DNA from: a virus
Length of the DNA: 53,213 bases
IMG/VR virus record: IMGVR_UViG_3300021406_000015
Coordinates: 1-53,213 of that record
Reading direction: 5' to 3' (one strand)
How positions within the stretch are numbered: position 1 is the stretch's first letter; each line of letters starts with the position of its first letter. The notes under the pieces are model-generated. The model had not been told where the DNA came from. It ran no database searches and saw only the letters and a program-made list of their open reading frames with translations. The position numbers and the translations under genes are program-made. This document shows positions 1-53,213 of this stretch, in pieces.

Positions 1-17
1 TCCATTACCTCAGACAT
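1..17 (-). CDS. start of a truncated gene leaving the window
   Basis: The first 17 bases read on the minus strand are ATG TCT GAG GTA ATG (MSEVM), preceded by AAGGAGAG about 5 nt upstream, a good ribosome binding site. It would follow the 87-residue HTH-like gene in the same direction. Only five codons are visible, so function is unknown. Confidence 0.5.
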
Positions 18-49
18 ATTGCTCTCCTTTTGTCCTCTCCCGGAAGACG

Positions 50-313
50 CTACTGCGTAAGCCTGTATTCATACGCTGTCGATTCTTGGCGACGGCGTTT
101 CTCGACGATATGGCCACCATATTTCGCCTTACGAAGATCTCTCAGACGAGCACTCGATGATGAATCACTAATGAGCACCCCTGTTCGCCTTTTGACTTCA
201 GCGCAAAGCTCCCATGGCATGTACCAATTTCCATCTGACATAATCGTAAGCACCAATGCATTGAGAGTTCCAATAGTTGGTGTTTTTTCAAATTCCAATG
301 TTGGTTGTTCCAT
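50..313 (-). CDS. small winged-helix-like protein
   Basis: This 87-residue protein reads like a winged helix: a helical segment GTLNALVLTIMSDGNWYMPW, a predicted recognition region LISDSSSSARLRDLRKAKYG and a basic C-terminal wing. The ATG follows GGGAGGGGAACC, the ribosome-site style used by several genes here. It ends the replication operon, 12 nt after the primase-helicase gene. The role is probably DNA binding or replication control; the family is not recognised, so this rests on overall composition. Confidence 0.7.
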   Translation of the reverse strand: MEQPTLEFEKTPTIGTLNALVLTIMSDGNWYMPWELCAEVKRRTGVLISDSSSSARLRDLRKAKYGGHIVEKRRRQESTAYEYRLTQ

Positions 314-324
314 GGTTCCCCTCC

Positions 325-2028
325 CTAATCCTCGTCATACAATGGCCGTTGCTCATCCCGTTTGCGTGTCCGTTTAGCTGTCGTTACAGTTGTTGTTGGT
401 CGATCATTTGAATATGAAGGCACAATCGAAATCGATTCGCCCTCAGATATAAACTCAATCGTCAACGCCGCATGCGCTGCTACAGCTTTTGATCCAAAAT
501 AAACTTGCTTTACCTTCTCATCGTCCTGTTTTGGCGAAATACTGACTTTCCACTCCCACCACGAATCAATCGCAGATGCGCCACGTGGCTTCTTACTTCC
601 TTCAGTAGAATCTTTCTTGTCGTGATGAACGATTGCGAGATCCACACCTGTCGCATCTTTAATAGAATCGAACCGTTTCATCACTTGAGTCATTGCCGTG
701 TTGCTGTTCTCGTCCGAGCCGTGTAAAACGTTTAACACGTCGAAGATACAAAGTTCAATCTCTTCCTGCTTGATCCACTTAATCACTTCTTCGAGATCGG
801 AATCGCTCTGGATCGAAAAAGAATTTTTTTGCTCATACGTGTTAAACCGTATCCACTTATCAAGCAAATCCCATGTCAAACCTCTGGCGGTTACAAATTG
901 ACCAACGCGGCGCTTGGTCATAGCAGGACCATCTTCTCTACTCACGACTGCGGTACGAACCTGTCGAGATAATATTGGCTGTCCCAACCATGACTGTTGC
1001 GACGCCAGTGCGACAGCAAGGTCCACCGCAAGAAGACTTTTACCCGCCTTTGGCGCTGCAACAATCAAACCCTTACCGCCCTTATGGATAATTCCCGGCA
1101 CCAACCACTCCACGTCTGGCTGACCACGCATAATTTCCGATGGGGGGACAAAGAATGGTCTAATTTCTTTAACAACCTGTACCTCTGGCGTCCAGTGTGA
1201 TGTAGATTTAATGATTGTCATTAAGTCAGAGACAGAATGGTCAGCAATATAGTCTGAAACGTCACCATGCTCTTCCAGTCCCGGCAATTCAACAACTTTC
1301 ACGCTGTGAGCATATCGAGCAACCGACTTCGCTACTTCTTTCGCGTGGATACGTCCCGGCTCATCGTTATCTGGGAAAATAACAGTAATTCTCCCGGCAA
1401 AATATGGCGCATATTCGTCCTTCCATTTTCCTGGACCCGCTCCATCAAAATTGCAGGTTGCCGACACCACTGGCATCGGCTTTCCGTTTGCCAATGATGC
1501 CCACGGCAGTGCTTTTAGCGCGTCTGCATCTTTCTCTCCCTCGGCTACCATCGCCACTTGGCATGTAATTAGCTCTGGAAGATGGTAAAGCGGCTTCGTG
1601 ATGCCTGTCAGACGATAATCCCATCCACCCTTCGCATTTGGTTTTCTTTGTAGGAAGTTCTTTGGTTCATAGCGCAGCTTTTGAAATACAAGTTTTCCGG
1701 TTGCATCTTGGTAATCGTAGGTTGCCACCAGCGTTCCAAGATTACGCTCACCACGCTTGTTTGGCTCCAGCCCACAAATCTTGGTAATCGTTGCCCACCA
1801 TGAATCAAGATCCCCTCCCGGAAACATCATGCGTTCAAAATCTAGAATCCCCCCAGATCCACATCCTGCATGACACATCCATACAGCTTCTGAAAGTTTA
1901 ATGGCCATGCTGGCAGTACGGTCTGCGTGAAATGGACAGCGCACACTGATGGAATCACGAGCCGGTATCTTCTCATCAGGCAACCGATATTCGAAATACT
2001 TGCGGGCTTGCTCAAATGTGAAGATCAC
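325..2028 (-). CDS. DNA primase-helicase (CHC2 zinc finger, TOPRIM, RepA-like ATPase)
   Basis: The 567-residue protein combines primase and helicase parts. Near residues 30-60 a zinc finger CPFHADRTASMAI with CHAGC resembles CHC2 primases. A TOPRIM-like domain follows with VAEGEKDADAL (about 160) and FPDNDEPG (about 220). From residue 300 it is a RecA-fold ATPase: Walker A GLIVAAPKAGKSLLA, Walker B LCIFDVLNVL and the sensor AIVHHDKK, as in RepA-type hexameric helicases. The start is GTG, overlapping the TGA of the upstream initiator gene, so the two are translationally coupled. It should prime and unwind DNA at the phage origin. Confidence 0.93.
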   Translation of the reverse strand: MIFTFEQARKYFEYRLPDEKIPARDSISVRCPFHADRTASMAIKLSEAVWMCHAGCGSGGILDFERMMFPGGDLDSWWATITKICGLEPNKRGERNLGTLVATYDYQDATGKLVFQKLRYEPKNFLQRKPNAKGGWDYRLTGITKPLYHLPELITCQVAMVAEGEKDADALKALPWASLANGKPMPVVSATCNFDGAGPGKWKDEYAPYFAGRITVIFPDNDEPGRIHAKEVAKSVARYAHSVKVVELPGLEEHGDVSDYIADHSVSDLMTIIKSTSHWTPEVQVVKEIRPFFVPPSEIMRGQPDVEWLVPGIIHKGGKGLIVAAPKAGKSLLAVDLAVALASQQSWLGQPILSRQVRTAVVSREDGPAMTKRRVGQFVTARGLTWDLLDKWIRFNTYEQKNSFSIQSDSDLEEVIKWIKQEEIELCIFDVLNVLHGSDENSNTAMTQVMKRFDSIKDATGVDLAIVHHDKKDSTEGSKKPRGASAIDSWWEWKVSISPKQDDEKVKQVYFGSKAVAAHAALTIEFISEGESISIVPSYSNDRPTTTVTTAKRTRKRDEQRPLYDED

Positions 2029-2768
2029 AGATCATCCTCCACCACTTGTGCGGCAAGCCAATCAGCCGGGTTGCGTGGATCGCCAGCCCGGTACTTACGG
2101 ACCTTTGGTCTTATCGGTTGACCATCGTCACCTTTTGGAAGATAAAGCCCTTGCCAATTTCCAAACGTCGCGGCGTCCAGAATCTGGACGAGGTCGTATC
2201 CCTCTTCATACCACTTTTCCAGTTTGTTTAACGCAATCATTCTTGATCTCCCTATGACTGGAGATTTTTTCTTCTTGCGATTAGCTAGCCATCCATTCCA
2301 AGCCTCTAGAGGAACCCATTCAGGAACTTCGTCTATTTCTTCCTTTTTAAAATCATTCTTGTTATTGTCGCTATTGGCGACAAGGGGTAGTGGCTGTGAG
2401 CGACAACCCTTGTCGCTGTCCGCGACAACCGTAACGCTGTCAGCGGTACCCTTGTCGCTATTAGCGACAGGTATAGGCAAGAGATTATATACACTGGATT
2501 GGTTGTTCCCTTCATCAATTCTGCGGTCAACCCGAACTAAACCAGCAGCCTCTAAATCCTTTATTCCTCGAATGATAGTGTCTTTCGACGTTCCAACCTG
2601 TTCTGATAGTTTCTTCAGGCTTGGAAAACATGAATGGGTTTCGTTGTTCAAAAAGAAGACGATCCCCATATAGGCAAGGTTGGCCTTCCATCCAAGATTC
2701 ATTCTCAGAACGGCTTTTCCAAACCAAGCCCAGTCCCCACCGCGAAGATCACGAACCGAATCGCTCAT
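2025..2768 (-). CDS. replication initiator-like protein with N-terminal HTH
   Basis: The 247-residue protein has an N-terminal winged HTH (about residues 20-95: FLNNETHSCFPSLKKLSEQV, then TSKDTIIRGIKDLEAAGLV), as in HTH_36-type phage replication proteins. A low-complexity middle repeats VANSDKG, VADSDKG and VANSDNN. The C-terminal domain includes VIGRSRMIALNKLEKW. The DNA of the middle repeats is a set of inverted-repeat iterons, the arrangement seen in lambda O, where the origin lies inside the initiator gene. It overlaps the HNH gene before it and the primase-helicase after it. Initiator function is inferred from fold, context and iterons. Confidence 0.85.
   Translation of the reverse strand: MSDSVRDLRGGDWAWFGKAVLRMNLGWKANLAYMGIVFFLNNETHSCFPSLKKLSEQVGTSKDTIIRGIKDLEAAGLVRVDRRIDEGNNQSSVYNLLPIPVANSDKGTADSVTVVADSDKGCRSQPLPLVANSDNNKNDFKKEEIDEVPEWVPLEAWNGWLANRKKKKSPVIGRSRMIALNKLEKWYEEGYDLVQILDAATFGNWQGLYLPKGDDGQPIRPKVRKYRAGDPRNPADWLAAQVVEDDL
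2175..2189. repeat. 15-bp palindrome, perfect copy, inside the initiator gene
   Basis: GTCCAGAATCTGGAC, an exact match to the dispersed palindrome. It encodes VQILD in the reading frame of the initiator gene, about 180 bp downstream of the iterons. Confidence 0.85.
2364..2470. repeat. five iterons inside the initiator gene, probable replication origin
   Basis: Three units are near-perfect inverted repeats TTGTCGC-N5-GCGACAA centred at 2374, 2419 and 2461 (the last ends in G). Two degenerate units, GC-TGTGA-GCGACAA and GTAACGC-TGTCA-GCGGTAC, sit between them near 2397 and 2440. The centres are 21-23 bp apart, about two helix turns, as expected for iterons bound by an initiator. Confidence 0.72.
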
Positions 2769-3067
2769 GCATCCTCCAGTTCGGGATCATCACTCTCATC
2801 CTCTTCTGGGATAAATGTACCGGTGAAAAATTGAGCAACTGTGTCAATTTGGCTCCGTGTCATACCCTCTGCCTTCCGATGACATTTCCGACACATCAGA
2901 AGGACGTTCTCTTCTATATACTCGCCGCCATTTTTGCCAGATACTAGACGATGCATATCAAAGTGCTTGCCGTACTCGTACTCAGGAAGCTCGCAAATAT
3001 AACAACACGCCTTCTGTCTCTTTTTCAGCTTCCAGTACAAATCGGTCTTTGGATTTCCATGTCTCAC
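2765..3067 (-). CDS. HNH endonuclease
   Basis: The 100-residue protein carries a compact HNH module: CYICELPEYEYG, the histidine in DMHRLVSGKNGG, an asparagine in ENVLLMCRKCHR and the closing CRKCH. Such small phage HNH proteins nick or cut DNA and may act in packaging or as mobile genes. The GTG start overlaps the TGA of the neighbouring HNH gene (GTGA), and its own stop overlaps the ATG of the initiator gene, so it is embedded in the replication operon. Confidence 0.85.
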   Translation of the reverse strand: MRHGNPKTDLYWKLKKRQKACCYICELPEYEYGKHFDMHRLVSGKNGGEYIEENVLLMCRKCHRKAEGMTRSQIDTVAQFFTGTFIPEEDESDDPELEDA

Positions 3068-3480
3068 TTTCCCCTCCCTTTCTGGCTAATCCATTCATGG
3101 CATTCACGACACAACACAGTAAGGTCGTCAAGATGACGCCATTCATCCCCTCGGTGTTTATATGTACGGTGATGAACCTCTAGTGGTCCGGCAAAAGGTT
3201 CACAACATAAAGCACACCATGGGCGTCTTGTTTTAACATGATCAGAAACCGCTATCCAGTACGGTGTTTGAAGAAATTCCGAGTACGGCATCGAGCTAAG
3301 TTGATCGGCGTCGAGTATACCCAACCAAAAGAGCATTGGAAGTGCGTCCCACGCATCCTGTAGAGTCACTTTTGGATATTTCGTGATGGTATTACGCAGA
3401 CGATTTAACGCCGCTTCGTCGTCCTCAAATGATTTTCCAACCGCACGCATTGCCTCATCGATACGTTCCTGAGTAGTCAT
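3064..3480 (-). CDS. HNH endonuclease, first gene of the replication operon
   Basis: The N-terminal 90 residues are helical and unrecognised. The C-terminal part is an HNH domain: CALCCEPFAGPLEVHHRTYK, then DDLTVLCRECHEW, with two CxxC pairs and the HH metal centre. It is 138 residues long. It is the promoter-proximal gene of the minus-strand operon that runs to 50, 170 nt downstream of a strong -35/-10 pair. Confidence 0.85.
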   Translation of the reverse strand: MTTQERIDEAMRAVGKSFEDDEAALNRLRNTITKYPKVTLQDAWDALPMLFWLGILDADQLSSMPYSEFLQTPYWIAVSDHVKTRRPWCALCCEPFAGPLEVHHRTYKHRGDEWRHLDDLTVLCRECHEWISQKGRGK

Positions 3481-3564
3481 TCAAACCCCGCATCGAATAC
3501 AAAGGCACAATTCTCCCGTCGTCACGGACCCATAAAATTACGTGGAGAAAGTTGCCAGCGAATC

Positions 3565-3815
3565 ACCAGCCGCCTTAAAGTTTCGCGGGGCCGTTTGAGA
3601 ACGACCCCGGAACTTTACGCTGGCGGTGGCAGGGTGATCAAGCCCTGCAAAGAATCATAATGATTATTTCGATGCTGTCAAGATGTTTATACTCTGCGCT
3701 TTATGACTTCACAGCGGGTCGGTAACCGGAATGAAACCGACCCGCCGAGATTCTGGCCCGCTTCTCAACCTTGGAGGGGAAAGGGAGCGGGCCACGCGCA
3801 GCAGGGGCGCTAGCC
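3565..3815 (-). ncRNA. highly structured leader between two promoters
   Basis: This gene-free stretch holds several strong hairpins on the minus strand: GGCCCGCT with AGCGGGCC around 3755-3793, a 10-bp stem GCGGGTCGGT/ACCGACCCGC near 3716-3747, CAGGG/CCCTG near 3631-3648, and a long stem near 3570-3625 made of CCGCC/GGCGG, AAAGTT/AACTTT and GGGGTCGTT/AACGGCCCC with a CTCA loop. There is no reading frame of note. It may be a regulatory leader, a small RNA or part of a replication region. Confidence 0.5.
3654..3681 (-). promoter_or_regulatory. sigma70-type promoter for the replication operon
   Basis: On the minus strand TTGACA is followed after 16 nt by TATGAT, reading toward the HNH-initiator-primase operon. 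This is the cleanest -35/-10 pair in the window. Confidence 0.7.
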
Positions 3816-3818
3816 TTG

Positions 3819-3847
3819 ATTAGACTTCAGATCTAAGCCAGCGTCAA
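3819..3847 (-). promoter_or_regulatory. second upstream promoter
   Basis: On the minus strand TTGACG, 17 nt, TCTAAT. It overlaps the 3' end of the gene ending at 3844 and would transcribe through the structured leader into the replication operon. Confidence 0.55.
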
Positions 3848-4554
3848 GACTTCCTTTTTCTGCTGGCTCCCTTTGCTGGCGGCGACATTGGCGGCAGTTC
3901 TGTGGCCGCTACAGCGCTCTGTGCTGACAGCATGGCCTCATACTCTTCCTGAGAGCCTTGCCAGTCTACAGGGGGCTCTGGGTGCTCTACGTGAGCCGTT
4001 GCTGCTAGGATCTCCTTCTCCTCAGCATCAGCGTCAAGGTCCGCTTCTGTCGGCTCGCCGGGCGGAACAACCACAACCTTCTCTTCGACCGGCTGAGCTT
4101 TGTCCGCAGTGTCAAAAAATTCACTGATGGCTGCTGCGGACTTCTCCACAGACTTTTCCACCTGTTGTGGAAATTCCAGCAGTTGAGGACCGCCATTGCC
4201 TTCGAGGGGTAAATCTAATTGCCTCTCCGCGACCGTCTGAGCGCGTACCTTAACCAACTCGCCAGTGTCTTTGCGAAAATACGAAATTTCTCCGACTGAC
4301 GGCTGATCCCATCCCAAGGAACACTCGATTTGGCGAATCTCGAAACCAGTGTTAAGGGTTCTCGAAAGAGAACCAATTTTGAGTTCCAACGCTGACTTGC
4401 GCTCTTTGATTTGCGCCTTCATCGCGGACTCTTCTTCGTCAAGAGACTGCTTCTCTTGGTAGATGCCGCCGATTTGTTTACCCATATCGGCCAGTTCTCT
4501 ATCAGAAAATTCGTACCTCAACGCAACCGTTTCCATCATGATTCTTGCTGGCAT
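3844..4554 (-). CDS. conserved phage coiled-coil protein of the recombination block
   Basis: About 236 residues from the ATG at 4554, preceded by GGGAGAGAGAAG; a TTG six codons upstream is a weaker start. Residues 10-70 are a charged coiled coil (ELADMGKQIGGIYQEK onward), then a motif RQIECSLGWDQPSVG and FRKDTGELVKVRAQT, which I recall from uncharacterised phage proteins found near recombination genes. The C-terminus is acidic and proline-rich, ending in a basic RKRKS tail. Its leader has a 10-bp hairpin and a GG-pentamer array. The function is unknown; a partner of SSB or the Sak4-like recombinase is possible from context. Confidence 0.8.
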   Translation of the reverse strand: MPARIMMETVALRYEFSDRELADMGKQIGGIYQEKQSLDEEESAMKAQIKERKSALELKIGSLSRTLNTGFEIRQIECSLGWDQPSVGEISYFRKDTGELVKVRAQTVAERQLDLPLEGNGGPQLLEFPQQVEKSVEKSAAAISEFFDTADKAQPVEEKVVVVPPGEPTEADLDADAEEKEILAATAHVEHPEPPVDWQGSQEEYEAMLSAQSAVAATELPPMSPPAKGASRKRKS

Positions 4555-4575
4555 CTTCTCTCTCCCGGACAACTA

Positions 4576-4602
4576 AATTAGAGAGGGACGATTAAAGCGT
4601 CC
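4576..4602 (-). other. 10-bp hairpin in the leader of the 236-residue gene
   Basis: GAGAGGGACG and CGTCCCTCTC are perfectly complementary around a 7-nt loop. It lies between the GG-pentamer array and the ribosome binding site and lacks a T tract, so it looks like an mRNA control element rather than a terminator. Confidence 0.6.
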
Positions 4603-4606
4603 CTCT

Positions 4607-4668
4607 CCCCACGCCAAACCTCGCCTAGCCCGACCGCGCCGAACCACGCCATACCTCACCGTGCCATA
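4607..4668 (-). repeat. GG-pentamer array, 12 units
   Basis: On the minus strand GG recurs exactly every 5 nt twelve times (units such as TATGG, CACGG, TGAGG, CGTGG, TTCGG), with the other three positions variable. It sits in the 5' leader of the downstream gene, 10 nt after a palindrome copy. A second array at 18531-18610 has the same period and setting. Confidence 0.85.
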
Positions 4669-4678
4669 CAACACTTGC

Positions 4679-4693
4679 GTCCAGATTCTGGAT
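4679..4693. repeat. 15-bp palindrome between terminator and GG array
   Basis: GTCCAGATTCTGGAT on the plus strand, 14 of 15 bases of the consensus. It lies directly after the SSB terminator and before the GG-pentamer leader, where an operator or promoter would be expected. Confidence 0.8.
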
Positions 4694-4696
4694 TGT

Positions 4697-4728
4697 TTAA
4701 AAAAGGGGAGCATGTTTTCACGCTCCCC
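4697..4728 (-). terminator. intrinsic terminator after the SSB gene
   Basis: On the minus strand the stem GGGGAGC/GCTCCCC is followed by TTTTTT. It closes the 7.3-4.7 kb recombination operon. Confidence 0.85.
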
Positions 4729-4736
4729 TTTGTACC

Positions 4737-5318
4737 TCAGAAGGGAATGTCGTCGTCGCTAATACCGGGATCAGATGAATCCTCTTCCGGAGGTCCTTCT
4801 TGATTTACATTCTCTTCCTTGACGGGCGCTGATCGCTGTTTGGTTGAGACATTGCTTTGAGGTTTGTTCTTGAGGGCCTTCCCAAACAACGTATCGAGTT
4901 GCCGAATCTCTTTCGTAGTCAGAGCTTCCGTCTGCACGCCTTTTAGGCCGGTGGAAATATCCCACTTTTCTCTTAACTGGCCGTCTTGGCCGGTTTCATG
5001 CTTACACCATAGATCAACTTGCTGACCAACCAAATTGACAGACTGTGCATGTGCTGGGTCGATTTGTCCAAAACTGGACCCCGTAAAGCCGATGGCTTCC
5101 AGTTTCGGTATGACAAAATCAATCGTCTTGTCTGTGATCGTAAGGTAGATAGTTCTCGCGTTTTGAAACTTATGCGGATCATAGCTACCATCCTCGTTTG
5201 GAATACCGAGAATCTTGACTCCCAACACAACTTGGTAGTTGCCGGTCTTCGCTTTGGAGAGTGCCTGATTCTTGATCTCTCCGATATGCACGCCTTCTTG
5301 GTACTGAGGTCCACTCAT
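4737..5318 (-). CDS. ssb: single-stranded DNA-binding protein
   Basis: The 193-residue protein has an OB-fold-like N-terminal region (residues 1-125, including GNYQVVLGVKILG and VGQQVDLWCKHE), a disordered linker, and the classical SSB tail DDDIPF, preceded by acidic DSSDPGIS. That tail recruits replication and recombination partners in bacterial and phage SSBs. The start ATG overlaps the TGA of the Sak4-like gene by four bases, so SSB and recombinase are co-translated. It should coat single-stranded DNA during phage replication and strand annealing. Confidence 0.85.
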   Translation of the reverse strand: MSGPQYQEGVHIGEIKNQALSKAKTGNYQVVLGVKILGIPNEDGSYDPHKFQNARTIYLTITDKTIDFVIPKLEAIGFTGSSFGQIDPAHAQSVNLVGQQVDLWCKHETGQDGQLREKWDISTGLKGVQTEALTTKEIRQLDTLFGKALKNKPQSNVSTKQRSAPVKEENVNQEGPPEEDSSDPGISDDDIPF

Positions 5319-6208
5319 TGCTGCACAGCCTTTCTGCTCTCTTTGAGGGCGGTTGCAAAGCTATTCCATCCATCCTTGGCTGTTTCACCCAACTCGATCT
5401 CTTCCGGCAACCCAAGTCTGTTCTTGGCGTCGTAGGTTGGATTATCTGAGTTGGTGTACAGAATGCGCGGAGCTACATCGGCAACCTTCCCCTTCTTCAT
5501 CGGATCAACCGCCTTTCCTCCACCGCGAACTGTAACCTCAAAGTTGCCAAAGAGAATGCAGTCAAGCCACCCTTTCGTAAGGCTCCATGTCTTCTCGTGA
5601 AGTTCGGGAGCGTAACGGTCGAAATCTGGACCGGCTGGGTTCTTGAAAGTCTTCACGCGAGAATGGAACAAAAACACAATCGTCATCCCGCGTTCTCTCT
5701 GTAATTCATCAAGAGAGTTAAGGAACATACGCCAGTCCGCAAGAGAGACCTCGTAGCCGCGCATGTAACCCATAAACCCACGGTCGGTCCAGTCGCCTGA
5801 AAAGTCGCGCTCACACACAAACTCATGCATAAGACGCTCGGCACCGTTGGCTGTATCGAGCACCATTGTTTTGAATGAGTGCTCTTCTTTGCGAAGGAAG
5901 GTTACGGCAGCAAGCACGTCAGCCCAAGTAAGTAATTCTGGAAGGTGGGGTATTTCTGGAAGTTGACCTGTTTCAATCAACTTTTGGAGCCCGGTTTCGC
6001 CGCGTGTTGTCAAAAATATCGGCGATGGCGAATAGGCGAAGAGTGAAGTTTTTCCAAAACCGATAGGGGCATAGCACCCATAACGATTCGGTGTGTTCAC
6101 TTTACTCGTCACATCCGTAAGCGAAAATACTCTTGCGGCAATTGATTGTGTGTTTGCGACTGTTCCCAACTGCGGTAGCCGGGGAGCACGCGGTTCTGCA
6201 ATAGCCAT
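5315..6208 (-). CDS. RecA-fold recombinase-like ATPase (Sak4 type)
   Basis: The 297-residue protein is a single RecA-like ATPase core: Walker A APIGFGKTSLFA (about residue 50), the acidic strand TMVLDTANGAERL (about 107), Walker B region MTIVFLFHS (about 170) and downstream strand VTVRGGGKAV. Phage Sak4 proteins of this size pair with SSB and promote single-strand annealing, and here SSB follows with a 4-nt overlap. A RecB-like nuclease gene precedes it by 12 nt. Together the three genes form a phage recombination module. Confidence 0.82.
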   Translation of the reverse strand: MAIAEPRAPRLPQLGTVANTQSIAARVFSLTDVTSKVNTPNRYGCYAPIGFGKTSLFAYSPSPIFLTTRGETGLQKLIETGQLPEIPHLPELLTWADVLAAVTFLRKEEHSFKTMVLDTANGAERLMHEFVCERDFSGDWTDRGFMGYMRGYEVSLADWRMFLNSLDELQRERGMTIVFLFHSRVKTFKNPAGPDFDRYAPELHEKTWSLTKGWLDCILFGNFEVTVRGGGKAVDPMKKGKVADVAPRILYTNSDNPTYDAKNRLGLPEEIELGETAKDGWNSFATALKESRKAVQQ

Positions 6209-6220
6209 ACTTCTCCTTTG

Positions 6221-7282
6221 TTATGTTGCTTTCTCCTGTTGACGCTTCATTTCCAAGAAAAACTGCTCAGTGGATGAGTGCCAAAGAGATCCAAACCAAA
6301 GAGCCTCCCGCTCCTCTTCATCCATCTTTTCAACCCCGAGTTCATATTTCAATTGAAACTTGCGACGACACGTTTGGAAGCATCTGATTCGACTGTTCGT
6401 CAAAATCTCCGTACCACGCCCGTCATTCAATACCGGCAGTTCAGGATGAACCCACTCTTTCGTAGTCCATTTCCCACTCTCAAGATCATCGTGTCCGCTG
6501 CACAACCCAAGGTAAGTGCATGGCGAATTATAGAGAAAACATGCCCCAGAATTACGTGGCCACCGACCACTGTTTCTCGCCGCAAGAATGTCTAGGGAGT
6601 GCCCCCACAATTCAATACCGTACTCTCTGATTTCAGCATCAAGACGTGGAATACGTCTACGCTGAAAATACCACTCAGGACGCTCCTTAGAGCAATCATA
6701 AGCGAGACGCGCCGAGTACATCATGTCGGTTTCTCTGCCGTCCTTGCCTAGAGAATCAAGGTCTGAGTCGCCGAGTGCGTATTCGCAATACACTTTGCTT
6801 TCAAGAACCGCTTTTGCATCAGCTTTCGACAGTGCTTTCGGGCTGATACCGGGCTTCCGACATACATCCCATAAAGCATAGTCAACTTTCTCGCCGTTGA
6901 GCCACGACAGAAGCATATAGTGTGTCGCTTGTCCCTCAACAACGAGTTGTCGCCAATAAGGGCCATTCGGATCGGTGATATCTTGCGAGGCAGTCTTGTG
7001 GTCTGGAATGACCTTTTCGCCAGTCTTGATGTCCGTCATGCGAACATCAAGTTTGCCTGCAAGCGTAAACGAACGACTCCTCCGCTGGGTTTCTGGATTA
7101 TAGAGATCACTCGTAATAACTGTTTCTACAGAATCGATTTTGTATGGAGCTTCGCGCCATCTCGCATCATATCCAATAAGCAAACCAAGACATTTTGCAG
7201 CGATCAGACGTTTGCTTGGATCGGCATCTTCAAGGACAGGCGACAGGACTTCACGGCCTGCATTTAATGGAAAATCGTTCAC
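6221..7282 (-). CDS. PD-(D/E)XK nuclease, RecB/Cas4-like, with rearranged motif order
   Basis: The 353-residue protein starts at a GTG behind GGAGGGGAAC. The catalytic elements GKLDVRM (about 77) and VIPDHKTAS (about 90), then the QATHYMLL helix, fit the PD-(D/E)XK nuclease superfamily. A cysteine group CFLYNSPCTYLGLC (about 250) could hold an iron-sulfur cluster. The segment SRIRCFQTCRRKFQLKYELG with FGSLWHSSTEQFF, which opens normal RecB/Cas4 domains, lies here at the C-terminal end. It should supply the exonuclease for the Sak4-SSB module. The odd order suggests a circular permutation or gene rearrangement. Confidence 0.8.
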   Translation of the reverse strand: MNDFPLNAGREVLSPVLEDADPSKRLIAAKCLGLLIGYDARWREAPYKIDSVETVITSDLYNPETQRRSRSFTLAGKLDVRMTDIKTGEKVIPDHKTASQDITDPNGPYWRQLVVEGQATHYMLLSWLNGEKVDYALWDVCRKPGISPKALSKADAKAVLESKVYCEYALGDSDLDSLGKDGRETDMMYSARLAYDCSKERPEWYFQRRRIPRLDAEIREYGIELWGHSLDILAARNSGRWPRNSGACFLYNSPCTYLGLCSGHDDLESGKWTTKEWVHPELPVLNDGRGTEILTNSRIRCFQTCRRKFQLKYELGVEKMDEEEREALWFGSLWHSSTEQFFLEMKRQQEKAT

Positions 7283-7314
7283 GTTCCCCTCCGGTTGATG
7301 ATAATATTACGCGC

Positions 7315-7503
7315 ATGGGCTCGAAAAAGAAATCCGAAAAACTATCTAAATCAGATCCTGCGTTTTATGCAACGATTGCGCGGATTGCAGGAGAAAAACT
7401 ACTTAAAGAACGTGGGACCTCATATTTTAGTAAACTTGCGGCCAAGAGCCACCCGAGATCGGAATATAGAGGCGGCAGACCTAAGAAGACCCCTGACGCT
7501 TAG
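7315..7503 (+). CDS. small basic protein, divergent from the nuclease gene
   Basis: A 62-residue basic protein (MGSKKKSEKLSKSDPAFYAT...) ending in a GGRPKKTPDA tail. There is no Shine-Dalgarno, but TAATAT lies exactly 7 nt before the ATG, the spacing seen at other apparently leaderless genes in this phage. It is the only plus-strand gene in the left 26 kb that looks real. Its composition resembles small KGG/AKG-type basic proteins of phages; function is unknown. Confidence 0.5.
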   Translation: MGSKKKSEKLSKSDPAFYATIARIAGEKLLKERGTSYFSKLAAKSHPRSEYRGGRPKKTPDA

Positions 7504-7723
7504 CTTTGTACACCTTCGTTTCCCTGTCCAGAAACTGGACGATATCCATAAGGCACTTTGACTCGAAAATCTTCCCTCCAGTGACGAAGAACGAATACTT
7601 TCGCCACGGACCATACCAGCCGATTACTCCCAACTCCGCACCATCTTGAACAGAGACAACTTTCCAGACATCCGTCTTACGACCGGGCAGCTTTTTGCCA
7701 AGGATGAAGTCGATGTAGCTCAT
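7481..7723 (-). CDS. hypothetical small protein
   Basis: An 80-residue protein (MSYIDFILGKKLPGRKTDVW...). I place the start at 7723, where ATG overlaps the TGA of the preceding gene; a longer frame upstream exists but would overlap that gene by 49 nt. The middle, VVSVQDGAELGVIGWYGPWR, looks like a small beta-rich domain. No family is recognised. A palindrome copy lies in its C-terminal coding part, and the 3' end overlaps the plus-strand basic protein gene by 23 nt. Confidence 0.7.
   Translation of the reverse strand: MSYIDFILGKKLPGRKTDVWKVVSVQDGAELGVIGWYGPWRKYSFFVTGGKIFESKCLMDIVQFLDRETKVYKAKRQGSS
7526..7540. repeat. 15-bp palindrome inside a small gene
   Basis: GTCCAGAAACTGGAC, 14 of 15 consensus bases, encoding VQFLD on the minus strand. 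Confidence 0.75.
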
Positions 7724-7893
7724 TCCACTTTTTTCCCGCACTGCTCTTTCGCATTCGGGCAGATCCACAATCCTTCTCGCGCCTGCCGTAACATCTCATC
7801 CTCAACTCTGAACTTCTTGGCGTGCTCCAAGCACTCTTTACAGAAGCGCAGTTTCGGAATCTTGGCTGCGATATTACGACACCGCTTCACCAT
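7720..7893 (-). CDS. small cysteine-containing protein
   Basis: A 57-residue protein (MVKRCRNIAAKIPKLRFCKEC...). The ATG at 7893 overlaps the stop of the preceding gene (ATGGTGA) and follows GAGGTACGAGAA, so I prefer it to an upstream in-frame start that would overlap the neighbour by 136 nt. Cysteines in CRN, CKEC, WIC and QC could bind zinc. No family is recognised; it is one of a string of coupled small genes. Confidence 0.65.
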   Translation of the reverse strand: MVKRCRNIAAKIPKLRFCKECLEHAKKFRVEDEMLRQAREGLWICPNAKEQCGKKVE

Positions 7894-8168
7894 TTCTCGT
7901 ACCTCTTTGATGCAGGCTTTCGCCTTGGCTTGTATCGTTGAAATGTGAATACTCTCTGCCCTCCGTTCCGTTCTGCACTTCTGGCAAGGTTCACCCGCAT
8001 CTCGACTTCGAGTTCCCACCATCTTCCCATTAATACCTTATAGCGTCCTTCGCGGATCTTGTGAGAGTTAATTACAAGCCATGTTCGCTCCCGTTTATCC
8101 CCTACATTGGTCTGGACGAGATCCCCACGCTTGGGGCCGGGACCGTCCAGTACGTCCATGGTGATCAT
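7887..8168 (-). CDS. conserved small phage protein
   Basis: The 93-residue protein begins MITMDVLDGPGPKRGDLVQT and has a motif RGDLVQTNVGDKRERTWLVI, then MGRWWELEVEMRVNLARSAE and RVFTFQRYKPRRK. This arrangement looks like a small beta-barrel protein with a basic tail and recalls other phage and bacterial hypothetical proteins. Its ATG overlaps the TGA of the membrane protein gene (ATGATCA). Function is unknown. Confidence 0.75.
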   Translation of the reverse strand: MITMDVLDGPGPKRGDLVQTNVGDKRERTWLVINSHKIREGRYKVLMGRWWELEVEMRVNLARSAERNGGQRVFTFQRYKPRRKPASKRYEKW

Positions 8169-8320
8169 CCCTTACGTTCTCTGAATGCCTTCTCCATAGA
8201 TCCGCGAATCCAACTTGCCGGAAGAAATAGTACAGCCAGCGCTAGTACAATTCGGACACGCCATAGGGCAATGGCCGCGCCAATCAATACCCATATCCAC
8301 CAGTGATAAATCATCGTCAT
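8165..8320 (-). CDS. small single-pass membrane protein
   Basis: A 51-residue protein, MTMIYHWWIWVLIGAAIALW and onward, with one long hydrophobic stretch (residues 5-37) followed by a charged tail EKAFRERKG. Both ends overlap neighbours in ATGA junctions, so it is clearly part of the coupled operon. Small phage membrane proteins of this sort may act in lysis or exclusion, but nothing here decides between them. Confidence 0.7.
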   Translation of the reverse strand: MTMIYHWWIWVLIGAAIALWRVRIVLALAVLFLPASWIRGSMEKAFRERKG

Positions 8321-8778
8321 CCTTTACGCTTCAGCCGGTCGATCTCGGCGGCACATAATGCGGCTCCACGTTTGAGGTTCTTGATTGGATCAGGGGACGG
8401 CTTCCACCACTCAGCCGACCACGGCCACTGTAGGGGAGTCCCTCCACCGGGATTCGCTCCTGCAAGCTGATCGGTCGCAAACGCTACGTAGCACTCTGCT
8501 GCTGCGGCAAGTTCACCTTTGATGTGCTCGTCATCGTGTTCTGGTGAGAAGCCTTCCTCGCGAATCTGCCGGTTACGCTCAAGCGCGATTATGTCAGCCC
8601 CACTTGTCGGGTCCTTAATGGGCTGAGTCAACGTGTGTTCCGAAGGTCCTTCTTGCTTCCGCCACACACCCTCACTGAAAACAAGAAAGTATATCTCACC
8701 ATAAGAACTGAGAGCCCAAATGGCTGCACGAAGATTCTTGGTTTCGTTTTGAACTGCGATTTGCGTAAATCTCATCAC
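8317..8778 (-). CDS. conserved phage protein with RNRQI-GFSPEHDD motif
   Basis: The C-terminal half of this 153-residue protein has a pattern I know from many phage genes: ERNRQIREEGFSPEHDDEH, then GELAAAAECYVAFA, WPW and NLKRGAALCAAEIDRLKRKG. It is all-alpha and may bind nucleotides like MazG-type folds, though that is unproven. The N-terminal 70 residues are a separate small domain (AIWALSSYGEIYFLVFSEGV). The stop overlaps the membrane protein start. Confidence 0.78.
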   Translation of the reverse strand: MMRFTQIAVQNETKNLRAAIWALSSYGEIYFLVFSEGVWRKQEGPSEHTLTQPIKDPTSGADIIALERNRQIREEGFSPEHDDEHIKGELAAAAECYVAFATDQLAGANPGGGTPLQWPWSAEWWKPSPDPIKNLKRGAALCAAEIDRLKRKG

Positions 8779-8969
8779 CCCTCCGATATTGGTCTATATC
8801 CCATCTTCCGATACGTTGACCGCCATCCCTTGAACCGTTCTACGGCCCGGTCGGCAGATTCTTCTTTCTTGTAGACGTGGTACGGCTGATAAATTGCCCA
8901 AGTCTTACCACCATCACGAGACTCTTCGATGATCCAGATCGGTCGCTGGCCAGTGACGAACTTGGGCAC
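8775..8969 (-). CDS. hypothetical small protein
   Basis: I choose the GTG at 8969 because GGAGGGGAA stands directly before it, the same site used at 7282; a TTG ten codons earlier has no ribosome site. The 64 residues (VPKFVTGQRPIWIIEESRDG...) contain RDGGKTWAIYQPY and a basic helix DRAVERFKGWRS. A promoter with a predicted start about 11 nt upstream fits this choice. Function is unknown. Confidence 0.7.
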   Translation of the reverse strand: MPKFVTGQRPIWIIEESRDGGKTWAIYQPYHVYKKEESADRAVERFKGWRSTYRKMGYRPISEG

Positions 8970-8987
8970 TTCCCCTCCATGCTCGCA

Positions 8988-9016
8988 ATTATCCGTCAAG
9001 CGCAGAGTATGCGCAA
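8988..9016 (-). promoter_or_regulatory. promoter of the 9.0-7.5 kb small-gene operon
   Basis: Minus strand TTGCGC, 17 nt, GATAAT. The spacer contains ACTCTGCGCTT, a motif shared with other putative promoters of this phage. Confidence 0.55.
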
Positions 9017-9026
9017 GTTCTATTTT

Positions 9027-9041
9027 ATCCAGATTCTGGAC
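9027..9041. repeat. 15-bp palindrome upstream of a promoter
   Basis: ATCCAGATTCTGGAC, 14 of 15 consensus bases. It lies 11 bp upstream of the -35 box of the small-gene operon, in intergenic DNA. Confidence 0.8.
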
Positions 9042-9082
9042 AGGCCGGGATTTCCACCCGGTTTTGCCAGCTAGGAGTGAGG

Positions 9083-9160
9083 ATGGTTTGGTTTAAACGG
9101 GGATTTACTTCAAGGTGGGAACAGAAACTACGTAGAAGATTCGAAGGGACTGGCGATTGA
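9083..9160 (+). CDS. possible 25-residue protein
   Basis: ATG follows CTAGGAGTGAGG, a good ribosome site, and opens MVWFKRGFTSRWEQKLRRRF and a few more residues before TGA. It is basic and short and lies opposite the main transcription direction, so it may be chance. Confidence 0.22.
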   Translation: MVWFKRGFTSRWEQKLRRRFEGTGD

Positions 9161-9164
9161 GGTA

Positions 9165-9193
9165 ATGATGCGCTCAAAAGCGCAGAATGTCAA
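9165..9193 (-). promoter_or_regulatory. possible promoter with perfect -35
   Basis: Minus strand TTGACA followed by TTCTGCGCTT and, after 17 nt in total, a weak CATCAT. It begins at the 3' end of the preceding gene and points toward the small-gene operon. Confidence 0.4.
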
Positions 9194-9456
9194 GATTCTT
9201 CTTTTCCTAAAATTTCATCCATCATGGCGTCCATATCGCGACGCCACTCCATTAGTGCTTTGCTATCTGGAGAGGCATCATATTCTGCACGGCTGGCGTT
9301 ATAGATAGCGCGAAACTTCTTTACGGTTTCAGCAATTCTTTGCTCACGCTGTTCTGGTGTCTCTTTCCGATGTGTCCATCGAAACCATAAAGTACGAGGG
9401 AATCGACATATATCAAACCACAACCACCAAAGACGAGATGGATAATTTATGGCCAT
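9190..9456 (-). CDS. hypothetical protein with hydrophobic N-terminus
   Basis: An 88-residue protein. Residues 8-26 (RLWWLWFDICRFPRTLWFRW) are aromatic and could insert in a membrane as an amphipathic segment. The rest is a charged helix (ETPEQREQRIAETVKKFRAI). No clear ribosome site precedes the ATG; a weak TAGATT lies 6 nt upstream, so it may be leaderless. It is the first protein gene downstream of the tRNA cluster. Function is unknown. Confidence 0.65.
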   Translation of the reverse strand: MAINYPSRLWWLWFDICRFPRTLWFRWTHRKETPEQREQRIAETVKKFRAIYNASRAEYDASPDSKALMEWRRDMDAMMDEILGKEES

Positions 9457-9476
9457 GGAAGTAATCTACCAGAAGG

Positions 9477-9560
9477 TGGAGCGGGGGACGGGACTTGAAC
9501 CCGCTTGTCTCACGACGGCAGCTTGGAAGGCTGCTGATCTACCAGTTGATCATCCCCCGC
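9477..9560 (-). tRNA. tRNA-Gly(TCC) with a 13-nt variable arm
   Basis: Acceptor GCGGGGG/CCCCCGC with encoded CCA, D-stem GATC/GATC, anticodon arm GCAGC-CTTCCAA-GCTGC, T-arm GCGGG-TTCAAGT-CCCGT. The variable region of 13 nt holds a small hairpin GTC-GTGA-GAC, unusual for glycine. Confidence 0.9.
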
Positions 9561-9565
9561 AACTT

Positions 9566-9639
9566 TGGTGCTCCTCGCAGAAGTCGAATCCGCATCAACC
9601 GCTAATCGGGCGGTGGTCTTGCCATTAGACGAGAGGAGC
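9566..9639 (-). tRNA. tRNA, anticodon GAT by position (Ile), with C33
   Basis: Acceptor GCTCCTC/GAGGAGC with CCA, anticodon arm ACCGC-CCGATTA-GCGGT, T-arm GCGGA-TTCGACT-TCTGC. Position 33 is C instead of U. The D-arm TCGTCTAATGGCAAGAC recalls Glu/Gln/Asp tRNAs, so identity is uncertain. Confidence 0.75.
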
Positions 9640-9640
9640 A

Positions 9641-9715
9641 TGGTTCCCCGACGCGGGCTCGAACCGCGATAGACGGCTTACCATGCCGTTCCTCTGCCAA
9701 TTGAGGTATCAGGGC
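9641..9715 (-). tRNA. tRNA-Thr(GGT)
   Basis: Anticodon arm ACGGC-ATGGTAA-GCCGT, T-arm CGCGG-TTCGAGC-CCGCG, CCA encoded. The first acceptor pair is a G-A mismatch; the other six pairs form. Confidence 0.9.
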
Positions 9716-9726
9716 ACTACTAACCT

Positions 9727-9800
9727 TGGTGCCGGGTGCAGGAGTCGAACCCGCGTGAGATGCTTGTAAGACATCCGATCTACCGTTGATGTAACCCGGC
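9727..9800 (-). tRNA. tRNA-Val(TAC)
   Basis: Acceptor GCCGGGT/ACCCGGC with CCA, anticodon arm GATGT-CTTACAA-GCATC, T-arm GCGGG-TTCGACT-CCTGC. Confidence 0.93.
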
Positions 9801-9807
9801 GATACTA

Positions 9808-9883
9808 TGGAGCAAGCGAACGGACTCGAACCGCTAATTAAGCCTTCGGAGAGCTTTGTGATCTCCAATTTCACCACGCCTGC
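9808..9883 (-). tRNA. tRNA-Arg(CCG)
   Basis: Acceptor GCAGGCG/CGCTTGC with CCA, D-stem GTGA/TCAC, anticodon arm AAGCT-CTCCGAA-GGCTT, T-arm AGCGG-TTCGAGT-CCGTT. Confidence 0.9.
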
Positions 9884-9889
9884 AAAACT

Positions 9890-9965
9890 TGGTCAACCCG
9901 CCCGGATACGATCCGGGAACTATGCTTTAGGAGAGCATTGTGATCTCCAGTTTCACCACGGGTTG
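9890..9965 (-). tRNA. tRNA-Arg(CCT)
   Basis: Acceptor CAACCCG/CGGGTTG with CCA, anticodon arm ATGCT-CTCCTAA-AGCAT. The T-loop ATCGTAT departs from the usual TTCRANY. Confidence 0.88.
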
Positions 9966-9966
9966 A

Positions 9967-10042
9967 TGGGGCAGCCGGGGTGAGTCGAACACCCTTTGAA
10001 CGCTTTAGAGGAGCGCCACATAATCCGTTCTGTCACGGCTGC
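9967..10042 (-). tRNA. tRNA-Arg(TCT) with C33
   Basis: Acceptor GCAGCCG/CGGCTGC with CCA, anticodon arm GCGCT-CCTCTAA-AGCGT, so position 33 is C. T-arm GGGTG-TTCGACT-CACCC. Confidence 0.87.
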
Positions 10043-10836
10043 AAACTGGTGCAAGCGGAGGCGCTCGAAGCCCCATCCTGAGATTTAAAAGATCTCTGCT
10101 CGTCCTCTTGAGCTACGCTTGCGAAACGCTTCTTTTTGGTACCACAATGCCAATCATCTAGCATTCCCAACTTCTGTGCTTTTCTCAACCCAGGAACCAA
10201 TAACATCCACGCCTCATAAGGCATGTCGCGACGGAAATAATTACACCTGTAACAAGCTGGAACCACATTCATTTTAATGTGACCCCTCTTGTTATCGATT
10301 CTATCGAGGGTCATCATCAATTGGGTTTCGGCACAGTAAGAGCATGGGCGCACGATCAATGCTTCAATGAATTCTCTGTCAAGGTCGTTATCTAGCCCAC
10401 GTTTCTTATCGCTGCGCTGCGAATCTCGCATGATGTACGTAGCCCTATTATTCCTGTCGGCTCTTCGAAGCGCTGCTCGAACAGCACGATCACTACTTAC
10501 TTCAGGGCTCCTTTTTCCGCGTGGAAATCGTTTTTTGTATTCAACCTCGCAATCCCTGCACAAGAAGCGCCGATAATAGCGGTTGCCTTGCTTCTTAATC
10601 GCAAATTCAACTTCAGGTTCACCTTTACCGCATACTTTACATTTGTGAATTTTGCGAGGTGTCTTATCGTGTTCCCGAACATATTCACAATGCTTTTCCC
10701 GATTTGCCTCATACCAACGATGACTATACTCAGTAGTGCATTCTCTACACCAAGGCTGTTTACCGTCTTTTTGGCGACTGTTCGCGTTAAAGTTCTCGTC
10801 TTCACGATACTTCTTGCAGCGATTACAGTATCTCAT
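10033..10836 (-). CDS. HNH homing-type endonuclease running into tRNA-Lys
   Basis: A 267-residue frame with an N-terminal zinc-ribbon (MRYCNRCKKYREDENFN with WCREC), a second CKVCGKGEPEVEF finger, and a C-terminal HNH core CSYCAETQLMMTLDRIDNKR with NVVPACYRCNYFRRDM. No stop codon occurs before the tRNA-Lys that starts at 10122, so the last 30 residues (ASVAQEDEQ and beyond) are the tRNA read as protein; the stop is inside the next tRNA. RNase P cleavage would leave a message without a stop. The protein is likely an intergenic mobile nuclease. Confidence 0.85.
   Translation of the reverse strand: MRYCNRCKKYREDENFNANSRQKDGKQPWCRECTTEYSHRWYEANREKHCEYVREHDKTPRKIHKCKVCGKGEPEVEFAIKKQGNRYYRRFLCRDCEVEYKKRFPRGKRSPEVSSDRAVRAALRRADRNNRATYIMRDSQRSDKKRGLDNDLDREFIEALIVRPCSYCAETQLMMTLDRIDNKRGHIKMNVVPACYRCNYFRRDMPYEAWMLLVPGLRKAQKLGMLDDWHCGTKKKRFASVAQEDEQRSFKSQDGASSASACTSLQP
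10047..10122 (-). tRNA. tRNA-Lys(TTT)
   Basis: Acceptor GCAAGCG/CGCTTGC with CCA, D-arm GCTC-AAGAGGAC-GAGC, anticodon arm GAGAT-CTTTTAA-ATCTC. The reading frame of the adjacent HNH gene runs right through it. Confidence 0.95.
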
Positions 10837-10866
10837 TTACTTTTAAGAATATCACACACACCAATA

Positions 10867-10941
10867 TGGTGGGTCGCCGGGAAGTCGAATCCCGTCAGGA
10901 TGGGTAAGAGCCATCTATGCTACCGTCAACATCTGCGACCC
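10867..10941 (-). tRNA. tRNA-Lys(CTT)
   Basis: Acceptor GGGTCGC/GCGACCC with CCA, short D-stem ATG/CAT, anticodon arm GATGG-CTCTTAC-CCATC, T-arm CGGGA-TTCGACT-TCCCG. Confidence 0.9.
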
Positions 10942-10942
10942 A

Positions 10943-11036
10943 TGGTAGGGGATGTAGGTGCCGAGCCTACCCGTCGCTCTAGTCCAGAACTTTCAGTGGG
11001 TTATAAATCCACTCCGCACAGCCGGTGCTATCCCCC
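10943..11036 (-). tRNA. class II tRNA, anticodon unclear (TAT by position)
   Basis: Acceptor GGGGGAT/ATCCCCT with CCA, T-arm GTAGG-CTCGGCA-CCTAC, variable region of about 25 nt. The anticodon arm reads GTGGA-TTTATAA-CCCAC with an A-C pair at 31-39, giving TAT (Ile). A long variable arm does not suit Ile, and a separate Leu(TAA) exists, so the identity is open. Confidence 0.6.
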
Positions 11037-11046
11037 ATAAATTCGT

Positions 11047-11098
11047 TTCACGGCGGGATGGCGTTGCACCACCGTCTCTAGGCTAACGCCGCCGTGAA
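11047..11098 (-). ncRNA. mini tRNA-like RNA lacking an anticodon arm
   Basis: A 10-bp stem TTCACGGCGG/CCGCCGTGAA encloses a D-like arm CGT-TAGCCTAGAG-ACG and a T-like arm GGTGG-TGCAACG-CCATC. There is no room for an anticodon arm and no CCA. It sits between two tRNAs. Confidence 0.5.
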
Positions 11099-11100
11099 CT

Positions 11101-11169
11101 TGGTAGCACGTCTGGACTCGAACCAGTTTACGGCATTATGAGAGCCGCTTCCCGCCTTGGGTACGTGCC
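11101..11169 (-). tRNA. tRNA-Met(CAT), short form
   Basis: Acceptor GGCACGT/ACGTGCT with CCA, anticodon loop CTCATAA closed by a T-T mismatch and CGGC/GCCG, T-arm reduced to 4 bp. At 69 nt including CCA it is shorter than normal. Met or lysidine-modified Ile2 cannot be separated. Confidence 0.8.
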
Positions 11170-11174
11170 TTGAA

Positions 11175-11251
11175 TGGCGAGGGTGGCACGATTCGAACGC
11201 GCAAGTTCGGAGTTGGAAACCGACAGTTTGGCCAGTTAAGCTTACACCCTC
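11175..11251 (-). tRNA. tRNA-Trp(CCA)
   Basis: Acceptor GAGGGTG/CACCCTC, G73, CCA encoded. Anticodon loop TTCCAAC gives CCA, with a T-T mismatch at the top of the TCGG/CCGA stem. Confidence 0.85.
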
Positions 11252-11270
11252 AAAATTTCAAAGATCCAAT

Positions 11271-11294
11271 AAAAAACTCCCGCCTAAGCGAGAG
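11271..11294 (-). terminator. intrinsic terminator upstream of tRNA-Trp
   Basis: Minus strand CTCTCGC-TTAG-GCGGGAG followed by TTTTTT. Confidence 0.8.
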
Positions 11295-11395
11295 TCATTG
11301 TGCCGCGTATGCACTCAGACCCTCATGACACAACTCCCCAGACCCGCTTGGTCCCGGTCATCGATTTGGAAGTTCTTATCTGCACGAAAACCACT

Positions 11396-11578
11396 TTACT
11401 CCTCTTCTATTTTTGACGCAAGCACAATCTTGCAATCTCTTAATTCTTTACATGGTGTACAGATTCCAAGACACCGTGGTCCTGCTGTTTTTCCATCAGC
11501 CCGACATAGATGACCCAATGAAAAGCAGACCGCACACCACACCTGATTGGGTGCCTTCTGCACGTTCTTTTTGTGCAT
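11396..11578 (-). CDS. cysteine-rich small protein
   Basis: Sixty residues from the ATG at 11578 (MHKKNVQKAPNQVWCAVCFS...), with Cys in WCAVC, HLC, PRCLGIC and PCKELRDC; these could form a zinc site. The start upstream of it would place the terminator hairpin inside the coding region, so I prefer the shorter form. No clear ribosome site is seen. Function is unknown. Confidence 0.5.
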   Translation of the reverse strand: MHKKNVQKAPNQVWCAVCFSLGHLCRADGKTAGPRCLGICTPCKELRDCKIVLASKIEEE

Positions 11579-11598
11579 GATCAAAGATACCGCAGAAC

Positions 11599-11628
11599 AA
11601 AAAGAAAGGGTGCCCGAAAGCACCCTTG
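11599..11628 (-). terminator. intrinsic terminator after an HNH gene
   Basis: Minus strand GGGTGC-TTTCG-GGCACCC followed by TTTCTTTTT. Confidence 0.8.
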
Positions 11629-11632
11629 TTGT

Positions 11633-11647
11633 ATCCAGATTCTGGAC
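11633..11647. repeat. 15-bp palindrome between HNH stop and terminator
   Basis: ATCCAGATTCTGGAC, 14 of 15 consensus bases, intergenic, 3 nt beyond the HNH stop codon. Confidence 0.8.
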
Positions 11648-11649
11648 GG

Positions 11650-12318
11650 TTATGCGCCAACTGTCTCGCCAAGTGCGGCAAACTCCTTAAAGCATCTTGC
11701 GTCATCCCATCCATCCCGTTTTCTTCTCAAGAGAAGTTCATACTTAATTTTTGTGCGCCTCGACCATTCGGCGGCGCATAATGTTTCACCACGAAAAGTA
11801 AGGAGGACACTATTCCGCTTATTTTGTGCCTGAACTTCAACCGTTGCCCATACGCAATTATCTGGCGCGTAATTTCCGTTTACATCACATCTTTCTATAC
11901 TGTGAGATACACTTGGTTTTCTTCCCATATCAGCTAAGAAATTTTCAAAAGACTGCCAGCGCTCACAAACAATAATGCCACGTCCTCCGTAATGTTTGTA
12001 GTATCTAGATGATGGCTTAGTGCAACGGCTCCTCATCGCAACCCACGCCCTCCACTCTGGAGACGATGGCATACCTATACGCTTGCTTTCGCCATGCCGA
12101 ACTAATGTTTCTATGGTGCGTTCTGTACGGTAGCAGCCACATGACTGCGTATGTCCGTTGAGTAGATTTGCTTGGCGAACGCAAACACTGATACCGCATT
12201 TACAGAGACATTGCCAATACGGTTGCCGACCCCATTTGTTGTTGCGATATAGGGGACCACTAACGGTGGTCAGATATCCAAACGTTTGTTCTGGAGTTAC
12301 TAGTTCTAGCGAATGCAT
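11650..12318 (-). CDS. HNH homing-type endonuclease
   Basis: From the ATG at 12318 the protein has 222 residues. An N-terminal zinc-binding part (CLCKCG...SCGCY) precedes the typical core: SPEWRAWVAMRSRC, YYKHYGGRGIIVCERWQSF, FLADMGRKP, and NGNYAPDNCVWATVEVQAQN. A C-terminal helix-turn-helix-like stretch (TLCAAEWSRRTKIKYELLL) would bind DNA. TATAAT stands exactly 7 nt before this ATG and no Shine-Dalgarno is present, suggesting its own leaderless promoter. Likely a free-standing mobile endonuclease inserted between genes. Confidence 0.85.
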   Translation of the reverse strand: MHSLELVTPEQTFGYLTTVSGPLYRNNKWGRQPYWQCLCKCGISVCVRQANLLNGHTQSCGCYRTERTIETLVRHGESKRIGMPSSPEWRAWVAMRSRCTKPSSRYYKHYGGRGIIVCERWQSFENFLADMGRKPSVSHSIERCDVNGNYAPDNCVWATVEVQAQNKRNSVLLTFRGETLCAAEWSRRTKIKYELLLRRKRDGWDDARCFKEFAALGETVGA

Positions 12319-12325
12319 AGTATCA

Positions 12326-12331
12326 ATTATA
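12326..12331 (-). promoter_or_regulatory. -10 box of a leaderless HNH gene
   Basis: Minus strand TATAAT separated by 7 nt (TGATACT) from the ATG at 12318. A convincing -35 is not visible. Confidence 0.5.
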
Positions 12332-12335
12332 AGAG

Positions 12336-12368
12336 GAAAGTAAAAGGCGCACCACAAATCAGTGCGCC
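12336..12368 (-). terminator. intrinsic terminator
   Basis: Minus strand GGCGCAC, 9-nt loop, GTGCGCC, then TTTTACTTT. It ends the transcript of the coiled-coil gene upstream. Confidence 0.8.
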
Positions 12369-12385
12369 TCTTGTGTTGAATTTAG

Positions 12386-12673
12386 TTATGCCTGTAACTC
12401 GGCAAGTTCCTTCTCTAGAGACTCTCTCTTCTCCTCGCGGGACTTGAGACCTTCCAGCGTACTCTTGATCTCGCGCTTACGTGCCTCGCGACGATCTGCC
12501 ATCCGAGCATCGATTTCACGGGAAATGGAATTCAAGTTATCCGAAACGTACTCCGGCACCTGAACCTTCTGAGCCTCGAACTCGCCACGAAGCATCTTCC
12601 CGAAGGCTGACAGCGCAACTAGCTCTTCGATTTCGGATGCCTCAACATTGAAGTTTTTAAACTCCTGAAGCAT
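12386..12673 (-). CDS. coiled-coil protein
   Basis: The ATG at 12673 follows GGAAAGGAGGAAAACC, a near-ideal ribosome site, giving 95 residues. An alternative ATG at 12775 overlaps the upstream stop and would add a basic 34-residue extension. The C-terminal 50 residues (REIDARMADRREARKREIKS...) are a strongly predicted coiled coil ending EKELAELQA. The N-terminal part is a small domain. Function is unknown; the HNH gene upstream may have separated it from its old promoter. Confidence 0.72.
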   Translation of the reverse strand: MLQEFKNFNVEASEIEELVALSAFGKMLRGEFEAQKVQVPEYVSDNLNSISREIDARMADRREARKREIKSTLEGLKSREEKRESLEKELAELQA

Positions 12674-12771
12674 GGTTTTCCTCCTTTCCGCCGATCTCTT
12701 GCGAGGATCGACAAAGATGTTCGGGCTTCTCTTGCGCCCCTTCGGACTGAAATTCTTCATGTGGCCTGCCA

Positions 12772-13563
12772 TCATGCACCAACCAATTCTTCGCTCTTAC
12801 TTTTGCGATAGTCTCTCATCGCCTTAGCCCTTGCGTCTTTGCAAACATCGCATCGACAACCGTGATACGAATATGCAGACGATGTTCCGTGTGTGACCAT
12901 TCCGCGCGGTAATAAGTTCGGCGTGGTCAAGGTGTCTTCCAATGTCCATCCATTCTGTATTCGCACAAGAATAGTAGACTTATGAAGCCCTAGTTTTCTT
13001 GCCCATTCGACAACCGGGAGAGTTACATCACCAAACGTCAAATTGATCGTAGAAGACCTATTCTGCGCCTGTTCTCGTTTCGTAGACCACTTACAATTCT
13101 CAGGAGAATACCCTTTTGAGCCATCAACACGATCAATCGTGTGTTGAGGAGTAGGCTTCCGCCCCATGTCACTCAGAAACGTTTCATAGGAATGGAGCCA
13201 TTTATCGCAGACTGTTATACCAACCGCTCCATATCGCAAGTAGCTGGCACTTTGCGGTTTGAGGCATCTTTCTTTCATTGAAATCCAACTCCTATATTCC
13301 GAGGTTGGATGTTTGGACTCTCCGTGAACCAACGGAAAACATTCACTATTGCCCGGTTGTTCGCGCCTCAAACAACCACACGATTTGGAATGGCCTCTTC
13401 GCAGCATCTTAGGTGTTTCAAATTTCCGATTGCCGCAATCACAAAGACATTCAACCACTCCCTGATTGCGTCCTCCGAGCTTCATCATCTGAAGCTCGGA
13501 GATAACAGTCCATTTTCCGAATCGCTCACCCAGCGACACTGTATGCAGTCTTAGTGGATGCAT
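12772..13563 (-). CDS. HNH homing-type endonuclease with C-terminal HGT-CRC finger
   Basis: The 263-residue protein has an N-terminal zinc part (CLCDCGNRKFETP with SCGC), the core SEYRSWISMKERCLKPQ, YLRYGAVGITVCDKWLHSY, FLSDMGRKP and KGYSPENCKWSTKREQAQNR, then a helix-turn-helix-like segment. Its last 40 residues carry THGTSSAYSYHGCRCDVCKD, a zinc-finger-like unit also found in tandem in the stand-alone protein at 26273-26515. The first 12 codons overlap the 3' end of the Ro60 gene. Likely a mobile endonuclease that inserted behind Ro60. Confidence 0.85.
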   Translation of the reverse strand: MHPLRLHTVSLGERFGKWTVISELQMMKLGGRNQGVVECLCDCGNRKFETPKMLRRGHSKSCGCLRREQPGNSECFPLVHGESKHPTSEYRSWISMKERCLKPQSASYLRYGAVGITVCDKWLHSYETFLSDMGRKPTPQHTIDRVDGSKGYSPENCKWSTKREQAQNRSSTINLTFGDVTLPVVEWARKLGLHKSTILVRIQNGWTLEDTLTTPNLLPRGMVTHGTSSAYSYHGCRCDVCKDARAKAMRDYRKSKSEELVGA

Positions 13564-19419: not shown

Positions 19420-20208
19420 TTATTTCCATTTTTTGTTTGGATCGGACGTTCTTGTCGGTATCGGGCGGCGCGGAGCAGCAGGCTTGGCTGGAATACCGCC
19501 ACTATGCGGAATACGGCTTGTCACAGTACCAACGCCAACAGTTTTATCGTCGTCATCAGCGGTCTTCATTCCAACAGATGCGCGCATTGACCGAGTGGTA
19601 TTTTCACTCATGAAGCTGCGCGATCCTGATGCTTGTGCTCTTCCCATACTCATGGTCGCCGCTGCCATAGTGGCGTAAGTTGCATGTGCGTTGTTCGCAT
19701 TATAGGAAGCAGATGCACCAACACCTATACCCAGAGACTGCGCGTCATCCCATGTCTCCGGCTGTGTGCCGAGATATGTAAACGTCCAGTTGCCTCTTTT
19801 CACGCGCTCGTCAATTGCAGAGTGTAGCGCATCCTTTGACCACTCGCGGCTGGAGTTCTCCTGTCCATCGGTGACGATCACAACAATGGCCTTGTCAAAG
19901 GTCAGCGACTTGTTGTCGTCAATAGCCTGCAACGTCTTTCCGACAGCATCATAGAGAGCGGTTGCGTTTCTTGGGCCATGCTTCTTGAGGATCGTTCCAT
20001 CTACGTTCGCGATCTTATCGCCGATATGCGGGGTTTCGATCACGGTGTCAAATGTGGTCAACGAGAACAAGTACTCAATCTCGTCATCTTTCTTTTCGTC
20101 CGCTTGCAGATTCTCGACATAAGTCTTGAATCCGTTAAGCGTCTCATCCCACACCGTTGCCATACTCCCCGACCGATCCTGAATAAATGAAACAAGAACC
20201 TTCTTCAT
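19420..20208 (-). CDS. von Willebrand A domain protein
   Basis: I place the start at 20208, where ATG overlaps the TGA of the Cro-like gene and follows AGAGGAGATGGAG; the product is 262 residues. Residues 1-165 are a vWA domain with MIDAS residues DRSGSM, the threonine in NATALYDAVG, and VIVTDGQENSS. The C-terminal 100 residues are Gly/Ala/Ser-rich with a proline-basic tail. Phage and plasmid vWA proteins of this kind act as metal-dependent protein-binding modules. Its translational coupling to a repressor-like gene and the presence of a second vWA protein, Ro60, are notable. Confidence 0.88.
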   Translation of the reverse strand: MKKVLVSFIQDRSGSMATVWDETLNGFKTYVENLQADEKKDDEIEYLFSLTTFDTVIETPHIGDKIANVDGTILKKHGPRNATALYDAVGKTLQAIDDNKSLTFDKAIVVIVTDGQENSSREWSKDALHSAIDERVKRGNWTFTYLGTQPETWDDAQSLGIGVGASASYNANNAHATYATMAAATMSMGRAQASGSRSFMSENTTRSMRASVGMKTADDDDKTVGVGTVTSRIPHSGGIPAKPAAPRRPIPTRTSDPNKKWK

Positions 20209-20417
20209 CTCCATCTCCTCTTGACATAAATTTTTGTGACCGTGGTTTGGCACTCAAGATCGAGATGGTCAAGCAGCTTTGGTCCGGGCTCGCGTTTGTC
20301 GCTGTACACATCGCTTAGATAAGCAGCAGAACAGCCTATTGTCTTTGCATAAGTACGCAGAGAACGAGTCCCCTGCTTCTCCCGGAGTTTCTTGATTACA
20401 TCCTCTTTGCGCCACAT
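20205..20417 (-). CDS. Cro/C1-type HTH regulator
   Basis: A 70-residue protein with a helix-turn-helix: SLRTYAKTIGCSAAYLSDVY, then SDKREPGPKLLDHL, the pattern of small Cro-like repressors. The promoter TTGACA-N17-TACAGT lies so close that the predicted start is the A of the ATG, so the message would be leaderless, as lambda cI is from PRM. A palindrome copy lies about 70 bp upstream of the promoter. It is a candidate reader of the dispersed palindrome. Confidence 0.85.
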   Translation of the reverse strand: MWRKEDVIKKLREKQGTRSLRTYAKTIGCSAAYLSDVYSDKREPGPKLLDHLDLECQTTVTKIYVKRRWR

Positions 20418-20424
20418 GAGAAGG

Positions 20425-20453
20425 ACTGTAAGCTAATATTGCGAACATGTCAA
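20425..20453 (-). promoter_or_regulatory. promoter of the HTH-vWA operon (leaderless)
   Basis: Minus strand TTGACA, 17 nt, TACAGT, then 7 nt to the ATG at 20417. Confidence 0.65.
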
Positions 20454-20512
20454 GAGGTATACTGTTCTCACCTTACGAGGGTACGGCTCTGTCTGCCTGT
20501 GCTCACCAACAA

Positions 20513-20546
20513 AGATGGCCAGTCCAGATTCTGGATTGGCCATCGG
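20513..20546. terminator. terminator-like hairpin built around a palindrome copy
   Basis: GATGGCCA and TGGCCATC flank the palindrome GTCCAGATTCTGGAT, giving an inverted repeat of about 31 bp, followed on the plus strand by GGCTTTTTAG and on the minus strand by TTTGTT. It lies just after the 92-residue gene and before the repressor promoter. Confidence 0.6.
20522..20536. repeat. 15-bp palindrome at the repressor gene
   Basis: GTCCAGATTCTGGAT, 14 of 15 consensus bases, at the centre of the larger hairpin. Confidence 0.8.
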
Positions 20547-20550
20547 CTTT

Positions 20551-20829
20551 TTAGTTCATTAAGGCTGTATCCAGAAACTTCGTGCTCACCACTTCATGGC
20601 CGCATTCAAGACACCGATAGGTGTAGGTCGTCACTTCAACGGGCTCTGTGCAGGGTGGATAGCCGTTCTTGACGTTGTGCTCATTGATCCATTCCGGACA
20701 AAGCGCATACTTGGTTTCGGCATCATGCAACAGTAGCCGACCGGGACACGGATAGAGAGCGCATAACCCTTCATCTAGCCGTTTGAATAAATCGTTAGGA
20801 CCACCAACCACATGTCTCGGAGCGTTCAT
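20551..20829 (-). CDS. zinc-ribbon-containing small protein
   Basis: The 92-residue protein has CLECGHEVV near its C-terminus plus further cysteines (LCALYPCPG, YALCPEW, YPPC), consistent with one or two zinc sites. The ATG follows TTAGGAGTACACTCTTCAC. It begins MNAPRHVVGGPNDLFKRLDE. It lies between the repressor and the Tat-secreted gene; function is unknown. Confidence 0.7.
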   Translation of the reverse strand: MNAPRHVVGGPNDLFKRLDEGLCALYPCPGRLLLHDAETKYALCPEWINEHNVKNGYPPCTEPVEVTTYTYRCLECGHEVVSTKFLDTALMN

Positions 20830-20856
20830 GTGAAGAGTGTACTCCTAACATTATCT

Positions 20857-21129
20857 TTACTTGGTCGCCACCCACTCAAACTCACCGCTGTCTTGGATGC
20901 GATATATATCGATCACGTCATGCTCTGGCATCATGAACGTGTGCGATGGCGTCACTGGAGACGCATCTGAGGAACAGCCTGTCACAATATTCCGATAAAC
21001 GTACCGGTAGGTGTATATGCCAGCGCTGGGAACTATAAACGGTGTCGTATACGTTTGGATCTTCGACTTCGGTAGAATCGCTGCCGCTACAGCACCAACC
21101 AATGTCGAAAGAAAGTTTCTACGATTCAT
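20857..21129 (-). CDS. Tat-signal protein resembling a segment of the phage tail protein
   Basis: The ATG at 21129 follows TTTAGGAATGCAG and gives 90 residues. Residues 1-20 form a twin-arginine signal (NRRNFLSTLVGAVAAAILP). The mature part, YRYVYRNIVTGCSSDASPVT with HDVIDIYRIQDSGEFEWVAT, closely parallels residues about 593-660 of the 1354-residue tail protein (YRYVYRSTATGAVSNPSPES, then VDVIDYYRIDEGLDNFTYVA). So the phage seems to encode a secreted copy of one of its own tail modules. A receptor-masking or superinfection-exclusion role is an inference. Confidence 0.75.
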   Translation of the reverse strand: MNRRNFLSTLVGAVAAAILPKSKIQTYTTPFIVPSAGIYTYRYVYRNIVTGCSSDASPVTPSHTFMMPEHDVIDIYRIQDSGEFEWVATK

Positions 21130-21146
21130 CTGCATTCCTAAAGTTA

Positions 21147-21220
21147 TGGTACTCCCGACGAGATTTGAACTCGCACCAAGTGGGTTAGGGCCACCTACTC
21201 TGCCATTGAGCTACGGGAGT
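21147..21220 (-). tRNA. amber suppressor tRNA (anticodon CTA), C33
   Basis: Acceptor ACTCCCG/CGGGAGT with CCA, D-stem GCTC/GAGT, anticodon arm GGTGG-CCCTAAC-CCACT, T-arm GCGAG-TTCAAAT-CTCGT. By position the anticodon is CTA, which reads UAG. Position 33 is C. The charging amino acid cannot be told. Confidence 0.82.
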
Positions 21221-21252
21221 ACAAAGCGCAGATTAACAATACCACGAAACTT

Positions 21253-21302
21253 TGGTGGGCGGCTTCAGATTTAAACTGAATACATAGCCGAACTAACCGC
21301 CC
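21253..21302 (-). ncRNA. mini tRNA-like RNA with CCA, no anticodon arm
   Basis: Acceptor GGGCGGT/GCCGCCC with A73 and CCA, then only TAGTTCGGCTATGTA before the T-arm TTCAG-TTTAAAT-CTGAA. At 50 nt it keeps acceptor and T-arm but lacks a codon-reading arm. Confidence 0.55.
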
Positions 21303-21303
21303 T

Positions 21304-21352
21304 TGGAGCGCGAGCGATGGTCTACCCCTCTGCATCGTCAAGCGACTCGCGC
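21304..21352 (-). ncRNA. second mini tRNA-like RNA with CCA
   Basis: Acceptor-like stem GCGCGAG/CTCGCGC followed by T and CCA; inside is CGATG/CATCG around a 13-nt loop. It abuts the previous mini RNA and the next tRNA. Confidence 0.45.
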
Positions 21353-21763
21353 ATCTTGGTACCCGCCAGAGGGCTCGAACCTCTGACCTCCGTCAGACTG
21401 CAACGGCGCTCTACCAACTGAGCTAGGCGGGTGTGAAACTTCTTTCCAAACTTTGTAATTACGCAGCGGCGCACGCTGCTCTTCTGTGAGCGGTACGGTT
21501 GCGACCGCCGTCAAGCAGAGATCGCCATCCGGCTCATTGAACGCAGAAAACTCGATGCGATGCAGATTGAGCTTATCGATGACGCGGAGGAGTGCTTTCT
21601 GGGAAGAAACCCCGATCAGAACAATCGAGGGCACAAGATCTTCGACGCTCTGAGAGAGCGTATAGGCCATTTCAAATGTGGCGTGGGATGACTGAATAAT
21701 CTGCTGAGCTAGCGAGATATCCTGTCGGATAAAGATAAACGAGTGTGTGGGGACCTAATGCAT
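21338..21763 (-). CDS. peptidyl-tRNA hydrolase (PTH2 type) with an in-frame amber at codon 3
   Basis: From codon 9 the frame reads FIFIRQD then LAQQIIQSSHA, the catalytic N-terminal strand and helix of type 2 peptidyl-tRNA hydrolases, followed by VPSIVLIGVSSQKALLRVID, FSAFNEPDGD and LTAVATVPLTEEQR. PTH2 releases peptides from stalled peptidyl-tRNA. The only start at the right distance is ATG CAT TAG at 21763; the TAG is in frame. The next ATG (21670) would remove the active-site SSHA. The phage carries a CTA-anticodon tRNA 118 nt past the end of this gene. The frame also enters the tRNA at 21432 without a stop. Confidence 0.75.
21357..21432 (-). tRNA. tRNA, anticodon AGT by position (Thr?), C33
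   Basis: Acceptor ACCCGCC/GGCGGGT with CCA, D-arm GCTC-AGTTGGTA-GAGC, anticodon arm CCGTT-GCAGTCT-GACGG, T-arm CAGAG-TTCGAGC-CCTCT. The loop has G32 and C33, so identity is uncertain. Confidence 0.75.
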
Positions 21764-21770
21764 GAATAGT

Positions 21771-21799
21771 GTTATCTCATAGAAGCGCAGAGATTGCAA
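21771..21799 (-). promoter_or_regulatory. promoter of the PTH2 gene (leaderless)
   Basis: Minus strand TTGCAA, 17 nt containing CTCTGCGCTT, GATAAC, then exactly 7 nt to the ATG at 21763. Confidence 0.6.
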
Positions 21800-21813
21800 C
21801 ATTTATTTTTGAT

Positions 21814-21928
21814 GCGTCCGAGAGGGAGCCCATCCCCACCGACCTCTCCATTAGAATGGAGCGCTCTGACCTACCGAGTTCGGGCGCTGCGCACACACGC
21901 ACAACAACCCGGCCTGAGCTACGGACGC
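21814..21928 (-). ncRNA. tRNA-like RNA with a large D-loop insert
   Basis: Acceptor GCGTCCG/CGGACGC encloses TAGCTCAG...GGTAGGTCAGAGC, a D-arm whose loop is split by an insert of about 37 nt, then an anticodon-like hairpin CTCCA-TTCTAA-TGGAG (TCT possible). The T-arm is degenerate (GGGG-ATGGGCT-CCCT) and no CCA is encoded. Confidence 0.5.
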
Positions 21929-21935
21929 AATATTT

Positions 21936-22015
21936 TGGTGCCGCCGACGAGAATCGAACTCGCGATCAACGCTGTGAAAGAGCGTGCTGAGATAACCATC
22001 ACCCAGAACGACGGC
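21936..22015 (-). tRNA. tRNA-Glu(TTC)
   Basis: Acceptor GCCGTCG/CGGCGGC with CCA, anticodon arm ACGCT-CTTTCAC-AGCGT, T-arm GCGAG-TTCGATT-CTCGT; the D-loop is long. Confidence 0.9.
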
Positions 22016-22022
22016 ACAAACT

Positions 22023-22102
22023 TGGTGCGGCAGACCGGAGTTGAACCGGCGAATTCCTGCTTGAGAGGCAGGTGAGAGATAACCGACACCCTCTACTACC
22101 GC
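22023..22102 (-). tRNA. tRNA-Glu(CTC)
   Basis: Acceptor GCGGTAG/CTGCCGC with CCA, D-stem GAG/CTC with a long loop, anticodon arm CCTGC-CTCTCAA-GCAGG, T-arm GCCGG-TTCAACT-CCGGT. Confidence 0.92.
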
Positions 22103-22265
22103 GTAAACTGTGCCGGTCTTTCCCGGCTGTCACCTGAGTTCTGGTACAGGAGCCTCGCCCTTTTGCTCCGTCTTGGCCAATCAGCTTCAGATCGGTACTG
22201 CGCGGAGGGCGCTAGGAACTGTGCCGCGATACGCTCGCGGCTGGCGGCGGGGTGCAACCACCCGG
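22103..22265 (-). ncRNA. structured spacer between tRNA-Glu and a small gene
   Basis: Minus-strand hairpins include GCCGCGA/TCGCGGC, GGAGC/GCTCC, CCTG/CAGG nested in GGCT/AGCC, and GCCGG/CCGGC. No tRNA and no convincing gene is visible. It may be another RNA of the cluster. Confidence 0.35.
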
Positions 22266-22430
22266 TTAGACCGGGACTTTACGATTCAGCTTATCGCAGA
22301 GATCATACGCTGTCTTGCCCGCATCCGGAAGATCCACGGCAAACTGCGCGCCGGGGGCATTGCGTTGTGTATCGATGATGACCCACCACGCGTATCCACC
22401 TTCAACCGGCTTCGTGACAATGTAGCGCAT
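22266..22430 (-). CDS. 54-residue hypothetical protein
   Basis: ATG behind AAGAGGGAAT opens MRYIVTKPVEGGYAWWVIID and continues PGAQFAVDLPDAGKTAYDLC. It reads like a small beta-alpha domain. It starts 9 nt after the stop of the gene upstream, so the two are an operon. Function is unknown. Confidence 0.7.
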   Translation of the reverse strand: MRYIVTKPVEGGYAWWVIIDTQRNAPGAQFAVDLPDAGKTAYDLCDKLNRKVPV

Positions 22431-22438
22431 ATTCCCTC

Positions 22439-22792
22439 TTACTCACAGGGCGTCAGATCAACATAATAGTTCTTGCCAATCTGAAACCCGCCAATTACTG
22501 CTGGGTTGGAAACATAAAACTTCAGTTCCCCACTCGGCGTTGCTTCCATAAAGCGCTGATCTTCTGGAATGGATGGATCGTACTGAGCAGCCAACCGGAT
22601 GTTCTGCGCGGTGCCAAGAAGCCGGTTTCTATACTGCTGCCCCTTACGCTTCCCGTCGTAACTCTCAGTCCACTCTTGACCGCCGAGCGCTTCGTACTCT
22701 TCGGCACTCACATCATTTTTCCAGACCCTCGAAAAAATGGAGTGATTAACGTTTTCGATTCCAACCACACGGAACTTGCAACGAGTACGCAT
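22439..22792 (-). CDS. conserved phage hypothetical protein
   Basis: A 117-residue protein with a good ribosome site (AAGGAGAATCTAG). It contains FRVVGIENVNH, ESYDGKRKGQQYRNRLLGTA, FMEATPSGELKFYVSNPAV and GGFQIGKNYYVDLTP; the last two look like a short beta domain seen in other phage hypothetical proteins. The 80 bp upstream hold two small hairpins (GAGAC/GTCTC and GCTGG/CCAGC). Function is unknown. Confidence 0.75.
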   Translation of the reverse strand: MRTRCKFRVVGIENVNHSIFSRVWKNDVSAEEYEALGGQEWTESYDGKRKGQQYRNRLLGTAQNIRLAAQYDPSIPEDQRFMEATPSGELKFYVSNPAVIGGFQIGKNYYVDLTPCE

Positions 22793-22872
22793 CTAGATTC
22801 TCCTTAATCGGCTAGATGCGCTGGTCATCGTGCCAGCCCGTTGAGACAGATCAGTTCGCGTCTCGAAACTTA

Positions 22873-22948
22873 TGGCGATCACGACGGGAATCGAACCCGC
22901 GCCGACTTCCTAGACAGGGAAGCATCCTTCCAATTAGACGACGTGACC
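22873..22948 (-). tRNA. tRNA-Asp(GTC)
   Basis: Acceptor GGTCACG/CGTGATC, G73, CCA; anticodon arm CTTCC-CTGTCTA-GGAAG; T-arm GCGGG-TTCGATT-CCCGT. Confidence 0.94.
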
Positions 22949-22953
22949 GATTC

Positions 22954-23481
22954 CTACATCATCTCTCGTGCCTCATCTGTTGTCAACCTGCTCCATCGTA
23001 CTACCAATTCTCCATCTTTTACCACAAGATGGCGACAGACATGGCAATTCCAACAGAGTGTTATTTTATTGTCTCCATTATTGGAGTTACGATCTCCATT
23101 ACGATGATGAACCACAAGAAGATAATAGCGAGATTCGCCGCATTCCTCACATTTATCTCCTATTGAATTACGGTAGCAAGATTTTCCATTCGTATATTGC
23201 GGATGATTTTCTCCCCATCGCTGCTGTCTTTCAACATTGTCTTGCGCTGCGCATCGTTTTGAACAGAATTGAAGTCCACTCTTGCTATTCTTTAGCCTCG
23301 ACGGGCTTCTCTTCGCAATCTTCCCACATCTGTGGCAAATAATGGAATGCGATTCTTTTACCATCACACATTTGTGACTGCAATAGGTACGAAAATTTCC
23401 TCCGCCTATTCTGAAATCCTTAATGGGGCGTTGGAACATTTTCTCGCATGTGTAGCATCTGAGATTAAGTATCGTAGCCAT
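22954..23481 (-). CDS. HNH homing-type endonuclease
   Basis: The 175-residue protein has several zinc knuckles (CYTCEKMFQRP, CSHKC, CHRCGKIAKRSP, CSKRC) followed by the HNH core CEECGESRYYLLVVHHRNGD and ITLCWNCHVCRH. It is a paralogue of the frameshifted nuclease at 16994-17595 and shows that gene's intact form. It ends 5 nt before tRNA-Asp. No Shine-Dalgarno is evident, but TATATT lies 5 nt before the ATG. Confidence 0.87.
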   Translation of the reverse strand: MATILNLRCYTCEKMFQRPIKDFRIGGGNFRTYCSHKCVMVKESHSIICHRCGKIAKRSPSRLKNSKSGLQFCSKRCAAQDNVERQQRWGENHPQYTNGKSCYRNSIGDKCEECGESRYYLLVVHHRNGDRNSNNGDNKITLCWNCHVCRHLVVKDGELVVRWSRLTTDEAREMM

Positions 23482-23564
23482 GGTTTAATATATTCAAGCG
23501 TAAACTACGGTTTCGTAAATAATTACAGGGGAGCATTTTACGTTAAGCTACAACCCCGTTTGAA

Positions 23565-23635
23565 TGGTTGCGGAGCGCGGAATCGAACCGCGAAGAAGGA
23601 GGTTATGAGCCTCTTCGGAACCCTGTCTCCCCGCC
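23565..23635 (-). tRNA. tRNA-Met(CAT), second copy
   Basis: Acceptor GGCGGGG/CTCCGCA with a G-A mismatch at the first pair and CCA, anticodon loop CTCATAA in a GAGG/CCTC stem, T-arm CGCGG-TTCGATT-CCGCG. The 1-72 mismatch could point to an initiator, but the anticodon stem lacks the three G-C pairs. Confidence 0.82.
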
Positions 23636-23651
23636 CAAATACTTTAGCATT

Positions 23652-23666
23652 GTCCAGATTCTGGAG
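23652..23666. repeat. 15-bp palindrome between tRNA-Met and a lectin-like gene
   Basis: GTCCAGATTCTGGAG, 14 of 15 consensus bases, intergenic. Confidence 0.8.
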
Positions 23667-23670
23667 CAAG

Positions 23671-24333
23671 CTAATTTGCGCTCATCGTATACCCGATACT
23701 CCCGAATTTCACTGAATATGCGCCTCCACCCGGAGTCCCGTTGATTACCTGCTGAAGCTGGGTCACGATCTGCGATGGTGCCCATCCTTGTTTCTTGGCC
23801 GGAATCTTCTGAAGAGAGGGACTGACCAGTGTCTTGGTACCGTTTACCGTGACCGCCAAGACAGAGCTTGTTAACCCAACGAAGTCCAACGCATAATCGA
23901 TCTGCACCGGTACCCACATGTTCGGAGTTGGGATGGTTCCGATCTTGATGCCGGTATCGGTCCAAGATCCGGCTGCATTGTCGATCTGAAACATCCAGCC
24001 CTCGTTAAGATTCCACTGTGCTGAGAGGTCGTAGGTGTTTCCAGCAGCGTCTGTGATCTTCGAGTCTGTCTCGATTACCTGTCCACATTGCAAGGTCGCA
24101 TCATCAATCTGAAAGCTGTAGAGGAAGGATATTGCCGGGAACGGATACAGGAGAGAACTAACGTTTTTAGCTAACCATCCTGAATACGCTGGACCGCAAC
24201 AGTAGAGCCTGATGCCGTCCGGAATCTGGACAAAGTCATAGCCGCTGGGAGAGATCGGGTTGATGGTGGGTCCGACGTTCTTTGTCCAGCCAGTGGAGGA
24301 TTCAAGATTGGTAATGGTACATGCAAGGCTCAT
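23671..24333 (-). CDS. beta-rich protein, lectin- or structural-type
   Basis: The 220-residue protein is rich in aromatic and beta segments (SGYDFVQIPDGIRLYCCGPA, then ISFLYSFQIDDATLQCG, NTYDLSAQWNLNEGWMFQ, WTDTGIKIGTIPTPNMW) and resembles a concanavalin-like jelly-roll as found in sugar-binding phage proteins. It sits alone inside the tRNA cluster with TATAAT exactly 7 nt before its ATG, so it is probably expressed separately. Carbohydrate binding is only a guess. A palindrome copy is embedded in the coding sequence. Confidence 0.7.
   Translation of the reverse strand: MSLACTITNLESSTGWTKNVGPTINPISPSGYDFVQIPDGIRLYCCGPAYSGWLAKNVSSLLYPFPAISFLYSFQIDDATLQCGQVIETDSKITDAAGNTYDLSAQWNLNEGWMFQIDNAAGSWTDTGIKIGTIPTPNMWVPVQIDYALDFVGLTSSVLAVTVNGTKTLVSPSLQKIPAKKQGWAPSQIVTQLQQVINGTPGGGAYSVKFGSIGYTMSAN
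24217..24231. repeat. 15-bp palindrome inside the lectin-like gene
   Basis: GTCCGGAATCTGGAC, 14 of 15 consensus bases, encoding VQIPD. Confidence 0.75.
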
Positions 24334-24340
24334 GCGCGGA

Positions 24341-24346
24341 ATTATA
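24341..24346 (-). promoter_or_regulatory. -10 box of a leaderless gene
   Basis: Minus strand TATAAT, then TCCGCGC (7 nt) and the ATG at 24333. It lies between tRNA-Tyr and the gene. Confidence 0.5.
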
Positions 24347-24351
24347 ACTTA

Positions 24352-24435
24352 TGGTGCACTGGGAGAGAATCGAACTCTCGATAGCCTTATGGCCAACTGT
24401 TTTACAGACAGTGTCCGCTCCACGCGGTCCAGTGC
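24352..24435 (-). tRNA. tRNA-Tyr(GTA)
   Basis: Acceptor GCACTGG/CCAGTGC with CCA, anticodon arm ACTGT-CTGTAAA-ACAGT, long variable arm TGGCC-ATAA-GGCTA, T-arm GAGAG-TTCGATT-CTCTC. Confidence 0.93.
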
Positions 24436-24441
24436 ACAACA

Positions 24442-24529
24442 TGGTGGCGAGCCAGAGTGTCGATCTCTCATCCCTCTCAGGAGCCAACGGTTTTCAAGGC
24501 CGTTCGCAGAGCCGTCTGCGGGACTCGCC
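24442..24529 (-). tRNA. tRNA-Ser(TGA)
   Basis: Acceptor GGCGAGT/GCTCGCC with CCA, anticodon loop CTTGAAA, long variable arm GGCTCCTGAGAGGGATGA. Confidence 0.92.
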
Positions 24530-24534
24530 AAACT

Positions 24535-24623
24535 TGGCGGTAGGCTGAGCATCGAAGCCCCGTGCCATCGCTGACACGTCACCGGTTTTCGAGGCCGGGT
24601 GGAGAACTTCTCCGAAACCTACC
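24535..24623 (-). tRNA. tRNA-Ser(CGA)
   Basis: Acceptor GGTAGGT/GCCTACC, G73, CCA; anticodon arm CCGGC-CTCGAAA-ACCGG; long variable arm. Confidence 0.92.
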
Positions 24624-24624
24624 A

Positions 24625-24709
24625 TGGCGGAAAGAGCAGCATCGAAGCTGATACCTTTCGGTACGCACCGATTTCCAGTCGGGCCTCGCACCTCGCGAGT
24701 TCACTTTCC
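24625..24709 (-). tRNA. tRNA-Ser(GGA)
   Basis: Acceptor GGAAAGT/GCTCTTTCC, G73, CCA; anticodon loop CTGGAAA in a CCGA/TCGG stem; long variable arm. Confidence 0.92.
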
Positions 24710-24714
24710 AAAAA

Positions 24715-24801
24715 TGGCGGAGAGCCGAGCGCACGATGCCCACACCCGAAGGTGCCATTCGTTTAGCAAACGACGCCGTCAGCCCCAACGGTTGACTCTC
24801 C
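24715..24801 (-). tRNA. tRNA-Ser(GCT)
   Basis: Acceptor GGAGAGT/GCTCTCC, G73, CCA; anticodon loop TTGCTAA in a TCGT/ACGA stem; long variable arm. Confidence 0.92.
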
Positions 24802-24812
24802 GTGAAACTTCT

Positions 24813-24920
24813 CTGATATTCACCGTGACGGGACTTGAACCCGCAAGGTCGGTGTTACTCCGTGAAACACGTTTGCCATTGTTCTGACTCTCGTCGCTTT
24901 CGCCACACAATGAATACCAG
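24813..24920 (-). ncRNA. tRNA-like RNA with a 15-bp acceptor stem and D-region insert
   Basis: CTGGTATTCATTGTG and CACGGTGAATATCAG form a continuous 15-bp stem. Inside are tetraloop hairpins GC-GAAA-GC and GAC-GAGA-GTC where a D-arm should be, an anticodon-like arm GTGTT-TCACGGAGT-AACAC (CGG) and a normal T-arm GCGGG-TTCAAGT-CCCGT. ATA stands where CCA would be. Confidence 0.55.
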
Positions 24921-24924
24921 AACT

Positions 24925-25009
24925 TGGTGCCGGTCGCGGATAACGAGTCCGCACGCCATTTACGGCACTGGCTTTTGAGGCCAGCATGTCTGCATTCCAT
25001 CAGACCGGC
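24925..25009 (-). tRNA. tRNA-Leu(CAA)
   Basis: Acceptor GCCGGTC/GACCGGC with CCA, anticodon arm CTGGC-CTCAAAA-GCCAG, long variable arm, T-loop CTCGTTA variant. Confidence 0.92.
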
Positions 25010-25016
25010 AAAAACT

Positions 25017-25102
25017 TGGTGCAGGTAGAGGGACTTGAACCCCCACGCCACTAGGGCAATGGTTTCTAAAACCATCTCGGCTTCCAATTACGACATACCT
25101 GC
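25017..25102 (-). tRNA. tRNA-Leu(TAG)
   Basis: Acceptor GCAGGTA/TACCTGC with CCA, anticodon arm ATGGT-TTTAGAA-ACCAT, long variable arm, T-arm GGGGG-TTCAAGT-CCCTC. Confidence 0.93.
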
Positions 25103-25109
25103 ACATCTT

Positions 25110-25197
25110 TGGTGCTCCAGAACGGACTTGAACCGTCAAATCTCATCAGAGAAACAAGACCCTCAGTCTTGCGCGTTTTCCTTTTCGCCACTGGAGC
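25110..25197 (-). tRNA. tRNA-Leu(GAG)
   Basis: Acceptor GCTCCAG/CTGGAGC with CCA, anticodon arm CAAGA-CTGAGGG-TCTTG, long variable arm. Confidence 0.93.
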
Positions 25198-25209
25198 AAA
25201 ACTAAACTT

Positions 25210-25287
25210 TGGACGACCGGGCCGGATTTTAACCGACGAAACTAGATGGGTTGCGGCCATCCGCGTTAAACACTTCGCCACCGGTCG
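25210..25287 (-). tRNA. tRNA-Cys(GCA) with C33
   Basis: Acceptor CGACCGG/CCGGTCG with CCA, anticodon arm GATGG-CCGCAAC-CCATC, T-arm GTCGG-TTAAAAT-CCGGC. Position 33 is C. Confidence 0.88.
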
Positions 25288-25288
25288 A

Positions 25289-25376
25289 TGGTGCGGGAAG
25301 CGGGACTCTAACCCGCACGAGAGTTAAATCTCAAGAGGGTTTAAGCCTCTCATGTCTGACATTCCATCATTCCCGC
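25289..25376 (-). tRNA. tRNA-Leu(TAA)
   Basis: Acceptor GCGGGAA/TTCCCGC with CCA, anticodon arm AGAGG-CTTAAAC-CCTCT, long variable arm. First tRNA of the cluster in the direction of transcription. Confidence 0.93.
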
Positions 25377-25383
25377 ATAAACT

Positions 25384-25413
25384 AAAACAGCCCCCGATTT
25401 TGGTCGGAGGCTG
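25384..25413 (-). terminator. intrinsic terminator upstream of the tRNA cluster
   Basis: Minus strand CAGCCTCCGA/TCGGGGGCTG hairpin followed by TTTTAG. It ends transcription coming from the secreted-protein gene or marks an attenuator; the next 130 bp contain no clear gene. Confidence 0.75.
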
Positions 25414-25521
25414 CTGTAACCCAGAAAATCGATCCGGCTTACATACGCGCCTCCATGCCGCTCAGTGAGCAGCTATACAAGGACGACGAGAGTAAGCTTA
25501 GGAGTTTCATACGCAGGAACA

Positions 25522-25550
25522 TGATTCCACGGATTTATTTTGGTGTCAAG
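25522..25550 (-). promoter_or_regulatory. possible promoter toward the tRNA cluster
   Basis: Minus strand TTGACA (perfect -35), 17 nt, AATCAT (weak -10), directly after the stop of the secreted-protein gene. Confidence 0.45.
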
Positions 25551-25552
25551 AT

Positions 25553-26017
25553 TTAATTAACAAAGTGCTGTATCGGATCGCCAACAACAGTCCATCCTGT
25601 CGTCGGTGTCGTCGTATATGCCGGGGTTACCCAACTACACGAAGTTGACTTCGGCGGTGTGTATGGTGCGGGCACGATGAACTTGTAATCTTCACTGTAC
25701 TGAATCCCGCCTTCCCAACCCTCACTCGGTTTCCAGTCGTGTGCGGCAGCTTCCTGTTCGGGTGTTGGCTTTGGTGGAGTGCAAGTGCCATGAAGGTCTA
25801 GCGTAATACATGCCGTTGACGGATAGACGATCTCTTCCATCGCGTACTTCCGCCGAATCTTTAAATCAAATTCCGCTTGTTGCTTTGCAAGGTCGGCGCG
25901 GGCGTCTGCCAGATGTTTGGCTTCCACCGCTTCTGTAGGGCTGAGTGCAATAACCTTGGCATTTTGTGCGTAACAACAAGACACCGACAGTGCTAATACG
26001 ACAAGGGATAGCTTCAT
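25553..26017 (-). CDS. secreted hypothetical protein
   Basis: The 154-residue protein opens with a signal peptide MKLSLVVLALSVSCCYAQNA, with a likely cleavage after YAQ. The mature part has a charged helix (AVEAKHLADARADLAKQQAE), then a cysteine pair STACITLDLHGTC and a proline/threonine-rich C-terminus. The ribosome site is strong (AAAGGAGAGTTAA). It would act in the periplasm or outside. The family is not recognised; a lysis accessory role is possible but unproven. Confidence 0.75.
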   Translation of the reverse strand: MKLSLVVLALSVSCCYAQNAKVIALSPTEAVEAKHLADARADLAKQQAEFDLKIRRKYAMEEIVYPSTACITLDLHGTCTPPKPTPEQEAAAHDWKPSEGWEGGIQYSEDYKFIVPAPYTPPKSTSCSWVTPAYTTTPTTGWTVVGDPIQHFVN

Positions 26018-26089
26018 TTAACTCTCCTTTGAGCAATTTAGTACAGCTCGATATTCGTTTTGGGCATCTGATTGCAAGTGAGGTGAACT

Positions 26090-26272
26090 ATGATTTCGCT
26101 CGTCATCACAGTAATTGTGTTCATGTTGCTGGTCTGGTTGCTCTACTATGTTGCCAAACAGTTGGGTGCGCCAGATAAGTTTCTCAATATTGCCGTGGCG
26201 GTCGTGTGCGTCCTATTCTTGATCTGGTTCCTGACCCAAGCGGCTCCAATGATCGGACATTTTGGAAGATAA
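26090..26272 (+). CDS. small membrane protein with two transmembrane helices
   Basis: Sixty residues with two hydrophobic helices (ISLVITVIVFMLLVWLLYYV and NIAVAVVCVLFLIWFLT) joined by a short loop KQLGAPDK, resembling the Thivi_2564-type small membrane proteins of phages and bacteria. Start after GAGGTGAACT. Its size and topology would suit a holin or antiholin, but no endolysin is adjacent. It is divergent from the secreted protein. Confidence 0.75.
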   Translation: MISLVITVIVFMLLVWLLYYVAKQLGAPDKFLNIAVAVVCVLFLIWFLTQAAPMIGHFGR

Positions 26273-26515
26273 TCACGCGGCTGTCTGCTTCTTTCTCCGT
26301 GCCACTGCGTGGGCATGCGTACACGGTTTACATCGACAGCCAGCACTATACGAGGAGTAAATCCCGTGTGTGAGGATCTTGTCTGCAATATTGCGTGCGC
26401 GATATGCACGCGTTCGCAAGGCCCACGCCTCTTTACATTTTTTGCAACGACAACTGTGATTTGTATAGCAACTGATCGTTCCGTGAGTCCAGTCTTTTTT
26501 CGCCAGTTTTTCCAT
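26273..26515 (-). CDS. protein of two HGT-CRC zinc-finger-like units
   Basis: Eighty residues made of two copies of the pattern HGT-x3-Y-x3-H/G-CRC-x2-C (WTHGTISCYTNHSCRCKKC and LTHGIYSSYSAGCRCKPC), each followed by a basic helix. One copy of the same unit ends the HNH protein at 12772-13563. The stand-alone form may bind DNA or RNA. TATATT lies exactly 7 nt before the ATG and there is no Shine-Dalgarno, so it may be leaderless. Confidence 0.7.
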   Translation of the reverse strand: MEKLAKKDWTHGTISCYTNHSCRCKKCKEAWALRTRAYRARNIADKILTHGIYSSYSAGCRCKPCTHAHAVARRKKQTAA

Positions 26516-26522
26516 GGAAATA

Positions 26523-26528
26523 AATATA
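26523..26528 (-). promoter_or_regulatory. -10 box of the finger-protein gene
   Basis: Minus strand TATATT, 7 nt (TATTTCC), ATG at 26515. Confidence 0.45.
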
Positions 26529-26628
26529 CTGCATAATTACGAAACATGGTATTGTGTTTCTGCGGGAAGCCGGAGTGCTGAACATTCTGCTACGCGTTTC
26601 AGGACTGGGGAACCGGCTCTCCCGCGTA

Positions 26629-26643
26629 GTCCAGAATCTGGAG
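26629..26643. repeat. 15-bp palindrome overlapping the RusA ribosome site
   Basis: GTCCAGAATCTGGAG, 14 of 15 consensus bases; the right arm CTGGAG supplies the GGAG before the ATG at 26647. Confidence 0.85.
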
Positions 26644-26646
26644 TGT

Positions 26647-27066
26647 ATGCCTAAATTATCGTTCGTGGTTCTTGGGAAGCCAGCGCCTCAAGGTAGTATG
26701 CGAGCAATCGTTGTCAAGGGTAAGGCTCGACTCATTTCCCAACTCAAGACCACGATGCCATTTCGCCAACAAGCTGGTTGGTCGTCTCTCACCGCACGCG
26801 CTGAAGCTGGCTATCACGAAGTTATGTTCGGCGCACACGTTCCGATCTTCGTTACCTGCGCCTTCTACTTCGCACCACCTAAAAAGATGCCAAAAGGCCG
26901 CAAGTATCCAGCCGTTCCTCCGGATTGCGATAAATTATGCAGGCTTATTTTAGACTCTATGAAGCACGTGATATACACCGACGACGGGCAAGTAGTAAAT
27001 CTGATGGCAAAGAAACGCTATGGACTCCCAGAACGCGCGGAAGTGACTGTGGAATCCGTCGAATAA
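26647..27066 (+). CDS. rusA: RusA-like Holliday junction resolvase
   Basis: The 139-residue protein matches the RusA pattern: FVVLGKPAPQGSMRAIVVKG, PIFVTCAFYFAPPKKMPKGR, PDCDKLCRLILDSMKHVIYT and DDGQVVNLMAKKRYG, including the DxDKL and DDGQV acidic residues of the active site. RusA cuts Holliday junctions in phage recombination intermediates. I use the ATG at 26647; an upstream GTG frame would read through the palindrome and lacks a ribosome site. It is the first gene of the plus-strand accessory cassette. Confidence 0.9.
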   Translation: MPKLSFVVLGKPAPQGSMRAIVVKGKARLISQLKTTMPFRQQAGWSSLTARAEAGYHEVMFGAHVPIFVTCAFYFAPPKKMPKGRKYPAVPPDCDKLCRLILDSMKHVIYTDDGQVVNLMAKKRYGLPERAEVTVESVE

Positions 27067-27095
27067 TAAAATCTCACACTCTGCGCTTTTTGTGC

Positions 27096-27101
27096 TATGG
27101 T
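27096..27101 (+). promoter_or_regulatory. -10 box before the GT-B glycosyltransferase
   Basis: TATGGT, 7 nt (TCTGAGC), then the ATG at 27109; ACTCTGCGCTT lies 9 nt upstream, as at other putative promoters. Confidence 0.4.
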
Positions 27102-27108
27102 TCTGAGC

Positions 27109-28350
27109 ATGGCCGCAAATTCTCCGATACCCCTCCTGCTCATCTCCGATAGTCCGTCCGGTCCAACTGGGCTTGGAAGAATATGCAGGGATCTTGCGAC
27201 ACGGATTCATGAGAACTTGAGCGATATATACAGGCTCGCTACCGCAGGAACAGGATCACCGGGGTCTATCAAGTTTCCGTGGATGCAATATAATTTCGAG
27301 GCCACTCCGGAATGGGTTATGCCGTCACTCCCGGATATTGTCGAAGACTTTGCAGGCAAAGAACGTTGCCGTGTGATGTTCATCGGTGATCTTCATCGCG
27401 TAAGCTGGTTTTCTCAACCAGAACGCTTGGGAAATGAATCTCTCGCCAAGTTCCCTGTTTTGAAGTCGTGGCTACTTAAGGCCAACATCGACCGTTGGTG
27501 TTACGTTCCCATAGACTCAAGTGGGCCTCAAGACAAGTTTTCTTTCCCAATCGCATTGACGGCGATGGGATTTGACCGGCTGCTTGCTTATGGCAAGTTC
27601 GGTGAAGGTGTGCTACGAAGAACCATGGGGGACGCGGAAGCGGATAAACGACATTTGACATGGCTTCCACACGGCATCAATGGGGATGCATTCTTTTCTC
27701 GTGATTACACGGCCAGCAGAGATGGTTTTCTCGATTACACCGGAGCGCAGTCCATGCTCCACCTGCTGGGAGTTCACACGAAGACATCCCCTATCGCTGC
27801 CGATGAAGTTTTGGTAGGCGTAGTGTGTTCAAATCAGGGGCGCAAGGATCTTCCACTTACCTGCGAGACAATCGCTCTTCTTTCGCAGCAGAGGAAGACA
27901 AGATTTTGGCTGCACACTGACCAGTTAGAGCGGGCATGGTCGATCCCGTCGCTTCTCGTTGATTACGGAATCCTTGAAAACACAATCATCTCGTTAGATG
28001 TGGTTTCAGACGAGAAACTAGCAAGTGCATATTCTGCATGTGACGTCACCTTGGGGCCGGGAAGCGAAGGTTTCGGTTTCCCGCTGATGGAATCGCAGTT
28101 CTGTGGTTGTCCGGTGGTCACAGGTGCCTATGCGGGTGGAGCCGATATCGTACCAGAATACTGGCAAGTTGAGCCCGTAGCTTATCGGTATGAAGGATCG
28201 TATGCGAGCAAGAGGCCAGTCTACAACGCAGAGGATTGGGTCAAGAAAGTCAATTATCTTGTAGGGAGAAGATGTAATCGCCCCGGCGAATATGACTGGA
28301 AAAGACTATGGCCTGAACGATGGGAGCATTGGTTCAGGAGGGGAGTGTAA
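27109..28350 (+). CDS. GT-B glycosyltransferase (family 4-like)
   Basis: The 413-residue protein has the two-domain GT-B layout. N-terminal part: LLLISDSPSGPTGLGRICRD. C-terminal nucleotide-sugar domain: ADEVLVGVVCSNQGRKDL, then SDEKLASAYSACDVTLGPGS, EGFGFPLMESQFCGCPVVTG, the E-x7-E-type signature of family 4 enzymes. It would glycosylate DNA, a virion protein or a host surface component. Two further glycosyltransferases and a methyltransferase lie 4.6 kb on. The stop TAA overlaps the ATG of the LexA-like gene. Confidence 0.88.
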   Translation: MAANSPIPLLLISDSPSGPTGLGRICRDLATRIHENLSDIYRLATAGTGSPGSIKFPWMQYNFEATPEWVMPSLPDIVEDFAGKERCRVMFIGDLHRVSWFSQPERLGNESLAKFPVLKSWLLKANIDRWCYVPIDSSGPQDKFSFPIALTAMGFDRLLAYGKFGEGVLRRTMGDAEADKRHLTWLPHGINGDAFFSRDYTASRDGFLDYTGAQSMLHLLGVHTKTSPIAADEVLVGVVCSNQGRKDLPLTCETIALLSQQRKTRFWLHTDQLERAWSIPSLLVDYGILENTIISLDVVSDEKLASAYSACDVTLGPGSEGFGFPLMESQFCGCPVVTGAYAGGADIVPEYWQVEPVAYRYEGSYASKRPVYNAEDWVKKVNYLVGRRCNRPGEYDWKRLWPERWEHWFRRGV

Positions 28351-28658
28351 TGGCTATCACGAAACGCCGTCGCGAAGTTCTCGACTTTATTGAGAACTTC
28401 ATCAAGGAGCACCGCTACTCTCCAAGTTTCGAAGAGATCATGAAAGCAATGAATTTGAAGTCTCTCGCCACGGTTCATAAGCATGTCACAAATTTAGAAA
28501 AAAGCGGTTTTCTCAAAAGGTCACATAATTCCTCAAGATCTATCGAGATCACAGATCCTCCATTTGCGACACCACGATTTGTGTTTGAGGGTCTTCATCA
28601 TCTTTGGGATAGAGTTGAAAGTTGCTACTGGGTCAGAGAAAGCGATTGTAAGAAATAG
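28350..28658 (+). CDS. LexA-type DNA-binding domain without protease
   Basis: The 102-residue protein begins MAITKRRREVLDFIENFIKE and continues YSPSFEEIMKAMNLKSLATV then HKHVTNLEKSGFLKRSH, an excellent match to the N-terminal winged helix of LexA. The autoproteolysis domain is absent, replaced by about 35 unrelated residues. It would bind DNA but not respond to RecA by self-cleavage. Its stop codon TAG is the first bases of a palindrome copy, making it a prime candidate reader of that site. Start in TAATG overlap with the glycosyltransferase. Confidence 0.87.
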   Translation: MAITKRRREVLDFIENFIKEHRYSPSFEEIMKAMNLKSLATVHKHVTNLEKSGFLKRSHNSSRSIEITDPPFATPRFVFEGLHHLWDRVESCYWVRESDCKK

Positions 28659-28672
28659 TCCAGATTCTGGAG
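28658..28672. repeat. 15-bp palindrome between the LexA-like gene and the next
   Basis: GTCCAGATTCTGGAG, 14 of 15 consensus bases; CTGGAGGGG doubles as ribosome site for the ATG at 28679. Confidence 0.88.
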
Positions 28673-28678
28673 GGGAAC

Positions 28679-29026
28679 ATGGCAGAAGAAGCAAAATGCG
28701 CTCATCCACAAGTCGTTCGTCGCGTTTGGGAAGTTGCCGGAAAAGTCATTGGTGAGAAATGGCTGTGTGATGGTTGCGATATGGAATTCTATGCGTTACC
28801 TAATTTCTTCGGCAATGGACGTATCGAAGTCATGGAACCGCAGGCGACACTCCGTGATCAGTTCGCAATGGCAGCGATGCAATCCGATGCACTGCAAAGT
28901 GCGCTCATTGCGGCAGCATATATTGCTCATGGTAAGAGCTTCGATGGCGACGTTCCTAACTTGACAACGGCAGTGAAGGAGCACTACGAAACAGCGGACG
29001 CTATGATGGAGGCTAGAAATAAATGA
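28679..29026 (+). CDS. hypothetical phage protein
   Basis: A 115-residue protein with a possible small zinc site in the N-terminal part (AKCAHPQVVRRVWEVAG, then WLCDGCDMEFYALPN) and a helical C-terminus (DALQSALIAAAYIAHGKSFD). The ribosome site is the end of the palindrome. Its stop overlaps the next ATG (ATGA). Function is unknown. Confidence 0.75.
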   Translation: MAEEAKCAHPQVVRRVWEVAGKVIGEKWLCDGCDMEFYALPNFFGNGRIEVMEPQATLRDQFAMAAMQSDALQSALIAAAYIAHGKSFDGDVPNLTTAVKEHYETADAMMEARNK

Positions 29027-29229
29027 CATATCACTCGCTCAGCGAATGCACCCTTACAGCCGACGAACGCCGCGCCGAGATGTCCAGAATCTGTACGATA
29101 CTGGAAGATTCTGTTGACCAAATGCAGGACAATGAACGGCGATTCATCACGCAAATGAGCGACGGTTATGCGCCAGTTTCCGTGAAGCAGCTTTTCTGGG
29201 GTCGTGATCTAAAGGATAAGTATCTGTAG
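29023..29229 (+). CDS. hypothetical small protein
   Basis: Sixty-eight residues (MTYHSLSECTLTADERRAEM...), mainly alpha-helical with VDQMQDNERRFITQMSDGYA and a C-terminal SVKQLFWGRDLKDKYL. It is coupled to the gene before it by an ATGA overlap. The helical pattern resembles small proteins that accompany phage nucleases, but no family is recognised. Confidence 0.72.
   Translation: MTYHSLSECTLTADERRAEMSRICTILEDSVDQMQDNERRFITQMSDGYAPVSVKQLFWGRDLKDKYL
29082..29096. repeat. 15-bp palindrome inside a small gene
   Basis: GTCCAGAATCTGTAC, 14 of 15 consensus bases, within the codons for SRICT. Confidence 0.65.
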
Positions 29230-29240
29230 TGGAGGGGGAG

Positions 29241-29657
29241 ATGGGTGAAACAACTAACATAGCATGGACTGAAGCTCAGAAAGAAGCGGCTCGACAATTT
29301 GTAAATATAGAGGTCAACCTTGGTTTGCGTCCAGATCCTAACGATTTGCCGTGTGCAGACTGCGGGCATATTTGGATGGAAGGTGAAAGGCGGCACGATT
29401 ACCATCACTTCTGTGGGTACTCTAGGGAGCACGCATTTTCCGTTATTCCTCTTTGCACACGTTGCCACTATGCAAGACATCATCCAGTTGTCACTCATTG
29501 CAAGCATGGGCACGAGTATACGGACGAGAATACGCACTTTCGAAAGAATGGGACGCGTGAATGCAGGTCTTGCCGTAGGAATCAAAAGAAAAGAAAACGC
29601 AATGCGTTATGGTGGAGAGAAAGACGAATTCGGCTGAAAGGAAATGCTCATGGGTAA
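29241..29657 (+). CDS. HNH-like zinc protein
   Basis: The 138-residue protein starts at the ATG behind GTGGAGGGGGAG. An HNH-like core CADCGHIWMEGERRHDYHHF with IPLCTRCHYARHH is followed by a second finger THCKHGHEYTDENTHFRKNG with RECRSCRRNQKK, a tail frequent in phage HNH proteins. It may nick DNA or serve as a structural zinc protein. Its last codons overlap the start of the next gene. Confidence 0.78.
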   Translation: MGETTNIAWTEAQKEAARQFVNIEVNLGLRPDPNDLPCADCGHIWMEGERRHDYHHFCGYSREHAFSVIPLCTRCHYARHHPVVTHCKHGHEYTDENTHFRKNGTRECRSCRRNQKKRKRNALWWRERRIRLKGNAHG

Positions 29658-30423
29658 AGATACAGGAATCGGCTGGACCGAACACACTTTCAATCCATGG
29701 CATGGATGTACCGAAGTGACACCCGGCTGTGACAACTGCTACGCCCGTGTTCTCGATGCACGTTGGGGTGGGGATCACTGGGGAAAAGGCAAACCGCGCA
29801 GAATGTTCGGCGACAAGCACTGGAAGGAACCCCTCCTATGGAATGCTACCGCCAAAAAAGAAGGCAAGAATGCTCTCGTCTTCTGCGCATCCATGGCCGA
29901 CGTTATGGACGATGAAGCTCCAAAAGGTCAGCGTGAACGTCTGTGGGAACTCATAGATGAGACTCCGTACTTGACGTGGCAGCTACTTACCAAACGACCC
30001 ACTCGGTATGGAAGCTACCTTCCAGAACGGTTCGCGCATAATAATGTTTGGCTCGGGACGAGCGCTGAAAATCAGCACTTTTACAATATTCGTTGGTCTG
30101 TACTTCGCGTAATCGCAGCAGACTATAATCTGATCTCGTTTATAAGCTATGAGCCCGCACTCGGACCACTTTCTATGATGGCCTACTTGGATTCATTACC
30201 AATAAAGCCGGATCGGTTCGATGATTTTCCCGATTGGATAATATGTGGTGCTGAAAGTGGTAATAACCGCCGACCGATGGAAGAGGATTGGGCAGAGAAC
30301 CTTCAATCTGAGTGTGAGATTACTGGAGTAAAGTTCTTTATGAAGCAGTTAGGCGCTCGTACACCAGAAGAAGGCGCAAAGCTTATTCCACCACATTTAC
30401 TGATCCGGGAGTTTCCGGAATGA
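29650..30423 (+). CDS. Gp37/Gp68-family phage protein (DUF5131)
   Basis: The 257-residue protein has the family signature from its start: GIGWTEHTFNPWHGCTEVTP with GCDNCYARVLDARW, then ALVFCASMADVMDDEAP, LTWQLLTKRPTRY and WIICGAESGNNRRPM. The conserved CxxC pair and barrel-like pattern suggest a metal- or cofactor-binding enzyme. The family is common in phages and its function is unknown to me. Start behind AAAGGAAATGCTC. Confidence 0.88.
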   Translation: MGKDTGIGWTEHTFNPWHGCTEVTPGCDNCYARVLDARWGGDHWGKGKPRRMFGDKHWKEPLLWNATAKKEGKNALVFCASMADVMDDEAPKGQRERLWELIDETPYLTWQLLTKRPTRYGSYLPERFAHNNVWLGTSAENQHFYNIRWSVLRVIAADYNLISFISYEPALGPLSMMAYLDSLPIKPDRFDDFPDWIICGAESGNNRRPMEEDWAENLQSECEITGVKFFMKQLGARTPEEGAKLIPPHLLIREFPE

Positions 30424-30698
30424 TGAAGATACGCTGTAAATACTGCCGAAAGTTGATCGCTCCGTGTGGTATGGCGGCGCACATGCACTTCCGACACCTC
30501 AAGATGATCCTTGCTGAGTTCCGGCACAACCCGATCATCTCGTACATGAGGCTCTTGTGGAAGTTTGAAGGCTACCGTGACACTGACGAACCTTTGGCAC
30601 TGCCCGCTCCTAATCCGCTCACGGTGTACTCACGACGCCCGCTTGGACGAATGGCTAAACCTTTTCCATGGATGAAAAGACCGAAGGGATACGAATGA
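30420..30698 (+). CDS. small zinc-finger-like protein
   Basis: Ninety-two residues. The N-terminal region CKYCRKLIAPCGMAAHMHFR with RHLKM is a likely C2H2-like zinc site; the middle has ILAEFRHNPIISYMRLLWKF; the tail is basic and proline-rich. It overlaps both neighbours by ATGA-type junctions, so it belongs to the cassette operon. Function is unknown. Confidence 0.7.
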   Translation: MMKIRCKYCRKLIAPCGMAAHMHFRHLKMILAEFRHNPIISYMRLLWKFEGYRDTDEPLALPAPNPLTVYSRRPLGRMAKPFPWMKRPKGYE

Positions 30699-30988
30699 AA
30701 AAGACTCTCCAACAACGTATCCTTGAGGCACTTGACGAGGCTGGCGGACAGATCAGCTACTTTGCCTTGAAGTATAAGATTTGGCCACGTGATCAATTCC
30801 CAAAGGCTCATCGACACAGTTCTAATGGCGGTCCACCCGGAATTGCCATGGTTCTCGGACGAGCACTCAGAGAAATGCACGACGCTGGTTTGATTTATCG
30901 CAGCCCGATGTACGACAGAAATGGACGCTATTCTGGTCAACCAGATATTCACTCGACCAGCTTTGCGCGTAAAGGTGTATCCAAATGA
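30695..30988 (+). CDS. small winged-helix-like protein
   Basis: I use the ATG at 30695, which overlaps the previous stop; the product is 97 residues. KKTLQQRILEALDEAGGQIS and MVLGRALREMHDAGLIYRSP read like a winged helix with a loop RHSSNGGPPG between its helices. It would bind DNA. It ends in ATGA overlap with the next gene. Confidence 0.7.
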   Translation: MKKTLQQRILEALDEAGGQISYFALKYKIWPRDQFPKAHRHSSNGGPPGIAMVLGRALREMHDAGLIYRSPMYDRNGRYSGQPDIHSTSFARKGVSK

Positions 30989-31710
30989 AAGAACGACCGA
31001 TCCTTTTTACGCCCGATAACGCTCTTAAAACGCACACACAACTAAAGTCTCAAACGCGCCGTGTTGCTGGATTTCCTTCATGGGTAACGGAAATAGAACA
31101 CGTTGGCCAGTGGTGGCACGGCAAAGGCAACCACCCATCACATGACTGCGAAGAGCCGAAATGTGGACATTCTTACGGTGCTTCGATGTTTACCATTCAG
31201 TGTCCATTCGGAGTCGTCGGCGACCGACTCTGGGTCCGCGAGGCATGGCGTACTTGGGAAGAGCCAAAGCACTGCGTTGATGGAATTCTCTACAAGGGCG
31301 ACGGTTCCTTTCGACCTATCGAACCGACACGCGAAGCGGCAGATAAATGGATCGTAGCGCATGATAATGGACGCTACGGTGACAAGTGGCGGCATGCGCG
31401 CTTCATGTTCCGCTGGTGCTCACGTACACTGCTGGACATCACCGATATCCGCGTCGAGCGGTTGCAGGACATTAGTGAAGAAGATGCCGTGGCAGAGGGT
31501 GTGACAGCAACGCCGTACTCCGCGCAGGATATTGCTGATATCCAGATTTCGGACTGTGCACCGGAAATCAAACAACTCGCCGCTATACTTGGTCCGGGAC
31601 AGTTCACCGCAAAAGCTAACTATATGATGCTCTGGGACTCCATCAACGCTAAGACACATCCTTGGTCAAGCAACCCTTGGGTGTTCGCGATCACGTTCCG
31701 GAGGATCTAA
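30985..31710 (+). CDS. ASCH/PUA-like phage protein
   Basis: The 241-residue protein opens MKERPILFTPDNALKTHTQL and contains SQTRR, VVGDRLWVREAWRTWEEPKH, RFMFRWCSRTLLDITDIRVE and RLQDISEEDAVAEG, then MMLWDSINAKTHPWSSNPWV. These blocks define the ASCH-domain phage proteins often called morphogenetic proteins. ASCH/PUA folds bind RNA or modified nucleotides. The role in the phage is not established. Confidence 0.85.
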   Translation: MKERPILFTPDNALKTHTQLKSQTRRVAGFPSWVTEIEHVGQWWHGKGNHPSHDCEEPKCGHSYGASMFTIQCPFGVVGDRLWVREAWRTWEEPKHCVDGILYKGDGSFRPIEPTREAADKWIVAHDNGRYGDKWRHARFMFRWCSRTLLDITDIRVERLQDISEEDAVAEGVTATPYSAQDIADIQISDCAPEIKQLAAILGPGQFTAKANYMMLWDSINAKTHPWSSNPWVFAITFRRI

Positions 31711-32049
31711 ATGCCGAAGGTCGTAAATGAAGTAACAGCGGAAGGATTTGAACTGGGGTACCATCTCGCGCGCTTTGTGGATGCGGAAGAGAAGAAAGAG
31801 CCGCTTCCCCATGGCCGCGAGCGGTGTCACAATTGCGCCTTCCGTCAAGGAACCTACCCTAACGGCTCACCAACGACCACCATGGACGCACTCAAATGCG
31901 CAATGGAGGGAACGACTTTTCTGTGTCACGAGGATTTACAACCATGTGCTGGTTGGGCTCTATTGAGACGTGCAGATCCCCAAAAGAAGTATAAGATTGA
32001 TTGGCCGTTTAGTGATGAAATTAGTCCAGAATCTGGAGGAAGTAAATGA
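31711..32049 (+). CDS. conserved cysteine-containing phage protein
   Basis: The 112-residue protein has the conserved pattern RCHNCAFRQGTYPNGSP, DALKCAMEGTTFLCHEDLQP and CAGWALL, spaced as in other phage hypothetical proteins; it may bind metal. It ends in a palindrome copy that also carries the ribosome site of the next gene. Start directly abuts the previous stop. Confidence 0.78.
   Translation: MPKVVNEVTAEGFELGYHLARFVDAEEKKEPLPHGRERCHNCAFRQGTYPNGSPTTTMDALKCAMEGTTFLCHEDLQPCAGWALLRRADPQKKYKIDWPFSDEISPESGGSK
32024..32038. repeat. 15-bp palindrome as ribosome site of the next gene
   Basis: GTCCAGAATCTGGAG, 14 of 15 consensus bases, inside the end of a gene; CTGGAGGAAGTAA precedes the ATG at 32046. 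Confidence 0.85.
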
Positions 32050-32390
32050 GGAGATTGAATCACTGTCAGCCGAACCGCCGTATTATTCGCAAACCACACG
32101 AAGTTCTCCAACGAGCGATGTTACGCAAGATGCTGATGTGTCCTCCGCACTGGAGTGACATGTACTGTGAAGACTGTGTCAAGGAATTTTGCGAGAAGGC
32201 AGAACGCGACCGTCCCGGCCACGTATGGACGGTTGATGAAGGAAAAATAATCTATCTCGAAGACAAAGTAGTAGAGATGGGCCTCGGTCGCCCGTTGGCT
32301 CCAAATGAGAGTGTGATCCACAGAGACGATAATCCGCTCAATAACCGCCGAGAGAATCTAGAACTCATCGTCATCGAATCACTGGAGTAA
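32046..32390 (+). CDS. HNH-like protein
   Basis: The 114-residue protein has an N-terminal basic region, cysteines in MYCEDCVKEFC, and a C-terminal HNH_3-type block LGRPLAPNESVIHRDDNPLN with NRRENLELIV, which is the H-N half of phage HNH nucleases. It overlaps the previous gene by an ATGA junction. DNA nicking is likely; target unknown. Confidence 0.75.
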   Translation: MRRLNHCQPNRRIIRKPHEVLQRAMLRKMLMCPPHWSDMYCEDCVKEFCEKAERDRPGHVWTVDEGKIIYLEDKVVEMGLGRPLAPNESVIHRDDNPLNNRRENLELIVIESLE

Positions 32391-32397
32391 GAATCCC

Positions 32398-32955
32398 ATG
32401 ATGCACCACATCCGCCCTTACCAAATATTCGAGCGACTCATAGATACACAGATCACGGTCATGATCCCCACAGAATCCAGCGCTAAATCAAGATCCGTAA
32501 TGATGCTGGAAACTGCTCTACTGATCGCCGTAGCCAGACAGACCAACGTGTCATCGATCCTTGAAATAGGCACCGCATACGGTTATACAGCATTACATTT
32601 AGCTCGGAATACCGACGCTAATGTTACCACCGTAGACATCGACTCGCCTGTAGTTCGCATGTACAAGGGTGAGCCGGAAGAAGAGAGGATCAATGAAGTC
32701 TGCGCAGATTCAAAAACTCTTCCTACACGCAGTTATCAGATGATCTTCATTGACGGCGACCATTCGGCAAGTGGCATCATGGCTGACACGAAATACGCGT
32801 TCCAGTGCTCTCCATCAGTTGTCGCTTGGCACGACTACGGGAATGCAGACTATCCAGATGTAAAACCTTACCTCGACAAGGTAAGCGATGCGTATGAATT
32901 ATTTCACGTCAATGATTCATGGCTAGTGTTCTGGTTCCGGGAAGGTTTGGGATGA
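32398..32955 (+). CDS. SAM-dependent methyltransferase
   Basis: The 185-residue protein is a class I methyltransferase of the Methyltransf_24 kind: motif I ILEIGTAYGYTALHLARN, motif II VTTVDIDSP, motif IV YQMIFIDGDHSASG and VVAWHDYGNADYPDVKP. O-methyltransferases of this group act on sugars or small molecules, which fits the two glycosyltransferase genes that follow with short overlaps. Together they may modify a glycan on the virion or host surface. Confidence 0.87.
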   Translation: MMHHIRPYQIFERLIDTQITVMIPTESSAKSRSVMMLETALLIAVARQTNVSSILEIGTAYGYTALHLARNTDANVTTVDIDSPVVRMYKGEPEEERINEVCADSKTLPTRSYQMIFIDGDHSASGIMADTKYAFQCSPSVVAWHDYGNADYPDVKPYLDKVSDAYELFHVNDSWLVFWFREGLG

Positions 32956-33620
32956 AAGACCTTCTTGTTATTATGTGCAACTCCACAGGCGAACTTCGGG
33001 GAACAATGCCGCTCTACTTGACACAACTTGAAGAGGCAGGTATCCACTACCACGTCGAGTCAATACCGCCGCCAGATTCAACGATTGCCTTCAAACTACG
33101 CGTGATCCGCAAGGTCATTCCTGAACACGCAGATTACGAATTTCACATCTTCACAGACGCCTTTGATGTGCAATTTCTAGGACAAAAGGAGCACATCCTC
33201 AAACAAATTCCACGCGATGGAATTCTTCTCGCCGCAGAGAAGAACTGTCATCCTCCAGAATGCAAGGCATTGAAGATTCCCGATGTAGGCCCATGGATGT
33301 ATGCCAATGGTGGCCTGTGGGCAGGAACACCTGAAAGCATCTTGAACTGGTGTGATGAGATCGAAGCACATCCGCTCTATCGTCCAGACAAAATCGATCA
33401 GTTACTCTATAACGAACTACTGGCCGAGGGATCTGAACTCGCACGCATTGACTTCAAGACAACACTATTCTTCTGCCTGTACAGTGGGTACCCTGAACTT
33501 GACTTTGCTTCCGGAATGCCCATCAACACACGCTACTGCACGTTCCCGTCATTTATCCATGCGAACGGCTGCTGGTCCTCAAAAGAAATGGTGGAAAAAT
33601 ATGAAAGGAGCCTTCTATGA
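32952..33620 (+). CDS. glycosyltransferase (PLOD/galactosyltransferase-like)
   Basis: From the ATG at 32952 (ATGA overlap) the protein has 222 residues. YEFHIFTDAFDVQFLGQKEH supplies a DxD-like metal site, and MYANGGLWAGTPESILNWCD plus YRPDKIDQLLYNELL match the acceptor side of PLOD-type glycosyltransferases. FIHANGCWSSKEMVEKY closes the domain. It would add a sugar using a nucleotide-sugar donor. Confidence 0.85.
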   Translation: MKDLLVIMCNSTGELRGTMPLYLTQLEEAGIHYHVESIPPPDSTIAFKLRVIRKVIPEHADYEFHIFTDAFDVQFLGQKEHILKQIPRDGILLAAEKNCHPPECKALKIPDVGPWMYANGGLWAGTPESILNWCDEIEAHPLYRPDKIDQLLYNELLAEGSELARIDFKTTLFFCLYSGYPELDFASGMPINTRYCTFPSFIHANGCWSSKEMVEKYERSLL

Positions 33621-34279
33621 TTCCTCTGTTTATCCCGGTAGTTAACAGGATGGACCTTCTCGACAAGGCCATTCGCAGTACATGGAAGAGCGGCGTCGAA
33701 ACCATTGTCATCAACAATTCCAACGAATGGAGTATCCCCTGCGCCACTGCGACGACTGTTTATGAGCCGCCAGTACCCTTGACTTTCGCGCAGTCTCAGA
33801 ATTTTATGTTGCGCCAAGCTCTAGGCTACGACTACATCCACGGTCGCTCCGAATCAGTCAAACATCCGTTTTACTTATTTATGCATAATGACTCAGAGGC
33901 AGGAGAAGGCACCGTTCAAAAGCTTGTTGCGATGGCAAATGCCTACACTATACAAAAACGCAATTGGGGTGTAATTTTCACGGCTTATGATGCTCTCGCA
34001 GCCTTCAACACGAAGGCTTTCCAACAAATAGGCGGGTGGGATCAGAACCTTGAGTGGTATCACGGGGACACCGATATTTACAGGCGTTTACGCCTTGCGG
34101 GTTACGAGATGTTGGAATCAAATCTTCCGGTCAAACACGAGCCCTCACAGACACTCAATTCAGATCCTATGATCAGCATGAAGGTTAATCTTATGTTTCC
34201 GTGTAGAGTTAATTACTATCGCGCTAAATGGGGAGGCGATGCCGGAAACGAAACGTTCATCACTCCTTTCAACAGATAG
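33617..34279 (+). CDS. family 2-like glycosyltransferase
   Basis: The 220-residue protein has the GT-A order of family 2 enzymes: MIPLFIPVVNRMDLLDKAIR, TIVINNSNEW, LFMHNDSEAGEGTVQKLV (metal-binding DxE) and FQQIGGWDQNLEWYHGDTDI with YRRLRLAGYE. It overlaps the previous gene by ATGA and ends the glycan-modification run. Substrate unknown. Confidence 0.86.
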   Translation: MIPLFIPVVNRMDLLDKAIRSTWKSGVETIVINNSNEWSIPCATATTVYEPPVPLTFAQSQNFMLRQALGYDYIHGRSESVKHPFYLFMHNDSEAGEGTVQKLVAMANAYTIQKRNWGVIFTAYDALAAFNTKAFQQIGGWDQNLEWYHGDTDIYRRLRLAGYEMLESNLPVKHEPSQTLNSDPMISMKVNLMFPCRVNYYRAKWGGDAGNETFITPFNR

Positions 34280-34335
34280 CGCTACAATAAGGCATCCGAA
34301 AACCCGGCGGTCCGGGAGCCGCAAGCGAGGACCGT

Positions 34336-34536
34336 ATGCCTGTTATGTTGTCTCCTGAAGAGTTGGCGAAGTGGGCTGAAGAGAGAGCGCTCCAACAGGG
34401 GAATTTCAAGTTGCCGGAAGAGAAGCTGATGCTGATGTTTGACTTTCTGAAGAAGATTCACTACCACATCCTTTCTATTGAAATTCAGGATGCGTGCAAA
34501 AAGCGAGCGGGATTTCCGGGGATCGAACGGAACTAA
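34336..34536 (+). CDS. small helical protein
   Basis: Sixty-six residues (MPVMLSPEELAKWAEERALQ...), almost entirely alpha-helical, with a ribosome site GCGAGGACCGT. The 56 bp upstream hold a CCCGGCGGTCCGGG inverted repeat, possibly a weak terminator or processing site. Function is unknown. Confidence 0.7.
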   Translation: MPVMLSPEELAKWAEERALQQGNFKLPEEKLMLMFDFLKKIHYHILSIEIQDACKKRAGFPGIERN

Positions 34537-34556
34537 GCAACAATGGGAGAGAAGAA

Positions 34557-34889
34557 ATGAACAAGTTGACGCCCGAGCAGTACATCGCAGCACGGCAGAT
34601 GATTGATGTGGAAATTATCGGAGCGTTAGACCAACATAAAGGGAAAATCCTCGATAGTTGGTATGACAAACTGGCTTCTATCCTGCAATTTCACGATCCA
34701 GACGCACCGACGTCAACGGGACGTGCGCTAATCGGAGAGTCGATGACCGTCGCAGAGTTGATTGGGCATCTGAAAACGCTGCCGCAGCACTACATCGTGA
34801 AGTCTGGGACCGTCAATGGTCTCGCCGACGAAGATGTGAAGCCGGACTTCGTAACGGCCAACCATGAGCGAAAAGTTGTAGTAATATGA
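34557..34889 (+). CDS. hypothetical phage protein
   Basis: I use the ATG at 34557 behind GGGAGAGAAGAA, giving 110 residues. The N-terminal half is helical (LTPEQYIAARQMIDVEIIGA); the C-terminal half contains TVAELIGHLKTLPQHYIVKS and DFVTANHERKVVVI, a pattern also seen in small phage proteins of unknown role. Its stop overlaps the ATG of an 18-residue reading frame. Confidence 0.72.
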   Translation: MNKLTPEQYIAARQMIDVEIIGALDQHKGKILDSWYDKLASILQFHDPDAPTSTGRALIGESMTVAELIGHLKTLPQHYIVKSGTVNGLADEDVKPDFVTANHERKVVVI

Positions 34890-34942
34890 ATCCGCCAAGA
34901 ACGTATGAAGTCCAGATTCTGGACGAAAGGATAAGGGAATAA
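34886..34942 (+). CDS. 18-residue reading frame carrying a palindrome copy
   Basis: ATG overlaps the TGA of the gene before it. The peptide MNPPRTYEVQILDERIRE contains VQILD, the translation that the palindrome gives in one frame. It may be a real tiny protein or the remnant of a longer gene. Confidence 0.3.
   Translation: MNPPRTYEVQILDERIRE
34910..34924. repeat. 15-bp palindrome, perfect copy
   Basis: GTCCAGATTCTGGAC, an exact consensus match, between two plus-strand genes. Confidence 0.87.
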
Positions 34943-34992
34943 GCAACGATTTCGAAGACGGCCTTTTCTCTGGATGCGCTTCAACCAGCGCT

Positions 34993-35322
34993 ATGCCAAC
35001 AAACTCTGAACCGATCACGTTAGAGTACCTTCTGAAAATGAAGGCAGAATTTGACGCCAAGTTTCCTGAACCACTCAAGTTCAAGAACGGCGCAGACATG
35101 AGTCCTGAAACCTTTGCGGCTCTTGGAATTCCTATGGTGACTAAGGATGATGCAAAACCGTGGCTAGACCCTTATCTCCATCACCGTATTACCGGCATTG
35201 ACATTCACATCGTTCCCGGCTTGGAGTTTGGAGATGTGCAAGAGTGCCGATGCCAAGAACGCGCAGACTACATTAAATCTCTCAAAGAGACTCCACCCGA
35301 ACAAACCCATACCGACCGCTAG
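34993..35322 (+). CDS. hypothetical protein, last plus-strand gene of the cassette
   Basis: A 109-residue protein (MPTNSEPITLEYLLKMKAEF...) with a helical start, FAALGIPMVTKDDAKPWLDP, YLHHRITGIDIHIVPGLEFG and a CRCQERADYIK end. No Shine-Dalgarno is visible. Its last 41 bases overlap the convergent nuclease gene. Function is unknown. Confidence 0.68.
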   Translation: MPTNSEPITLEYLLKMKAEFDAKFPEPLKFKNGADMSPETFAALGIPMVTKDDAKPWLDPYLHHRITGIDIHIVPGLEFGDVQECRCQERADYIKSLKETPPEQTHTDR

Positions 35323-36205
35323 GCTCTGCACCACCATGGCAATTTGAGCGAAAAATGCAAGGCCGAGGAAAATCACAGGTCGAAAGATTTTGAATTGGCA
35401 GCACTTTAGTTTCTGCCATTTTGTCCAGTTTCTGGACGGCTAGATCAATAACATGATCTCGGGCCGACTTCTCGGGAACTGGTAAATCAACCAAAAGCAA
35501 GGAATCCTGCAAAACGCCATCATCCAGCATCGATTGCAGCCATGCTTGGCTGGAGATTTGATCATGATCTTCTCGCCAGCATTGAATCCAAGTATCTTTA
35601 AATCTACTGCTTATGTCGTTGCGTTTTCGGAATCTAATCGTCTTGTTGGCTGGATGCATAACAGCCTTACTCCAATATCCGTAATACTTTCCACTTCGAT
35701 GGGCACCAAGAATCACGACGGCGATTTGAAGTGGCAAACCATGGATACAGACATTTGCAAGGCTGGCCCAGCTTCGAAGGACACTGTAATGGCGGTTTTC
35801 ATCCCATGCACTGACGAAAATAACCCGCCGTAGATGTGTCCCGGAGGTGTCTAGGTACACGTCCGAGGTCCATGTATGACCCTTTCCTATCTCTACCGGC
35901 TCTGACGGCCTCCATGGGCCTCCCTTACGTAGAGCGGTGGTCACAACGTCGGCTATGCAGGCAAGGTGAACAACCTCTGAATGCACGTCCATCTGGGTGC
36001 TTATCAACTGGTGGTCGGCTCCTAAGCCGTATACTTCTTCCCCAGCGACTTCACCTATATCTTTTCGGATTGCCTCGGTAACGCCAGCCCGGACGCCGAT
36101 CTGAAGCATTTGAGTTGTCGAGAGCTTATTTGATTCCCACGCCCGCATCCAAAATGCCTTTCTCGGGCATTCTTCGTAGGCTGTCAAAATCTCATCAGTT
36201 GTCAT
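35282..36205 (-). CDS. PD-(D/E)XK nuclease, RecB/Cas4-like
   Basis: The 307-residue protein has the normal order of the family: EILTAYEECPRKAFWMRAWE then TTQMLQIGVRAGVTEAI at the N-terminus, a catalytic region around SDVYLDTSG, and a C-terminal cysteine group LSTCDFPRPCIFRSNCHGG that could hold an iron-sulfur cluster with the N-terminal Cys. It is the second such nuclease in the window, alone and convergent with the cassette. It may process DNA ends. Confidence 0.75.
   Translation of the reverse strand: MTTDEILTAYEECPRKAFWMRAWESNKLSTTQMLQIGVRAGVTEAIRKDIGEVAGEEVYGLGADHQLISTQMDVHSEVVHLACIADVVTTALRKGGPWRPSEPVEIGKGHTWTSDVYLDTSGTHLRRVIFVSAWDENRHYSVLRSWASLANVCIHGLPLQIAVVILGAHRSGKYYGYWSKAVMHPANKTIRFRKRNDISSRFKDTWIQCWREDHDQISSQAWLQSMLDDGVLQDSLLLVDLPVPEKSARDHVIDLAVQKLDKMAETKVLPIQNLSTCDFPRPCIFRSNCHGGAEPSGRYGFVRVESL
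35423..35437. repeat. 15-bp palindrome inside the second RecB-like gene
   Basis: GTCCAGTTTCTGGAC, 14 of 15 consensus bases, encoding VQKLD on the minus strand. Confidence 0.75.
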
Positions 36206-36255
36206 TGAGAGGGATTACGTGGGGCGGTCGGCATAGGCACCAAATATCCGCTTCG

Positions 36256-36261
36256 TATACA
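36256..36261 (+). promoter_or_regulatory. -10-like box of the DUF559 gene
   Basis: TATACA, 7 nt (ATAACCT), ATG at 36269; an overlapping TACAAT lies 5 nt before the ATG. No Shine-Dalgarno is present. Confidence 0.35.
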
Positions 36262-36268
36262 ATAACCT

Positions 36269-36829
36269 ATGCTTACTAAACTTGCCAAGGTTGATGGCAA
36301 GACGGTGCTCCTCGGATCAAACGATGGTTGCGTCGTTTCGCCTAAGCGTCAATTCCTTCTAAACAATCTCTCCGATCATCGCAAGCGTATTCCAACGCCA
36401 GCCGAAAAGAAGATGCTTTGGCACCTTAATGTGTTCTGTCGAATGCTCAATAAGAACCTTAGATACCGTCGCGAAATGCCAATCCATTTCTCTTCTACTA
36501 TCGGGCGTGTGGTTGACTTGGCTATTCCTAGCCACAAGATTTTGATTGAAATCGATGGACCTATACATACCTCAATTATCACGAAAGCTACAGATGAATG
36601 GAAGGATTCTATGGCTTTCGATTGTGGATGGAAAACACTTCGATTCACAAATAAACAGGTGTTTGAAGAAATTGGTACAGTGATGTCTATTCTCGCGACA
36701 TCTTTGTTGGCATGTAAACGCCGATTATCCTTTGAAAACCAAGCCAAGTTGAGAGCCATCCAGGCCGAACTATCAACTGGTTCCGAGTGGGAGAAAATGG
36801 TCGGAGACTTTATAAAGACAAACAAGTAG
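36269..36829 (+). CDS. DUF559/Vsr-like endonuclease
   Basis: The 186-residue protein has the DUF559 fold: RIPTPAEKKMLWHLNVFCRM, VVDLAIPSHKILIEIDGPIH (the D-x-E acid pair), then DSMAFDCGWKTLRFTNKQVF. These Vsr-like nucleases occur as free-standing mobile genes in phages. It lies alone on the plus strand between minus-strand genes and has its own promoter-like box, which fits a mobile insertion. Confidence 0.83.
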   Translation: MLTKLAKVDGKTVLLGSNDGCVVSPKRQFLLNNLSDHRKRIPTPAEKKMLWHLNVFCRMLNKNLRYRREMPIHFSSTIGRVVDLAIPSHKILIEIDGPIHTSIITKATDEWKDSMAFDCGWKTLRFTNKQVFEEIGTVMSILATSLLACKRRLSFENQAKLRAIQAELSTGSEWEKMVGDFIKTNK

Positions 36830-36848
36830 CAACCGAGGGAAGGGGTCT

Positions 36849-36863
36849 GTCCAGAATCTAGAT
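36849..36863. repeat. 15-bp palindrome, diverged copy
   Basis: GTCCAGAATCTAGAT, 13 of 15 consensus bases, intergenic between the DUF559 gene and a small minus-strand gene. Confidence 0.65.
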
Positions 36864-36889
36864 AAAAGCGCATACGTTCCCCGTGGAAA

Positions 36890-37090
36890 CTATTCATCCT
36901 CGTCGTCGGACTCAGATTCAGCGCGAGCGTCGATAATTGCTTGAACAACCTCGGACGCCTCGTATGGCAGAACGTGCCCATCCATCGCACCCTCGCCGGT
37001 AACGTATAGAAGGCACCTTTTCTCATCAATTGCCTTCACAATTTTGACTTCGAACGGATCTACCCAAAAGCCTTCTACCAGTTCAATCAT
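36890..37090 (-). CDS. small acidic-tailed protein
   Basis: Sixty-six residues (MIELVEGFWVDPFEVKIVKA...) forming a small beta domain with HVLPYEASEVVQAIIDARAE and a tail ESESDDEDE. The ATG overlaps the TGA of the metallopeptidase gene. The start resembles small phage proteins that bind nucleic acid edges, but no family is recognised. Confidence 0.72.
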   Translation of the reverse strand: MIELVEGFWVDPFEVKIVKAIDEKRCLLYVTGEGAMDGHVLPYEASEVVQAIIDARAESESDDEDE

Positions 37091-37956
37091 GGAATCACCG
37101 TATTCACTTTCTTGGTGGGATTGAGACGCTTTGCCTGTTCGAGGAGCGCACGCGCTGAAGTCGGTTGTGTTTTTCCTCCAATCAACGGATCGGCAGGAAG
37201 CATTCCTAAACCGGGAGTATCGTAGCGCGGCAGTCCGGGTGCTTCGGGACTTGTTTCTATACTGACTGGTTTCTGTAATCCGACAAATTCCAGCAACGAA
37301 TTACGATTCAGATCTTCACTCATTCCCGGCATGTCCGCTAGCTGTTTGATGAATGGATGATACGCCTGTTGAAGCATATACATCCGCTTTTCGTCGGCCT
37401 GCGTAATCTTTCCGGTCGCGGCCTTTTTGAGATATTGATCGTGATACGCCTTGTAGTCCTTAACAATTTCAGCTTGCTGTTCAGCATTAAAATCAGAAAC
37501 TGTCTTTCCTTGGCTTCTCGCTTTGACCAATCCTGCGATGCCGCCATATTCATAGGGAGAGCGGCCCTCCCCAACAATCGGGACGGAGATCGGCGATAAT
37601 TCTTTGTTACGAGTATCCTGAAATGTATGAGTTAATTCGTGATTAAGAATCGGCGGTCCATAGAGGTCAGGAGCCAATACCGAGATCCTGTACGGATCTT
37701 CCGAATTAACCTTGGCAGTCGAGCGCCTGTCTTCGTAGGTTTCCGGAGCGGTGACAACCTGTCTCACCTTGCTCATATCTAACTTTTGTTTAAGGAATGT
37801 GGGGACAGCGTCGTATCCCGGCATCTCATCGTCTTCGGTTTCTTTATGACCACGTATGGCCGCAATGATTTGGTCGTCTCGGAAACCGCCCGGAAACGAG
37901 ATGATGCCTAACCCATCCACATGCACTAATTTCGCTTTGTCTTGAGGGTCGGGCAC
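37087..37956 (-). CDS. metallopeptidase-like phage protein
   Basis: The 289-residue protein contains PPILNHELTHTFQDTRNKEL, a zincin-type HELTH motif with a plausible third ligand region EGRSPYEYGG downstream. The N-terminal 50 residues (VDGLGIISFPGGFRDDQIIA) look like a short virion-targeting or assembly domain found in internal proteins. It precedes two large internal virion proteins on the same strand, so it may be packaged and act on host envelope or virion proteins. Confidence 0.75.
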   Translation of the reverse strand: MPDPQDKAKLVHVDGLGIISFPGGFRDDQIIAAIRGHKETEDDEMPGYDAVPTFLKQKLDMSKVRQVVTAPETYEDRRSTAKVNSEDPYRISVLAPDLYGPPILNHELTHTFQDTRNKELSPISVPIVGEGRSPYEYGGIAGLVKARSQGKTVSDFNAEQQAEIVKDYKAYHDQYLKKAATGKITQADEKRMYMLQQAYHPFIKQLADMPGMSEDLNRNSLLEFVGLQKPVSIETSPEAPGLPRYDTPGLGMLPADPLIGGKTQPTSARALLEQAKRLNPTKKVNTVIP

Positions 37957-37993
37957 ACGGAAAGTATATCCCTAAACCTAAGAAGTTGTTGGA

Positions 37994-38260
37994 TTAGCTA
38001 ATCCAACACTTTATCCATCGGTCTGATAATTGAACGTTCAACTTCTCTAAGTCGAGTCCACGATCCTCTGCACTCTGCAACGCAGACCTCAGCGTCTTAA
38101 CAAGACGTGGGCTTAACTGAACTTTACTACCTGAAATAACGACGAGATCCGCCTGCCTATCGCTTTGGCTGGTTTCTCCTGAATTTTGCGCTTTAGTCGT
38201 AACGGCTACTGCCGCAATTCCTGCCGCCATCACACTCTTTGAAAAAGTACGTCTATCCAT
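37994..38260 (-). CDS. Tat-signal small protein
   Basis: The 88-residue protein begins with a twin-arginine signal MDRRTFSKSVMAAGIAAVAV and is exported in a folded state if the host has Tat. The mature domain (LVVISGSKVQLSPRLVKTLR) is short and unrecognised. The ribosome site is strong (AAGGAGGGGTGTA). It is the second Tat-signal protein of the window. Regulatory or exclusion functions are possible. Confidence 0.72.
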   Translation of the reverse strand: MDRRTFSKSVMAAGIAAVAVTTKAQNSGETSQSDRQADLVVISGSKVQLSPRLVKTLRSALQSAEDRGLDLEKLNVQLSDRWIKCWIS

Positions 38261-38280
38261 TACACCCCTCCTTATCTGTG

Positions 38281-38308
38281 AAAGGCGCGGGGGGCAACCC
38301 GCGCCTTT
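38281..38308. terminator. terminator hairpin after the internal virion gene
   Basis: GGCGCGGG/CCCGCGCC with AAA and TTT flanks on both sides, so it could stop transcription from either direction. The 90 bp from here to the gene end contain no other feature. Confidence 0.6.
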
Positions 38309-38401
38309 GGCCTTGCTTATGTCAAGCGTTCCTGCGTCTATACCCTTTAACGTCCTCTTGAACGCAAGTTTAGCATAAAATTATAAAAACACACCATTAT
38401 G

Positions 38402-40795
38402 TTACTGCACTGGCACTATGGTTCCACTCGATTCATCGTAGTAGTGGGTTGCACTGGGATGAACGCCAGCGGGGACAGCTTGCGAGGATGGCGGTGCCAT
38501 CCCTGCCTTACTGAAACTCTTTTGAAGCTCCTCAGCTTGTTTTAGAAGCTCGGTTGGGCCTTCCTTTATCTGATTCACAAGTTCAGATACGCTATCCGAC
38601 TTCTCATTATTCTGGGAAACTATTCCGCCTTTTAAAAATGCAGACACCGCAGGAGAAACCGCGATTGGCCTCTTTTGAGCTGCCGCTTGTCTCAAAACCT
38701 CACTCAGTCCATTGACAATATGGATACGATCTGCAAAAGGAACTTTCTGTAATGTTTCCAATTCTCCTTTGGGTGGTTTCGTAAACCACGCCCTTACTTT
38801 CGGATCATCGAGCATGTGCTGAATCATAAATGGAGTCATTTCAGCAACAGCATAGGCAGCTCCAATGTCACCGACTAAAGGGTGGTTTGTAGTTAATCCA
38901 ATAATGACTCCAATTGGCCCAGTCAACAATCTAGCAATTTGCCAGCGGCTTACATCTGTCCAACTCGCCAGCTTCTTATCAATGAAATCATCACGCATTT
39001 TCTGTGTATCAACTTCGGGGATTTCAACTGGCTCTTGTTTCAACTTTTCAACCGTTTGTATCCCCGGCGCAATTGGTGGCTCTTTGATCATCCCACGAGC
39101 AGTAGTGTCACTTGGAAGCGCATCCAATACTTCTTTCGACCTGTCAATCGCCTCTCCAAGCCTTCCAATTTCTGGATCATAAGATGCCAACATTGCACGA
39201 CGATCATCCTCGCCAGAGTCACGCATAAAATCAGAGGAGGTAGTTGTCTGTGATTTTCTCGCCACTGTATTTGTTTCTCTTATTGGATCATGAAACGTCT
39301 CCATGTAGTGACGATAAAATGCGCGGTCGGATTTTACCTGATCTCCAACACCAAAATTATCAGCAATCTTTTGCAGACCGTCATCCACAACTTCCAATGC
39401 AGCTTTATATCCCTGATATTCGTCGCCGGGGAGATGACCTCCTGACAATTGCTTTCCTATTTCTGAACGATATCCTTGTAAATCTCGCCATGTCATCGGA
39501 TCGCTTGAGTTCATACGATCCTGAATACTCTTGATGATTTTAGGAAGTGCCCCTTCTGTGCCAGTAATACGGCTTTCATAGGCACTAACAATACGATCTG
39601 AAACATTCAGATCATTCAGGGCACCGGGAGTAATATCGGGAGGAATTGTTTCATCATTCAACAACTGACGCTGGTCGTCATATCGCTTATCGGCTTCTGC
39701 TTTAGCCTTCTTCTGCGCATCGATAATACGACGATTACGTTCCTTGGATTGCAATTCTATGTGATCCTCAAGACCTTTACGCGCATCAGGTATGGCTTTA
39801 GCTGCTTCGTTTTGTCTATCTGAATCTGTGCTTTCTTTACGAAATTTAGCAGTGTTTTCACGGTTGGCTTCGCGTGCCACTTTACCTGCATCCCGATGTT
39901 TTCCTTGAGCTTCAATGTTTTCCTTTTCAACTTTCTCAGCTTCCTTGTTTGCGTCCTCAGCAGCCTTTATCACTCCCCTCTTTACAACTCTTCCCCCTGC
40001 TCCCAACATTGTTTGAGCAACATTATGTACAGCGGGAATTTTTGCCATAACTTTTGCGACGTCTTTTGGTAGATGAGGTGCTTCATATATAGATAAAGCG
40101 CCTAAGCCTACTCCGAGTAGTCCCCACCAATCACGTGCAGCTATTTTCTCCGCAGATTGCTCGCGTACTTGCTCTGCCCACGGCCCAACTCCCGGTATGA
40201 TCGCTGCACCACCATGCATGGCTGCTTCGTATGGTTGTCCGCTCTTTACTGCTTTAAGAGATTTCTCACCCTCTTCTACTTGTGGCTCGATTAGACGTGT
40301 GACAGGTCCGCCAGCCGCCGCAATTGGTGTATTAAATGCCGAATGAGACTTTTCATATTCATTTGTTCTCGGATCAAAAACTGCTGCTGCACCTTTTAGT
40401 GCAGATAGGAGATCGGAACTATAAGTCTTCCACAAACCTTGTTTATCATCCTCTGGAGCCACCATAGGCTGACCGGCAGTATTTCTGCCGACAACCTTGA
40501 CCCCGCTAGAAACTGCAATGTCCTTGAGAGCGGGATCGGCGGCAGCGTCACGCATGTACGTCTTCGCGTGTTCGGGAGTCAGCCTGTAACCGACTTTGAA
40601 CGCAGGACCGACGTTGATGTACGGAATCTTCTGTATTTTGCCGCTCTTATCGGTCATGTCATACAGACCATAGCCTTTGCCTGTGTTTGGGTCTATTTTA
40701 TTGACCGTAAAATCAGGCGGACGAACCTCATACTCGTCAGACTTGGACGATGGCGGACGGATCTCGTAATCGTTGTCTACTGCGGAGGCGACCAT
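38402..40795 (-). CDS. large internal virion protein
   Basis: The 797-residue protein begins with two copies of a short motif (DNDYEIRPPS, DEYEVRPPDF), followed by a small globular part, a hydrophobic patch WWGLLGVGLGALSIY (about 225), a long charged coiled coil (residues about 290-370: NKEAEKVEKENIEAQGKHRD), and a helical C-terminus. Size, coiled coils and membrane-active patch are typical of ejection proteins released with the DNA. It overlaps the next upstream gene by 19 nt. No enzymatic motif is seen. Confidence 0.65.
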   Translation of the reverse strand: MVASAVDNDYEIRPPSSKSDEYEVRPPDFTVNKIDPNTGKGYGLYDMTDKSGKIQKIPYINVGPAFKVGYRLTPEHAKTYMRDAAADPALKDIAVSSGVKVVGRNTAGQPMVAPEDDKQGLWKTYSSDLLSALKGAAAVFDPRTNEYEKSHSAFNTPIAAAGGPVTRLIEPQVEEGEKSLKAVKSGQPYEAAMHGGAAIIPGVGPWAEQVREQSAEKIAARDWWGLLGVGLGALSIYEAPHLPKDVAKVMAKIPAVHNVAQTMLGAGGRVVKRGVIKAAEDANKEAEKVEKENIEAQGKHRDAGKVAREANRENTAKFRKESTDSDRQNEAAKAIPDARKGLEDHIELQSKERNRRIIDAQKKAKAEADKRYDDQRQLLNDETIPPDITPGALNDLNVSDRIVSAYESRITGTEGALPKIIKSIQDRMNSSDPMTWRDLQGYRSEIGKQLSGGHLPGDEYQGYKAALEVVDDGLQKIADNFGVGDQVKSDRAFYRHYMETFHDPIRETNTVARKSQTTTSSDFMRDSGEDDRRAMLASYDPEIGRLGEAIDRSKEVLDALPSDTTARGMIKEPPIAPGIQTVEKLKQEPVEIPEVDTQKMRDDFIDKKLASWTDVSRWQIARLLTGPIGVIIGLTTNHPLVGDIGAAYAVAEMTPFMIQHMLDDPKVRAWFTKPPKGELETLQKVPFADRIHIVNGLSEVLRQAAAQKRPIAVSPAVSAFLKGGIVSQNNEKSDSVSELVNQIKEGPTELLKQAEELQKSFSKAGMAPPSSQAVPAGVHPSATHYYDESSGTIVPVQ

Positions 40796-42714
40796 TGCCC
40801 ATCCTTAATTACAGCCTCAACTTGCTGAGTACGCTTATTGTAAAGTTCATGCCCTTCTGGCTGACCTTCTGGACTTGGCCAGTTAGGATTTAGTTTCCAT
40901 TGTCCAGAATCTGGACTACCGCCACTACCCTGAAGTGCGGTTTGTAATTCTACTTTCTTCCCTTCAAGATTTGAGTGCGCAATAGCGACAAGCTGTTTAA
41001 ATATTGCATCAGGTAAAGCGCCTGTCTCCTGACGATCTAGCCATGCTTGAAAACTATTTGCAATACCGTAGTGCTGGACAAGATTATCGTAAGCGGCCTG
41101 ATTAAATCTTTTCTCAAGAGTGTTCTGAATAGTCGCAGCTACCTGTCTCTGTAATCCTGCCTTCACATCTGGGGGTGCTTTCATTGCCCGATCTGCAACA
41201 TCTACCAAAGCTTTCGCAGTGTCGTAATCATTACGCGCTGTCGTTACTTCCCGAGACAGTTTTGTGAACCCCGGTATTGCCGGTCCAATAGGCGATCTTG
41301 GCGTAGAGGCTGTTCCAGATGGCCTATGTTTTTCAGCCTCTTTCTTGAGTGTTGACGGAGAAGCTTGAGATCCAGAACTCGGTTTCGCAGCCGGTGTTCC
41401 TGTTTCTGCTGAAGGTCTTGCACCCGGAAACGTCTTAGTGCTTGTCCCTGTATGTGTAAACACATGAGGCTGATTGTTTTGATCGTAAACAAGGGTCTGC
41501 CCTGTAGTTGTGCTACTGGGAGTGTTCAACTGTTTATAGCGCGAGATTGCTTCAGAAGCTTGTTCTGGAGATAGTTGCTCTAAATCCTTACCGTAGGTAG
41601 CACGAATCCATTGTGCTTCTGCGGCAGTACTAGGATGTGCTGTCGATTTCGGCACCATCGTTTGGCCATTGAAATCGACTTCTTCAGGATCTTGGTCTGC
41701 GGCCATCGGAATACGCCAGTAATGTTCCTTACCATCAGCATCTTTTGTGGTTGCCAACTGAGAAAAATACTTTTCCTGACCAGCTTTTATTCCAGTAATG
41801 CTTTGCGCGAGTTCTTCAAACCATTTTCTTTGTTGCTCTGGTGGTGCATTAGGAAAGAGAGTCTTCAAATTCTTCATCTTTCCTTGGATAATAGCGAGAT
41901 CTCCAACGTTCTTTGCACCAGCCGCTGTTGTTGCAGCCTGAGCAGGAGATGGCGGGGCGGCTGCGGCAATTCCTTGTGCGGTGTGCTGATCCGCTGCGGT
42001 ATTTGCGGCTTGTTGTGTTTCCTGTTTTGCAATATTCTTTGGAATCTTTCCACGATTATGAAGACGGGTGGCATAAGCATCTGCTTCTTCGGCGGATGCA
42101 AACTTTCCTAGATTTTCCCCGGTCTTGAGATAGTGATCCCAAGCAGCTTTGAACATGGCTTTTTCAGCATCACTTCCCTCTGGCGGTTTTTTACCATCAG
42201 GAGTCAGAAACTTACCATTAACCACAGTCGGTACGAGAACTTCGTGTCCTTTGTCGTCCTGAAATGAAGTTGAATATTCGGAACTGTACGTGCCGTCCGG
42301 ATTCTGGACAGATGGCCGATCCCAAATTTGGATGTTTCCAGCCTCCACTAACCCCTTGGGGTTGGGGATGACCATCGTTGCTGTTGGGGTTGGCTTTGTG
42401 ATGTGCAAAGCGTCGGTTAGGATGTGGCCAAACTTCTGAATTGCGCCCGGACTCTTCTGTGGGTGATACAACTCCCTCATATCTTCCACGTTCTGCTGAA
42501 GCGCCTTCATTGCCTCTTGATATTGCGGAGTCGGCTGACCTTTTTCGTCAAGAAGCGTTGGGAGTTTGGATTGTAGATCGAGACGATTCTGAGCTAGCTC
42601 ATGAGCCTTGCTGACAAATTCCTCGTCAGACAGAGCTTGCTTGCGAGCACGGGCCTCACCACCACGCTGAAGACCTTGCTGGTATCCGGTATTAAAAACT
42701 TCAGCATTGGCCAT
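40777..42714 (-). CDS. internal virion protein with an ejection-type domain
   Basis: The 645-residue protein includes EVLVPTVVNGKFLTPDGKKP then HYLKTGENLGKFASAEEADA and YATRLHNRG (about 158-215), a block found in ejection and internal proteins of many phages. The middle is Ala/Gln-rich and the rest helical (MANAEVFNTGYQQGLQRGGE at the start). Two palindrome copies are encoded in different frames (SVQNPDG and GSPDSGQ). It should be packaged in the virion. Confidence 0.68.
   Translation of the reverse strand: MANAEVFNTGYQQGLQRGGEARARKQALSDEEFVSKAHELAQNRLDLQSKLPTLLDEKGQPTPQYQEAMKALQQNVEDMRELYHPQKSPGAIQKFGHILTDALHITKPTPTATMVIPNPKGLVEAGNIQIWDRPSVQNPDGTYSSEYSTSFQDDKGHEVLVPTVVNGKFLTPDGKKPPEGSDAEKAMFKAAWDHYLKTGENLGKFASAEEADAYATRLHNRGKIPKNIAKQETQQAANTAADQHTAQGIAAAAPPSPAQAATTAAGAKNVGDLAIIQGKMKNLKTLFPNAPPEQQRKWFEELAQSITGIKAGQEKYFSQLATTKDADGKEHYWRIPMAADQDPEEVDFNGQTMVPKSTAHPSTAAEAQWIRATYGKDLEQLSPEQASEAISRYKQLNTPSSTTTGQTLVYDQNNQPHVFTHTGTSTKTFPGARPSAETGTPAAKPSSGSQASPSTLKKEAEKHRPSGTASTPRSPIGPAIPGFTKLSREVTTARNDYDTAKALVDVADRAMKAPPDVKAGLQRQVAATIQNTLEKRFNQAAYDNLVQHYGIANSFQAWLDRQETGALPDAIFKQLVAIAHSNLEGKKVELQTALQGSGGSPDSGQWKLNPNWPSPEGQPEGHELYNKRTQQVEAVIKDGQWSPPQ
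40902..40916. repeat. 15-bp palindrome, perfect copy, inside an internal virion gene
   Basis: GTCCAGAATCTGGAC, exact match, translated as SPDSG in this frame. Confidence 0.85.
42295..42309. repeat. 15-bp palindrome inside an internal virion gene
   Basis: GTCCGGATTCTGGAC, 14 of 15 consensus bases, translated as VQNPD. Confidence 0.78.
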
Positions 42715-42718
42715 TACC

Positions 42719-42976
42719 CTACCTCTTGCCCGTAACCTTCTTGTGATGCGCTTTTCTGTACTTTTTCGCCGTCTTCACTGGAAGAACTTCTTCGTTCTTG
42801 TGAACTCGGGCAATGCCGGTCTTCTTCACCCTGCCGCCTTTTTTGTAGGAAGGAATATCTTTGCCAATGTCTTTGCCAAATCCACCGGTAGTGTCTTTTG
42901 TGTTGTTGCCCTTCCCGCCTTTACCTTTTCCCATCCCCTGTTTGAAATCGGCTTCGAAAGCATCCTGATTAGCCAT
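42719..42976 (-). CDS. small basic virion-associated protein
   Basis: The ATG at 42976 follows AAAGGAAGGGGATCA and gives 85 residues. A Gly/Lys-rich start (MGKGKGGKGNNTKDTTGGFG) leads to the motif KKGGRVKKTGIARVHKNEEV, which I recognise from the ends of phage tape-measure and virion proteins (GG-x-V-x-KTG-x-A-x-VHxGE). It probably binds another virion component or DNA. Confidence 0.75.
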   Translation of the reverse strand: MANQDAFEADFKQGMGKGKGGKGNNTKDTTGGFGKDIGKDIPSYKKGGRVKKTGIARVHKNEEVLPVKTAKKYRKAHHKKVTGKR

Positions 42977-42995
42977 TGATCCCCTTCCTTTGCAA

Positions 42996-43508
42996 CTAGA
43001 TCTTACCGAGTCCAAATCCCTCTGCGAAGCCTGCGCCTTGGGTGAGACCCATTCCGAGGATGGAGTTTGACCAGTTTTGCATTCTCTGAGCATCTGCTTG
43101 ATCTTGTGCTTGGTAAGCTCCGATACCTGTATTCAGGAGACTACTTCCCAAACTGCTGGCATTACCCAGTGCCCCGCTCGTCAACGATGAAACTAGATCA
43201 TTGATGCTGCTACGCGCCTTATCGCCTGCTGTCTGATTCGCAGAATTTGTGCCACCGCTTCTATTGTGGAATTGCGCCGTACTATTAAGTTGTTGCTGTT
43301 TTGCGCCCTGAATAGCGCTCGTTTGAGGCGCTAAGAGCTTCCCTATTTTCGCGCTGTCCCCTGAAAGAAGGGCAGAATTGAATGCGGAAGCTTGGGAAAG
43401 GTTCTGCTCCCCGAGCGAAGTCGCGAAGCCACCAATACTCCCAAACTTATTGATGTTTGAGTTCAGCACGGGCGAACTTCCACCAAATAGGCTACTGAAG
43501 AACCCCAT
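42996..43508 (-). CDS. probable internal virion protein
   Basis: I use the ATG at 43508 behind GCAGGAGACGCTCCT, giving 170 residues. It is Ser/Gly/Asn/Gln-rich and helical: MGFFSSLFGGSSPVLNSNIN, then SSLTSGALGNASSLGSSLLN and GIGAYQAQDQADAQRMQNW. This matches small internal or head-tail proteins that precede the ejection proteins. Function is unassigned. Confidence 0.68.
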   Translation of the reverse strand: MGFFSSLFGGSSPVLNSNINKFGSIGGFATSLGEQNLSQASAFNSALLSGDSAKIGKLLAPQTSAIQGAKQQQLNSTAQFHNRSGGTNSANQTAGDKARSSINDLVSSLTSGALGNASSLGSSLLNTGIGAYQAQDQADAQRMQNWSNSILGMGLTQGAGFAEGFGLGKI

Positions 43509-43622
43509 AGGAGCGTCTCCTGCGCCGCGCTCCCGGACGGGCATTCTCGTAAATCGATGATATAATTGAGGGTGTCGAGCGGTTGGACGCTCGAATTTCA
43601 CCTCATCGCTGAAAGGAGCGAC

Positions 43623-44360
43623 ATGGCACCCTCGCCTGCAACATTATATCCCCAAACCATTGAGACACAAGCAGAATCCACGCTAAAGACTTGCCGGATA
43701 TGCAGAATTCCTCTTCCTTACTCATGCTTCACCAGAAATGTCAGAGAGCGGGACGGATTTGAATCTCGCTGCAAATCCTGCACAGATGCCTACTATGACC
43801 AGTTGCGGGTCAAACACGCACTCGCCAGCAATCTACCTCTCGTGAAAATTTGCGCGAGATGCGGCATCGAGAAATCAGTGCTTGATTTTTACAAAACTAA
43901 ATTCTCGTCTGATGGAAGAAGATGTGAATGCAAATTATGCATAGGGCTCGCCTCCGCAGAAAGGTGGAAGGTAAACCCGCGTCCTCCGGAACTAAATAGA
44001 AAGAAAAACCTTGATTGGCGTACAGCCAATAAAACATACGTCAAGAAAAGGTCGCAAGAGTTACATTTTGATCGCTATAGTGCCAGCCGTGAATGGTATG
44101 AAATACAACTTGCCGACCAAGGCGGCGGGTGTGCTATTTGCGGTACAACAGTTCCAAAAGGAGCAGGGAATAGATTCCATATTGACCATGATCATAAATG
44201 CTGTCCACAAGCTGGTCGCGCCTGCGACAAATGTCGTCGTGGATTGCTTTGTAGTACATGCAATCTTGCTTTAGAGCGTATAGAGTCTATTCCCGGATGG
44301 GGCGAAAAAGCCACCGCCTACCTCGACAAGTACCGCCTTCATGTACAAGCTGCGGATTAA
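43623..44360 (+). CDS. endonuclease VII family mobile nuclease
   Basis: From the ATG behind GAAAGGAGCGAC the protein has 245 residues. Two zinc ribbons (CRICRIPLPYSCFTRN with CKSC; CARCGIEKSVLDFYKT with CKLC) precede the endonuclease VII core CAICGTTVPKGAGNRFHIDH, then CRRGLLCSTCNLALERI. It stands on the plus strand among minus-strand structural genes and has TATAAT 59 bp upstream, typical of a mobile insertion. Its last base pairs overlap the convergent gene. Confidence 0.86.
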   Translation: MAPSPATLYPQTIETQAESTLKTCRICRIPLPYSCFTRNVRERDGFESRCKSCTDAYYDQLRVKHALASNLPLVKICARCGIEKSVLDFYKTKFSSDGRRCECKLCIGLASAERWKVNPRPPELNRKKNLDWRTANKTYVKKRSQELHFDRYSASREWYEIQLADQGGGCAICGTTVPKGAGNRFHIDHDHKCCPQAGRACDKCRRGLLCSTCNLALERIESIPGWGEKATAYLDKYRLHVQAAD

Positions 44361-45118
44361 GTGGCCTGTACCTGAGCAGTGAGTATGCCGTTCGTAAAAA
44401 TCATTGAACCTTGCGTCCCTCCACCCGTCAGAGCCGCAGTCGTGATCGTTACACTCAATCCAGCGGTAGGAAGCTGGCTCGTTGCTAAATTGCCGCTTAA
44501 GTCTGTAAAGGCTGGTTGCGTCTGGCTGAATGTCCCCGAATTTGCGTTATATGCATTGATCCACTCATGTGCAACCGCAGGCGTGTTTTGAGGCACAACG
44601 GGCAACGCAGTAGCCCACCATAAGCTTGCTGAGTAAACGACTATAGCGGTGTAGTTCTGTGGTAGTGGGAACGAGGCCGAACCATTGACTGTCCCTGTTG
44701 TCGGGGTGAGGGTACAGAGCCCAGCACCGAGGTTCGTAATAAAGCATAAAAACGGTGAGGTGATGACACTGTTCAGCGAGATCGCCACGGGCGAAGCATC
44801 GTTTACTACAATCAATGCGCCGGAGTCAGTTTGTTGAAGGGTATAGCTCGTGGCAGCTTCTTGGTTATTCGTTGTCCCTAACCCTGTAAAGTTGTTCGTG
44901 CTTCCGCCACTGCTCGATGATGAACTGGATGTCGTAGATGTGGTCGTCGTTGTGGCCGCAGCCGCAGTCTTCTGAAGCGCTGCCACCTTTGAGTTGAGAA
45001 GGACAATAGCCCTATCATTGTTGTTCAACCATGGGTAGATCCGTTGGATGTGAACGGTCACCTTCGGGTCCACACTCTTGTCTACTTGCGGATAATACGG
45101 CTGCGCTGGAGTTGACAT
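44357..45118 (-). CDS. structural protein with Thr/Ser linker
   Basis: The 253-residue protein has a helical N-terminal part (VDPKVTVHIQRIYPWLNNND), a poly-Thr/Ser linker (TTTTTSTTSSSSSSSGG), then a beta-rich domain (VISLNSVITSPFLCFITN and SASFPLPQNYTAIVVYS) ending GLSVTITTAALTGGGTQGSM. Such a layout is typical of tail-fibre or decoration proteins. The exact place in the virion is unknown. Confidence 0.72.
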   Translation of the reverse strand: MSTPAQPYYPQVDKSVDPKVTVHIQRIYPWLNNNDRAIVLLNSKVAALQKTAAAATTTTTSTTSSSSSSSGGSTNNFTGLGTTNNQEAATSYTLQQTDSGALIVVNDASPVAISLNSVITSPFLCFITNLGAGLCTLTPTTGTVNGSASFPLPQNYTAIVVYSASLWWATALPVVPQNTPAVAHEWINAYNANSGTFSQTQPAFTDLSGNLATSQLPTAGLSVTITTAALTGGGTQGSMIFTNGILTAQVQAT

Positions 45119-45241
45119 TTATTTTGCCCTCCGCTGTGCTCGTGCAGCGCATGTAGCGCAGAGACCGTTGTCTGGCGGCTTGATCTGCACCGCTCCACAG
45201 CGCGTGCAGCGGCGCTTTTGAATTGTAATGTGCTTTGCCAT
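45119..45241 (-). CDS. 40-residue zinc-ribbon protein
   Basis: ATG behind TTTGAGGTCGTAGA opens MAKHITIQKRRCTRCGAVQI and continues PPDNGLCATCAARAQRRAK, a single CxxC...CxxC zinc ribbon with basic ends. Its stop abuts the start of the Thr/Ser-linker structural gene, and it follows the giant tail gene by 14 nt. Confidence 0.7.
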   Translation of the reverse strand: MAKHITIQKRRCTRCGAVQIKPPDNGLCATCAARAQRRAK

Positions 45242-45255
45242 TCTACGACCTCAAA

Positions 45256-48200
45256 TTATATAGCGGCATCTGGTGATCCTTCCGGCCCTCCAAAAGGAGT
45301 GATAATTTGGTAGTTTGCACTACTGCCCCACCACTTGACTTTTGCTTCACACCTACTCTTGAACAGAAAGAATGGCGATGCAGAACTCAAACGGTAAGCA
45401 ATCAGTTTGAACTTGTTTGCTGGAATCGGCGTCTTATACTTCGTCTGCAATCCTCCAGATGCCGGAATGGTCAATGTAATGGTCGGGAGTCCATCTGTCG
45501 GTCCACCACGAAAATCGAGTTCAAGAGTGAGATCAGTCGTGGACGCGTATGCGATATTCATTTCACGAATATGTTGCCATCCCATTAAACCATGTGATGT
45601 GTATTCACTCTGCCATTCGACCACGGATTCAGGATACGGCTCCATAACCCACTGACACTGCCATCCGAGATCGGGACCATGACGCCAGAGGACTCCATCT
45701 GTCGAGATGATTCTAACCTGATGGGCAAGGAACGGGGGTGTGAATGTAAGAGGGATAATCACCTGATGGGCAGCGGTTATCGGTGATTCATTCGGTGTGA
45801 AAATCGCGAAATCGTCTGATCTCTGAATTGCAATAGCTTTAGCATTGCTAAAGGTATTGGCCTCCAGAAGAAGGCCTTGAATAAACTTGTTCCCCGGCGT
45901 TCCGCAGTCCTCCCATACAGTTGGACGATCCTGCGTAGCCTCTGGGAACACTGAAAATGACGGTTGCCAGAGGTCCAAGACGTTCCCGGCTGCTGTAGGC
46001 CAATTGAGCACCATGCCTACGTCGATCAACTCATCACCATAGCCATCGATGAAGTCGATGATGTACGGAAGCAACCCTCCTGTGGTTCCTGCTAGTGCTG
46101 CTGGGGAAAAACCAGTAATCGTCGTACCATACCGGTTGGCGTACAAAGCAACATTGATCACGCTTGTCGGCTGTACGATAGCCTTGATGAAGATATCGCC
46201 AAGACGCTTGAATGCGCGTGCATCACCAGCATTCTGTGACCCTGTGGCAACTACGGAAACCGCAACCTCCGGGTTGCCAGATCCAAACAGCCGTACACTT
46301 CCATCTGTGCAGCCAACCATTACCGTATCTGTGTTTGGACCTTTCTCCCATGCGTGTGTTGTGACTGGGAACTGATAAACATCCGGCACCCATCCCTTAC
46401 CAATTAGGTCAAATACTAGCGTTCTTGGAGTTCCGGTCGCATCAGCGTAATCGTAATACAGAACCGTATCCGCGTAAGTTAGCTGCTGCGCCTCTGGAAT
46501 ATCGTCATTGGGAGGGTAGATCGTGTATGCACCAATTGTGATCGGTTGAGGGACAACGCCTTCGCGCGGAAACAGGTTGTAAATGTCGTTGGTGATGCAA
46601 ACATCCTGACCGCCGAATTCGCAGGCATAGATACCGTCTTTTGCGCGGAAAAAGGCTGTATCCCCACCGTCTGTGCAGACGCAGTTTGGAATATACAGGC
46701 CCTTAGATCCTGTCGCTTCAACAACGTTGAACGGTGTTCCTTCTACGCCCTCTACCGTAGCCAGTGCTTGATCGTATGTTGGATAGATCAGCCACCGTCT
46801 TTCTGCCGTCCATACCATCGACATTGCGGCAGTTTTTACGCCATTGATCAGAGCTTCATCCGGAGACGTAACGGGAATCTGATTCGTCTGTGGTGCAGAA
46901 TCTGGATTGTTTCCCTTGGTGAAATACAAGGTTCCGGGATTAAGTTCATCGCCCACCGCAAACATATACGCAACGTTGTCTGTCGGCCCCCATAGATACG
47001 GCAGGGGTTGAGCCGCAAGATCGGGTTCAGGAATCTCGTAGGCAAGATTTGTTCCGTCAGGGACTCCCGGAATAATCATCGTTGTAGTTGAAGTCGGTCT
47101 CGAATAGAGTGAATATGCCAGTGACGTCGGAGAACCAATCTGAATCAGTGTTCCCGGTAACCAACGAGTGTTGAATTGATCTCCGGAAACCCACGTAATC
47201 TGTCCACCGGTTACATTGATGATTCCTTTGTGTGGCAGATCGATTACGGGGAATGGTTCGTAGTTATCGAAGTCCAGAATCTGGTTTGCCGCGACTTCAA
47301 GGTCCGTCAATTCGTCGGTGATCGGTGTAGGCGGTTCTGTGTTAGGTCCTGTTGCAACATACGTGAAGTTGTCTAATCCTTCATCGATACGGTAATAATC
47401 AATCACGTCTACTTGCGGGTCTGGGGAATAGACAGGCGTTACTGTATTGGCAAGAACTGGCGTTGACTGACTTGGTGACTCCGGAGATGGGTTCGACACC
47501 GCACCGGTTGCAGTGCTCCGATAAACATAGCGATATGAAACCCCAGTCCTTACCCCAATCGGCAGTGGTGGAATTGTCGGAGAGTTCGGCGATGTCGATA
47601 CCGCCGTCATGATCAATGTAGCCTGATCTTTGTCCCAGTAGTCCCAATCGATTTCTACGTCATAAACGCCTGTAGCCGGGAATGTGATATTGAGGTTCGT
47701 GGTCAGCGCAGGACTGGTATCGCTGCCGCTTGTTCCACCTCCTACAAACAAAATCGGTAGAGAACTAAGGACAGTGATCGTCTGTCCGCGTGATGCTGGT
47801 ACTGCTGCTGCTCCACCAGTGACGGTCGCAGAAGCACCGCCACTGATGCCGAACATGATTTGATCTTTGTATTGCAATGAGAACTGATACGTTCCAGCGG
47901 TCGGAACAAATAAGCTTCCAGTCACGCATGCGTTGAAGTCTTGATACCCTTCTGTTTCCAAGGCGGGATTGAAAAGCTGGATCGTGCTTGCAACTGATCC
48001 ATCTGGATTCAGGACATTCCAGTTTACCGGCGTTGTGTTGTTCGTCGGCGATTGCATCGACCACGAGTTGTTGGTTGGTGACGTGTCCGGGACTGGATCT
48101 GTCAGTGATCTTGGCATGCCAGAACCGGTATCGTTCGGATTCTTCCAGATGTACTCGCCAACTGGACCGCTATGTGGAGATCCGCCGCCTGCGGGAGGAG

Positions 48201-49320
48201 GTGTTCCCCAAACATTTGCTGTCACGTTGCCAAGAGTAGAAATGACCGTCGCAATCGCTGCTACCGTCACCGACCAATTGACGGTAAAATTTCCGCTATT
48301 TGCGGAAAACGAGTTCGCCGATGAATCAATACCGATTTGAAGCTGAGAGGCTCCACTCGGCACCGTTACCGTTGTTCCGGCACCTATGAAGAATACGAGA
48401 GGCAGAGACCCGCCCGGAGCAACAACATTTCCTGCGGTGTCAGTGAAAGCTCCAACAATGATGGACGGAGTTCCGGATATGCCGCTGGTACCACCGGGAT
48501 ACGTTGGGCCAGTAGGACCAGCAGTTGCAGGCGTGGCCGCTGGATTACCGTTAACTGTTGCAGTCCCGGTGACTGTCAATGTAATCGTAGAACCCGCAAT
48601 CAACTCCGGCGCATCACCTGTGATGATGACTGGAGCCGTTCCATCGGATGCATTTGTCTGACCGTAGTTATACGGCGATGGGTTCGCACCGCCTACGTTC
48701 GTCCACGGGATGGTAGTGGCAGGAAGATCGTCAGTCCCGGTTGTCGTTGTGTCCTGCGTTGTTACTGTCGGGGCAATCTGGGGCTCTTCGATACCAGTCT
48801 TAAAAATTAAACCATCTGACCGCACCTTGGTTGCGCCAAAACAGTACGATGTTGGAGTAACCGCAAGAGGGTAAGTCGTCGGTCCGTTGTCGATCAGAAA
48901 CTTCGTTGTAATCGTTACATCTTCTGACGGATCTCCTGTGTATATCCACGGCTGTACGGAGGCATTTGGGCGGAATGGGCAAAAGGCAATCTCGTTTCCA
49001 CTATAGCCAGTGCCTATTCTGTTGCCAGCAACATACATCGCTCCTGCTGCACCGATGACCCGGATGAAGCCCCCCGCAGGTCCACCCGGTGTAGTGTCGT
49101 TCAGAATTGTGAGACTGTTGATCGGGGTAGGAAGCGCAGAGTAAATCGCTGCACCCTCTGTTGAACGCGAAACGATTTGACCTTGTTTAAGAGCCCGGAT
49201 GTTTTGCAAATAAGAATACTTATTCGGTTCAAGAGAATCGAGCGGGTGTACAGTGTCTATTCCACCCGGCTGAAATCTTTGTCCGTTTTTGTCGCGTTCG
49301 TATTGTTGTGGTTGAGCCAT
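45256..49320 (-). CDS. giant tail protein (nozzle/tubular protein-like)
   Basis: The 1354-residue protein starts MAQPQQYERDKNGQRFQPGG then DTVHPLDSLEPNKYSYLQNI and RALKQGQIVSR, which matches the beginning of podophage tail tubular or nozzle proteins. Long beta-sandwich and propeller-like stretches follow, including YRYVYRSTATGAVSNPSPES (about 593) and a late domain RWLIYPTYDQALATVEGVEG (about 835). It is the largest gene of the window and probably forms the tail tip or a host-contact module. A Tat-secreted gene at 20857 copies its residue 593-660 module. Confidence 0.7.
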   Translation of the reverse strand: MAQPQQYERDKNGQRFQPGGIDTVHPLDSLEPNKYSYLQNIRALKQGQIVSRSTEGAAIYSALPTPINSLTILNDTTPGGPAGGFIRVIGAAGAMYVAGNRIGTGYSGNEIAFCPFRPNASVQPWIYTGDPSEDVTITTKFLIDNGPTTYPLAVTPTSYCFGATKVRSDGLIFKTGIEEPQIAPTVTTQDTTTTGTDDLPATTIPWTNVGGANPSPYNYGQTNASDGTAPVIITGDAPELIAGSTITLTVTGTATVNGNPAATPATAGPTGPTYPGGTSGISGTPSIIVGAFTDTAGNVVAPGGSLPLVFFIGAGTTVTVPSGASQLQIGIDSSANSFSANSGNFTVNWSVTVAAIATVISTLGNVTANVWGTPPPAGGGSPHSGPVGEYIWKNPNDTGSGMPRSLTDPVPDTSPTNNSWSMQSPTNNTTPVNWNVLNPDGSVASTIQLFNPALETEGYQDFNACVTGSLFVPTAGTYQFSLQYKDQIMFGISGGASATVTGGAAAVPASRGQTITVLSSLPILFVGGGTSGSDTSPALTTNLNITFPATGVYDVEIDWDYWDKDQATLIMTAVSTSPNSPTIPPLPIGVRTGVSYRYVYRSTATGAVSNPSPESPSQSTPVLANTVTPVYSPDPQVDVIDYYRIDEGLDNFTYVATGPNTEPPTPITDELTDLEVAANQILDFDNYEPFPVIDLPHKGIINVTGGQITWVSGDQFNTRWLPGTLIQIGSPTSLAYSLYSRPTSTTTMIIPGVPDGTNLAYEIPEPDLAAQPLPYLWGPTDNVAYMFAVGDELNPGTLYFTKGNNPDSAPQTNQIPVTSPDEALINGVKTAAMSMVWTAERRWLIYPTYDQALATVEGVEGTPFNVVEATGSKGLYIPNCVCTDGGDTAFFRAKDGIYACEFGGQDVCITNDIYNLFPREGVVPQPITIGAYTIYPPNDDIPEAQQLTYADTVLYYDYADATGTPRTLVFDLIGKGWVPDVYQFPVTTHAWEKGPNTDTVMVGCTDGSVRLFGSGNPEVAVSVVATGSQNAGDARAFKRLGDIFIKAIVQPTSVINVALYANRYGTTITGFSPAALAGTTGGLLPYIIDFIDGYGDELIDVGMVLNWPTAAGNVLDLWQPSFSVFPEATQDRPTVWEDCGTPGNKFIQGLLLEANTFSNAKAIAIQRSDDFAIFTPNESPITAAHQVIIPLTFTPPFLAHQVRIISTDGVLWRHGPDLGWQCQWVMEPYPESVVEWQSEYTSHGLMGWQHIREMNIAYASTTDLTLELDFRGGPTDGLPTITLTIPASGGLQTKYKTPIPANKFKLIAYRLSSASPFFLFKSRCEAKVKWWGSSANYQIITPFGGPEGSPDAAI
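46893..46907. repeat. 15-bp palindrome, diverged copy in the tail gene
   Basis: GTGCAGAATCTGGAT, 13 of 15 consensus bases. Confidence 0.5.
47272..47286. repeat. 15-bp palindrome, diverged copy in the tail gene
   Basis: GTCCAGAATCTGGTT, 13 of 15 consensus bases, encoding QILDF. Confidence 0.6.
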
Positions 49321-49374
49321 GGGAGCCGTTCTCCACCTTGTTCACTTTCACCCGGCTCCCGGACCGATGAAAGC

Positions 49375-50382
49375 TTATTTAGAAGTGCTGTACTCTTGTT
49401 CTCTGATGAATACACCACGTTGTTCTATAGTCGCACCATCTTTCATCTGATACGCAACAATTTCCGCGTCCTCCCTATCAAATATCGCTGCCCACATTCT
49501 ACTCTTGATCCACTTAAAATCACCATCGTTGCGCGTTCTCTTGCCTCTGACGTAACGTTTTAAGTCACCCTCTCCTTTTACGACCATAAACTGATCTGCT
49601 TCGCGTTCTCGCTTTTCTTTTAGTCTTCGCCTCTGACGCTGATCTGCCTGACATTTGTCTGTACAGAATTTTTGTGTTGGCTTAATGGTAAAGTATGTTT
49701 TGCCGCAAGAACACAGCTTCTCCTTCGGTTTTCGCTCTTCAATGATCTGCTCTATTGTTTTGCCTTGTTCAAGGTGATAATGCAACAACGATGGATCTAA
49801 ATCCAACTCTCTGGACCAATCAACGAATAGCTTTTCTTCACCAAGTGCCGCAATTCTTCGACTACTGCGTTTATTTCTAGCTTGATCGCCACGCGGAATC
49901 CATTTGCAGTTTCCCGGTTCATAATCGCCGTTTACATCTATTCTCTCGATGGTTAGTCCGCCAGATGGTCCCATATCATCATAGAAATTCTGAAAACTAT
50001 TTAACCATCGCCGACAGACGGTAATTCCTCTCCCACCGTAATCTTTATAGTGATGGAGATTTGGATTGAGACACCTTTCCTTCATAGCTATCCAACTATT
50101 CCACTCAGAAGTATGGCTCATGCCGTGGTCAACTTCTTTCACGACTTCTGCGTTATAGCAACCACAACTCTGACTGACACCATTCCGCAAATTACATCGG
50201 CTGATTTCTTTGATTGTTCCGCATTCACACTGGCATTTCCAATATATGTATCGCCCACGATTAGGCGCTCTTTTCAAAACAGTCCAACGGCCATAGTGTT
50301 CGCCAGTTAAATTTATAAATTTTCTACTCCAAGTATGCTGTTTGGTATTCTCAACCCAGTAAGGTTTGCCCCTTTCCCTCAT
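49375..50382 (-). CDS. HNH homing-type endonuclease
   Basis: I use the ATG at 50382 behind CGGGAGACAGAATA, giving 335 residues; an upstream start at 50454 would overlap the adaptor gene by over 100 nt. Core: zinc part CQCECGTIKEISRC with SCGCY, SEWNSWIAMKERCLNPN, YYKDYGGRGITVCRRWLNSF-like block, DDMGPSGGLTIERIDVNGDY and EPGNCKWIPRGDQARNKRSS. A second finger CSCGKTYFTIKPTQKFC follows with a long basic helix. It lies between two structural genes on their strand, as an inserted mobile nuclease. Confidence 0.85.
   Translation of the reverse strand: MRERGKPYWVENTKQHTWSRKFINLTGEHYGRWTVLKRAPNRGRYIYWKCQCECGTIKEISRCNLRNGVSQSCGCYNAEVVKEVDHGMSHTSEWNSWIAMKERCLNPNLHHYKDYGGRGITVCRRWLNSFQNFYDDMGPSGGLTIERIDVNGDYEPGNCKWIPRGDQARNKRSSRRIAALGEEKLFVDWSRELDLDPSLLHYHLEQGKTIEQIIEERKPKEKLCSCGKTYFTIKPTQKFCTDKCQADQRQRRRLKEKREREADQFMVVKGEGDLKRYVRGKRTRNDGDFKWIKSRMWAAIFDREDAEIVAYQMKDGATIEQRGVFIREQEYSTSK

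Positions 50383-53213: not shown

Follow-up and report, generated by a model that had tools for sequence, protein, structure and literature searches.

The superinfection exclusion morons HK97 gp15 and P22 SieA act at DNA entry and, as may hold for the proteins described here, are small, envelope-placed phage proteins encoded outside the lytic core; the present proteins differ from them in looking like pieces of virion or packaging proteins. The Tat pathway exports folded proteins from the cytoplasm, which is the site of phage assembly. Both morons are referenced in the available text of PMC11364771, which also presents Tai (tail assembly inhibition) and Tab as prophage- or satellite-encoded blockers of tail assembly. 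Tai and Tab are mobile-element proteins that make competitors fail at virion assembly, an effect that the class described here may share, whereas the available part of that source does not present them, unlike this class, as virion-protein copies or as carriers of a Tat tag. A search of PADLOC-DB (2023 release, which may lack Tai and Tab families) gave no match at E ≤ 0.1 for the small protein P0001 studied here or for nine sister proteins. A further parallel is offered by Tat hitchhiker complexes such as PaoABC, in which, according to the consulted section of PMC4273604, a signal-bearing partner carries a signal-less bound protein through Tat; that case concerns host enzyme maturation, whereas here the signal sits on a phage-encoded virion fragment and any carriage is hypothetical. 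No prior description of Tat-tagged virion fragments was found in the open-access literature.

The window, meaning the whole stretch of DNA that was analysed, comprises the 53,213 nucleotides of IMG/VR record IMGVR_UViG_3300021406_000015. The features relevant to P0001 and to the tail protein that it resembles are as follows.

20857..21129, minus strand: P0001, a 90-aa ORF (coordinates including the TAA stop) with a Tat-like leader and a tail-module-like passenger
21070..21129, minus strand: Tat-like leader of P0001, residues 1-20, with RRxFL and, after it, an uncharged and largely hydrophobic stretch
20860..21069, minus strand: passenger of P0001, residues 21-90, with homology to the tail module
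21147..21220, minus strand: tRNA with CTA anticodon, directly upstream of the P0001 gene and inside a tRNA array
37994..38260, minus strand: second Tat-like small protein, 88 aa, with an RR leader
45256..49320, minus strand: 1354-aa virion/tail protein containing the copied module; 'virion structural protein' is the annotation of its relatives in phages Tunturi_1 and Tunturi_2
47350..47538, minus strand: copied module, residues 595-657 of the tail protein, the BLASTP match to P0001
48142..48177, minus strand: tail-protein motif PHSGPVGEYIWK, residues 382-393, which recurs in small proteins of L015 (Tat-tagged) and G014 (non-Tat)

Sequence comparison gives good support to a recurrent class of soil-phage proteins that appear to combine a Tat-type leader with swapped pieces of virion or packaging proteins. 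Members were defined as proteins of at most 260 aa in which a leader precedes a passenger with homology to a large protein of the same virus that serves in the virion or in packaging. Such proteins were identified in the window, in Tunturi_1 and Tunturi_2, and in contigs G011, G013 and G012, with G002, G040, G042 and G036 added by own-contig matches (the partners of G040 and G042 have no PHROG match). Judged by these homologies, P0001 is not a single case, and members are also present in cultured phages.

The P0001 gene has its ATG at 21129, preceded by AGGA at a distance of six bases, and its leader, MNRRNFLSTLVGAVAAAIL, contains the twin-arginine consensus RRxFL and an uncharged hydrophobic stretch. 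The Pfam TAT_signal model aligned to residues 1-19 with an E-value of 0.0031 and 17.8 bits, below its 22.7-bit cut-off, and NCBIfam TIGR01409 gave 12.9 bits against a cut-off of 16.7; the leader is therefore termed Tat-like, and P0001 is not treated as a proven Tat substrate. Three sister proteins (L015, L170 and G013) score above the TIGR01409 cut-off. The sole independent relative of P0001 in IMG/VR is a 107-aa protein of locus L064 (433-753) with a passenger 69% identical; a second record, L003, is 100% identical to the window over 8221 bases and represents the same virus, not independent evidence. In the L064 protein RRxFL is retained and the remainder of the leader has diverged. The ratio dN/dS between the pair, estimated at about 0.16 (NG86) to 0.24 (YN00) over 52 aligned codons, points to purifying selection but involves few sites and is indicative only. 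Given a diverged ortholog in a second virus, P0001 is, on sequence grounds, a real gene. PHROG contained no match for P0001, P0002 or P0003, solved structures gave none for P0001, and the scanned genome contigs contained no relative of the tail module or of the P0001/L064 pair.

The initial annotation of this DNA, made from its letters alone, had described P0001 as an exported mimic of a module in the tail protein of the same phage; a Tat-like leader and the homology were both confirmed. In the pairwise alignment it had called for, residues 40-89 of P0001 matched tail residues 595-657 with 25 of 63 positions identical and a pairwise E-value of 4e-9. A search of the entire virus record with P0001 gave the tail module and no further place (E 4.8e-4), and a profile of the module recovered P0001 in the same record at E 3e-4. 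The passenger scored 41.2 bits against the tail protein and the best shuffle 35.0, such that none of 2000 shuffles reached the passenger score; among the 33 window ORFs of at least 200 aa, the tail protein ranked first with 39.3 bits and the next different ORF had 20.0. The likeness is therefore more than chance. The passenger lacks a middle loop of about 12 residues found in tail modules, and it stops after VAT where the tail module continues.

The tail protein has relatives along its length in Tunturi_1 and Tunturi_2, which are presented in the available text of PMC11924767 as cultured podoviruses of Acidobacteriota. Besides the window, 15 IMG/VR loci were found to have the module in conserved form, 13 of which were aligned with the window. 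All 16 IMG/VR records that encode the tail protein, counting the window, have one strong copy per virus, as does Tunturi_2 (E 2.6e-11); the window record has one additional weak place (E 0.117). The best non-orthologous BLAST match is the own tail protein both for the P0001 passenger (39.3 bits, next 37.4) and for the L064 passenger (38.9 bits, next 34.3). To this extent the proposed specificity of the module for the phage's own tail stood; it was undercut by a 17-row tree in which the P0001/L064 pair falls, with weak support (71/87), outside the tail modules, by saturated synonymous sites between P0001 and its own tail, and by the common fold described below. Origin of the passenger from the phage's own tail gene is possible on these alignments, and a recent duplication of that gene was rejected in view of the saturated sites and the tree. 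The gene adjoining that of the tail protein (49375-50454) encodes an HNH endonuclease (PHROG 374, E 1e-67).

The wider idea that export-tagged copies of a phage's own virion proteins exist was borne out in other phages. One set of genomes was picked for the tail protein or the host and not for Tat leaders; it comprised contigs G006, G008, G011, G013, G014 and G018, locus L015 (a 10-kb piece of G012) and Tunturi 1-4. In this set, with Tat-like proteins limited to 55-260 aa (which excluded a 45-aa candidate in L018), five of eight Tat-like proteins matched an ORF of at least 300 aa in the same virus (E < 0.01), compared with three of 383 controls (Fisher p 4e-8), where controls were filtered for overlap and Tat proteins were not. 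No own large-protein match was found for the other three. The Tunturi_1 and Tunturi_2 members are one base apart and represent one event, leaving four of seven independent, and the Tunturi_1 and L015 cases had been seen before this count, the first cases having been found by eye or exploration. Tunturi_1 gp97 (XJP11587.1, 'hypothetical protein') and Tunturi_2 gp99 consist of a leader and a passenger resembling the capsid N-terminus, gp97 being 40% identical over 52 aa to residues 5-56 of its own major head protein, gp8. The G012/L015 passenger corresponds in two short segments to the 1200-aa tail protein of the same virus, with a best single E-value of 0.006, and includes the motif PxSGxVxxYIWK, as in the tail protein. 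Across 42,189 ORFs this pattern occurred, besides L015, only in the tail proteins of the group and in one G014 protein of 163 aa that has no Tat leader (L392:5378-5866), whose motif, PNSSPVASYVWKNP, is much like that of the tail protein of the same virus. The motif in the G014 protein may, from its sequence, be a short binding signal, and as this protein carries the tail motif and no Tat leader, the leader is not always needed.

A second survey was based on the leader itself. The pattern MNRR-N-F[LF] gave 94 stretches in IMG/VR, with figures taken from the 80 matches listed; among these, 76 of 80 begin with MNRR, 68 of those 76 have at least 30 aa, 66 of the 68 contain a hydrophobic stretch, 65 of these being no longer than 206 aa, and the mature parts in the matches listed are of very many kinds. 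Passengers were then set against the ORFs of their own and of other contigs, taken whole except for G020, G046 and G050 (170 kb or more), which were left out. In a first pass of 63 Tat-like proteins on 55 contigs, five had an own-contig match to an ORF of at least 300 aa at E < 1e-3, compared with three of 484 small control ORFs and, at E < 0.05, none of 315 shuffles. With the addition of MDRRxFL contigs the set grew to 82 Tat-like proteins on 76 contigs (2.34 Mb), and matches to own large ORFs at E < 1e-3 were found for five of 82 Tat-like proteins and four of 701 controls (p 0.001), two groups that were not selected identically, since the controls kept a filter against longer overlapping ORFs and the Tat proteins did not. 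The 82 are those of 85 candidates that have M-x(1,2)-RR; the filter would have dropped 37 of the 85, most of them plausible. Three of the four control matches lie where a contig or piece ends, as would be expected of a single gene cut in two, and were counted anyway. The remaining 77 of 82 had no large-protein match in the same virus at this threshold.

The five matches in the enlarged set are those of the window (tail), G002, G040, G042 and G036. The partner in G002 is an ORF of 442 aa that weakly matches a capsid family (PHROG 14242, E 0.0015), those of G040 and G042 are ORFs of 425 and 440 aa, and the G036 match consists of tail-fibre repeats. Contigs G044 and G028 encode capsid proteins of PHROG 283, and an HMM built from five such capsids was run on the 82 passengers, 701 controls and 820 shuffles (1603 sequences). 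The top five were all Tat passengers: G044 (capsid C-terminus, E 7e-7), FL170 (N-terminus, 1.5e-6), G052 (N-terminus, 5.8e-6), FL295 (C-terminus, 0.0047) and G062 (C-terminus, 0.023), with the best control at 0.99 and the best shuffle at 2.6, for a capsid family picked after some of its Tat-passenger cases had been seen. Among these five, presence of this capsid on the contig of the passenger is established just for G044 and G062. The G036 repeats and the weak FL295 and G062 capsid matches were counted and not leaned on. Other Tat-leader proteins recovered include a 64-73-aa family in L105, L125, L126 and L132 with a conserved end segment like LTAxxxNELxxRINDLE, a protein of L171 (3709-4113) with a tailspike-like passenger (PHROG tail fiber, E 3.3e-4), and proteins of L119 (5824-6102) and L122 (2683-2985) whose passengers appear beta-helix or lectin-like by eye only.

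In G011 and G013 a leader precedes a passenger that copies the C-terminal nuclease domain of terL, the large terminase, the G011 copy being 43% identical to the terminase over 205 aa (E about 3e-46). Ten alignment columns are acidic in all six aligned terminases; the acid is gone from both copies at columns 145, 235 and 310 (D145 and D310 being replaced in both) and from one copy at columns 309 and 285, and column 326 is D or N. We take columns 145 and 310 to be the metal-binding acids of the terminase nuclease motifs, with which they coincide. Of the 28 fully invariant columns covered, 23 and 21 are kept in the two copies, and the copies differ from each other by dN 0.44 and dS 2.2 (dN/dS about 0.2). 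These patterns suggest that the fold has been kept under selection and that the activity is gone, so that the copies are probably mimics and not enzymes. Export of an active nuclease to the periplasm was rejected, as the presumed active-site acids are replaced in both copies. The 915-aa terminase ORF of G013 (L389:1-2745) has an intein-like stretch by eye.

The reading that we tentatively favour, at somewhat less than even probability for the class and its effect together and lower for the exact step, is that these proteins are signal-tagged decoys that interfere with the assembly of competing phages. The leader would place the fragment at or across the inner membrane, and the fragment would retain the binding surface of its parent and lose the parent's activity. 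It could then bind the intact counterpart of its parent from a related competitor, or a partner of that protein, and the bound competitor protein would be tethered or would hitchhike through Tat, such that assembly fails. Expressed early or constitutively, the fragment gene would behave as a moron-type interference gene. Tat exports out of the compartment in which assembly takes place, and a role in assembly therefore needs tethering or hitchhiking. The favoured reading is limited by the 77 of 82 and three of eight Tat-like proteins without an own match, the second one of the window included, by a P0001 leader that scores under both curated cut-offs, by the shortness of some matches and by the G014 protein, which has the tail motif and no leader. 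In a broader form, which we consider somewhat unlikely, phages would maintain a leader cassette with which non-functional fragments of their virion and packaging machinery are tagged for Tat, and these would be membrane-directed traps that remove the full-length proteins of rivals, or immune sensors, from action; such traps would resemble, in nature, an engineered Tat hitchhiker trap.

If the class is real, 'hypothetical' soil-phage proteins with Tat leaders become readable, each naming the virion protein that it imitates and thereby a target. The class would then add a route of phage-phage or phage-host conflict built of the phage's own parts, and since Tunturi_1 and Tunturi_2, both of which have a member, are in culture, the matter is open to immediate test.

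The main rival holds that the fragments are anti-defence decoys that imitate virion proteins sensed by immunity, the leader taking the sensor to or across the membrane. Non-functional copies such as those of the terminase suit a decoy, and the available text of PMC11364771 lists capsid, terminase and tail proteins among those that set off CapRel, Avs, DSR2, Septu and Tha. However, the analysis gave no sensor for these hosts and the copied regions vary among phages, and this explanation is considered unlikely.

The likeness of the leaders speaks for the class. The leader RRxFFKFLGIGAxAAxVAPK is closely similar in G011, G013 and L015, on terminase and tail passengers, and the Tunturi leader, SRRSFFKLFGAAAVVAPVAPK, is a diverged form of it on a capsid passenger; given this similarity, related leaders carry three kinds of passenger. 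In a second alternative, a frequent leader cassette might capture fragments of neighbouring late genes, some of which persist without a role, as the variety of source proteins and regions and the many leaders on passengers lacking known relatives would suggest. Against such by-products stand the dN/dS estimates for the P0001/L064 pair and for the terminase copies, the frames that stay open, and a leader motif that is retained while the rest of the leader diverges. As an account of the class it is distinctly unlikely; individual members may be by-products of gene shuffling.

Gene position is relevant to a third alternative, in which the fragment tethers the phage's own virion proteins at the membrane as an assembly or checkpoint site. 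The pieces, whether from capsid, terminase or tail, are all from proteins of late morphogenesis, the G011 and G013 genes lie directly downstream of terL, and the Tat ORF of G042 is just upstream of the ORF that it resembles. The L064 ortholog, however, sits among the genes of a tRNA array, with tRNA-Glu(ttc) on one side and tRNA-Asn(gtt) on the other; the window gene, likewise in such an array, is flanked by the same tRNA types with more genes intervening, and is far from the tail gene. Passengers also vary among close relatives, and a role in the phage's own assembly or release appears improbable.

Predicted structures were available for both modules, as the initial annotation had proposed, with uneven results: the P0001 model was poor (pLDDT 57.8), and the structure search was therefore limited to the tail module (pLDDT 73), which resembles beta-sandwich domains. 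In VIA the tail module showed domain-level likeness to the crAss001 tail muzzle (7qok; Z 6.6, below the confidence mark of the tool, 16% identity) and to a capsid domain of SPO1 (Z 6.9), and five crAss-like 'stabilization proteins' were among the best 22 matches listed in BFVD; nothing was found in the PDB with Foldseek at E ≤ 0.001 or in VIA at Z 8. As modelled, the fold is a common, widespread phage beta-sandwich, and the middling scores say no more. The predicted fold thus resembles domains of many phage proteins, so that the observation named in the initial annotation as refuting its idea, a widespread domain and not one peculiar to this tail protein, holds in part. We know of no stand-alone Tat-tagged copy of the domain shared with the crAss001 muzzle and the 'stabilization proteins'. 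An envelope module that blocks the adsorption or DNA entry of other phages, the form in which exclusion was first proposed for P0001, is the least probable reading and highly doubtful, since the Tat-like leader, the tail homology and an export compatible with a periplasmic site would fit it, but adsorption offers no role for a passenger from capsid or terminase and the likeness of the tail module is to a muzzle domain and not to a receptor-binding part, which also argues against the suggested occupation of the receptor.

The second small protein of the window that had been assigned a Tat signal, at 37994-38260, does have an RR leader. Its passenger had no match elsewhere in the window at E ≤ 10, no virion-like passenger was detected, and it had no relative in 42 other virus records. 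The window encodes 32 tRNA genes, including two with CTA anticodons (amber suppressor type; 9967-10042 and 21147-21220) that ARAGORN labels tRNA-Pyl. TAG ends 12 of the 46 open frames of at least 150 aa, and read-through adds at most 60 codons; given this usage and the short read-through, there is no clear sign of recoding. Near P0001 in the tRNA array, a 277-aa protein (19420-20253) appears by eye to be von Willebrand A domain-like.
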